Shown: positions 1 to 42,204 of the stretch, piece by piece | Layout: each line of letters opens with the position of its first letter | How positions within the stretch are numbered: position 1 is the stretch's first letter | Assembly (NCBI GenBank): GCA_017652805.1 | Contig: JAGCAH010000180.1 | Location: 1-42,204 of the forward strand | Reading direction: 5' to 3' | Origin: Thermoguttaceae bacterium | GTDB lineage: Bacteria > Planctomycetota > Planctomycetia > Pirellulales > Thermoguttaceae | Length of the DNA: 42,204 nucleotides | Program-made: the position numbers and the translations under genes | Notes under the pieces: model-generated | Database searches by the model: none | What the model saw: the letters and a program-made list of their open reading frames with translations, nothing else | Told to the model about the DNA's origin: nothing

Positions 1-405
1 ACACTCGATGGTCCGCTCCTGCGACGATTTCGCCCTGTCGGCACTCGTGGCGATGTAGTAGAACTCTTTGTTCTTCACTTCGGTCCAGCGCGCCACGGTC
101 CGGTCGATCAGCGCTTTAAGCTGCGCGTCGATGCTGTAAAAGTAAACGGGACTGGCCAGGACAAGAACATCGGCGTCGATTATCTTTTGGAGAATGTCGG
201 CCATATCGTCCTTTTTGGCGCAGACGCCGCCCGATTTCTCGCAGTAGTAGCAGCCGCTGCAGTAATCGATTTTCTTTTCCGCCACCCGTATCTTTTTAAC
301 GCGGTGCCCCGCCTCGCGGGCGCCGCGCATAAATTCGTCACACAGAAGGTCGGAGTTTCCCCCCTTGCGGGGACTTCCGGACAGAATCAGAATGTTTTTG
401 GACAT
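1..405 (-). CDS. Flavodoxin-family NAD(P)H-dependent FMN reductase, N-terminal part (cut by window edge)
   Basis: The minus strand opens with an ATG at 405 preceded by AGGAGA at 411-416, and stays open for 135 codons to the window edge. The N-terminus ILILSGSPRKGGNSD is the phosphate-binding loop of the NADPH-dependent FMN reductase/flavodoxin-like fold. A Cys-containing stretch (YCSGCYYCEKSGGVC, about residues 48-62) follows, as in iron-sulfur flavoproteins and related NAD(P)H oxidoreductases, and then ASPVYFYSIDAQLKALIDR, the conserved flavin-contacting segment. The family carries out FMN-dependent two-electron reductions in the cytosol; the substrate cannot be told from sequence. The four cysteines could hold a metal or an Fe-S cluster, but that is inference. 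The C-terminus lies outside the window. Confidence 0.85.
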   Translation of the reverse strand, partial: MSKNILILSGSPRKGGNSDLLCDEFMRGAREAGHRVKKIRVAEKKIDYCSGCYYCEKSGGVCAKKDDMADILQKIIDADVLVLASPVYFYSIDAQLKALIDRTVARWTEVKNKEFYYIATSADRAKSSQERTIEC

Positions 406-478
406 ACGTTTCTCCTATGGATTGTTTTTTCCCGTGATCCGCTTTGACGTGCGGCGCCGCGCACTCCCTCCCTGACCG

Positions 479-516
479 AAAAAAAGACTGCCCCTTTCGG
501 AAGACAGTCTTTTTTT
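479..516 (-). terminator. Rho-independent terminator after the sugar isomerase/oxidoreductase operon
   Basis: An A-run/GACTG arm (479-490) pairs with CAGTC/T-run (505-516), and a small inner CTT-TCGG-AAG hairpin caps it. Because the outer arms are A-run and T-run, the element would work in both directions. On the minus strand it lies 32 bases past the stop at 548 and separates that operon from the reductase gene starting at 405. Confidence 0.85.
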
Positions 517-547
517 CAACAGCGCGGCCGTCTGCGGAAACGGCTCC

Positions 548-1762
548 TTAAAATTCAAACTGCGGAATCTTCATCAGTTCGCCGTCTTTGAGCGCCGACT
601 GGTGCGCGACGATCCCGGCGACGGTCATGTTAAGCGCCCAGGCGATATTGACCAGCGGCGTGCGGTTCTCGAGAATCGCTTCGACGAACTCGTTCCCCAG
701 ATAGCCGTGCGAACCGCCGTGCCCGCCCGGATCGACCGAAGGCGGAAGCGCCGGCTTCTTGAGATTGACCTTCGCGGCGGCTTCTTTCACCGCGTCGTCC
801 ATCGGCTGGAACTCGTCGTTGTAACTCCCCTTTTCGGCACGGTTGCGGCCGACCTCGCCGCCCCAGCCCGGGGTGTCCCAACTGACCGCCATCCGCGCCA
901 TCCCCCCTTCGCAGGTGCGAAGGAGAGCGACTTCCGTCCCGAACGGGTTGCGGTACTTGTTGTTTTCCGCCTGGAAGTGCGCGTACTGGCTCCTGTGCCC
1001 CATGCACGAAACCTCGGTGAACGAATGCCCGCCCGTCGCGCAGACGTAGTAGGCGTTCGAGTGGGTCGGGTACCACTGCGGCGGAAGCCCGTCGCGCCAT
1101 CCCTTGTAGGAATCGAGGTTCGTCGGGAAATGATGATAGTACTCCCCTTCCGAGTAGATCATCTTGCCGAGGACGCCCGCGTTGTAGAGCTGGCGCGTCG
1201 CGTAAACCGCGTCGTGGAATGTGCTCGTCTCGAACATCATGTAGTTAAGCCCGGCGTTCTTCTTGACCGTCTCGTAGAGTTTAAACGCCATGTCGAGGTC
1301 GCCCCAGACCGCGGGAACCGCGCTGGCCACATGTTTGCCGCTCTCGAGAATCTTGATCGCCTGCTCGGCATGGCTCGGCGCGTCGGTGGCGATGAAGATC
1401 GCCTCGATCGAGTCGTCTTTGATCATCTCTTCGAGCGAATCGTACGTCTTTTCGCAGCGGCACGCTTTGGCCAGACCGGCGCGGCGTTCGGGAATCAGGT
1501 CGCTGACCGCGACGACTTCGACGTTCGGATGATTCTGCAGACCGAACGCGGCGCCGAACTGGCAGACGCCGAACCCGACGATCCCCATACGGACCTTCCG
1601 GTCCGATTTCTGCTGCCAGACGGAATTCTCGTCGATGTCGGTTTCGGTCTGGTCGAATCCGGCGATCGGCTGTTCCTGCGCCGACAGGGCGCTCCCGGCG
1701 GCCAGAAGCCCGGCGCCGAGCGCGGTGCGCGTCAGGAAATTACGGCGGGAAAGTTTACTCAT
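548..1762 (-). CDS. Tat-exported Gfo/Idh/MocA family oxidoreductase lacking the EKP motif
   Basis: The 404-residue protein starts at an ATG with AGAGGAG just upstream. The N-terminus has a twin-arginine signal (SRRNFLTR at residues 5-12, then a hydrophobic stretch to ALSAQE), so it is probably exported folded with its cofactor bound. A Rossmann segment follows at about 57-90 (MGIVGFGVCQFG, then VVAVSDL), then the Gfo/Idh/MocA C-terminal sandwich. At about 142-152, where cytosolic members have EKP, this one reads GKHVASAVPAVW, so the usual catalytic lysine is missing. Exported members of this family are common in planctomycetes; some other exported family members act on glycosides. It is the last gene of an operon with a second family member and an isomerase-like protein, which suggests carbohydrate oxidation. 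The substrate is unknown. Confidence 0.88.
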   Translation of the reverse strand: MSKLSRRNFLTRTALGAGLLAAGSALSAQEQPIAGFDQTETDIDENSVWQQKSDRKVRMGIVGFGVCQFGAAFGLQNHPNVEVVAVSDLIPERRAGLAKACRCEKTYDSLEEMIKDDSIEAIFIATDAPSHAEQAIKILESGKHVASAVPAVWGDLDMAFKLYETVKKNAGLNYMMFETSTFHDAVYATRQLYNAGVLGKMIYSEGEYYHHFPTNLDSYKGWRDGLPPQWYPTHSNAYYVCATGGHSFTEVSCMGHRSQYAHFQAENNKYRNPFGTEVALLRTCEGGMARMAVSWDTPGWGGEVGRNRAEKGSYNDEFQPMDDAVKEAAAKVNLKKPALPPSVDPGGHGGSHGYLGNEFVEAILENRTPLVNIAWALNMTVAGIVAHQSALKDGELMKIPQFEF

Positions 1763-1832
1763 GATGCAACTCCTCTTTTCTGGAAATTAATTACGAACGT
1801 TGTTTAAAATCAAGTTTTTGCGTTACATGTTT

Positions 1833-2987
1833 TTATTCGAGCGGAATCGTCTTTCCGGTTCGCTGCGACTCGAGCGCGGCGGTAAAGAGCCGGTGGCTGG
1901 CGGCCGCCTCGTCGGGCGTCACGCAGCCGGCGAAGAGCTCTTTCGGCGCGCCGTGGTCGATCTCGTGGAGGAACGACGCCCACATCTGCAAAATGGCGTC
2001 GGGGAACCCGAACTCGAAGATGCCGCCGGTGATCGTCTTAAAGGCGGTGTCGTAGCCCATGTCGATCTGCTGCCAGCTCTGGCCGGCGCCGCCGGTGTAT
2101 TCCAGGACTTCGAGCCGGCGCGGATTCTTGGTCGAAAAGAACGCGCTCTTTTCGGTGCCGAGAATCTTCACCGTCCAGGTGTCCTTTTCGCCCGGGGCGA
2201 TCCGGAACGTCTTGACCGTCAGCGGAAAAATATCGTCGGGCGCGGCGGGGTCGGCCGCCTCGCAGAAGAGGGTGGCGTTGTCCCACGTCTTGCACGGGAC
2301 TTTCCCCCCCTTGCCGTCGGGCCGCTCGGTCACGAGTTTGCGCAGGATCGCCCGGACGTTCTTCGGGTACCAGCCGGCGCGGAACGGAATGTGGCAGGCG
2401 TGAATTCCCAAATCGCCCATGCAGCCGTATTCGCCGTTGAACTCGATCATCCGCTTCCAGTTGATCGGCTTGTTCGGGTCGAGGTCGCTCGAGTGGAGAA
2501 ATCCGGTTTCGACTTCGATGATCTTGCCGAACTCGCGCCCGGCGATCATTTTGCCGATCGCCTGCACCGCCGGATAGAAGGGGAACTCGGAACTGCAGCG
2601 GACCAGAACGTTCGGGTTCTCGGCGACGGCGCGCATGATCGCGTCGTTGGCGGCCTTGTCGATTCCGAACGGCTTTTCGCCCATCAGGTGTTTCCCGGCG
2701 CGGATCACCGCCGAGTAGATTTCGGCGTGCAGATTGTGCGGCACGGCGCAGTAGACCGCTTCGACCGCAGGATTGGCGAGGAGCTCTTTGTAGTCGGCGG
2801 TCGACTGGACGACCGTCGGAAAGTTCTCTTTATACCAGGTGTGAATGGCGGGATTGGTGTCGCAGATCGCCACGAGTTCCGGACGGAGGTCCGACTCGAG
2901 AAGATGGCACCAGCGCGCCGCGGCGCTGGCGAACTCGCGTCCCATCAGGCCGCCGCCGATGATTCCGAATTTAATCGTCTTTGTCAC
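1833..2987 (-). CDS. Gfo/Idh/MocA family oxidoreductase, cytosolic
   Basis: I place the start at the GTG at 2987, which gives 384 residues. GAGGAG lies 7 bases upstream, and only one base separates it from the TGA of the upstream isomerase gene, as in translational coupling. A TTG at 3002 in the same frame would overlap the isomerase and places the Shine-Dalgarno inside the coding region, so I reject it. The Rossmann motif GIIGGGLMG is at about 8-16, and the canonical EKP (GKHLMGEKPFGID) is at 104-106 with the catalytic lysine present. There is no signal peptide. The family oxidises or reduces sugars and inositols with NAD(P). Placed between an isomerase and an exported relative, it probably handles the same carbohydrate; the exact substrate is not determinable. 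Confidence 0.88.
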   Translation of the reverse strand: MTKTIKFGIIGGGLMGREFASAAARWCHLLESDLRPELVAICDTNPAIHTWYKENFPTVVQSTADYKELLANPAVEAVYCAVPHNLHAEIYSAVIRAGKHLMGEKPFGIDKAANDAIMRAVAENPNVLVRCSSEFPFYPAVQAIGKMIAGREFGKIIEVETGFLHSSDLDPNKPINWKRMIEFNGEYGCMGDLGIHACHIPFRAGWYPKNVRAILRKLVTERPDGKGGKVPCKTWDNATLFCEAADPAAPDDIFPLTVKTFRIAPGEKDTWTVKILGTEKSAFFSTKNPRRLEVLEYTGGAGQSWQQIDMGYDTAFKTITGGIFEFGFPDAILQMWASFLHEIDHGAPKELFAGCVTPDEAAASHRLFTAALESQRTGKTIPLE

Positions 2988-2988
2988 G

Positions 2989-4416
2989 TCAGATCTCCTC
3001 AATATCCAAGTCGGCGGCGTCGGCGAACGCCGTCAGTCTCGCCGCGGCGTCGCCGAAACAGACCGCGTTATGGTGCGGGCCGCCCAGTTCGACGTAACGG
3101 GTCAGGAACCCGCGAACCGGCGCGTCGGGGCGGAATTTGAAATGGGGAACGCACAGCTGCGGCAGAGGACCGAAATCCTCAATTTCGCCGTGCGCCATTA
3201 TAATTTTATAGTTGTCGGACGCGTTGTAGTCAATAACCAGGGCGCAGAAAGTCGCCTCCCCCGGTTCGAGCGAAGTCAGAAGCGCCAGCTGCCGGTCGCG
3301 CGTGCGCGTGATCGGTTCGGGACGCGCCACGAGCGGGATCTTCCGGTCGCGCCGGGCCATCGCCGCGTTCATCTCGCCCATGTGGCTGAAGAAGAGCGCC
3401 TCGCCGGCGAAATCGGTCGTGAAGATCTCCGAAAAGGTCGCCGCGCCGGTCAGCTGCTGGAATATCCAGCTCCCCATCGTCGAGACGACGTCCCCCTCGC
3501 CGCCGAAACCGACCCCCTCGCCCATCATCCGGCTGATCCCGACGAAAGGAACGGTCGAGGTGCGCGAGTCGTCCCCCAGGGCGGTGAACTGATAGGTCAG
3601 CCCCTGGAGACGGTGGTCGGCAACGATGCCGCGCAGCGCCAATTCGGCGCGGGCGGCCGCGTCCAGGTCGCCCGCCGTGAGGTCGGCGGCGACGTCGTAG
3701 GTGTTCTTATATTCGGCGGCCAGGGCGGCAGCCTCTTCGGCCGGAGCGTCCGCCGCGCGGGTGATATACTCCTCTACAGGAACGACACCGAACTCGGCGC
3801 CGAACTTGGCGACCAGTTCCGAGACATCGGCGGCGAAATCCCCCATCGCCGGGAACGGATACCCCATCAGGCCGAACCTGGCGCTGCGAAGGTCGGTCGC
3901 CACGCGCTGGGCGATGAACGTGTCGCGGATCGTCTCGAACGGATCGGGGTCGCTGATATGGCTGGTGAAGATTTTATACGGAACTCCGTAGCGGTTGAGC
4001 AGGTTCCCCAGGTCGTGCGAGCCGTGAACCCCGTGGTTGGCGAACAGCTCGGCGTTGCCGTAGTTCTCGTCGACGGCAAAAAGCTCCTGCGTGTTCCAGA
4101 TGATGATCGGCAGACGCGTCTCGACCAGCGCCGGCAGCGCGGTCTGGCTCGGCGAGTAGCAGAGGAAGACGACGACCAGCGCGTCGACGTCTTCGGCCTC
4201 GAAACGGCGGACCTCGCTGCGGATCGTCTCGCGGCTGTAGACCGCCTTGCCGAAAAGGACGTCGTTTTCCTTTTCGAGCGCGGGGATCACCGCGCGGCGG
4301 ATCCAGTTTTCGCGGTCGGCGCGCAGCTCCGGCGCCAGCGTCTCGTAAAGTTCCAATGAAAGCGCCAGAAGCCCGAGTTTCGGGCGGCGCGCGGTGCAGA
4401 CCTTTTCCTGTAACAT
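2989..4416 (-). CDS. L-fucose/L-arabinose isomerase-like protein
   Basis: I choose the ATG at 4416 (475 residues), preceded by GGGAG. The open frame runs further upstream to 4584, but that part covers a promoter and hairpins and reads as non-coding. The N-terminal half (LGLLALSLELYE onward) resembles the Rossmann-like domains of L-fucose isomerase-type proteins, and VFLCYSPSQTALPAL matches their conserved region. The C-terminal half has GFGGEGDVVSTMGSW and FFSHMGEMN, which carry the acidic metal-site residues expected of aldose-ketose isomerases. It is the first gene of a three-gene operon with two Gfo/Idh/MocA oxidoreductases. An aldose-ketose isomerisation role is likely, but the sugar is not identifiable, and some members of this superfamily have no proven activity. 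Confidence 0.82.
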   Translation of the reverse strand: MLQEKVCTARRPKLGLLALSLELYETLAPELRADRENWIRRAVIPALEKENDVLFGKAVYSRETIRSEVRRFEAEDVDALVVVFLCYSPSQTALPALVETRLPIIIWNTQELFAVDENYGNAELFANHGVHGSHDLGNLLNRYGVPYKIFTSHISDPDPFETIRDTFIAQRVATDLRSARFGLMGYPFPAMGDFAADVSELVAKFGAEFGVVPVEEYITRAADAPAEEAAALAAEYKNTYDVAADLTAGDLDAAARAELALRGIVADHRLQGLTYQFTALGDDSRTSTVPFVGISRMMGEGVGFGGEGDVVSTMGSWIFQQLTGAATFSEIFTTDFAGEALFFSHMGEMNAAMARRDRKIPLVARPEPITRTRDRQLALLTSLEPGEATFCALVIDYNASDNYKIIMAHGEIEDFGPLPQLCVPHFKFRPDAPVRGFLTRYVELGGPHHNAVCFGDAAARLTAFADAADLDIEEI

Positions 4417-4434
4417 AATCGCTCCCGGGGCAAA

Positions 4435-4507
4435 CCGAAAAACGCTCCCTTCGGAGGGGGCTTTTCGGAAGGAATACGGTTTTTCCCGGCCGAAAGACCC
4501 GGCCGGG
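4435..4507 (-). promoter_or_regulatory. Hairpin-rich 5' leader, attenuator-like
   Basis: In the transcript from the promoter at 4528-4556, two stable hairpins precede the isomerase start. The first is a perfect 8-bp stem (CCCGGCCG/CGGCCGGG, plus-strand 4485-4492 and 4500-4507). The second (4435-4468) has an outer CCGAAAA/TTTTCGG stem and an inner GC-rich stem with one mismatch, followed by a run of five T within the outer arm, which resembles an intrinsic terminator. It ends 18 bases before the ATG at 4416. A third inverted repeat, GGGGGACA/TGTCCCCC at 4505-4526, overlaps the predicted transcription start and could be an operator instead. I recognise no known riboswitch class here. Confidence 0.5.
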
Positions 4508-4527
4508 GGACATTTCTCTGTCCCCCC

Positions 4528-4556
4528 ATTATATCGAAAACAATTCTCCTTTTCAA
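4528..4556 (-). promoter_or_regulatory. Sigma-70-type promoter for the sugar isomerase operon
   Basis: On the minus strand TTGAAA (4551-4556) and TATAAT (4528-4533) are separated by exactly 17 bases. Transcription would start near 4521, leaving a leader of about 105 bases before the ATG at 4416. Confidence 0.75.
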
Positions 4557-4885
4557 ATTCTCCCCTTCCCGCGCTCCGCCGCAAGAGGCGGACGGGGGAA
4601 AAACTCGGTCTTTTTCGGGATTTCGGGGTAAAAACGGGGGGAAGAGGGATTCCGACCGCCGGAATTTTCGGAAAAATCGGAAAATCTTCTTTATTTTTAC
4701 ATTTTTAAAGCGTTCCGGCCGATAAGACCAGTAACAGCTATTCCCGCGGAACGTGTCGGGACGCCGGCGCGCGCCGCAGACTGCCGAAAACGGATTGGAG
4801 CAGCGTGGGAATCTTTGCTGTCCCTTAAGAGAGCTCCGCGCATTCAAAGGGGCTCGAAGAGAATCAGGTAAGGAGACCTTCAGCA
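4557..4885. other. Intergenic region between divergent genes
   Basis: Between the operon promoter (minus) and the secreted-protein gene at 4886 (plus) lies a stretch with AT-rich patches near 4660-4710. I find no convincing -35/-10 pair for the plus-strand gene and no RNA gene. AAGGAG lies 10 bases before the ATG at 4886. The open frames here on both strands have low-complexity Arg/Pro-rich translations and look non-coding. Confidence 0.5.
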
Positions 4886-5788
4886 ATGAAAAAACTGCAC
4901 TTTTTGAAATGGAATCGACGCGGCGGCTGCGTCTTGGCGGGACTCTTCTTCTGCCTTGCGGCCTGCGGCGCTTTCGCCGCCGACGACGGCGCGGCCGTCT
5001 CGTTCTCCCCGCTGGGAACCAGCCGTCTGAGCTGGGTCCGTCCGGGCCAGGCTCCGGCAGAGCCCGCGCCGGTGCCCGCAGCGGCGACCCCGGCTCCCGT
5101 TCCGGCCGCGACGAATCTCGATGACGCCCAGGACACACTCTTTCTGACCGAGCTCGAAACGAACGAGCCGGCCGAAACCGCCGGTGGGGAAAGCGCCGAA
5201 TCGATCCGTCAGGTGCGTCTCCTCGAAACGGCGGCCGAAACTCCCGCCTCCGAACCCGTTCCGATTAAACTGGCGCTGGCGACCGACGCAATGCCCGAAA
5301 CGAAACCCGAAACGGAGACTCAGAACAAGTATGACTTCTATGTAGACGAATGTCCCGATCCGAGAAAAATGGACTCGATCCTCGACATGAGTTACAAAGT
5401 CACCGTCACGCCGGGAGAGATGCCGCAGAGCTGCCCGCTTCCCGAAGAGACCTACGTACGGAAGCTTCCGACCCCGATCGTCTTCACCTGGAAGGCGAGC
5501 GCCCTCTGCCACAAGCCGCTCTACTTCGAAGACGTTCAGCTGGAACGGTACGGTCACGGGATCTGCCCGCTCCTTCAGCCGGCCCTCTCCGGAGTTCGCT
5601 TCTGGGTCACCATCCCGTTCGTCCCCTACCTGATGGGAACCTATCCCCCGACGCAGTGCGTGTATGACCTGGGTTACTACCGTCCGGGGAGCTGCGCTCC
5701 GAATATGGTTCAGCCGTGCCCGATCTCGATGCGCGGCGCCCTGATCGAAGCCGGCGCGATCGTCGGAGCGGCCTACGCCATCCCGTAA
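4886..5788 (+). CDS. Secreted protein of unknown function, Cys-rich C-terminal domain
   Basis: This 300-residue protein begins with a signal peptide: positive residues, then a hydrophobic stretch ending CGAFAA near residue 32. A low-complexity Pro/Ala/Glu linker (about 45-140) includes PAPVPAAATPAPVPAA. A compact domain at about 150-300 has conserved-looking motifs (WKASALCHKPLYFEDVQLER, YDLGYYRPGSCAP) and several cysteines that could form disulfides outside the cytoplasm. I recall similar PLYFE...YG and LGYYRPGSCAP segments in planctomycete hypothetical proteins; this is recollection and not a search result. It has its own ribosome binding site and a strong terminator, so it is probably transcribed alone. 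I can assign no function. Confidence 0.85.
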   Translation: MKKLHFLKWNRRGGCVLAGLFFCLAACGAFAADDGAAVSFSPLGTSRLSWVRPGQAPAEPAPVPAAATPAPVPAATNLDDAQDTLFLTELETNEPAETAGGESAESIRQVRLLETAAETPASEPVPIKLALATDAMPETKPETETQNKYDFYVDECPDPRKMDSILDMSYKVTVTPGEMPQSCPLPEETYVRKLPTPIVFTWKASALCHKPLYFEDVQLERYGHGICPLLQPALSGVRFWVTIPFVPYLMGTYPPTQCVYDLGYYRPGSCAPNMVQPCPISMRGALIEAGAIVGAAYAIP

Positions 5789-5820
5789 AAAGAAGATCGA
5801 AGTCTCCAATCCGAGCCGAA

Positions 5821-5859
5821 GGGCCGGCAAACCGTTTCCGGTTTGCCGGCCCTTTTTTT
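5821..5859 (+). terminator. Strong Rho-independent terminator
   Basis: A perfect 13-bp GC-rich stem (GGGCCGGCAAACC at 5821-5833 with its complement at 5840-5852), a 6-base loop and a run of seven T end the transcript 33 bases after the stop at 5788. Confidence 0.95.
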
Positions 5860-6308
5860 CGCCTTTGTGTATCTAACAATGTTAAGATTCTTAAAACAGG
5901 CAATTTAGGAAATTCAAGCGTTTTGTCAAAGGAACCTCAAAACAGTTTTTCCACAAAAAGCGAGGCGGCGATTCGAGGAAATTTTTTTCTTTTTAAAAAA
6001 ATTTTTTCGCCGGAAAGCCCGTGATATGAGGGGTCTTTGATTTTTGTTTAAGAATTATTCCCGTTTTCCCCCGCTTCGGGTTGTTTGACAATCGAACGGA
6101 ACTGACTAAAATCGCACTTGTTCGGAGGGAACCCCGCCCCTTCGCTCGGCCGCGATTCTTCGGGCAGGGTCCTTTTGTAATACACAACTAATCCGCTCCG
6201 ATTTAACGGGTCTGTGTAGCAGATCCGGCATAAAGTCGGCGCCGCTGTTTTCCTATTAACACAAACGATTTCATCCCGCTCGCCTTCGGCGCGCGCTTTG
6301 ACATACGA
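5860..6308. other. AT-rich region upstream of dnaA, possible replication-origin features
   Basis: This 450-base non-coding stretch is clearly richer in A/T than its surroundings, with a nearly pure A/T tract at 5980-6006. Two near-matches to the DnaA box TTATNCACA, each with one mismatch, are visible: TTTTCCACA at 5947-5955 and TAATACACA at 6178-6186. A dnaA promoter lies at 6085-6112. An origin next to dnaA is common in bacteria, but two imperfect boxes are few and dnaN is not adjacent, so the origin call is weak. Confidence 0.3.
6085..6112 (+). promoter_or_regulatory. Sigma-70-type promoter for dnaA
   Basis: TTGACA (6085-6090), a 16-base spacer and TAAAAT (6107-6112) form a near-consensus promoter. 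Transcription would start near 6119 and leave a leader of about 190 bases. Confidence 0.7.
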
Positions 6309-7748
6309 ATGGAATTAACAACCGGTAAGGACATCGAACCTGCGCTGCGCGAACAACTCGCCCGGCAGATCGGTCAGAAGAAGCTTGACCGTTGGTTCGC
6401 CGATGTGACCTTTGCCCGCCGCGACGGGGAGGTCGTCGTTGAGGTTTCGAATCCGTTCCTGCAGGAGTGGCTCGCCAAGCACTACCGGCATGAGATCGTC
6501 CGTTGCTGTCAGACCCTTTTCCGCAAAGAGGTTCCGGTTCAGATTCTCGTCTCTTCCCGGATTGTCCCCCAGGAGAGCTGCCAAGCTGACGATCTGACCC
6601 TCGGTCCCGATCTGATCGAGTTCAAAGAAGCGGGCGAGCCGACGGCGCCTCACACCTTCTCCGCCGACGAAGGAGCCCCCACCAAATCGTCCTCCCCCCG
6701 AAAGACCGAACGTGCCGGCGGGCGCGTCTTCGCTTCGTACGAAACCTTCGTGACGGGAGTTTCGAACAGCGCGGCCAAGGGGATCGCCGATATCGCAATC
6801 TCCCGACCGGGACTTCTCAATCCGGTTCTGATCTACGGCCCGACGAGCGTCGGGAAGACCCACCTCCTCGAAGGGGTCTACTCCGAATTTCGCAAAAACC
6901 ACGGGCGGAAGACCCCCAAGTATCTTACCGCCGACGAGTTCACCGGGCAATTCGTCCGGGGATTCCAGGAGAAGCCGGGGGGGGACCGCTCTTTCCGTCT
7001 CCGTCTGCTCGATTCGAACCTCGTCATCATCGAAGATATCCAAAACCTCGAAAAGCGGGACGCGACCCAGCGCGAACTGAGCGGTCTGGTCGACTTGCTC
7101 CGCGCCAAGGGGATCCAGATGATCATGAGCGCTGACCGCCCGCTGGCCGAAATGACCTTCCTCAAACCGGAGCTTCGCACCCGGCTCGAGTCGGGGGTCG
7201 TCTGCGCGATCGAGTCCCCCGACCGCGAGACTCTTCTGCGCGTCTTCCGGCAGATGGCCGAAAAGCGAAACCTGCCGATCCCCGACGAGGTCGCCCGCTT
7301 CGTCGTCTCGCGCTTCGCGACCCACGCCCGGCAGCTCTCCGGCGCGCTGAACCTTCTGCACGCCGCCTACCTAACCGGAATCGAAATCACCACCCTCGAG
7401 TCGGTTTCGGCGATTCTCGGCACCCTGATCCCCTGCCGGCAGGCGCCGATCACCCTCGAAGAGATCGAAAACGCAGTCGCCTCCGTCTTCGGAATCTCGC
7501 CTAAAGACCTCCAAAGCCGGAGCCGCTCGCGGCAATGCAGTTACCCGCGGATGCTGGCGATGTGGCTGGCGCGCCGGTACACCCGCAGCGCCCTTTCCGA
7601 AATCGGACGTCATTTCGGCGGCCGAAGCCACAGTACCGTCGCCGCCGCCCAAAAGAAGGTTGATCTCTGGCTCGAAAAAGGGGAAAAGAACGACTTCTCC
7701 GACTCGATCCGCCGCATCGAACAGATTCTCTCGTCCCGCAGCCGCTGA
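6309..7748 (+). CDS. dnaA: Chromosomal replication initiator protein DnaA
   Basis: The 479-residue protein has the DnaA layout: an N-terminal domain (1-85), a variable linker (about 90-140), an AAA+ domain (about 145-350) and a C-terminal helix-turn-helix DNA-binding domain (about 370-470). The Walker A motif GPTSVGKT is at 177-184 (Lys183). Walker B reads VIIEDIQN at 239-246, with Glu242 where most DnaA have Asp. Sensor I is in IMSADRP. The DnaA signature near the C-terminus reads GGRSHSTV at 437-444, where most bacteria have GGRDHTTV or GGRDHSTV. DnaA binds origin DNA boxes and melts the duplex to load the helicase. The ATG at 6309 has no clear Shine-Dalgarno, so the start is less certain than the identity. 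dnaN is not a neighbour in this window. Confidence 0.97.
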   Translation: MELTTGKDIEPALREQLARQIGQKKLDRWFADVTFARRDGEVVVEVSNPFLQEWLAKHYRHEIVRCCQTLFRKEVPVQILVSSRIVPQESCQADDLTLGPDLIEFKEAGEPTAPHTFSADEGAPTKSSSPRKTERAGGRVFASYETFVTGVSNSAAKGIADIAISRPGLLNPVLIYGPTSVGKTHLLEGVYSEFRKNHGRKTPKYLTADEFTGQFVRGFQEKPGGDRSFRLRLLDSNLVIIEDIQNLEKRDATQRELSGLVDLLRAKGIQMIMSADRPLAEMTFLKPELRTRLESGVVCAIESPDRETLLRVFRQMAEKRNLPIPDEVARFVVSRFATHARQLSGALNLLHAAYLTGIEITTLESVSAILGTLIPCRQAPITLEEIENAVASVFGISPKDLQSRSRSRQCSYPRMLAMWLARRYTRSALSEIGRHFGGRSHSTVAAAQKKVDLWLEKGEKNDFSDSIRRIEQILSSRSR

Positions 7749-7761
7749 CCCCTCTCCCACC

Positions 7762-7789
7762 TTGCGACAGACTCCTCAGGGAGTATAAT
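7762..7789 (+). promoter_or_regulatory. Promoter for lepB with a palindrome in its spacer
   Basis: TTGCGA (7762-7767), 16 bases and TATAAT (7784-7789) form a plausible sigma-70 promoter. The spacer includes the inverted repeat ACTCC-TCAG-GGAGT (7771-7784), which could be an operator or chance. The signal peptidase start follows about 147 bases downstream. Confidence 0.5.
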
Positions 7790-7935
7790 GAGGGTGTCGG
7801 ATCTTACCGCTCGTTCGTCCGGTTTCGTCATACCCCGGCACGCCGTCCGGCGGTTCCCTCTGAGTGCTTATTCCGCGCGGCCGCCCGGCGCGGCGGCAAG
7901 ATTCTGAACTTTCCCCCGAACGCATAAGGATACCG

Positions 7936-9837
7936 ATGTCCGAACCGCTCCCCATTCAGGAAAAAGAGAACCGCGACGCTCTCAGGCAGGCCGCCTTTGC
8001 CCCGTATCGTTCGACCCGCGAGTTCCTGGAAACGCTGGCGATTGCCCTCTTTCTGGCCTCGATTTTCAAGTTTTTCGAAGCCGAGGCGTACGTCATTCCG
8101 ACCGGCTCGATGGCAACGACCCTTATGGGCCGGCATAAGGATGTCATCTGCCAGGGGTGCGGTTATCCGTTTCAGGTTTCGGCCAGCGAAGAACGGGACC
8201 GTCAGAACCGCTCGACCGACTCGCACGTTCTGGGGGGAACCTGTCCGCAGTGCCGCCTGGCTCAGCGGTTCGGCGCGAAAGACATCTCCTTTTCGGGAGA
8301 CCGGGTTCTGGTCAATAAGTTCATCGGCGACTTCCACCCGGTCAAGCGGTGGGACGTCACCGTCTTCCGTTCACCTCCCGACCTGAAAACCAACTACATC
8401 AAACGGTTCGTCGGCCTTCCGAACGAAGATATCCGGATCCAGTACGGAAACCTCTACGCCAAAGAGCGCATTCCCGGCGACCTGGGCGAGCCGGAAATCC
8501 TCCGCAAGCCGACCGAGAACCTCCTTCGGCTTCTGCGCGTCGTCTACGACAACGACTACCCCCCCTTCCCTCTCGAGAATCTCGGCTGGCCCCCCCGATG
8601 GCAGGACGAGCGCGCCGCGGCGCGGGAGGAGTCTCTCGCCTGGCAGCCGATCGACGAGGGGCGGAGTTTCTTCTATTCCGGCGAGCGGGTTTCCGCTTCC
8701 GCCGGGGGACTCCCCGTTCTGCAATGTGCCGGAGCCCCCCCCGCGCGCGGGGAGGATCATCTCGAATGGCTCCGATATCGGCATATTATCCCGACCTCGC
8801 GCCAGTGGGCGGCGGCCGCGGCCGGCGCGCTCCCCTCCGGTCTGAAAGAGAGCGGGGTGATCCCGAACAACCCGCAGCTGATCACCGACATGAACGCATA
8901 CAACACCCCCCAGACGGCGGGGCACCGCTCACCGGCGGGGATGGGGTACAACTGGACGGGGGAACTCGCCCTCTCGCTCAACGTCACCCCCTACGCGCCG
9001 AAAGAGGGTGCGTCGGCCGAAATGGTGCTCGAACTGGTGCAGGGCGAGGTTCCGATGCGCGCGCGGTTCGACCTCACGGCGGGAACGGTCACCCTCGAAA
9101 TGCCGACCGTTCCGCAGTTCAAGCCGCAGGCCGCTCCCTGCCCCTTTGAACCGGGGAAAACCTACTCCCTCTTCTTCGCCAATATCGACGAACAGCTCCG
9201 CCTTCTGGTCAACAAGAAAGAGATCCCCTTCCCGAACGAGGGGAAGTACGACACCCTCTGCGCCCCCCTGGACGGCGTTGGCACGGCAGTTTTGCCCCGC
9301 AACCGCGACCCCGGGCCTCTGGATCTCTCCCCCGTCTCGATCGGCGCCAATTTCCCGATGCGGGTCGAGCACCTCAAGGTGATGCGCGACACCTACTACA
9401 TCGCCCTGGGAAATCACCTCGAAAAGATCGAGACGAGCGCGCCGGTCGTCCTCAAAAAACCCCTCTTCACGTTCGCCCCGCGCGACCCGATCGACCACCT
9501 CTTCTCCGAGAGGCTTGCGGCCGAAGACGAAGAGGCTGTCGCCCGTTTCCTTTCCGACCCGGCGGGGTGGAGCGATTACGGAAACACACGGTCGGTCTTC
9601 ATTCGCCTGGGGGAAGAGGAATACCTCGCCCTGGGGGATAACAGCAGCAACAGCGAAGACTGCCGAAGCTGGGGACACCCCGACGGCAGCTGGCCCGGCG
9701 GCGAGATTCCCCCCTGTGTCGACCGCCGTTTCATCCTGGGAAAAGCGGTCTCGGTCTACTGGCCGCACGGGAAGATTATCCCGGGGACAAGACTTCCTTT
9801 TGTCCCGAATTTCGCTAAAATGAGGAGGATCAACTAG
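7936..9837 (+). CDS. lepB: Signal peptidase I with inserted zinc ribbon and a large extra domain
   Basis: I choose the ATG at 7936 with AAGGA just upstream (633 residues) over an upstream in-frame start at 7864 that has no ribosome binding site. A membrane segment at about 31-47 is followed by the catalytic serine in IPTGSM (Ser58). The catalytic lysine is in YIKRFVGLP (Lys156), and box E GDNSSNSEDCRSWG is at 567-580. The enzyme cleaves signal peptides on the outer face of the inner membrane. Two CxxC pairs (Cys72/75 and Cys103/106) are inserted between the serine and lysine boxes and look like a zinc ribbon. About 400 residues between the lysine box and box E are extra; part of this (roughly 330-490) looks beta-rich, perhaps LamG/concanavalin-like. 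It is about twice the length of E. coli LepB (324 residues). Confidence 0.93.
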   Translation: MSEPLPIQEKENRDALRQAAFAPYRSTREFLETLAIALFLASIFKFFEAEAYVIPTGSMATTLMGRHKDVICQGCGYPFQVSASEERDRQNRSTDSHVLGGTCPQCRLAQRFGAKDISFSGDRVLVNKFIGDFHPVKRWDVTVFRSPPDLKTNYIKRFVGLPNEDIRIQYGNLYAKERIPGDLGEPEILRKPTENLLRLLRVVYDNDYPPFPLENLGWPPRWQDERAAAREESLAWQPIDEGRSFFYSGERVSASAGGLPVLQCAGAPPARGEDHLEWLRYRHIIPTSRQWAAAAAGALPSGLKESGVIPNNPQLITDMNAYNTPQTAGHRSPAGMGYNWTGELALSLNVTPYAPKEGASAEMVLELVQGEVPMRARFDLTAGTVTLEMPTVPQFKPQAAPCPFEPGKTYSLFFANIDEQLRLLVNKKEIPFPNEGKYDTLCAPLDGVGTAVLPRNRDPGPLDLSPVSIGANFPMRVEHLKVMRDTYYIALGNHLEKIETSAPVVLKKPLFTFAPRDPIDHLFSERLAAEDEEAVARFLSDPAGWSDYGNTRSVFIRLGEEEYLALGDNSSNSEDCRSWGHPDGSWPGGEIPPCVDRRFILGKAVSVYWPHGKIIPGTRLPFVPNFAKMRRIN

Positions 9838-9915
9838 GGAGGAACTCCCCCGCCGACGCATCCCCGTGCCGGCCGTTTTTCAGTCGTTTCACCAAAAAAT
9901 GGATTAGGATCACCC

Positions 9916-11196
9916 ATGCTCGACCGCAAATATATTCTCGAAAACCTGGACGCTGTTAAGGAGAACTGCCGCAACCGCAATATGCGGGTCGACGTTGATC
10001 GGTTCGCCGAGCTTGAAGCGCTCCGCCGCGAAAAGCAACGTCTCTCCGAAGATCTGAATCGGGAGGCGAACGCCGTCTCCAAGTCAATCGGTCAGGCGAA
10101 GACGCCCCAGGAGCGCGACGAGCGGAAAGAACAGGGACGCGCCATCCGCGAACGGGTCGCCGCGCTGAAATCGGAACTGGACGCGATCGAAACCGAACTT
10201 GACCAGATCTGGCGCACAATCCCAAACATGGCGCATCCCGACGCGCCGATCGGCGACGACGATACCTGCAACACGACGCGCGAGTACGGCAAAACCCCGG
10301 TGCCGACCTACGACTTCACCCCGCTGGACCACGTCGAGCTGGGCGAAAAGCTCGACCTGATCGATTTCGAGGGGGGTGCGCGGGTCGCCGGAAGCGGATT
10401 CTATTTCCTGAAAAACGAGGCGGTTCTTCTGGAACTGGCGCTTCAGCAATACGCGGTCAACACCCTGATCCGCGCGGGGTTCACTCCGGTCACCACTCCC
10501 GATATGGCCAAGAACGACATTCTCCAGGGGACAGGCTACATTCCCCGCGGGAACGAAACGCAGATCTACTCGATCGAAAACACCCAGCTGAGCATGATCG
10601 CGACCGCCGAAATCACGATCGGCGGCCTGATGGCCGGACGGGTGGTCGAAGCGGAAAAACTCCCGATCCGCCTCTGCGGGATCAGCCACTGCTTCCGAAC
10701 CGAGGCCGGCGCCGCGGGGCGCGCCTCGCGCGGACTCTATCGGGTCCATCAGTTCACCAAGATCGAGATGTTCGCCTTCACCCTCCCCGAACAGAGCGAG
10801 GCGATGCACCTGGAACTTCTCGGACTGGAACGGCAGATCTTCGACGGGCTGGGGATCCCCTACCGCGTCGTCGATACCGCCACCGGCGACCTGGGCGGCC
10901 CGGCGTGGCGCAAATACGACCTCGAAGCGTGGATGCCCGGCCGGAACGAATACGGTGAGGTGACCAGCACCTCGAACTGCACCGACTACCAGGCGCGTCG
11001 GCTCGGCGCCCGGTACAGCGTTAAGGGAGAAAAAGGAACCCATTTCCTCCACACCTTAAACGGTACGGCGATCGCGGTCAGCCGCGCGCTGGTGGCGATT
11101 ATGGAACTCTATCAGCAGAAAGACGGTTCAATCGCGGTTCCGGAAGCGCTCCGTCCCTACACGGGGTTCGACGTCATCCGCCGCGAGAACGCCTGA
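9916..11196 (+). CDS. serS: Serine--tRNA ligase
   Basis: The 426-residue protein has the expected length and class II synthetase layout. The N-terminal coiled-coil arm that binds tRNA-Ser covers about 30-105. The catalytic domain has motif 2 in FRTEAGAAGRASRG followed by YRVHQFTKIE, and motif 3 in NGTAIAVSRALVAIMEL near the C-terminus. TSTSNCTDYQARR, the serine-specific segment, is present. It charges tRNA-Ser (and tRNA-Sec where present) with serine using ATP. AGGAT precedes the ATG. The gene sits 78 bases after lepB and is immediately followed by a small membrane-protein gene, so it is probably in the same transcript. Confidence 0.98.
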   Translation: MLDRKYILENLDAVKENCRNRNMRVDVDRFAELEALRREKQRLSEDLNREANAVSKSIGQAKTPQERDERKEQGRAIRERVAALKSELDAIETELDQIWRTIPNMAHPDAPIGDDDTCNTTREYGKTPVPTYDFTPLDHVELGEKLDLIDFEGGARVAGSGFYFLKNEAVLLELALQQYAVNTLIRAGFTPVTTPDMAKNDILQGTGYIPRGNETQIYSIENTQLSMIATAEITIGGLMAGRVVEAEKLPIRLCGISHCFRTEAGAAGRASRGLYRVHQFTKIEMFAFTLPEQSEAMHLELLGLERQIFDGLGIPYRVVDTATGDLGGPAWRKYDLEAWMPGRNEYGEVTSTSNCTDYQARRLGARYSVKGEKGTHFLHTLNGTAIAVSRALVAIMELYQQKDGSIAVPEALRPYTGFDVIRRENA

Positions 11197-11210
11197 GTTT
11201 GTCATTCGAT

Positions 11211-11399
11211 ATGTTTTTCGCGTATTTCACATTTTCACCCCTTTGGCTTTTGATCCCGCTGTCGGTCATCTTCGCCCTGGTCTACGCGGCCACCCGCCAC
11301 GAAGACCTGCCGCTGATCGGCCGCCACGCGGCGCGGGTAGCTTTCTGGACACTGGTCTTTCTGGGCGTCTTTTTCGCGGCGCTCTGGCTGGCGTCCTGA
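11211..11399 (+). CDS. Small two-helix membrane protein of unknown function
   Basis: The ATG at 11211 gives 62 residues; a TTG at 11199 in the same frame would add four. Neither has a good Shine-Dalgarno. Two hydrophobic segments (about 8-26 and 40-58) are separated by a short polar loop containing RHEDLPLIGRHAAR, so it is probably an inner-membrane hairpin. It lies 14 bases after serS and 33 bases before trkA. Its position could suggest a link to potassium uptake, but nothing in the sequence supports that. I do not recognise the family. Confidence 0.65.
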   Translation: MFFAYFTFSPLWLLIPLSVIFALVYAATRHEDLPLIGRHAARVAFWTLVFLGVFFAALWLAS

Positions 11400-11432
11400 G
11401 AAATTTCGTCATCCTGTTTTCGGGGAGAAATC

Positions 11433-12851
11433 ATGAAAGTGCTGATTTTGGGAGGAGGAACCGTCGGTTCGACGGTCGCCGATTTCCTCTGTAAGGAACG
11501 TCACAAGGTCACGGTCATCGACTGCGATTCCGACGTCATTGATCAGCTTCGGGGAAGTCTCGACATCCGCGGGATCGTCGGAAGCGCCTCGTCCGTCGAC
11601 ACGCTCAGCGAAGCCGCCGCCGGCACGCAAGATCTCTGTCTGGCGCTGACCAACAACAGCGAGGTCAACCTGGTCGTCTCGACCATCGTCAAGGGGATGG
11701 GGGCCAAACGGGTCGCCGCGCGCGTTTACGCCGACACCTTCCGCTCGCAGAAAGAGTTCAACTACCGGAAACATTTCCGCATCGACGCCCTTCTGGGGAT
11801 CGAGTACCTGACCGCGATGGAGATCCTCCGTCAGATCCGCGACCCCGATTCGATGATCGTCGACCATTTCGCCCAGGGGAACACCGAAATGCAGGAGATC
11901 ATCGTTACCCAAGAGACCAAGGCGACGGGAGTTCCCCTTCAGCAGCTCAAGCTCCCCGGCACGGTTCGGATCGGTTCGATCAAACGGGACGGCCGGGTCT
12001 CGATCGCGACGGCCACCGACACCATCAATCCGGGGGACCGGGTCAGCCTTCTGGGAGAGACGCACGCGATCGAAGGGGTGAAAAAGCTCTTTGACATCGC
12101 CCCGCTGAAGAAGCGGAGCGTCCTGATCGCCGGCGCGGGAGAAGTGGCGCTCTACCTGGTCAAGGTCCTCGTCAAGCGGGGGAACAGCGTCAAGCTGATC
12201 GAACGGAACAAGGAACGGGGGCACCTGCTCAGCCGAATCGTCCCGGAAGCGACCGTCCTCTACGGCGACGCGCGGCGGAGGAATATCCTGGCCGACGCCC
12301 GCGCGGCGGAATGCGATTATTTCGTCGGCGCCACCGACGACGACGAGACGAACATCATGTGCTGCATCGAAGCCGGTTCGCTCGGCGCCGGTTCGGTCAT
12401 CGCCGTGGTACACAACACCGACTACGGCGGACTGGTCGAAAAACTCGGGATTAACGCCACCGTCAGCCCGCACGAGATGGTTCGCCGTCAGGTCGAGGGG
12501 CTTCTCCATCCCGGCGCCCTCACCTTCGTCAACCCGTATCTGCTCGGGTACGGAATCGAGGTCGCCGAACTGGCGGTTCAGGAAAATTCGCCGGTCACCG
12601 AGGCGCCGCTGAAAGACTGCGGCCTCCCCCGCCGCGCCCTCCTGGCGTCGGTCGTGCGCGACTCGACCCCGCAGCTTCCCGGCGCCGATTTCCGCCTTCA
12701 GCCGGGCGATACCGTCGTGGCGCTCGTTCATAAAGACGACGAGAAACGTCTGGTCGAACTCTTTACCGACCGAAAGGAATGTCCTCCGCGTCTGAAAGAG
12801 ACGATGGCCGATCTGTTCATCAAGTCGTTCAGCAACCAGAACACCGACTGA
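11433..12851 (+). CDS. trkA: Trk potassium uptake protein TrkA
   Basis: The 472-residue protein has two tandem RCK units, as in full-length TrkA. The first NAD-binding motif, LILGGGTVGSTVADFL with VIDCD, is at about 4-34; the first RCK-C domain is near 150-220. The second Rossmann unit starts at about 227 (LIAGAGEVALYLVKVL), where the third glycine of GxGxxG is replaced by Ala. A second RCK-C closes the protein. TrkA is the cytosolic NAD/ATP-binding gate of the Trk/Ktr potassium channel. No trkH/ktrB membrane subunit lies in this window. GGGGAGA precedes the ATG. The loss of the third glycine may weaken nucleotide binding in the second unit, as is often seen in TrkA. Confidence 0.93.
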   Translation: MKVLILGGGTVGSTVADFLCKERHKVTVIDCDSDVIDQLRGSLDIRGIVGSASSVDTLSEAAAGTQDLCLALTNNSEVNLVVSTIVKGMGAKRVAARVYADTFRSQKEFNYRKHFRIDALLGIEYLTAMEILRQIRDPDSMIVDHFAQGNTEMQEIIVTQETKATGVPLQQLKLPGTVRIGSIKRDGRVSIATATDTINPGDRVSLLGETHAIEGVKKLFDIAPLKKRSVLIAGAGEVALYLVKVLVKRGNSVKLIERNKERGHLLSRIVPEATVLYGDARRRNILADARAAECDYFVGATDDDETNIMCCIEAGSLGAGSVIAVVHNTDYGGLVEKLGINATVSPHEMVRRQVEGLLHPGALTFVNPYLLGYGIEVAELAVQENSPVTEAPLKDCGLPRRALLASVVRDSTPQLPGADFRLQPGDTVVALVHKDDEKRLVELFTDRKECPPRLKETMADLFIKSFSNQNTD

Positions 12852-12864
12852 GGAAACCGAGAGT

Positions 12865-13755
12865 ATGATGAGAGTCAGACGCGCGCTGGTCTTTGTCCTT
12901 CTTCTGCAGACGCTTTTGGTCTTCGGGTGCGCCCGTCGCGAGGCCGCTCGCGATCTTCAAAACGGCGTCGACGCGTTTCAGCAGGAACGCTGGAACGACG
13001 CGGCGACGTTCTTCACCCTCGCCGAAGAAAAACGCCCCGGGCAGGTTCCCGTCCTCATGCTCCGGGGAATCTGCTATCTGAAGCTTGCCCGCTACACAGA
13101 GGCGGCGGCCGACTTCGACCGCGTCCTGACCTTTCAGACCGAAAATAACGAGGCGCGCAAAGGCCGGGGCGAGGCGTTTCTCGGGCTCGGCCGGTACGCC
13201 GAAGCCGCCGAAGACTTTTCGCGGGCGCTCACAGTCGAGCCAAGCGACGTCAACACACTGAACAACCGCGGGTTCGCCCTCTCGAACCTGGAAGACTTCG
13301 ACGCGGCGATGGCCGACTTCGACGCCGCTCTCAAAATCGAGCCGGAGAATCCCCTCGTCTACTACAACCGCAGCGCGGTTCGCCGCAAGTCGGGACAGAC
13401 CGCCGAGGCGCTCGAAGACCTGAACCGCTGCGTGGAGCTGGACGGCACGAACGCCCTCTTCCTGGCAACACGGGGGAAGGTCACCGCCGAACTCGGCGAT
13501 TGGGACAGGGCGATGGACGATTTCAACCGCGCGGTCGCCGAAAACCCGAACTATTTCGGCGGGTTCAAGTTCCGCGCCGAGGGATACAAAGCGCGCGGCC
13601 AGTGGCAGGAGGCGTATGACGACTACTCCCGCGCCATTGAACTTCAGCCGAACGACCCGGAACTCTGGTTCGACCGCGCGGCCGCCGCGATGCAGCTCGG
13701 CCACGAAGACGATTACGATCGGGACATGGCCAAATACGAAGAATTAACGCGGTAG
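12865..13755 (+). CDS. TPR-repeat lipoprotein
   Basis: The 296-residue protein starts with a hydrophobic signal and a lipobox-like LLVFGC with Cys22 as the predicted lipidated residue; Phe at position -2 is slightly off consensus. The rest is about eight 34-residue TPR units (about 28-296), recognised by repeated patterns such as NRGFALSNLEDFDAAMADFD. TPR proteins are scaffolds for protein-protein contacts. The protein should be anchored to a membrane and face the periplasm. It lies 13 bases after trkA and 14 before a histidine kinase with an FHA domain, so the three may be cotranscribed. The partner is unknown. Confidence 0.88.
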   Translation: MMRVRRALVFVLLLQTLLVFGCARREAARDLQNGVDAFQQERWNDAATFFTLAEEKRPGQVPVLMLRGICYLKLARYTEAAADFDRVLTFQTENNEARKGRGEAFLGLGRYAEAAEDFSRALTVEPSDVNTLNNRGFALSNLEDFDAAMADFDAALKIEPENPLVYYNRSAVRRKSGQTAEALEDLNRCVELDGTNALFLATRGKVTAELGDWDRAMDDFNRAVAENPNYFGGFKFRAEGYKARGQWQEAYDDYSRAIELQPNDPELWFDRAAAAMQLGHEDDYDRDMAKYEELTR

Positions 13756-13769
13756 AAAAGGGCATCGGA

Positions 13770-15563
13770 GTGGATTTTCTTTTAGTCGTACACGGAAAGA
13801 GCAGCGGAACCCGATTCGATCTCCAAGACCGGGTCATCACGATCGGACGGGGCCAGAAGTGCAATATCCGCATTCTCGATGACGAAATCTCGCGCCGCCA
13901 CGCCGAACTGCGTCACGAGGGAAAAGGGTGGCAGATCACCGACCTGAACAGCTCGAACGGTCTGTATGTCAACGGACGAAAGGTCACCAGCCGTCGGATC
14001 GTTCTGGGAGACCAGATTCAGCTCGGCGGGACGGTGCTTCGGTTCACTTCGACCGCCGACTCCGAATCGCGTCGGCCCGGCTCGGTCGATCTGCTCGATT
14101 CCCCCGACGACGACGCCGTCCACGCGACGAGGTCCCGCAAGGGCACCGACACCTCGGATATCTTCGCCCCCCGTTCGGTCGGCGAGGCCGACCACGTCCG
14201 GCAGCAATGGAGCGAAAGCGAACGGGACCACCTGAGCCTGATCTACCGAACGATCTACACCATCAGTCAGACGCTCGATATTGACCGGCTCCTGAACCAG
14301 ATCATGGAACGGATCTTCGACTGGATTCAGATCGACCGCGGCTGTTTCATCCTTTACGATCAGGCGACCCGCAAACTGACTCCCAAAGCGGTAAAGCGGA
14401 AGCAGGGGATCGATACCCAGATGGTGATCCGCTCGTCGATCATCAACTACGTCGTCTCCACCAAAGAGTTCGTCTCGACAACCGACACGACCAATCCCCG
14501 CCTCCTTCAGGAGATCGCTCAGCAGGGCGCGCGCGAGGCGATCTGCGTGCCGATGATCGGCCGTTACGGGCTGGTCGGCGTCCTCTACGTCGACGTCGTC
14601 GACCCGCCGGTCGGAAAAGAGCCTCCCCCTCCGACCGACGCGCCGACCGCGAAGTCCGACGAGACCCGCCTTTCCCCGGACGGGGATTCCTCCCCGACCC
14701 CGGCGAAACTGGATCACTACATCACACGCGAGCATATCAAGCTGATGTTCGCCATCGCGCACCAGGTGGCAATGGCGCTTGAAGACACCCAGTATTACTC
14801 GGCAATGCTCCAGTCAGAACGTCTGGCGGCGGTCGGCCAGACGGTCGCGGTCCTTTCGCACCACATCAAGAACATTCTCCAGGGAATCGAAGGGGGGAGT
14901 TACCTCATTCAGAAAGGACTGTCGAACAACAACCGGGAGATGGTTCAAAAAGGGTGGGGAATCGTCGAAAAGAACCAGGGGCGCGTCTCGGATCTGATCC
15001 TCGACATGCTCTCGTTCAGCAAAGAGCGCCAGCCGATTTTCACGTCGGGCGACATCAACGAAATACTGCAGGACGTGGAAGAACTCCTCGAGTCGCGCGC
15101 CTCCGATTTTGAGATCAAGCTGGTGACCGTTCCCGATGCCTCGATTCCGAAATTTTTCTTCGACGGCGAGCAGATTCACCGCGCGCTGATGAATATCGTC
15201 TCAAACGCGATCGACGCGATCCGCAACGCCCGCGCCCTCCCCGAAAACCTTGAAATCACCCGTACGACCCAGTCGCCTCCCTACGGGATGATCCGGATGA
15301 CCTCGACCTGGCGCCCCGACGAAAAGACCGTTCGGATCATCATCGACGACAACGGGCCGGGGATCCCGGTCGAACAGCGCGCCGATATCTTCCGCCCCTT
15401 CTACTCGTTCAACAAGAGCGGCGGAACCGGCCTGGGACTTTCGATTGCGCAGAAGATCACGCAGGAACACAACGGGCGGCTGACAATCGCCGAATCGCCG
15501 GAAAAGGGAGCGCGCTTCCTGATGGACCTCCCCTTCATCGACAAAGAGCCCGTTCAGGAATAA
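13770..15563 (+). CDS. FHA-GAF sensor histidine kinase, cytosolic
   Basis: A GTG start at 13770 gives 597 residues. An N-terminal FHA domain (about 1-95) has the phosphothreonine-binding residues in IGRGQKC, ISRRHAEL and NSSNGLYVNG. A linker is followed by a GAF domain (about 165-350, with CFILYD and AICVPM), interrupted by a Pro-rich insert near 285-320. The dimerisation/phosphoacceptor helix has LSHHIKNI with His364, where typical kinases read HEIKN. The ATPase domain has an N box (MNIVSNAIDAI), DDNGPGIP and GGTGLGLSIA. No membrane segment is visible, so it senses an internal signal. No response regulator is nearby, so it is an orphan; FHA suggests cross-talk with Ser/Thr kinases. This is inference. 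Confidence 0.93.
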   Translation: MDFLLVVHGKSSGTRFDLQDRVITIGRGQKCNIRILDDEISRRHAELRHEGKGWQITDLNSSNGLYVNGRKVTSRRIVLGDQIQLGGTVLRFTSTADSESRRPGSVDLLDSPDDDAVHATRSRKGTDTSDIFAPRSVGEADHVRQQWSESERDHLSLIYRTIYTISQTLDIDRLLNQIMERIFDWIQIDRGCFILYDQATRKLTPKAVKRKQGIDTQMVIRSSIINYVVSTKEFVSTTDTTNPRLLQEIAQQGAREAICVPMIGRYGLVGVLYVDVVDPPVGKEPPPPTDAPTAKSDETRLSPDGDSSPTPAKLDHYITREHIKLMFAIAHQVAMALEDTQYYSAMLQSERLAAVGQTVAVLSHHIKNILQGIEGGSYLIQKGLSNNNREMVQKGWGIVEKNQGRVSDLILDMLSFSKERQPIFTSGDINEILQDVEELLESRASDFEIKLVTVPDASIPKFFFDGEQIHRALMNIVSNAIDAIRNARALPENLEITRTTQSPPYGMIRMTSTWRPDEKTVRIIIDDNGPGIPVEQRADIFRPFYSFNKSGGTGLGLSIAQKITQEHNGRLTIAESPEKGARFLMDLPFIDKEPVQE

Positions 15564-15587
15564 CGATTCATCTCCAGAGGACGCACG

Positions 15588-16574
15588 ATGGATATTTCGG
15601 TTGTCATTCCCGTTTTCAACGAAGAGGAGTCTCTTGAAGAGCTCCACCGGCAGCTGGCCGCGGTCGCGCCGATCGCCGAGTCGGAGTCGGAGATCATTTT
15701 CGTCGACGACGGCTCGACCGACGGCAGCTGGGACGTGATTGCCCGCCTGGCCGAGGCCGACCCCCGCGTCCGCGGGATCCGGTTCCGCCGGAACTTCGGC
15801 AAAGCGGCGGCGCTCGAGGCGGGATTCCAAGCCTCGAGCGGAAAGATTCTCTTTTCGATGGACGCCGACCTTCAGGACGACCCGGCCGAGATTCCCGACT
15901 TTTTGGAAATGAAAAAACGCACCGGGCTCGACGTGATCAGCGGGTGGAAGAAACTGCGGCACGACCCGTGGCACAAGGTCTTTCCGAGCCGCGTTTTTAA
16001 CTTCATGGTCAGCCGGATGACCGGCGTGTCGCTCCACGACCACAACTGCGGAATGAAGTGTTACAACCGCGAGATCTTTAACGAGATCTCCCTCTACGGC
16101 GAGCTCCACCGTTTCGTTCCGAGCCTGGCGGCGGCGCGCGGCTACACGGTCGGTGAGAAGGTGATCGCGCACCGCGCGCGCCGATTCGGCCATTCAAAAT
16201 ACGGGTTCAACCGATTCATCAAAGGGTTTCTCGACCTCCTTTCGGTCAAATTCGTCACCGGCTACGGGAAGCGCCCCCTGCACCTTTTCGGCACGGTGGG
16301 GCTTCTCCTCTTTTCGCTCGGCGCGGCGATCCTGGCGTATCTGGCAATCCGCTGGGGAGTCTCGCGTCTGCCGTGCTGCGGTTGTGAGTTATACAATCTC
16401 TCCGGACGGCCGGCGGTGATCTACTCGGCGGCGCTGATGCTTCTGGGAGGCCAGCTCCTGTCGATCGGGTTTATCGCCGAGCTTTTCCTTTCGTACCGCA
16501 AAAGCAAAACTTCCGACTACTCGATCAAAGAGACGGTCGGCGCCCCATCCTCCCCCGAGCAGGACGGTAAATAA
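15588..16574 (+). CDS. Family 2 glycosyltransferase, DPM1/GtrB-like
   Basis: The 328-residue protein starts with VVIPVFNEEESLEEL and has FVDDGSTDGSWDV and SMDADLQDDP, the nucleotide-sugar and metal (DxD-like) motifs of GT-A family 2 enzymes. The HNCGMKCYNREIF segment and two C-terminal membrane helices (about 232-256 and 283-306) match the polyprenyl-phosphate glucose/mannose transferase group (GtrB, DPM1-like). These enzymes transfer a sugar to a lipid carrier at the cytosolic face of the membrane. The exact sugar and carrier cannot be read. The short Cys-rich loop RLPCCGCELYN between the helices is unusual. The gene ends one base before uxaC starts, so the two are likely translationally coupled, although their functions differ. 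Confidence 0.9.
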   Translation: MDISVVIPVFNEEESLEELHRQLAAVAPIAESESEIIFVDDGSTDGSWDVIARLAEADPRVRGIRFRRNFGKAAALEAGFQASSGKILFSMDADLQDDPAEIPDFLEMKKRTGLDVISGWKKLRHDPWHKVFPSRVFNFMVSRMTGVSLHDHNCGMKCYNREIFNEISLYGELHRFVPSLAAARGYTVGEKVIAHRARRFGHSKYGFNRFIKGFLDLLSVKFVTGYGKRPLHLFGTVGLLLFSLGAAILAYLAIRWGVSRLPCCGCELYNLSGRPAVIYSAALMLLGGQLLSIGFIAELFLSYRKSKTSDYSIKETVGAPSSPEQDGK

Positions 16575-16575
16575 C

Positions 16576-18006
16576 ATGATCCCTTTTATCCACGACGATT
16601 TCCTTCTGACCACCAAGCCGGCACGGCGTCTCTATCACGAATACGCCGCCGACATGCCGATCATCGACTACCACTGCCATCTGCCGGTCCGCGAAATCGC
16701 CGAAGACCGCCGGTTCGAGAACCTGACACAGATCTGGCTCGCTGGGGACCACTACAAGTGGCGCGCCATGCGCGCGGCGGGGGTCGACGAGGAGTTTATC
16801 ACCGGAAACGCCTCGGACTACGACAAGTTCCTCCGCTGGGCCGAGACCGCTCCCCAGACCCTCCGCAATCCCCTCTTTCACTGGACCGCGCTCGAGTTGC
16901 ACCGCCCGTTTGGGATCGCCGATCGGCTCCTCTGTCCGGCGACCGCCCCCGAGATCTGGCGCCGATGCAACACGCTTCTGGAGAAGCCCGAATTTTCGGC
17001 GCGCGGAATCATGAAGCAGATGAACGTCCGCGTCGTCTGCACAACCGACGACCCGGCCTCGGACCTGACCGACCACGAAAAACTCGCCGCGGAATACCAA
17101 AACGGCGCGTTTCCGATCCGCGTCCTTCCGGCCTTCCGCCCCGACGCCGCCATGCCGAGCGCCTGTGCCGCGCCGGAGGGGCTGGCTCTCTACCGCGGCT
17201 ATCTGGAGCGCTTGGGCGATGCCGCGGGTGCGCCGATCGGCTCGCTCGCCGACCTCCTTTCGGCGCTCGCCGCGCGGCAGGAGCGGTTCCACGCCGCGGG
17301 ATGCCGCCTGGCCGATCACGGGTTCGGAACGTTCCGCTACACGCAAGCGCCCGACGCCGATCCCGAAAAGGCGTTTGCGAAAATCCTCGCAGGAGATTCC
17401 CTTTCCGACGGCGAGATTCTCGCTCTCGAGTCGACGATTCTCTTTGAGACGGCCCGCCGCTACGCCGAAAAAGGCTGGTGCATGCAGCTGCACATCGGCG
17501 CGCTGCGGAACAACTCGACGCGCCTTCTGCGCCGGGTCGGGCGGGACGCCGGGGCCGACTCGATGGCCGACGGCGAATATATGCGCGCCCTTTCCGCCTT
17601 CCTCGATTCCCTGGAAACCGCCGGCGCGCTTCCCAAGACGATCGTCTACAACCTCAATCCCGCCTCCGGCTACGCGCTGGCGGCGATGGTCGCCAATTTC
17701 AACGACGGTTCCGTTCCGGGAAAGATGCAATACGGCAGCGGCTGGTGGTTCCTCGACCAGTACCGGGGAATCCGCGAGCAGATCGAAATCCTCTCGACGA
17801 CCGGGCTTCTGTCGCGGTTCGTCGGAATGCTGACCGACAGCCGTTCGTTCCTCTCCTATACGCGGCACGAATATTTCCGGCGGATCCTCTGCCAAATCCT
17901 GGGGGAAGATATTCAAAGCGGATTCATTCCGAACGACCTCGAGGCGGTCGGGGCGATGGTCCGCGGCATCTGCTATGACAACGCCCGCGACTATTTCGCG
18001 TTCTGA
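16576..18006 (+). CDS. uxaC: Glucuronate isomerase (uronate isomerase)
   Basis: The 476-residue protein matches UxaC in length and sequence pattern throughout. Diagnostic segments are FIHDDFLLTTKPARRLYHEYA at the start, MPIIDYHCHLP with the metal-binding His-x-His of the amidohydrolase superfamily, NPLFHWTALELHRPFGI, and a C-terminal LTDSRSFLSYTRHEYFRRIL. The enzyme converts D-glucuronate to D-fructuronate and D-galacturonate to D-tagaturonate in the cytosol. No uxuA, uxaB or kdgK is near, so the rest of the pathway must be elsewhere. A secreted CBM9-like protein follows 44 bases later and could bind uronate-containing polysaccharide, which is inference from position only. Confidence 0.96.
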   Translation: MIPFIHDDFLLTTKPARRLYHEYAADMPIIDYHCHLPVREIAEDRRFENLTQIWLAGDHYKWRAMRAAGVDEEFITGNASDYDKFLRWAETAPQTLRNPLFHWTALELHRPFGIADRLLCPATAPEIWRRCNTLLEKPEFSARGIMKQMNVRVVCTTDDPASDLTDHEKLAAEYQNGAFPIRVLPAFRPDAAMPSACAAPEGLALYRGYLERLGDAAGAPIGSLADLLSALAARQERFHAAGCRLADHGFGTFRYTQAPDADPEKAFAKILAGDSLSDGEILALESTILFETARRYAEKGWCMQLHIGALRNNSTRLLRRVGRDAGADSMADGEYMRALSAFLDSLETAGALPKTIVYNLNPASGYALAAMVANFNDGSVPGKMQYGSGWWFLDQYRGIREQIEILSTTGLLSRFVGMLTDSRSFLSYTRHEYFRRILCQILGEDIQSGFIPNDLEAVGAMVRGICYDNARDYFAF

Positions 18007-18050
18007 AAACGGACGGTTCGTCCGACAGATCTCAGAAAGGAACAGGAAGA

Positions 18051-18788
18051 ATGAAAAAAATCTTTGGCGTCCTCCTTGCCGCGGCGGTTCTTTTCCTCGC
18101 CGCCTCGGCTCCGGTCTCCGCGCAGGTCCTGACCTCCGAGGCGACCGCCCTCAACCCGCTCGTGATTCCTTACGTTGACTGCCGGGCCGATCTCGACGGG
18201 CAGATGCTCGAAGAGGTCTGGAAACAGATTCCCCCGCTCACCGCGTTCCGCTACTACTGGGACGACGAGGAGCCGCCGAAGACCGAACTGCGTCTCTTTC
18301 ACAACGGGGTCGATCTCTACTTCCTCTACACAGTCGAAGATCACGACGTGGTCAGCAGACGGATCATCAACGAAGAGATGGACATTGCCGACGAAGACCG
18401 AATCGAGTTCGGGATGAGTCCGGAAGACTCGACCGCGCCGTATTACTTCTTCGAAATCGACACGCGGGGGCGCGTCCTCGACTACGAGACCCGCTACTAC
18501 CGCCACTTCGACCCGACGTGGGACTCGAACAGCCTGGAAGTCTTCGGCCGGACAACCGAAACCGGCTACGAGGTCGAAGGGAAATTCTCGCTGGAAGAAC
18601 TCCGCGCCCTGGGCGTCCTCACCTCGGAAGGAAAGATGCGTCTGGGTTGCTTCCGCGGGGAATATGCAAGCGACGCGCCGACGGACGTGAATTACAAGTG
18701 GATCAGCTGGATTCATCCCCAGACCGCGGTACCCGACTTCCACGTCCGCAGCGCTTTCGGCACTGCCCGGCTGGAAGAGAGCCCCTGA
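18051..18788 (+). CDS. Secreted carbohydrate-binding family 9-like protein
   Basis: The 245-residue protein has a signal peptide (MKKIFGVLLAAAVLF to about VSAQ at residue 25) and then one domain to the end. Its pattern fits the CBM9-like/DOMON-type fold: DCRADLDGQMLEEVWKQIP, LFHNGVDLYFLYTVEDHD, EEMDIADEDRIEFGM, YYFFEIDTRGRVLDY and GYEVEGKFSLEELRALG. Such domains bind carbohydrate or haem-like ligands and occur alone as secreted proteins in planctomycetes. AAAGGAACAGGAAG precedes the ATG. No enzyme domain is fused. Between uxaC and recG it may serve polysaccharide capture, but no ligand residue can be assigned. Confidence 0.87.
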   Translation: MKKIFGVLLAAAVLFLAASAPVSAQVLTSEATALNPLVIPYVDCRADLDGQMLEEVWKQIPPLTAFRYYWDDEEPPKTELRLFHNGVDLYFLYTVEDHDVVSRRIINEEMDIADEDRIEFGMSPEDSTAPYYFFEIDTRGRVLDYETRYYRHFDPTWDSNSLEVFGRTTETGYEVEGKFSLEELRALGVLTSEGKMRLGCFRGEYASDAPTDVNYKWISWIHPQTAVPDFHVRSAFGTARLEESP

Positions 18789-18816
18789 CCTCGCTTAACG
18801 CAAAGAAAAGCTCTTC

Positions 18817-21012
18817 ATGACCCCTGAGTCCCGCGCCCCTCTCTTTGCCCCGATCCGTTCGCTCCCGGGCGTCACCCCGGAACGGGAGCGGCAGTTGGAA
18901 CGGCTCGGTCTGGCGCGGGCAAGCGATCTTCTCTTTTTCTTTCCGCGCGACTACCGCCCCCGCCCCCGATTTACGCGGATCGCCGACCTCGAGTTCGACG
19001 TCGAGCAGATGACCTACGGACGGCTGGCCGAGTTCCGCACCTCAAACTTCAGCCGCGGCGCGGTCGCAAACGCCGTCTTCGAAGACGACGCCGGAGACCG
19101 GCTCCGCGCCGTCTGGTTCAATATGCCCTCCTGGATGTTCCGTCAGTTCCAGCTCGACCGGCGCGCGCTGATCACCGCCAAGCCGGGGAAGGACAAGAGG
19201 GGACGCCTTCAGATCAGCCACCCCGCCCTCGTCTGGCTCGACGACGATGACGACCTGCCGTTCGACGGAGTCGAAAACGTCGCGACTCCGGCGCTCGAAG
19301 CCCCTCCCGAAGACGACACCCTCTTTCCGGTCTACCCGCTGACCGAAGGGCTCAAGCAGTATCAGATTCATCGGTTGATGAAAGAGATTCTCGAGACCCT
19401 CCCCGACCTGGTCGACGACGTCTTTCCGGACGAATACCGCGAGGCGCACAACCTCCTGCCGATCGCCGAGGCGCTTCGAAAGATCCATCTGCCGAAAGAC
19501 GAGGCGGAAGCTGAACTCGCCCGCCGCCGCTTCATCTATCAGGAATTTCTCCTCCTTCAGCTGGCGCTGGCGATCCGCCGACAGCAGCACGAAGTCAACT
19601 TGCAGGCGCCGGCGATCCGGCCCGCCGAAGATATCCTCCTCCGTCTGCGGCGGCTCGTCCCGTACGAACTGACCGGCGCTCAGACGCGGGTGATCCGCGA
19701 GATCACCGCCGACATGACCCGGCCGGTTCCGATGAACCGCCTCTTACAGGGAGACGTCGGCAGCGGCAAGACGATCGTCGCGGCGGCGGCGATTCTCCAG
19801 GCGGTCGCCGAGGGGTATCAGGCGGTGATCATGGCGCCGACCGAAATCCTGGCGCGTCAGCACCTGCGCTTTTTAACACGTCTGTTCGAAAGTATGCCGA
19901 TCGAAATCGTCCCCTTTCTGGGGGGTCAGAAGCCGAAAACGCGGCAGGAGATTCTGGAAAAGATCGAAAGCGGCGCCGCGTCGATCGTCGTCGGAACCCA
20001 GGCGATCATCTACGCCAACGTCCGCTTCCGCAAACTCGGTCTGGTCGTGATCGACGAACAGCACAAATTCGGCGTCCGCCAGCGCGCGCAGCTCAAGACG
20101 GGGACGGGAGCAGATCCCCACTATCTGGTGATGACCGCCACGCCGATCCCGCGAAGCATGACGATGACCGTTTTCGGAGATCTCGATATTTCGATCCTTG
20201 ACCAGCTCCCCCCCGGCCGACAGCCGATCCGCACCTACGTCGTCACACAAGAGAAAAAAGAGCGGTGGTGGGCCTTCTTCCGCCGGAAGATCGAAGAGGG
20301 GCGGCAGGGGTATGTCGTCGTTCCGCGGGTCGACGAGACCGACGAGGGGCTGAAAGACGTCGAATCGGTCTTCGGCGAGCTTTCGGCCGGGCCGCTGGCC
20401 GGGCTCCGTCTGGGGATCGTCCACGGGCGGATGACGCCGGAAGAGAAAGACAGAATCATGGCCGACTTCCGCAGCCGCGAGATTGAGGTGCTGATCGCCA
20501 CCTCGGTGATCGAGGTCGGAGTCGACGTGCCGAATGCCACGCTCATCTCGATCGAAAACGCCAACATGTTCGGTCTGGCGCAGCTGCACCAGCTGCGCGG
20601 ACGGATCGGACGGGGGAAGTATCCCGGTTTCTGCGGCGTTCTTCTGGGGGACGAAACCGAAGAAGCCCCGCTAGGTCAGGGAACGCTCCCCGCCATAGCG
20701 TCGGGAAGACCGCGAAACGCGCCGGAAGCGCGGCTGAAAATCTTCGCCGACTCGAGTGACGGCTTCTTCCTCGCCGAAAAGGATTTTGAAATGCGCGGTC
20801 CGGGAGACCTTTTCGGGACGGAACAACACGGACTCTGCCGGTTCCACATCGCCGACATTCTGCGTGATCGAAAAATTCTCGAAGAGGCGCGCGCCGATGC
20901 CGCGCTGATGATTCGGTCCGATCCGGGACTCGCCGCCGACAATCACCGCCTTCTCCGCGACCAGGTTCTCCGCCGATACGGCCTCGCGCTCAACCTGGGG
21001 GATGTCGGCTAG
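18817..21012 (+). CDS. recG: ATP-dependent DNA helicase RecG
   Basis: The 731-residue protein is slightly longer than E. coli RecG (693). An N-terminal wedge/OB region with SLPGVTPERERQLERLGL is followed by the helicase core: Walker A GDVGSGKT at 312-319 (Lys318), the DEAD-type VIDEQHKFGVRQR, motif III MTATPIPRS, and motif VI QLRGRIGRGKYPGFC. DLDISILDQLPPGRQPI is a RecG hallmark. RecG remodels stalled replication forks and Holliday junctions. A stretch in the N-terminal third (about 135-165, Asp/Glu-rich) looks like an insert. It ends the plus-strand run and faces hemH tail-to-tail 43 bases away; no clear terminator is present between them. Confidence 0.97.
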   Translation: MTPESRAPLFAPIRSLPGVTPERERQLERLGLARASDLLFFFPRDYRPRPRFTRIADLEFDVEQMTYGRLAEFRTSNFSRGAVANAVFEDDAGDRLRAVWFNMPSWMFRQFQLDRRALITAKPGKDKRGRLQISHPALVWLDDDDDLPFDGVENVATPALEAPPEDDTLFPVYPLTEGLKQYQIHRLMKEILETLPDLVDDVFPDEYREAHNLLPIAEALRKIHLPKDEAEAELARRRFIYQEFLLLQLALAIRRQQHEVNLQAPAIRPAEDILLRLRRLVPYELTGAQTRVIREITADMTRPVPMNRLLQGDVGSGKTIVAAAAILQAVAEGYQAVIMAPTEILARQHLRFLTRLFESMPIEIVPFLGGQKPKTRQEILEKIESGAASIVVGTQAIIYANVRFRKLGLVVIDEQHKFGVRQRAQLKTGTGADPHYLVMTATPIPRSMTMTVFGDLDISILDQLPPGRQPIRTYVVTQEKKERWWAFFRRKIEEGRQGYVVVPRVDETDEGLKDVESVFGELSAGPLAGLRLGIVHGRMTPEEKDRIMADFRSREIEVLIATSVIEVGVDVPNATLISIENANMFGLAQLHQLRGRIGRGKYPGFCGVLLGDETEEAPLGQGTLPAIASGRPRNAPEARLKIFADSSDGFFLAEKDFEMRGPGDLFGTEQHGLCRFHIADILRDRKILEEARADAALMIRSDPGLAADNHRLLRDQVLRRYGLALNLGDVG

Positions 21013-21055
21013 GGCGCAAACCCGTATGACAAGTCGCCCGTTGCGCGGAAAAAAG

Positions 21056-22003
21056 CTATCTTATCGCCGGGAGAGATGCGGTGAGAAACCCGCGGATCAT
21101 CTCCGTGATTTCCGGTGCGCGCCACGCCGCCGGGGCGCGGCGATAGGTCAGGTTCGCCTTTTTGGCGGCCACCGCCAGGTCGATGTCCAGGTCGGCGGCC
21201 GTCTCTAAATTTTCAAAAAAGAAGCCGATCGGCACGACCAGACAGTCAGTCACGCCGGGATGAAGCCCGGGAATCGTTCGGACGAACTCTTCGGCGTCCG
21301 GTCCGAGCCACGAATCGGCCGGTCCACTCCGGCTCTGATAGACCAGGTGCCGCGGAATCGCGCGGGGGCGGAGCGCTTCGGCGACCGCCAAACAGCACTC
21401 CCGCAGCTCATCGGGATACCCCCCCGCCGCGGCGAGCGGAAGCGAGTGCGCCGTGAAGAGAAGGACGCACTCTCCCTTTTCGTCGCGCCCGTCCCAGCGA
21501 ATCCTCTCGAGTTCAGCTTCCGCCAGAAGGGAAAGAATCAGATCGGCCTGGGCGCGGATCCATTTCGGGTGGGCGTAAAACGGCGGCGCGAAAAAGAACT
21601 CGGTCTTCGGCGCGGCGTCGGAGGCGTGCCGCAGGCACTCTGTATATCGGCTTCGTACTCCCTCGATCCCGAACGGAGAGGTGATCAGAACCAGAACCCG
21701 GCGGTGCCCAGCGGCGGCGATCTCCTTCAGAGACTCTTCCGGAAAAGGCGGGGCGTAGAGACAGCCGAGATAGACCGGGAGATTCGAAAACTCTTCACGC
21801 AGCGACGCGGCAAAGAGACGCGCCTCGTGCATGATCGGGCTCTTCCCCCCGATCAGCGCGTAGCGCTGTTCGCCTCGGAGAAGCGCCTGAGGGGACGGCG
21901 ATTTCCCGGCGAAGAGCCGTTCGAGATAGGCGGGCACCCCGTCCGGGGATTCCGGTCCGCCGTAGGTGAGGACCAAAAGAGCGTCGTAACGGAACTCGTT
22001 CAT
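21056..22003 (-). CDS. hemH: Ferrochelatase
   Basis: The 315-residue protein has LLVLTYGGPESPDGVPAYLE at the start, the ferrochelatase signature FTAHSLP with its metal-binding histidine, YQSRSGPADSWLGP, and PIGFFFENLETAADLDID, which keeps the conserved Glu of the active site. It has no C-terminal membrane helix. The family inserts iron into protoporphyrin IX or coproporphyrin III; the sequence alone does not settle which. It lies 7 bases after hslU and is probably coupled to it, an unusual partner for a haem gene. Identity is firm; substrate form is open. Confidence 0.93.
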   Translation of the reverse strand: MNEFRYDALLVLTYGGPESPDGVPAYLERLFAGKSPSPQALLRGEQRYALIGGKSPIMHEARLFAASLREEFSNLPVYLGCLYAPPFPEESLKEIAAAGHRRVLVLITSPFGIEGVRSRYTECLRHASDAAPKTEFFFAPPFYAHPKWIRAQADLILSLLAEAELERIRWDGRDEKGECVLLFTAHSLPLAAAGGYPDELRECCLAVAEALRPRAIPRHLVYQSRSGPADSWLGPDAEEFVRTIPGLHPGVTDCLVVPIGFFFENLETAADLDIDLAVAAKKANLTYRRAPAAWRAPEITEMIRGFLTASLPAIR

Positions 22004-22010
22004 TTCCGAT

Positions 22011-23666
22011 TCAGAGGATGAATTTGCTCAAGTCTTCGTCCCCGGCGACCTTGTCGAGCCGCTCGGCGACATACGCGGCGTTGATCACCACGCGTCCCAT
22101 TTTCATATCGGGCGCCTCGAACGAAAGTTCTTCCAGGAGGCGTTCCATGATCGTGTAGAGGCGGCGCGCACCGATATTCTGCGACGTCTGGTTCAGTTCG
22201 TGCGCGTAATGCGCCAGCGCGGCGATAGCGTCCTCCTCGAAGACGAGGTCGACCCCTTCGGTCTTCATCATCGCGGTGTATTGCTCGGTCAGAGAGCCGT
22301 GCGGCTCGGTCAGGATTTTGCAGAAATCCTCTTCGGTGAGCGCCGACAGTTCGACCCTGATCGGGAACCGTCCCTGGAGTTCAGGCATCAGGTCGCTCGG
22401 CCGACAGCGGTGAAACGCCCCGGCGGCGATAAAGAGAACGTGTTCGGTCGAAACATACCCGTATTTCGTCTTGACCGTAGTCCCCTCGACGATCGGCAGA
22501 AGATCGCGCTGAACCCCCTGACGCGAAACGTCGGCGTTGTGAGGACTCCCGCTGGCGACGATCTTGTCGATTTCGTCGATAAAGATGATTCCGAAGTTTT
22601 CGGCCATCGCGATTGCCTGCTCGTTCACCTTTTCGTGATTGATCAGGCGTTCGAGTTCGTTTTCGTATATCACTTTCCGCGCGTCGCGCACCGGCAGCTC
22701 CCGCCGTGCGCTTTTGTGCGGCAGGATGTTCTCGAACATGTTCTGCAGATCGTTTTCCATCGTGTCCATTCCGATTCCGGCCATCAAAACATTCTGAGGT
22801 TTCTTCTCGGTCACGATCGGCACGACGGCGTCTTCATACTCTCCGGCGGCCAGACGGCGGCGCACCTCGTCTTTGTCGACCGTCCGCTTTTTCCCCGCCG
22901 GCTCGGCGGCCGCCGAGGAGGAAGAAGACGGCGACGAATCGCCGCGGGCGCCCTCCTGAAGTTTCTTCACCATGTCGGCGAATCCGGGGAGAGGAAAATT
23001 CGGGTTCGATTGGATCTGCTGGGCCATTTCGGGCGTGATCATTCCGACGCTCTCGTCGAGGTTCGGAAAAGTGGCCCGGAGGGACTCGATCATGGTGTCC
23101 ATCGGGGTTCGGCCGACGGCCGGACCGCTGTCGGCCGGGGTCCGATCGCCTGCCAGGGAATCGGCGGCCCGGTCGGCCTGTTTTTCCCACTCCGGGATCT
23201 GAGAGGCGATCAGATCGACAAGCCGCTCTTCGGCGGCGGCCTTCGCCTCGGTCTCATAACGTTTGCGGAAATCCTCGCGGACGATCCCGATCGCGTTCTC
23301 GACCAGTTCGCGCACCATACTTTCGACATCGCGGCCGAAATAGCCGATCTCGGTATACTTCGTCGCTTCGACTTTGATAAACGGCGCGCGGGTCATCGCC
23401 GCCAGACGGCGGACAATCTCGGTCTTGCCGACCCCCGTCGGACCGATCATCATGATATTCTTCGGCCCGATCTCTTTGCGCATTTCCGGATCGACCTGCT
23501 GACGGCGCCATCGGTTCCGAAGGGCGATCGCCACCGAACGCTTCGCCTTCTGCTGACCGATGATAAACCGGTCGAGCTCGGCCACCACTTTGCGCGGGGT
23601 CAGCTCGGCGAACTCCTGCTCACTCGGCAGACGCGGGGAAGAAGGAGAAGGGATTATTTCCGACAT
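22011..23666 (-). CDS. hslU: ATP-dependent protease ATPase subunit HslU
   Basis: The 551-residue protein has [17 protein letters not shown] at the start, Walker A GPTGVGKT at 75-82, Walker [11 protein letters not shown], and the conserved C-terminal tail EDLSKFIL, which activates HslV. The pore loop reads GYFG where HslU usually has GYVG; the aromatic Tyr is kept. The I-domain (about 115-330) is enlarged by roughly 100 residues over E. coli HslU (443), with a Ser/Ala-rich low-complexity insert ([17 protein letters not shown]). It unfolds substrates and feeds them to HslV. The start overlaps the hslV stop by 13 bases, so translation is coupled. Confidence 0.97.
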
Positions 23667-24196
23667 GGCAGCTCCTCTACCAGGATATTCTTGTTGGTGT
23701 AAATATCGATATCCGAAGCGATTTCAAGCGAGGCGCGGACGATCTCGGCGGCGGAAAGTTCGGTATGGCGTGTGAGCGCCTTGGCCGCCGCCATCGCGTA
23801 GTTCCCCCCCGAGCCAATCGCCAGAACGCCGTCGGTCGGCTGAATGACGTCGCCGTTTCCGGAAAGGAGGAACGTGTCGGCGGCGGAGACGACGATCATC
23901 ATCGCTTCCAATTTGCGTAGCGCGCGATCGGTCCGCCACTCCTTTGCCAGCTCGGTGGCGGCGCGCGGAATATTCGAGGGATAATCCTGAAGTTTTGCCT
24001 CGAACCGCTCCATCAGGGCGAACGCGTCGGCGACCGAACCGGCGAACCCAACGATCACCTTCCCGTCCTGCATCTTGCGGATTTTATTGGCGTCGGCCTT
24101 CATGATCGAATTGCCGAGCGTCACCTGACCGTCACCGCCGATAGCGACTTTCCCGTCTTTGCGGACGGTCAGAATCGTGGTCGAATGTGTTTTCAT
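23654..24196 (-). CDS. hslV: ATP-dependent protease peptidase subunit HslV
   Basis: I take the ATG at 24196 (180 residues), preceded by AGAAAG, over an ATG at 24220 without a ribosome binding site. After a five-residue propeptide (MKTHS), the N-terminal threonine nucleophile is in [20 protein letters not shown], the typical start of mature HslV. The rest follows the proteasome beta-subunit fold, with [12 protein letters not shown] and [12 protein letters not shown]. HslV hexamers form the chamber capped by HslU. It lies 61 bases after an MBL-fold gene on the same strand and has no clear promoter of its own in that gap, so it may be read from 26988. Confidence 0.97.
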
Positions 24197-24257
24197 GAAA
24201 TTTCTTTCTGTGTGTAACATAATGGTTTCGGCGCGGAGGGCGGATGGGGCGCGGCGT

Positions 24258-25538
24258 TCAGGCCTGCCGCGCGCAGTAGCGCTGCGTTCCTGTCGACTCG
24301 AACGGCCCGTAGACCGCCTTGACCCGCATCGACTCGTCGTCGGCGGTCAAGTAGAAGATTTTAAACCGCGCCCCGCCGTCGAAAACTTTCAAAACGACGT
24401 GCCCGCCGTCCAGCGCGAGGTGTTCGCGCCAGGAACCTTCGAGGAGTCCCTCGCTCCGTTTTTCACAGGGAAGGGTCGGGAAGTAATCGCGCGGACCGAC
24501 GTAATTCTCCGGCGACATGACGCGGCCGATCGAGTCGTTCGACGGCTGGTTCATCGTCCAGACGGTACACAAATACGCCCGCGCCTGAACGCTCCTGACG
24601 AACTCGTCGGTCGAGGCGTTAAGATTCCCGTGATGGTTCACCTTGACGACGTCGACCGGCCCGGCGGCGCGCCCGACGGCCGCCTCAATCGGAACGGGCC
24701 CCCCGTCGGCGCCGAGGATCGACGTGTCGAGATCGCCGCCGGTGTAATAGCGGAAAGGGCCGTACTGGATCGTCATCGACAGGGAGAGGGGATTCTCTTT
24801 TGCCACGGACTCGCCGTAGTCGGCCAGGAAATTGTGCGTATCGCTTCCGACCCCGGTCCAGACGATCCCGTTGGCCGAAAGGTTTCGGACGTGGAAGTCA
24901 TACGCGTCTTTCTTTTGAAGGCGGATTTGGTCGAGTCGGCCCGGCTCGAATTTTTCCATCGTCATCCCCTTCTCTTTTACCGCCCAGGCGGCGAACCGGC
25001 GGAAATTGTCGGCGGTCTGGTTTTCGGCCACCGGCACCGGCGTCTCGTAATCGGGATAACCGCGGTCGAACGCCGCGTCGAAATGGACGAACTCGGCGAC
25101 CTGCGCCAAACCCGAAATCGCGTAATCTCCGCGGCCGACGGCGGTTTCGACCCCTTTCTGCGGCCGCCCTCCGTGATCGGGGTGGTAGTGGGAGAGCATC
25201 ATGTAGTCGACGTCGGTTCCAAGCGGATTGACGCGCTGGATATAACGCGCCACCCACTCGCCCGCGCGGCGCGAGTCGTCGGGATGGGGAGGAATCGCTT
25301 TTTCTTTCGACTTGGAGTCCCCGGCGTCGATCAGCATCGACGTGCCGTCGGGGAAAACGTGAAAGATCGCTTCCCCCCGACCGGTGTGAATCAGGTGAAC
25401 GTCGAATTCCCCTTCCCGCCAGCCGTCGTAGACCTTCCCGACTTCGGAGACGTCGGCCGCGTGACAGCGCAGAGGCGCGCAGAGCGCGCCGGAAGCGCCG
25501 AGGAACCGTTTCAGAAAATCACGCCGCGTTTGCCTCAT
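24258..25538 (-). CDS. Tat-exported MBL-fold metallo-hydrolase, paralog 1
   Basis: I choose the ATG at 25538 (426 residues), preceded by AGAGGAT; an ATG at 25598 would put 20 extra residues before the Tat motif. [14 protein letters not shown] is a twin-arginine signal, with CHAA near the cleavage site. The MBL metal motif HxHxDH is SHYHPDHGG (His117, His119, Asp121, His122). [11 protein letters not shown] later in the protein matches the second histidine region of ComEC-type MBL domains. It is therefore probably a periplasmic, zinc-binding hydrolase related to the ComEC C-terminal domain. The substrate is unknown. It is a tandem duplicate of the gene just upstream. Confidence 0.88.
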
Positions 25539-25594
25539 TTGGTATCCTCTTTTCTGTCTTGCTGGAAACGTGTTGCAAACCCGCCGCGGCCGCC

Positions 25595-26878
25595 TCACAC
25601 CCCCTTGTAGCGGATCATCCCGGTCGAGGGGTACGGGCCGTAGACCGCTTTGACGCGCATCGACTCGTCTTCTGCGGTCAGATAGTAGATTTTGTACTGT
25701 CGTCCCCGATCGAAGACCTTTAAGACGACGTGCCCCCCGTCAAGAGCGACGTCGTCTTTCCACGGCTGCTTGGCGATCGAATCGCGCCGCATCCGGCTGA
25801 CAAGGGTCGGAAAGAGTCGGCGCCGTCCGGGGTAGCTCTCCCGGGACATGAGGCGGGCGGTCGCCTCAACCCCCGGCTGCGAGTCGACCCAGACAGTGCT
25901 CAGATACGCGCGCGCCTGAACCGCGCGGACGAATTCGTCGGTCGAGGCGTTGTTCGACACGTGATGATTCGCCTTGCAGACGTCGACCGCGCCGGCGGCG
26001 CGCCCGGCGGCCGCCTCGATCGGAATGACCGTCCCGTCTTTGTAATGCGCGGCGGTATCGAGATCCCCGCCGGTGTAGTAGCGGAACGGACCGTACTGAA
26101 TCGTCAGCGAAAGGGAAAGGGGATTCTCGGGAGGGACTTCCTCTTTCCAGTCGTGGAAGTAGTTGAGGGTTTCTTCGCCGACGCCGGTCCAGGCGACCCC
26201 GTTGCAGGTCAGGTTCCGAATATGGAAGTCATACGAGGGATCTTTCCGAAGGCGGATCTGATCGAGACGCCCCGGCTCGAATTTTTCCATCCGAAGACCC
26301 TTCTCTTTCGCCGCCCAGGCGGTGTATTTCCGGAAATTATCGGCGACCTTTTGATTCAAAATCGGCGCAGGGGTTTCGTAGTCGGGATAGCCCCGGTCGA
26401 ACGCGGTGCCGAATCTGATGAATTCCCCCACCTGCGCCAGTCCCGTAATGGCATAATCCTCCCCGCGGCCGACAGTCATTTCGACCCCGTCGCGCTTCTG
26501 CCCGCCGTGATCGGGGTGGTAGTGCGAGAGCATCATGTAATCGACGTCGGCGCCGAACGGATTGACCCGCTCGACGTAGCGCGCCACCCATTCTCCCGAA
26601 AGGCGCGAGGTGTCGGGCAGGTTCGGCATCGGGCCGCCATTTTTCAGTTTCCAGTCCCCGGCGTCGATCAGCATCGTCGTCCCGTCGGGGAAGATGTGAA
26701 AGAGCGACTCCCCCCGGCCGGTATAGATCAGGTGGATATCCATCTCCCCCGTTCCCCAGCCGACGTAGGAACGCCCCACCTCGAACGATTCGGCCGCGTG
26801 GCAGCGGAAACTCCCCCAGAGAGCGCCGGAAGCGCAGATCGCCGTTTTCAGAAAATCACGCCGTGTTGACATTGCCAT
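25595..26878 (-). CDS. Tat-exported MBL-fold metallo-hydrolase, paralog 2
   Basis: The ATG at 26878 (427 residues) is preceded by GGGGG; a further ATG two codons on is also possible. The Tat signal is STRRDFLKTAICAS, ending near CHAA. The metal motif is HYHPDH (His119, His121, Asp123, His124). The protein aligns by eye with paralog 1 along the whole length without large gaps, and most segments are clearly related (for example [34 protein letters not shown]). The second histidine region reads KANHHVSNNAS, with Val where paralog 1 has Gly. It is first in the minus-strand run from the promoter at 26961-26988. Substrate unknown. Confidence 0.88.
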   Translation of the reverse strand: MAMSTRRDFLKTAICASGALWGSFRCHAAESFEVGRSYVGWGTGEMDIHLIYTGRGESLFHIFPDGTTMLIDAGDWKLKNGGPMPNLPDTSRLSGEWVARYVERVNPFGADVDYMMLSHYHPDHGGQKRDGVEMTVGRGEDYAITGLAQVGEFIRFGTAFDRGYPDYETPAPILNQKVADNFRKYTAWAAKEKGLRMEKFEPGRLDQIRLRKDPSYDFHIRNLTCNGVAWTGVGEETLNYFHDWKEEVPPENPLSLSLTIQYGPFRYYTGGDLDTAAHYKDGTVIPIEAAAGRAAGAVDVCKANHHVSNNASTDEFVRAVQARAYLSTVWVDSQPGVEATARLMSRESYPGRRRLFPTLVSRMRRDSIAKQPWKDDVALDGGHVVLKVFDRGRQYKIYYLTAEDESMRVKAVYGPYPSTGMIRYKGV

Positions 26879-27173
26879 CAGTTTTACCCCCAATAAAGAC
26901 TTTACGAGCCGGAAGGAATGAACAAATACCCCCTTTTCCCCCTTTTGACGCATCCAGGTTATTATACCGCCGAAGCAAGAAAAATCAATCACTTTCGGAC
27001 CGTTCGAAAAGGAAAGATTCCCCGGAAAGAAGGGGACGAGGGCTTTCTTTTGGTTTTTCAGCTGTTAAAATGGAGATTGAGATTCTACCATTCCGTTTCA
27101 CCGGGGCACTGTCTGCCCGTCCGCGCCCGGAACTTTTGCCGAGCGCGCCCAGTTACAGAGGAGAGTACATCAC
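26879..27173. other. Divergent intergenic region between MBL paralog 2 and dhaK
   Basis: The left part holds the minus-strand promoter at 26961-26988. Toward dhaK, a TAAAAT near 27066 could be a -10 element but has no good -35. GAGGAGAG lies 7 bases before the dhaK ATG. No RNA gene is visible. Confidence 0.45.
26961..26988 (-). promoter_or_regulatory. Sigma-70-type promoter for the MBL/hslVU/hemH run
   Basis: On the minus strand TTGATT (26983-26988), 16 bases and TATAAT (26961-26966) form a good promoter. Transcription would start near 26954, about 75 bases before the ATG at 26878. Confidence 0.75.
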
Positions 27174-28178
27174 ATGGTTATGAAAAAATTCCTGAACGAT
27201 CCGGCCAATCTCACCAAAGAGCTCCTGGAAGGATACACCGCGTGTTACGCCGAAAAGGTGAAGCTGGCGACCGAAAAGATCGTCGTCCGCGCCAACCCCA
27301 AGCCGAAAGAGAAAGTTGCCATCCTGACGCTCGGCGGATCGGGTCATGAACCGGCGCTGAGCGGTTTCGTCGGCTATGGAATGCTCGACGCGTCGATCGT
27401 CGGGGACATCTTCGCCGCCCCGGGCGGACCGGTCGTCTACGAGGGGATCAAACTCTTCAAAGACTACAAAGACATCATCCTCGTCGTTCTGAACCACGAA
27501 GGGGACGTGCGGAACGCCAAGATGGGGTGCATGCTCGCCCAGAAAGACGGAATCAAAGTTCATCAGATCCTCACCGCCGACGACATCGCCCCCGGTCTGG
27601 ACGCGCCCCTTTCGGACCGCCGCGGACTGGGCGGGTGCGTGCCGCTTATCAAGGTGATGGGCGCCGCCGCCGAAAAAGGCCTTTCGGCGGAAGAAATCCT
27701 CAAGATCGGCGAGGCTTTCAATCAGCGGATGGCGACCCTGGCGGTCACGATGAAAACCGCCACCCACCCGCAGTCGGGTCAGTATATCTCGACCCTTCCC
27801 GACGACCAGATGGAGATCGGAATGGGTCAGCACGGCGAAGGAGGGGGAACCGGGCCGGTTTCGATCCAGACCGCCGACCAGGTCGCCGAGACGATGATCC
27901 AAAAACTGATGGCCGCCGTCAAGGCGCAAAAGGGCGAAAAAGCGCTCCTGATCATCAACGGCAGCGGCGCGACGACCCACATGGAAATGTTCCTCGTCTG
28001 GCGGAAAGCCGCTCAGGTCCTCAAAGACGCGGGGATTGACGTCGTTTCGGGCCGCTGCGACGAGATTCTGACCGTTCAGGAATCGGCGGGATTCCAGATG
28101 TTCCTGGCGATCCTTGACGATGACGCGCTCGAAGGGCTCAACGCTCCGGCCGACGCCCCTTACTGGGTTGTACGCTAA
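27174..28178 (+). CDS. dhaK: Dihydroxyacetone kinase subunit DhaK-like
   Basis: The 334-residue protein has the DhaK substrate domain throughout. GGSGHEP contains His58 and NHEGDVRNA contains Asp111, matching the catalytic His56/Asp109 of E. coli DhaK. His220 in MEIGMGQHGEGGG is the residue that binds the ketose covalently as a hemiaminal. The RRGLGGCVPL stretch differs from the usual RRGLAGTV. It acts with DhaL (next gene) to phosphorylate dihydroxyacetone or a related ketose. No DhaM/PTS subunit is nearby, so ATP is the likely donor. Some DhaK relatives phosphorylate erythrulose or other short ketoses, so the substrate is not certain. The ATG has GAGGAG upstream. Confidence 0.9.
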   Translation: MVMKKFLNDPANLTKELLEGYTACYAEKVKLATEKIVVRANPKPKEKVAILTLGGSGHEPALSGFVGYGMLDASIVGDIFAAPGGPVVYEGIKLFKDYKDIILVVLNHEGDVRNAKMGCMLAQKDGIKVHQILTADDIAPGLDAPLSDRRGLGGCVPLIKVMGAAAEKGLSAEEILKIGEAFNQRMATLAVTMKTATHPQSGQYISTLPDDQMEIGMGQHGEGGGTGPVSIQTADQVAETMIQKLMAAVKAQKGEKALLIINGSGATTHMEMFLVWRKAAQVLKDAGIDVVSGRCDEILTVQESAGFQMFLAILDDDALEGLNAPADAPYWVVR

Positions 28179-28198
28179 CTTCGTTTTGGAAAGAACCG

Positions 28199-28846
28199 AT
28201 GAGTACCAAACTTACGAAAGCGGCTTTCGTTGATCTGCTCAAAGCCGCGCAGCGAAAGATCAAAGAGCAGTTCGACTACCTGAACCAACTCGATTCGGCA
28301 ACCGGCGACGGCGACCACGGGACCGCCGCGGTCGCTTCGCTCGACGCCGCCGTCCGCAAGGGAGAAGATGGCCTGGCGGCGAATAAGCCGCTGGCCGAAA
28401 TCCTGAGCGATATCGGCTGGGGAATCATGACCGAGACGAGCGGAACGACCAGCTCCCTGGTCGGTTCCCTCTTTCTGGGAATGGCCGAGGCCGCCCCGTC
28501 CGACGAACTTTCCCCCGCCGAAGTCGGGAAGATGTTCGAAGCGGGTCTGGCCAACGTTCAGGGGATGACCGGCGCCAAACCGGGAGACAAAACCCTGATG
28601 GACGCGATGGTTCCCGGAATCGAGGCGATCGGCGCGCTTCTGGCCGCCGACGGCGGCGCGGGTTGCGGCGAGCTTTTCGCCGCGGCGGCCGACGCGGCCG
28701 AAAAGGGGGCCGAGTCGACCAAAGAGCTCCGCGCCAAGTTCGGACGCGCCAAAAACCTGGGGGATCGTTCGGTCGGGCATGTCGATGCCGGCGCGACAAG
28801 TATGGCGCTCATCTTCCGCGCCTTCGCCGAGGAAAGCGCCGAATGA
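28199..28846 (+). CDS. dhaL: Dihydroxyacetone kinase subunit DhaL-like (ATP-binding)
   Basis: The 215-residue protein carries DSATGDGDHG at 32-41, whose three Asp (32, 37, 39) correspond to the Mg-ATP ligands Asp30/35/37 of E. coli DhaL. TSGTTSSLVG and GDKTLMDAMVPG are the other nucleotide-site segments, and the C-terminal GDRSVGHVDAGATS is typical. It provides the phosphoryl donor for the ketose bound in DhaK. It starts 20 bases after dhaK. With no DhaM present, it probably exchanges ADP for ATP, as in ATP-dependent DhaKL enzymes; this is inference. Confidence 0.92.
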   Translation: MSTKLTKAAFVDLLKAAQRKIKEQFDYLNQLDSATGDGDHGTAAVASLDAAVRKGEDGLAANKPLAEILSDIGWGIMTETSGTTSSLVGSLFLGMAEAAPSDELSPAEVGKMFEAGLANVQGMTGAKPGDKTLMDAMVPGIEAIGALLAADGGAGCGELFAAAADAAEKGAESTKELRAKFGRAKNLGDRSVGHVDAGATSMALIFRAFAEESAE

Positions 28847-28884
28847 GTCCCGCGTAAAGATTCACCACAACCCTGAAAAAAACG

Positions 28885-31176
28885 ATGCGGTTCATAAAAA
28901 CATTTTTCTTCGCGGTCTGTCTGACAATTTCGGCGCTGGGTGCGCGGGCCGCGTCGGCCGAAGAGGACAATTTCTTCGCCGATGATGAAACTCCCGCCGC
29001 CGAAGCGGCCGAAAACGCCGCCCCTGCGGAAAACACCCCGGCCGAAAATACTGCGGCGGAAAGCGCTCCGGCGAACGCGGGCGAGGATTTCTTCGCCGAC
29101 GACGCCGACGCCGAAGCCGCGCCTGCCGAGTCGGACGCGTCCGATTCCGAATCGGAGAAGAAGGGTTCGCTCATTTCCGGAATCCTCTCCCGCTTCGAGA
29201 AGAACGATGACGGAAAATCGGACTACCGCACACCGATCGAGACCGTCCTCCCCCGAGGCGCGCTGATGCTGGCGGCGACCTCTCCGGTCAGCACGCTGAA
29301 CGAAAACATCTCCCTCCTCCTGAAAGGGCTCGGGCTCGGAAAACTCTCACCGACCAACTGGATCCGCCTCTCTCCCTACGGGAAGGCGTTTAAGTTCGTC
29401 GACCAGAGCCGTCGGCTCGGGATCGCCTGGATCGCTCTCGACGAAAAGACCCCGCCGAAGATGGTTCTCTTCATCCCGGTCCGCCGCTATCTTCCCTTTG
29501 TTTCGGAGCTGGGGGCCGACGTCGCGTCATACGCGTCGGATGCCGACGTTCCGGCGGGCACCCTCCTTCCGCTGAAAAAGCCGACGGGCGGATTCGCGTT
29601 TCAGAAGAACGGCTACGCCTGTCTCCTCAAGGGCGAAACTCCGCCGCCGGTCGACAATCTCCTCGCCGCCCCCGCGGTCGGAACCTCCTTCTACGGCGGT
29701 CCGGGTCTTGTCGACGCCGATCTCCGCCTGGCGGTCACTTCCTACGGGATCCGCCGCCTCATCGACCTGGCGTCGTCGGCCGACTCGGCGATTCTGGAAA
29801 TACTTCCGAGCGTTCTCGAACAGATCAAAGCGTCGAATCCCGACTTCGACTTCTCGGTCGACGACGCCATTCCTCAGGTAAACAGCTTCGCCGACTGGGT
29901 GCTCGCCAATCTCCGGCAGCTCCTCCTCGAGGTGAAGCTGACCCCCGGTGACCTTCTCGCCTCGGCGATCCTCGTCCCGAAGAGCGGGACCGAACTGGCG
30001 GCGCAGATCCAAAATCGCGGAGGGCCCGACATTCCGACCCTCCTCGACCAGAAGGAATTCCTCAAAGTCCTTCCCGAGCAATACGCGCCGATTTCGGGCC
30101 AGACCGATCTCCTCCCCGAGTTCGCCGCGAAACTCGAGGCCCCCTTCAACCGCGTTCGGCATATCGAGTACTCGATCGGCGTTCCGCGCGAAGGTCAGCT
30201 CCTGGCCGAGTCGTGGGCGTTCTTCCTCGAAGTCAACAACAGCGACAAGTTCATCGAAGAGCTGGTCGTTCCGAAAGCTCGTCTGGTCGGCGGGCATATC
30301 GGCGCCGAAAAGATGAGCGACATCGCCGGGCAGATTTTGGGAAGCATGTCGGCCCGCCGCCGTTCCACCGGCCGCCGCCCCCTCTTCTTCTCGACGCCGC
30401 AGGAAGCGGCCGAAGTCGGCGCCGGACTCGGCGAACTGTTCGGCCAACAGATCGGCAGCCGAGTGGGGGAAGAACAGGCGCTCAAAAAGTATGACTTCGA
30501 GGGATTCCCCCTCTACGTCTCGGACATGAAAACGTATATCGAAGAGATGCGGAAGATCCGCGCCGAAGAAAGCGGCGAGCGGCAGCGTCCGACGCCGCCG
30601 CCGATTCTCTCTCCCCGCGAATCGATGCAGACGATCCTGACCAGTCTCCTTTCGGGGCTCGAGACCGGGTCGATCGACGGAATCATAAACGGTCAGATCG
30701 CCGCCCGGGGCGGGGATCCCGACGCCTCGCCGATGCCGGCGGTCGAGAACCTGATCCTGGTTCTCGACCGAACCCACATTCTGATCGTGCCGGGGGACCG
30801 TGATCTCCTGAGCGCGGCGCTGGCGCGGTGGCGCGATTTCGTCGACCGGCAGGGGGAGCCCGGCCAGGCCGACGCCCCCTGGCGCGCGCGGCGCGATCTC
30901 CTCTACGGGGCGATGGCCGGCGCGCAGACGCAGATCCTCCGCAGCGCGGCCCTTTTCGACCTTTCGGCAACACGCGCCGAGGCGAAATACCTGCAAAAGA
31001 ATTACGGGATCGACCTTCCTCCGACGTTTGATCCGCCGGTCCCTGCCGATCTGGCCGAACCCCTCTTCGTCGGAACCAACACGCCGGGGGCGGGGCTCCT
31101 TTACGCGGTCTTTCCGAATGAATTTCTCAAATTCCTTATGGAAAGTCATCAGAACGCCTCCAAAGAAAAGAAGTAA
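28885..31176 (+). CDS. Large secreted protein of unknown function
   Basis: This 763-residue protein has a signal peptide (FIKTFFFAVCLTISALGARAASA). An acidic, Ala/Pro/Glu-rich region (about 26-95) contains two copies of a motif resembling EDNFFADD/EDFFADD. A long soluble part follows (about 110-755), with no membrane segment I can see. RGALMLAATSPVSTLNENISLLLKGLGLG begins the folded part, and there is a Pro-rich loop (RPTPPPILSPRES) near 568-580. I recognise no catalytic motif or named domain. It sits between dhaL (38 bases upstream) and an LsrF-type aldolase (55 bases downstream) on the same strand, although an exported protein is an odd member of a cytosolic sugar operon. I assign no function. 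Confidence 0.83.
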   Translation: MRFIKTFFFAVCLTISALGARAASAEEDNFFADDETPAAEAAENAAPAENTPAENTAAESAPANAGEDFFADDADAEAAPAESDASDSESEKKGSLISGILSRFEKNDDGKSDYRTPIETVLPRGALMLAATSPVSTLNENISLLLKGLGLGKLSPTNWIRLSPYGKAFKFVDQSRRLGIAWIALDEKTPPKMVLFIPVRRYLPFVSELGADVASYASDADVPAGTLLPLKKPTGGFAFQKNGYACLLKGETPPPVDNLLAAPAVGTSFYGGPGLVDADLRLAVTSYGIRRLIDLASSADSAILEILPSVLEQIKASNPDFDFSVDDAIPQVNSFADWVLANLRQLLLEVKLTPGDLLASAILVPKSGTELAAQIQNRGGPDIPTLLDQKEFLKVLPEQYAPISGQTDLLPEFAAKLEAPFNRVRHIEYSIGVPREGQLLAESWAFFLEVNNSDKFIEELVVPKARLVGGHIGAEKMSDIAGQILGSMSARRRSTGRRPLFFSTPQEAAEVGAGLGELFGQQIGSRVGEEQALKKYDFEGFPLYVSDMKTYIEEMRKIRAEESGERQRPTPPPILSPRESMQTILTSLLSGLETGSIDGIINGQIAARGGDPDASPMPAVENLILVLDRTHILIVPGDRDLLSAALARWRDFVDRQGEPGQADAPWRARRDLLYGAMAGAQTQILRSAALFDLSATRAEAKYLQKNYGIDLPPTFDPPVPADLAEPLFVGTNTPGAGLLYAVFPNEFLKFLMESHQNASKEKK

Positions 31177-31231
31177 GAGAAACAACAGAACGTCTTACGA
31201 CACAAACGTTTTTTAGAAAGGATATTTTCCA

Positions 31232-32110
31232 ATGGCTGACAACGAAGGGAACATCAACGCGAAAGATTTCGGGATCGGGATTCCGCAGGTCAACGAACCG
31301 TTCTTCCTGAAAGGGAACAACAACGCCGAATGGGGAATGAAGAGTCGTCTGGCGGGGGTCTTCAACCCGAAGTCGGGACACGCCGTCATGCTGGCGTTCG
31401 ACCACGGATACATCATGGGTCCGACCTCCGGTCTGGAGCGGATCGACCTGACGATCAGGCCGCTGATTGAATACAGCGACTGCATCATGTGCACGCGCGG
31501 AATCCTCCGCTCCCTCGTCCCGCCGGAATGCCGCAAGCCGATTTCGCTCCGCTTTTCGGCCGGCTCGACGATCCTCACCTCGCTGAACGAGGAGTGCATC
31601 CAAGACATCGAAGAGGCGATCCGGATCAACGCCTCTCTCCTGGCGGTGATGGTCGCGATCGGCGACCCGGATCACGAAGGGCTGACGATCCGCAACCTGA
31701 CCCGTACGGTCGATCTGGGCACCCGTTACGGAATCCCGACCCTCGGGGTCACCGCCGTCGGGAAAAACCTGACCCGCGACGCCCGCTACCTGGCGATGGC
31801 CAGCCGCGTCTGCGCCGAAAACGGCGCCCAGGTGATCAAGACCTACTTCTGTGAAGAAAATTTCGAGCAGGTCACCAACGCCGTTCCGGTCCCGATCGTC
31901 ATCGCCGGCGGGAAGAAACTCCCCGAGAAGGACGCCCTTTCGATGGCGTGGCGCGCGATCGACCAGGGCGCCGCCGGGGTCGATATGGGGCGGAACATCT
32001 TCCAGTCCGACTCGCCAATCGGGATGATGCTCGCCGTCCGCGCGATCGTTCACGAAAACGCGTCGGTCGACGAGGCGTTCGCGATCTACGAAGAGTATAA
32101 AAATCGTTAA
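31232..32110 (+). CDS. lsrF: LsrF-type class I aldolase/thiolase
   Basis: The 292-residue protein follows E. coli LsrF closely over its whole length: KDFGIGIPQ, WGMKSRLAGVFNPKSGH, VMLAFDHGYIMGPTSGLERID, CTRGILRS, IVIAGGKKLP and GAAGVDMGRNIFQ. Lys203 in AQVIKTYF falls at the same position as the catalytic Lys203 of LsrF. LsrF transfers the acetyl group of phosphorylated AI-2 product (3-hydroxy-5-phosphonooxypentane-2,4-dione) to CoA, giving DHAP and acetyl-CoA. The other Lsr genes are not in this window, so a broader DeoC/FbaB-like aldolase role making or using DHAP is also possible. AAAGGAT precedes the ATG. Confidence 0.88.
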   Translation: MADNEGNINAKDFGIGIPQVNEPFFLKGNNNAEWGMKSRLAGVFNPKSGHAVMLAFDHGYIMGPTSGLERIDLTIRPLIEYSDCIMCTRGILRSLVPPECRKPISLRFSAGSTILTSLNEECIQDIEEAIRINASLLAVMVAIGDPDHEGLTIRNLTRTVDLGTRYGIPTLGVTAVGKNLTRDARYLAMASRVCAENGAQVIKTYFCEENFEQVTNAVPVPIVIAGGKKLPEKDALSMAWRAIDQGAAGVDMGRNIFQSDSPIGMMLAVRAIVHENASVDEAFAIYEEYKNR

Positions 32111-32139
32111 GAAATGGCGATTTTCAGGTTTCCGCATAC

Positions 32140-32173
32140 TTGACACTATAGGAAACCAAAGGTATTCTATAAT
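32140..32173 (+). promoter_or_regulatory. Strong promoter for the nusA operon
   Basis: TTGACA (32140-32145) is followed after 17 bases by TATTCT (32163-32168), which overlaps a perfect TATAAT (32168-32173) at 22-base spacing. Either could serve as -10. This starts the nusA-infB transcript about 130 bases before the nusA ATG. Confidence 0.75.
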
Positions 32174-32190
32174 ACTGTAGAATAGCCTAG

Positions 32191-32241
32191 GCTGTTGCTT
32201 GGCCTCTCTTGACTCGTTCAGGTAGGGAGCCGGGCAGCAGC
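32191..32241 (+). promoter_or_regulatory. Long imperfect hairpin in the nusA leader
   Basis: GCTGTTGC (32191-32198) pairs with GCAGCAGC (32234-32241) with one G-U pair. Inside, GGCCTCTC pairs with GGGAGCC with one bulge, and TTGA pairs with TCAG around a CTCGT loop. The 51-base hairpin lies between the promoter and the ATG. It is not followed by a T-run, so it is not a terminator. A regulatory leader is possible; I match it to no known class. Confidence 0.45.
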
Positions 32242-32309
32242 TTCTGTGTTAGAAAACAAGAAGTAAATCTGACATCACCCGCGCCAAACGGGGAACGAAG
32301 AGAGAACGT

Positions 32310-33800
32310 ATGGATCAGGATCAAGTTAAAAAAATCGTCGAACAGCTTCATTTAGAGAGAAAAATCCCTAAAGAGAAGGTCTTCGGCATTCTCGAAGAGG
32401 CGATGATGATCGCGGCCAAACGGCACGCCGGTCAGGAATCCGAAATCGCCGTCCATATTGACCGTGACACCTGCGCGATCTCCGTCTTCCGTGACAACGT
32501 CCCCCTTTCGGACGCCGAAATCACCGAGCGCCTCGGAGCCCAGACGGCGCGCCAGGTCATCACCCAAAAGATCCGCGACGCCGAAAAGGACATGATCTTC
32601 GAGCGCTACAACGAAGACCTCAACAACCTGATCAGCGGAACGGTCCGCCGGGTCGAGCGGGGCGTGGTGATCATCAGCCTTCAGGAAAACATTGAGGCGA
32701 TCCTCCCGCGGAGCGAACAGATTCCGGGCGAATCGTTTCGAGAGGGAAACCGTGTAACGGCCCAGATTATTGAGGTCAACAAGAACGGGAACAACGCCCG
32801 CATCCGGATCGTCTTAAGCCGGAACCGTCCGTCGTTCCTCCGGAAACTCCTTGAACAGGAAATCCCAGAAATCGCCGACGGGATCATCACCATCAAAGAA
32901 CTCAGCCGCGACCCCGGTCACCGCGCCAAGGTGGCGGTCGCCTGCACCGACCCGCACCTCGACCTGGTCGGCGCGTGCGTCGGCAGCCGCGGTTCGCGGA
33001 TCCGCGCGGTGCGCGAAGAGCTCCCGAACAACGAACAGATCGACATCATCCCCTGGGTCGCCGACGACGCCGAGTTCATCAAAAGCGCGCTCCAGCCGGC
33101 CGAAATCCTCGAAGTCATTCCCTGCCCGCTTTTGGGCCGCGCCATCGTCCTGGTCGACAAAGAAGAACGTTCCAAGGCGATCGGTCGGAAAGGGCAGAAC
33201 GTCCGCCTGGCGACCCGCCTCTGCGGCTGGGATCTCGAAATCCTGACGCAGGAAGAGCTCCAGTCTGTTCTGGACACCGCGGTCGATCAGTTCAAGTCGA
33301 TCCCCGGGATGACCGACGAAGCCGCCGAGGCGATCGTCGCCGCCGGCCTGACCACCTACGACGACATCGCGCTGAGCGATCCGGCCGAACTGGCCGAGCT
33401 GGGGAAATTCTCCGAAGAAGACGCTCAGAAGATCATTGACGAGGCGGAACGCCGCGCCGAACTCGACACCGCCCTCCAGGCCTCCGAAACCGCGGCGGCC
33501 GCCGCCGAAGAGGCCGTCCGCGCGGCCGACGAGGCAAGGAGGACCGTTGCCGCCGACGTTCCCCACGCCGAGCGATGCGCCCGCGACGCACGCGACGCGG
33601 CGGCCCGCGCCCGTGAAGCCGCAAGCGAAGCCGCCAAATCGGCTGAAATGGTCGACAGCGCTCAGGTGGCCGAGGCTGCCCAGGCCGCCCAGACGAGCGC
33701 CGCCCTTGCCGCTCGCGCCGCTGACACCGCCCGCGCCCTGGTCGACTCGGCGCGTGATGACGACCGCCACCGCGGTCAGAGTTTCTCCCGAAACGCGTAA
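32310..33800 (+). CDS. nusA: Transcription termination/antitermination factor NusA
   Basis: The 496-residue protein has the NusA layout: an RNA-polymerase-binding N-terminal domain (1-105), an S1 domain (about 106-172, SGTVRRVERGVVIISL), KH1 (GSRG at 225-228) and KH2 (GRKG at 292-295), then one helix-hairpin-helix-like unit (about 325-385). The last 110 residues (about 386-496) are very Ala/Arg/Glu-rich and predicted helical, unlike the acidic repeats of E. coli NusA. It controls pausing, termination and antitermination by RNA polymerase. It heads the nusA-infB-rbfA cluster, but rimP, usually just upstream, is absent. Confidence 0.97.
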   Translation: MDQDQVKKIVEQLHLERKIPKEKVFGILEEAMMIAAKRHAGQESEIAVHIDRDTCAISVFRDNVPLSDAEITERLGAQTARQVITQKIRDAEKDMIFERYNEDLNNLISGTVRRVERGVVIISLQENIEAILPRSEQIPGESFREGNRVTAQIIEVNKNGNNARIRIVLSRNRPSFLRKLLEQEIPEIADGIITIKELSRDPGHRAKVAVACTDPHLDLVGACVGSRGSRIRAVREELPNNEQIDIIPWVADDAEFIKSALQPAEILEVIPCPLLGRAIVLVDKEERSKAIGRKGQNVRLATRLCGWDLEILTQEELQSVLDTAVDQFKSIPGMTDEAAEAIVAAGLTTYDDIALSDPAELAELGKFSEEDAQKIIDEAERRAELDTALQASETAAAAAEEAVRAADEARRTVAADVPHAERCARDARDAAARAREAASEAAKSAEMVDSAQVAEAAQAAQTSAALAARAADTARALVDSARDDDRHRGQSFSRNA

Positions 33801-33917
33801 ACCGTCTCGGCGCCCCCCGCCGGCACCTGTCATACAGGAACGGCGGAAATCCCAAACGTCCCGGCGCCGCCGCGCGCCGAATTCCATTTCATCGTTTCGA
33901 AAAAGAGAGAGCCGGAA

Positions 33918-36890
33918 TTGATTCGAATCTACGCACTGGCCAAAGAGCTGAAGACCGACAACAAAGAACTGGTTGACATTTGCCAGAAGATCGGTCTGTC
34001 CGATAAGCGATCCGCGCTTGCCGGTCTGACCGACGAGGAAGTCGCTCTGGTAAAGGACTACATTCAAAAGGCCTCGTCCCAATCGGCTCAGGCGCCTTCC
34101 GGCCCGAGCAGTTCGGCGCCGATGCAGCGTCCGAGCATCCCCTCCCTCCAGACCGGAAAGGTTCCGGTTCTCAAGCCGGTTCGAACCCTCAAACGCCTCG
34201 GCGACTCCGACTCGTCCAAGCCGAGCGCCATCAAGACGATCTCTGCCAGGCAGGCCGAAGAACCCGCCAAGCCGGAAGAGCCCGCCAAGCCGGAAGAGCC
34301 GGCCCCCGCCGCCGAAACAGCTCCGCCGGTCGAAAAGACCGCGCCTCCCAAGCCGGCCAAGCCCGCGGCTCCCGCCAAACCGGAGGCGAAACCCGAAAAA
34401 CCGCGCGGACTCGGTCCCCTCGGGAATATGCTCCGTTCGAGCAAACAGCGCCCTCAGCAGGCCGAACCGACCGTCCCTCCCGCCGAACCGGCGGCTCCGG
34501 CTCCCGAAGCGGCCGAAGAGAAGCCGCACAAAAAAGAGCTCTCGCCTCTTGAACAGGCTCGTCTGGCGGCTCAGCGCGAAATGACGCAGCGTACCCGGGT
34601 TCTGGGAGCGGCGTCCGCCGACGCGGCGAAGCCGAAGAAATCCGAAAAGACCGAAGAAAAATCCCGCGCCAAAAAGTCGCTCGGGATCCACCTCGCTCCC
34701 GTTCCGACCGCCCCCGCCAAAGCGGCCCCCGCGGCCGACGAAAACGAACCGGCGCCTCAAAAGCCGGAGGTACGTTTCGTTCCATCTTCGGGGCGCGAAA
34801 AGTTAGACAAAAAATCGGTCTCCCCCCTGGCCAGCCGTCTCGGTAAGAGCGACGGCGACAAAGGGGACCAGCCCCGTCCCGAACGGCGGAAGTTCATCGG
34901 CTCGATTGACGACGAAATCAACGAACTGCGAAACGCCGCCAAAAAGGGAGGGAAAAAACGCAAGGGGGAGAAGCGTCCCGACGAGTCCGCTCAGGTTTCC
35001 CGCAAACGGCGCAACACCAACGATTTCACCCACCTCCACGACGACGACTCGTTCGGCGTCTATCAGCGCCAGCTCCGTAAAAAGACCGCCAAGGCGAAGC
35101 CCTCGACCCTGCCGCGCAAAGGGGATATCGTCATTCAGCTTCCGTGCACCGTCAAAGATTTCGCCGAGGCGACCGGTATTCAGGCGGCCGTGATTATCAA
35201 GAAGCTCATGGAGCTCGGCTATATGCTCATGATCAACAATCCGCTGGACGGCGAAGCCGCCGAGCTGTTGGTCGAGGCGCTCGAACTGAAAGCGGTCGTG
35301 AAAAAAGAGGAGTCGCTCGAAGAACAGTTCGTCGATTCGGTGGTCGATCAGGTCGATCCCCCCGAGACGCTCAAACCCCGCGCGCCGGTCGTCACTTTCC
35401 TGGGACACGTCGACCACGGGAAGACCTCGCTTCTCGACCGGATTCTGCATATGAACGTCGTTTCCGGCGAAAAGGGGGGTATCACGCAGCATATCCGTTC
35501 CTACCGGATCTCCACCCCTCAGGGGGATGTCACCTTCGTCGACACCCCGGGTCATGAGGCGTTTACCGAAATGCGCGCCCGCGGGGCGAACTGCACCGAT
35601 ATCGCGGTGCTGGTCGTCGCCGCCGACGACGGCGTCATGCCGCAGACCGAGGAAGCGATCAGCCACGCCAAGGCGGCGGGGGTTCCGATCGTCGTCGCGC
35701 TCAACAAGATGGACCTTCCCGGCGTCAGCCGCGACCGCGTGGTGCAGGAGCTGGCGGCGAACGACCTGATGCCGAGCGAATGGGGAGGGGATGTCGAAAT
35801 CGTCGAGACGAGCGCCGTGACCGGTCAGGGGATCGACACCCTGATGGAGACCCTTCTGATGGTCGCCGAACTTCACGAACTCAAAGCGCGGCCCGACCGC
35901 TCGGCGACGGGAGTGGCGATCGAGTCCTCGCTCGAGCCGGGTCAGGGGGTTCTCTGCACCCTCCTGGTTCAGAACGGAACGCTTCACAACGGCGATATCG
36001 TCCTGTGCGGGAACGCCTACGGGAAGGTTCGCGCGATGTTCGACACGCTCGACCCGACCAAAGAGCTGACCGAAGCGCCTCCGAGCACGCCGGTGAGCGT
36101 CCTCGGGCTCGACGTCGCGCCGGGGGCGGGGAGCAGTTTCGTTGTTCTCGACGACATCTCCGTCGCCCGTCAGATCGCCGAAGAGCGGACCGAAATCATC
36201 CATCAGCGCGAACTCAACGGGGGCGAGGAACACGTCACCCTCGAAAGCCTCAAAGCCCGGCTCGACTCCAAGTCGCAGCAGACGCTCAACATCATCATCC
36301 GCACCGATGTGCGCGGTTCGATTGAGGCGATCCGCAAAGAGCTCTCGAAGCTCGAACATCCCGAAGTCAAAATCAAAATCCTCCAGGCCTCGGTCGGGGG
36401 GATCACCGAAGCCGACGTTCTTCTGGCCGACGCTTCGGACGCCATCATCGTCGGGTTCAACGTCGTTCCCGACGAACTGGCCCGGATCACCGCCGAAAAG
36501 AAAAAGGTTCAGATTCGCCGCTACGATATCATCTACAAACTCTCCGAAGATATTAGGGCGGCGCTGGAAGGAATGCTCAAGCCGGCCGAACAGGTCAAAG
36601 AGCTCGGCCGCGCCTTTGTTCAGCAGATCTTTGTCATCAGCCGTATCGGAACGATCGCCGGATGCCGTGTCCTTTCGGGGACGATCGAACGCGACTGCCG
36701 CGTCCGCCTGATCCGCGACAGCCGGATCATCGGCGAGTACGTCCTCGAGACCCTCCGGCGCGAAAAAGACGACGCGCGCGAGGTGCGCGAGGGTTACGAG
36801 TGCGGGATCAAGCTCAAGGGCTTTAACGATATCAAAGAGGGCGACTACTTCGAGGCCTATAAGATTGAAGAAGTCGCGCGCACCCTCTGA
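33918..36890 (+). CDS. infB: Translation initiation factor IF-2
   Basis: A TTG start at 33918, with AGAGAG upstream, gives 990 residues beginning [10 protein letters not shown], the usual IF-2 N-terminus. A long Pro/Ala/Lys/Glu-rich linker (about 60-390) includes repeated KPEEPA units. The G domain has G1 GHVDHGKT at 496-503, DTPGHEAF at 542, and NKMD at 596, followed by domains II-IV ([12 protein letters not shown] and the C-terminal fMet-tRNA-binding part with GTIAGCRV). IF-2 delivers initiator tRNA to the ribosome. It lies 117 bases after nusA and 42 before rbfA. Confidence 0.98.
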
Positions 36891-36932
36891 AAAGGACGCC
36901 CCCTCATTCCGTAAAAACAAATAAGGATTGTC

Positions 36933-37346
36933 ATGGCATCGAGAAGAACGCTGAAAGCCGCCGCCGCCATCCGCGAAGTGGTCGCCATGTCGCTTCTCTC
37001 CGACCTGAAAGACCCGCGCGTCAGCCTGGTGACAATCACCTCGGCCGAGGTGGCGCAGGATATGCGTTCGGCCAAGGTCTTTTTCACCGTTCTGGGGAAC
37101 GACCCGGTCAAAGAGAAGCTCGCTCTTTCGGGGCTTCGAAGCGCCGCGGGCTACCTCCAGCAGAAGTGCGCCAAACGGATCGAAACGCGCTACACGCCGA
37201 AACTCATCTTCGAGGTTGACGAGGGAGTGAAGAATCTGGCGCGTGTGACCGAGATTCTCGAAAAAGAGCGCCGCAAGTCCTCCTCGGACGGAGCCTCCGC
37301 CGACGTCGACTCGGATCTGAACGAACCGGATATTCGGAGCGTTTAA
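36933..37346 (+). CDS. rbfA: Ribosome-binding factor A
   Basis: The 137-residue protein has the KH-like RbfA domain: IREVVAMSLLSDLKDPRVSLVTIT, then a conserved VFFTVLGND segment and a basic RIETRYTPKLIFEVDEGV. RbfA helps 16S rRNA processing and 30S assembly. The C-terminal tail (about 112-137) is Ser/Asp-rich. It follows infB, as is usual, with AAGGA before the ATG. Confidence 0.95.
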   Translation: MASRRTLKAAAAIREVVAMSLLSDLKDPRVSLVTITSAEVAQDMRSAKVFFTVLGNDPVKEKLALSGLRSAAGYLQQKCAKRIETRYTPKLIFEVDEGVKNLARVTEILEKERRKSSSDGASADVDSDLNEPDIRSV

Positions 37347-37377
37347 CCAATTTTGATTTTCTCAACAGGAAATATTT

Positions 37378-38916
37378 ATGGGATCTTCGCCGCGCAACAC
37401 TTACAAAAGCCTCTACCAACATCTGCAGAAGGAATTTCGTTCGGGCGTCATCTCTCTCCCCGACGACCGTGAAATCCTTGTTCAGCTGATCTACTCGGCG
37501 CTCCTCGAAAATCGACCGGCCGCGGTCGCCCTGGAAGCGTTTGAAACCATTGAAAACTCGTTTATCGACTGGAACGAACTCCGCGTCTCGCGCGCGCGGG
37601 AACTCTGCGACCTCCTCCCGATGCTGAGCGACGCGGCCAACAGCTGCGAACGCCTCCGCCAGACGCTCCAAGTCATCTTCCAGGCGACGTATAAATTCGA
37701 CCTGGAGGAATGGCGCGAAAAGGGGGAAGACGCTTTCAGCGACTACCTGGGAACGATTCCCTACGTCACCCCCTTCATGAAGAGTTACACAATCGCCGTG
37801 GTCTTTCGCAAGAGAGTCGTTCCGCTCGACGAGGGGGCTCTGCGCGTACTCCGCCTCCTCGATTTGGTCGAAGTCGACGAAGAAAACCATGAAGTTCCGA
37901 TTGGACTGGAACGCGCCTTTTCGAAGACCGACATGCCCGCGTTCGCCAAAATGCTCCACGAACTGGGGGCGATGCTGATGGACGAGTCGACCTCGATCCG
38001 CGCCCGAAAGATCTTAAAGGCGGTCGATCCCGACTCGGCGCAGCGGAGCGATCTTCCGCTGGTCGAGACCGAAGAACTCGATCCGTTCCAAATCGCCCGT
38101 GAGCTGGCGAACAAGCAGTCGAATCGCCCGATGAAAATCAGTTTTGACGCCGATATGGAAGACGTCGAAGAAGAAGACTTCACAGCTGAGGACGATTCTC
38201 TCGAAGAACCTCTCCCGATGGAAAACGCCGACGAATCCCCCGACGATGACGACGATCTTTTCGACGCTCCCGCGCCGAAAAAGAAGGGCGAAAAGAAACC
38301 GAAGGATCAGGAACCGGCTCAGGAGAAGGCGAAGAAACCCGCCGAAGAGAAGGCGCCCGCCAAAGAAAAAGAACCGGCCGAGGTGAAAAAGCCCGCCAAG
38401 GCGAAGAAACCCGCCGAAGAGAAGGCGCCCGCCAAAGAGAAAGAACCGGCCGAGGTGAAAAAGCCCGCCAAGGCAAAGAAACCCGCCGAGGTCAAAGCGC
38501 CCGCCAAGGCAAAGAAACCCGCCGAGGTCAAAGCGCCCGCCAAGGCGAAGAAACCCGCCGAGGTCAAAGCGCCCGCCAAGGCAAAGAAACCCGCCGAGGT
38601 CAAAGCGCCCGTCAAGGCAAAGAAACCCGCCGAAGTGAAAGCGCCCGTCAGGGCAAAGAAGCCTGCCGAGGTCAAAGCGCCCGCCAAGGCAAAGAAACGC
38701 CCCGAGACCAAAGTGCCCGCCAAGGCGAAGAAGCCCCCCGAGGTGAAAGCGCCCGCCAAGGCAAAGAAACGCCCCGAGACCAAAGTGCCCGCCAAGGCGA
38801 AGAAGCCCCCCGAAACGAAGAAGCCGGCATCGAAATCGCCGGTGAAACCTTCGATCCAGAAAACGCTCTTCTCCAAAGGGGTCTCCAAAAAGAAGAGCGG
38901 CGGCAAGAAAAAGTAA
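37378..38916 (+). CDS. HhH-GPD-like protein with a histone-H1-like Lys/Ala/Pro tail
   Basis: The 512-residue protein has two parts. Residues 1-230 fit the all-helical endonuclease III (HhH-GPD) fold by eye. From the hairpin start to the catalytic Asp, the segment IPYVTPFMK...VPLDEGALRVL has the same spacing (24 residues) as LPGVGRKTANV...AVDTHIFRV of E. coli Nth. The Asp (Nth Asp138) is kept, but the lyase Lys120 position is Phe, and there are no Fe-S cysteines. An acidic linker (about 255-298) follows. The tail (about 300-512) is tandem Lys/Ala/Pro repeats, as in histone H1-like DNA-binding tails. It is between rbfA and yebC. It may bind DNA or RNA; enzymatic activity is doubtful. The fold assignment is inference. 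Confidence 0.8.
   Translation: MGSSPRNTYKSLYQHLQKEFRSGVISLPDDREILVQLIYSALLENRPAAVALEAFETIENSFIDWNELRVSRARELCDLLPMLSDAANSCERLRQTLQVIFQATYKFDLEEWREKGEDAFSDYLGTIPYVTPFMKSYTIAVVFRKRVVPLDEGALRVLRLLDLVEVDEENHEVPIGLERAFSKTDMPAFAKMLHELGAMLMDESTSIRARKILKAVDPDSAQRSDLPLVETEELDPFQIARELANKQSNRPMKISFDADMEDVEEEDFTAEDDSLEEPLPMENADESPDDDDDLFDAPAPKKKGEKKPKDQEPAQEKAKKPAEEKAPAKEKEPAEVKKPAKAKKPAEEKAPAKEKEPAEVKKPAKAKKPAEVKAPAKAKKPAEVKAPAKAKKPAEVKAPAKAKKPAEVKAPVKAKKPAEVKAPVRAKKPAEVKAPAKAKKRPETKVPAKAKKPPEVKAPAKAKKRPETKVPAKAKKPPETKKPASKSPVKPSIQKTLFSKGVSKKKSGGKKK
38329..38820 (+). repeat. In-frame 36-bp tandem repeats encoding Lys/Ala/Pro units
   Basis: A unit of 12 codons (AKKPAEVKAPAK and variants) repeats about 13 times inside the coding region above, with variants (EEKAPAKEKEPA, RPETKVPA). 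Copies in the middle are nearly identical at the DNA level, which suggests recent expansion by slippage or unequal recombination. Copy number may vary between strains. Confidence 0.85.
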
Positions 38917-38956
38917 AAACCGAATCAACACTTAAACCGATATCAAGGAGTTTTTT

Positions 38957-39712
38957 ATGTCAGGTCATTCCCACTGGGCAGGTATTAAACACAAAAAAGC
39001 GCTGGTCGACGCCAAGCGGGGTAAACTTTGGAGCAAGCTGGCCAAGGCGATCATCATCGCGGCCAAGCACGGCGGCGGGGATCCGGCAAACAACATCCGT
39101 CTGCGTACTGCTATCGAAGAGGCGAAAGCGGTTTCGCTGCCGAAAGACAACATCGCCCGCGCCATCAAACGCGGAACCGGTGAAGGGGAAGCGGTCGAAT
39201 TCGAGGAACTCCTCTACGAGGGTTACGGGCCGCACGGCGTGGCGGTGATGGCGGCAAGCCTGACCGACAACCGGAATCGTACCGCCCCGGAAATCCGCAA
39301 GATATTTGAGGTACACGGCGGAAAGCTCGGCGCGACCGGGTGCGTCGGATGGAACTTCGACAAGAAGGGCGTCTTCTTCATCCCGAAAGATCAGACTGAC
39401 GAAGAAAAACTGATGGAAATCGCCCTGGAAGCGGGAGCCGACGATATCGAGGAACAGGGAGAGGGATTCCAGGTCACCTGCTCCCCCGAATCCTACGACG
39501 CGGTGGCGGAAGCGATCGAGGCGAACAACCTCCATCCCGAAAGTTCTGAAATCACGATGGTGCCGAAAGATACGGTCGATATTACCGACCTGTCCGCCGC
39601 GCGCTCGGTGATGCGTCTGCTCGATGCGCTCGACGAACACGAAGACATTCAGACCGTTTCGTCAAACGTCAATATCCCCGACGAAATCATGGAGCAGATC
39701 GAAGAGGAATAA
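38957..39712 (+). CDS. yebC: YebC/PmpR (TACO1) family protein
   Basis: The 251-residue protein starts SGHSHWAGIKHKKALVDAKRG, the conserved family N-terminus. KHGGGDPANNIRLRTAIEEAK, LPKDNIARAIKRG and YEGYGPHGVAV are further family signatures. Family members act as DNA-binding regulators in some bacteria or help ribosomes translate proline stretches (TACO1/YebC type). The latter is attractive next to a gene with a Pro/Lys-rich tail, but that is inference. AAGGAG lies just upstream of the ATG. Confidence 0.97.
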   Translation: MSGHSHWAGIKHKKALVDAKRGKLWSKLAKAIIIAAKHGGGDPANNIRLRTAIEEAKAVSLPKDNIARAIKRGTGEGEAVEFEELLYEGYGPHGVAVMAASLTDNRNRTAPEIRKIFEVHGGKLGATGCVGWNFDKKGVFFIPKDQTDEEKLMEIALEAGADDIEEQGEGFQVTCSPESYDAVAEAIEANNLHPESSEITMVPKDTVDITDLSAARSVMRLLDALDEHEDIQTVSSNVNIPDEIMEQIEEE

Positions 39713-39718
39713 AAAAAC

Positions 39719-42204
39719 GTGCCGGCGACTGACCCTGCGAGCGCCCCTTCATTCCGGAACTCTTCCGAATCGGCGATCCCCGGTGGTCCCCTTCCGGCCT
39801 CTGTCCCCGCGGCGGCCGCCGGTATTCTGATTGACGCGTTGTGGGCTCCCCTGATCTTTTTTTGGGGGAGCCTTTTTCTTTTCGCCCTGTTTCTTTTCGC
39901 CGCGGGATCGTTTGCGCGTCTGTATAACAGAATGGCCCGGCGCCGCAAGACGCTTCTCTTTTTCGGCGTCATGCTCGGGGTCTTTTCCTTCTTCGGCTTC
40001 TGGCATCAGCTCCGCTGGTCGTATTTCCCGAAAGACGAGATCGGACTTCAGATCCCCGCCGGGAATATGCCCGCCGAAGTGGAGGGGGTCGTTCGGTCAA
40101 CCCCGGTCTTTTACGAAAATCCGTTTGACGAGTCGGGCGGCGTGACCCTGGTCGAAATCGAGGCGTTCCGACTCCGAAACCTGGGGGTGTGGTCTTCCGC
40201 CAGCGGCGTGGTCATCGTCCGGGGAAAAGGGGATCTGACCTCCATTCAGATCGGCGAGGCGGTCGCCGTCACGGGAAAAATCGCGCATATCCGCGGGCCG
40301 GAAAATCCGGGCGGGGTTGACCGAGCGGCGCGCGCCCGGGCGCGGCGGATTCTGACGACGGTCAGCGGCGCGTCGATTCGAAAAGCGGCGCGCCTCCCCG
40401 GAATGCCGCGGTATACGGTTCTTGCCGCGGTCGAACGGATCCGCCTGACGGCGCGCGATCTTTTCACGGCACGTCTCTCTCCCCGAAACGCCGCGGTGGC
40501 CTCGGCGGTGATCCTCGGTCTGCGGAACGATCTGGACGAGGAGACGGTCGATCTGTTCCGGCAGACGGGAACCTCGCATCTGATTTCGGTCTCGGGCCTG
40601 CACGTTTCGCTGGTGGCGATCTTCCTCTTTCTGGCGATCCGCGCGCTTCACCTCCCCCACTCGGCGCGGGCGCTTCTGGCCGCCGCGGCAATCCTGGCGT
40701 ATGTCTTTCTGGCGGGAGCGCGGGCGCCGGCGATCCGCGCGGCGGTTCTCTTTTGGGTTCTGTGCCTGTCGGTTCTCTTCCGGCGGAAGACGGTTCTTCT
40801 CAACTCGTTCGTCATCTCGGCGCTGATCCTTCTTCTGATCAGTCCGGCGAACCTCTTTCAGCCGGGAGTCCATCTTTCGTTCCTGGCAACCGGCGTCTTC
40901 CTCTGGGTTCTTCTGCCGAACCGGGATCCGAATCGGCAAAGCGCCTTTTTGAGGCGTCTGCGGATCCGCCTTCGCCTTCTTCACCTGCAATACCGCTCCC
41001 GACCGCTGGCGGCGCTTTCTCTGCGGCTGGGCGAGGTCGTCCTGGGGAAGTTTTTCCGCATCATGGCGGCGTCGTTTTTGATTGAACTGATCCTTCTGCC
41101 GGTCATCTTTACGCACATCCATCTCTGCACCCCGCTGTCGTTTCTGATCAATCCGATCATCTGGATTCCGTTCGAACTGGCGCTGATTCTGGGGATTCTC
41201 CTTCTCATCGTCGGGCAGATTCCCCTTCTCGGCGCGGCGGCGGGATGGCTCGCCGACGGGACGTTCTCGTTTCTGGTCTGGCTTCTGAACATATCGAAGT
41301 CGGTCCCCTTCGTCTGCTTCCATGTGCCGGGCCCGTCGCTCTGGTGGGTCTTGGGGTTCTACATCCCCCTCCTCTTCTGGACCCTCTTTCCGCGATACCG
41401 TCCCCGTCTGAAAATGATGACCCTCTGGACGTTCGTCTGGCTCGCTGTCGGCGCGGCGGCGATCGGGATAAACTCTCTTGTTATACACTCGCGTCAGCGG
41501 GTCGACATCGAGATCCTTTCGGTCGGACACGGCGAGTCGGCGCTGATTCTTTTTCCGGACAGAACGGTTCTGTATGACTGCGGCACGATGGGAGACGGCG
41601 CGCGCGCCGGACGGACGACCGCCGCGGCGCTTTTTGCGCGCGGGCGCGTCTCGGTCGACCTGGTCTTCCTCTCGCACGCCGACGCCGACCACTACAACGG
41701 TCTTTTGGAGCTTCTTGACAAGGTCCGTATCGGCCGGGTCATAACGCCGCCGAACTTCTTCGAAAAGGAGAACGCCTCCCTGACCGAACTGCGGGAAGCG
41801 CTCGAAAGAAAAAAGGTGCCGATCGTCTCGGTCGGCGCGGGGGAAGACCTGACCCCTTACGGTTTCGGGGAACTGGATATTCTCCATCCGGAAAAAGAGA
41901 CGGCCTCCGACGCGACGAACGCCGAAAGCCTGACCTTGAGCCTGACCCATCTCGGCCGGCGCGTCCTGCTGACCGGCGACCTCGACACGCCGGAACCTCC
42001 CCCTTTCCTGCGGACGCCCCGACCCGCGTATGATCTGATCACCATTCCGCATCACGGGGGGCATTCCCGCGCGACCGAGCCTCTTTTGAGAAGACTGACC
42101 CCCTCCTACGCGGCGGTGAGCGAAGTCGACGGACGCCTTTCGGCCGAGACGCTCGACGAGTGGCGCTCGTGGGATCCGGATCTTGCGGTTCTCTCGACCG
42201 GCAG
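39719..42204 (+). CDS. comEC: ComEC/Rec2 DNA-uptake membrane protein, partial (cut by window edge)
   Basis: A GTG at 39719, seven bases after the yebC stop and with AGAGGA upstream inside yebC, opens a frame that has no stop up to the window edge (828 codons). Hydrophobic segments at about 45-70 and 78-95 are followed by the OB-like domain (VEGVVRSTP and after), the competence domain with SGTSHLISVSGLHVSL-like TGTSHLISVSGLHVSL, several membrane helices, and then an MBL domain with LSVGHGESALILF, LSHADADHYNG and TIPHHGGHS. This is the full three-part ComEC architecture. ComEC passes single-stranded DNA through the inner membrane in natural transformation. The last part of the MBL domain and the stop lie outside the window. 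Confidence 0.92.
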   Translation, partial: MPATDPASAPSFRNSSESAIPGGPLPASVPAAAAGILIDALWAPLIFFWGSLFLFALFLFAAGSFARLYNRMARRRKTLLFFGVMLGVFSFFGFWHQLRWSYFPKDEIGLQIPAGNMPAEVEGVVRSTPVFYENPFDESGGVTLVEIEAFRLRNLGVWSSASGVVIVRGKGDLTSIQIGEAVAVTGKIAHIRGPENPGGVDRAARARARRILTTVSGASIRKAARLPGMPRYTVLAAVERIRLTARDLFTARLSPRNAAVASAVILGLRNDLDEETVDLFRQTGTSHLISVSGLHVSLVAIFLFLAIRALHLPHSARALLAAAAILAYVFLAGARAPAIRAAVLFWVLCLSVLFRRKTVLLNSFVISALILLLISPANLFQPGVHLSFLATGVFLWVLLPNRDPNRQSAFLRRLRIRLRLLHLQYRSRPLAALSLRLGEVVLGKFFRIMAASFLIELILLPVIFTHIHLCTPLSFLINPIIWIPFELALILGILLLIVGQIPLLGAAAGWLADGTFSFLVWLLNISKSVPFVCFHVPGPSLWWVLGFYIPLLFWTLFPRYRPRLKMMTLWTFVWLAVGAAAIGINSLVIHSRQRVDIEILSVGHGESALILFPDRTVLYDCGTMGDGARAGRTTAAALFARGRVSVDLVFLSHADADHYNGLLELLDKVRIGRVITPPNFFEKENASLTELREALERKKVPIVSVGAGEDLTPYGFGELDILHPEKETASDATNAESLTLSLTHLGRRVLLTGDLDTPEPPPFLRTPRPAYDLITIPHHGGHSRATEPLLRRLTPSYAAVSEVDGRLSAETLDEWRSWDPDLAVLSTG

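Follow-up and report, generated by a model that had tools for sequence, protein, structure and literature searches.

The closest described relatives of the protein family dealt with here, referred to as family X, are DNA glycosylases and endonucleases of the HhH-GPD fold. Endonuclease III-1 of Deinococcus radiodurans (PDB 4unf, 8a5f) shares this fold with family X over the whole domain and is its best sequence-profile relative; its Fe-S motif is also found in distant members of the family. In the glycosylases of the MIG, MBD4 and MutY type, the catalytic Asp is essential. These monofunctional HhH enzymes have in common with family X both the fold and the replacement of the lyase Lys by a non-basic residue (PMC8307549). 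A further comparison is offered by the factors involved in the maturation of the 30S subunit and in translation. RimM and RbfA of Escherichia coli contribute to adjacent steps in the maturation of the 30S subunit (PMC8201178), YebC is a translation factor (PMC12234827), and rimM and rimP exhibit a conservation higher than 90% in non-CPR bacteria, according to a survey that does not mention planctomycetes (PMC12641178).

The window, i.e., the whole stretch of 42,204 nucleotides that was analysed, belongs to a Thermoguttaceae bacterium (Planctomycetota) and harbors, on the forward strand, the gene order nusA-infB-rbfA-X-yebC. The nusA gene (32310..33800, recognized by Pfam) is followed by infB (33918..36890, identified from the sequence and used as neighbour query), rbfA (36933..37346, PF02033), the family X gene (37378..38916) and yebC (38957..39712, PF01709 and PF20772). 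The X gene starts with ATG, encodes 512 amino acids and is separated by 31 bp from the end of rbfA and by 40 bp from the start of yebC; the AGGA located at 37367..37370 (forward strand) is its likely ribosome-binding site. The dN/dS of the N-terminal domain, calculated inside the genus, is 0.10-0.19, that is, the domain is under purifying selection; since, in addition, homologs were retrieved in 58/60 of the nearest genomes, the open reading frame represents a real gene. Two other features of the window can be mentioned, namely a ComEC/Rec2-like competence gene (39719-42204), which starts straight after yebC and continues past the end of the window, and an ORF of 763 amino acids (28885-31176) without any Pfam match.

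The relationship with the HhH-GPD proteins is hardly visible in a single sequence. The window protein alone gave only low-complexity or sub-threshold matches against Pfam and NCBIfam and did not reach the gathering score of PF00730, a model that was matched (at E values up to 0.01) by 2/48 diverse members of the family. The first clear homology was obtained by comparing a family profile with the PDB: the profile built on 30 relatives matched Deinococcus EndoIII-1 with an E value of 2e-10 and plant ROS1 with 2e-4. The DR2438 glycosylase model NF053634 was matched by 34/35 members of a mostly Fe-S-bearing set, with scores lying far under the model cut-off (63.7 vs. 400 bits in the case of L092, a distant relative adjoining rpsP). 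The AlphaFold model of the N-terminal domain (residues 1-224, 37378..38049, forward strand) showed a pLDDT of 94.2 and a pTM of 0.90, with an input alignment of 74 sequences. Its top PDB matches were EndoIII, ROS1, MutY and OGG1 (VIA-align Z 14-17), the superpositions having an rmsd of about 4-6 Å across 170-220 residues, and Foldseek aligned it to 8a5f with an E value of 7e-6; according to the three programs, the domain has the two-domain, all-helical HhH-GPD (endonuclease III) fold. The same fold was predicted for the Fe-S-bearing L092 (pLDDT 88.6; Z 17.4 to EndoIII-3). The original prediction had proposed by eye that the protein is derived from an HhH-GPD repair enzyme, indicating structure prediction and fold search as the way to check it, and these returned the HhH-GPD fold rather than another one. 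The profile match, the predicted structure and the Fe-S-bearing relatives together support the descent of family X from a DR2438-like endonuclease III and rule out a chance resemblance to EndoIII. In a phylogenetic tree, family X forms one side of a branch, and the opposite side comprises 18 planctomycete proteins that are genuine EndoIII, MutY or relatives of these (SH-aLRT 88), a separation that is suggestive, not conclusive.

Compared to EndoIII-1 and to NF053634, the members of family X are devoid of the lyase Lys, do not have a fixed Asp, have lost both the hairpin and the S-x-Q-T loop, and exhibit a long basic tail and a neighbourhood of ribosomal genes. The differences in the key residues were quantified on the columns of a family alignment comprising 139 sequences. 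The position of the lyase Lys is occupied by Phe133 in the window protein (37774..37776), as the original prediction had read it, and by F in 92, Y in 27, H in 6 and K in none of the 139 sequences. At the position of the catalytic Asp, the window protein retains Asp151 (37828..37830); the residue is present in 113/139 sequences (81%), and the other 26 carry N, T, S, G, P, H or E. On a tree from which the alignment columns close to the Lys and Asp sites had been excluded, the loss of Asp required about 12 changes, at least 6 of them forced by well-supported branches. The spacing between hairpin and Asp, which had also been noticed from the sequence, is indeed preserved: in the alignment with EndoIII-1, Phe133 and Asp151 are 18 residues apart, the same distance existing between Lys120 and Asp138, which occupy these positions in E. 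coli Nth. The hairpin itself (residues 126-140, 37753..37797) is degenerate, I-P-Y-V-T-P-F-M replacing L-P-G-V-G-x-K-T, so that the window protein reads P-Y-V-T-P-F where G-x-G would be expected, and the first Gly is found in just 67/139 sequences. In a similar way, the S-x-Q-T lesion-recognition loop of EndoIII reads L-E-N-x (residues 40-46, 37495..37515). A different motif, D64-W-N-E-L-R-V70 in the window protein (37567..37587; all these features lie on the forward strand), represents the signature of the family: D64, N66 and R69 of this D-x-N-E-x-R motif are each found in 139/139 sequences, and among 48 members chosen from a wider diversity the conservation of these positions is 90% or higher. 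The 4Fe-4S motif C-x6-C-x2-C-x5-C is absent from the window protein, as previously noted, and from its order, and it is kept in 57/136 members, most of them from Isosphaeraceae, Gemmataceae or deeper lineages; mapped onto the tree, its states require three changes.

An aromatic residue (Phe or Tyr) in place of the Lys does not by itself prove an altered catalysis, because monofunctional glycosylases lack the Lys as well. The repeated loss of Asp, which sets family X apart from the MIG, MBD4 and MutY type enzymes, together with a motif fixed elsewhere in the protein, argues for a change of function; on the other hand, Asp being kept in 81% of the sequences, glycosylase activity is possible in many members. 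In any case, the catalytic site has undergone erosion, and the description of the window protein as catalytically altered can be extended to the whole family, in which Lys is never present and Asp has been lost repeatedly. As a side observation, L186 of the deep-lineage sample is a genuine EndoIII-like gene, whose product carries D-W-D-A-V-R and an intact L-P-G-V-G-P-K-T hairpin; it is possible that it pictures the ancestral state of family X.

Downstream of the folded domain, the window protein contains an acidic low-complexity linker (38074..38268, forward strand), followed by a Lys/Ala/Pro tail (38326..38813, forward strand) made up of 13.6 copies of a 36-bp (12-amino-acid) tandem repeat with KAKKPAEVKAPA-like units, recognized by repeat analysis and by a low-complexity match to Pfam DUF1388. 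The Lys/Ala/Pro repeat tail described in the original prediction is therefore real; its likeness to histone H1 stands as far as composition is concerned, the Lys-, Ala- and Pro-rich repeats being shared with histone H1 and with bacterial Lys/Ala/Pro tails, and does not extend to the globular part, which, according to AlphaFold and the fold search, is HhH-GPD, the H1 winged-helix domain being absent from the window protein. The last 30 residues have a pI above 9 in 155/169 proteins of the family, and many family members, even short-tailed ones, carry at their C-terminus a conserved basic peptide of a few residues (KRKPR, KKPR, KPKSR; KPR or KSR). In some members, the tail is short (about 20-40 residues past the Fe-S motif in Gemmataceae), and the folded domain is always kept.

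Family X is widespread in Planctomycetota, a profile of close relatives having matched 234/294 genomes sampled across the phylum. A higher figure (286/294), given by a profile of diverse members (A2), was rejected as a measure of prevalence, because the weak matches examined, which came from the families f62, f93, f70, f81, f33 and f61, were genuine EndoIII or MagIII-like proteins. Since no member was found in the f62 genomes, probably corresponding to Brocadiales (anammox), nor in a few other families of the sample, family X is not universal in the phylum. When the signature was searched for in every bacterial and archaeal species representative, 310 relatives were disclosed; among the best 80 of these, nearly all carry planctomycete titles, e.g., Rhodopirellula baltica, Singulisphaera acidiphila and Limnoglobus roseus, and a few bear vague or other-phylum titles ("bacterium", "Proteobacteria" or "Gammaproteobacteria" MAGs), the assignment being based on the record title alone. 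The possibility that X is the sole EndoIII of its genome is ruled out, genuine PF00730 genes being present in the genome of the window and, in two to four copies, in 15/15 other genomes tested. Within the genus of the window, one genome (G001) harbors a homolog sharing only 33% identity, far more diverged than those of the other members. Literature searches returned nothing published on family X.

The location of the X gene between rbfA and yebC, which had been regarded as unexpected, turned out to be the rule in the phylum. The gene is immediately preceded by rbfA in 28/30 close relatives, in 21/28 other representatives of the class and phylum and in 69/80 named loci; it does not always occupy this place, the same arrangement being present in 13/40 deep-lineage loci picked for family diversity. 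In another 13/40 deep-lineage loci, as well as in 3/80 named loci and in five loci recovered later, the gene lying immediately upstream is rpsP (bS16), often following ffh; the remaining 14/40 deep-lineage loci have neither rbfA nor rpsP in this position. On the 3' side, yebC is a frequent neighbour. Overall, at least one of rbfA, rpsP, ffh, infB or yebC lies beside X in 165/178 loci, which do not represent 178 independent events because they are related to one another. The partners change between lineages (rbfA, ffh-rpsP, yebC), but X has each time stayed with translation genes. As a control, none of 56 genuine HhH-GPD loci of the same phylum adjoins rbfA, rpsP or yebC, and 2/56 are located near an Ffh-like gene.

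On the whole, the data are probably best explained if family X is a glycosylase-derived pseudoenzyme involved in 30S assembly or translation, able to bind rRNA or the pre-30S particle via its fold and its basic tail. The DNA-repair chemistry of a DR2438-like endonuclease III scaffold has eroded, and the scaffold has probably been put to a new use, most likely in the assembly of the 30S ribosomal subunit or in translation. The folded domain would contact rRNA or the pre-30S particle through the conserved D-x-N-E-x-R face, the Lys-rich disordered C-terminal tail would bind the same targets, and the protein might act together with or next to RbfA. The putative inclusion of X among 30S assembly factors is suggested by gene neighbourhood. 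The computation demonstrates the fold, the descent, the loss of Lys, the recurrent loss of Asp, the basic tail, the purifying selection and the neighbourhood, and what we infer comprises ribosome or RNA binding, the exact step of assembly and the function of the tail.

The neighbourhood could also reflect a frozen operon, and the next most likely interpretation, albeit an unlikely one, is that X is an active monofunctional DNA glycosylase (of MIG, MBD4 or DR2438 type) maintained in such an operon, with Asp as the sole catalytic residue and a tail that binds DNA. The intact HhH-GPD fold, the Phe or Tyr occupying the Lys position in 119/139 sequences, in line with the non-basic residues found there in such HhH enzymes (PMC8307549), the Asp retained in 113/139 and the fact that the best family-model match, NF053634, is a monofunctional glycosylase model would all fit this idea. 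It is difficult to reconcile, however, with a gene that was retained through about 12 losses of Asp, with the disappearance of the hairpin Gly-x-Gly and of the S-x-Q-T loop, with an invariant motif placed outside the catalytic pair, with scores far below the family cut-offs and with the genuine HhH-GPD repair genes that remain in every genome tested.

Even less likely appears a role, itself one form of the idea of the original prediction, as a nucleoid-associated, histone H1-like protein, whose HhH-GPD domain would bind DNA without cutting it and whose Lys/Ala/Pro tail would compact it. The nucleoids of PVC bacteria do look condensed (PMC3177640), the terminal 30 residues are basic in most members (155/169 with pI above 9) and the window tail consists of the 12-residue KAP repeat; nevertheless, the likeness is compositional only, the genes flanking X are ribosomal and translational rather than chromosomal, and it is the folded domain, not the tail (short, e.g., in Gemmataceae), that is always maintained. 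The least probable of the interpretations considered is that X has no functional link with its neighbours, being embedded in an old operon kept by chance, with a function unrelated to ribosomes or DNA. The operon to which infB and rbfA belong is among the most stable ones known in bacteria, and passengers can therefore persist in it; but X moves between lineages, each time joining translation genes, and no such placement is observed for the genuine HhH-GPD genes.

The proposed involvement of X in 30S assembly or translation is also in line with a gap in the planctomycete set of maturation factors. RimM (PF01782) was detected in 0/294 planctomycete genomes, with 10/10 bacterial controls being positive; RimP_N was found in 2/25 genomes and was absent from 23/25, and RbfA was found in 284/294. 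This lack of RimM and, for the most part, of RimP is apparently unreported. In bacteria, rimM usually follows rpsP, and X takes this place, after ffh-rpsP, in deep lineages, lying elsewhere beside rbfA. There is no detectable sequence relation between X and RimM or RimP, and the window protein does not match PF01782. Moreover, the complete f62 genomes (L247, L248, L251 and L252) exhibit the order ffh-rpsP-trmD-rplS without rimM and without X. Since f62 possesses neither gene, a simple replacement of RimM is not established, and a perfect one-for-one replacement is unsupported; that planctomycetes lost RimM and that most of them use this remodelled, catalytically retired DNA glycosylase instead is a tentative idea, which we regard as rather doubtful.

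The normal location of X at the side of rbfA in the phylum is what makes this protein, missed by family tools such as Pfam, an interesting one. The absence of RimM and, for the most part, of RimP raises the issue of how Planctomycetota mature their 30S subunit. This issue can be addressed directly in Planctopirus limnophila, a species with established genetics and an essentiality map based on transposon insertions (PMC10632474). The occurrence of a retired repair fold beside ribosome-assembly genes across the majority of a phylum would represent a striking case of protein reuse and, if the interpretation proposed here is true, a DNA-repair fold would have been turned into a ribosome-assembly factor.
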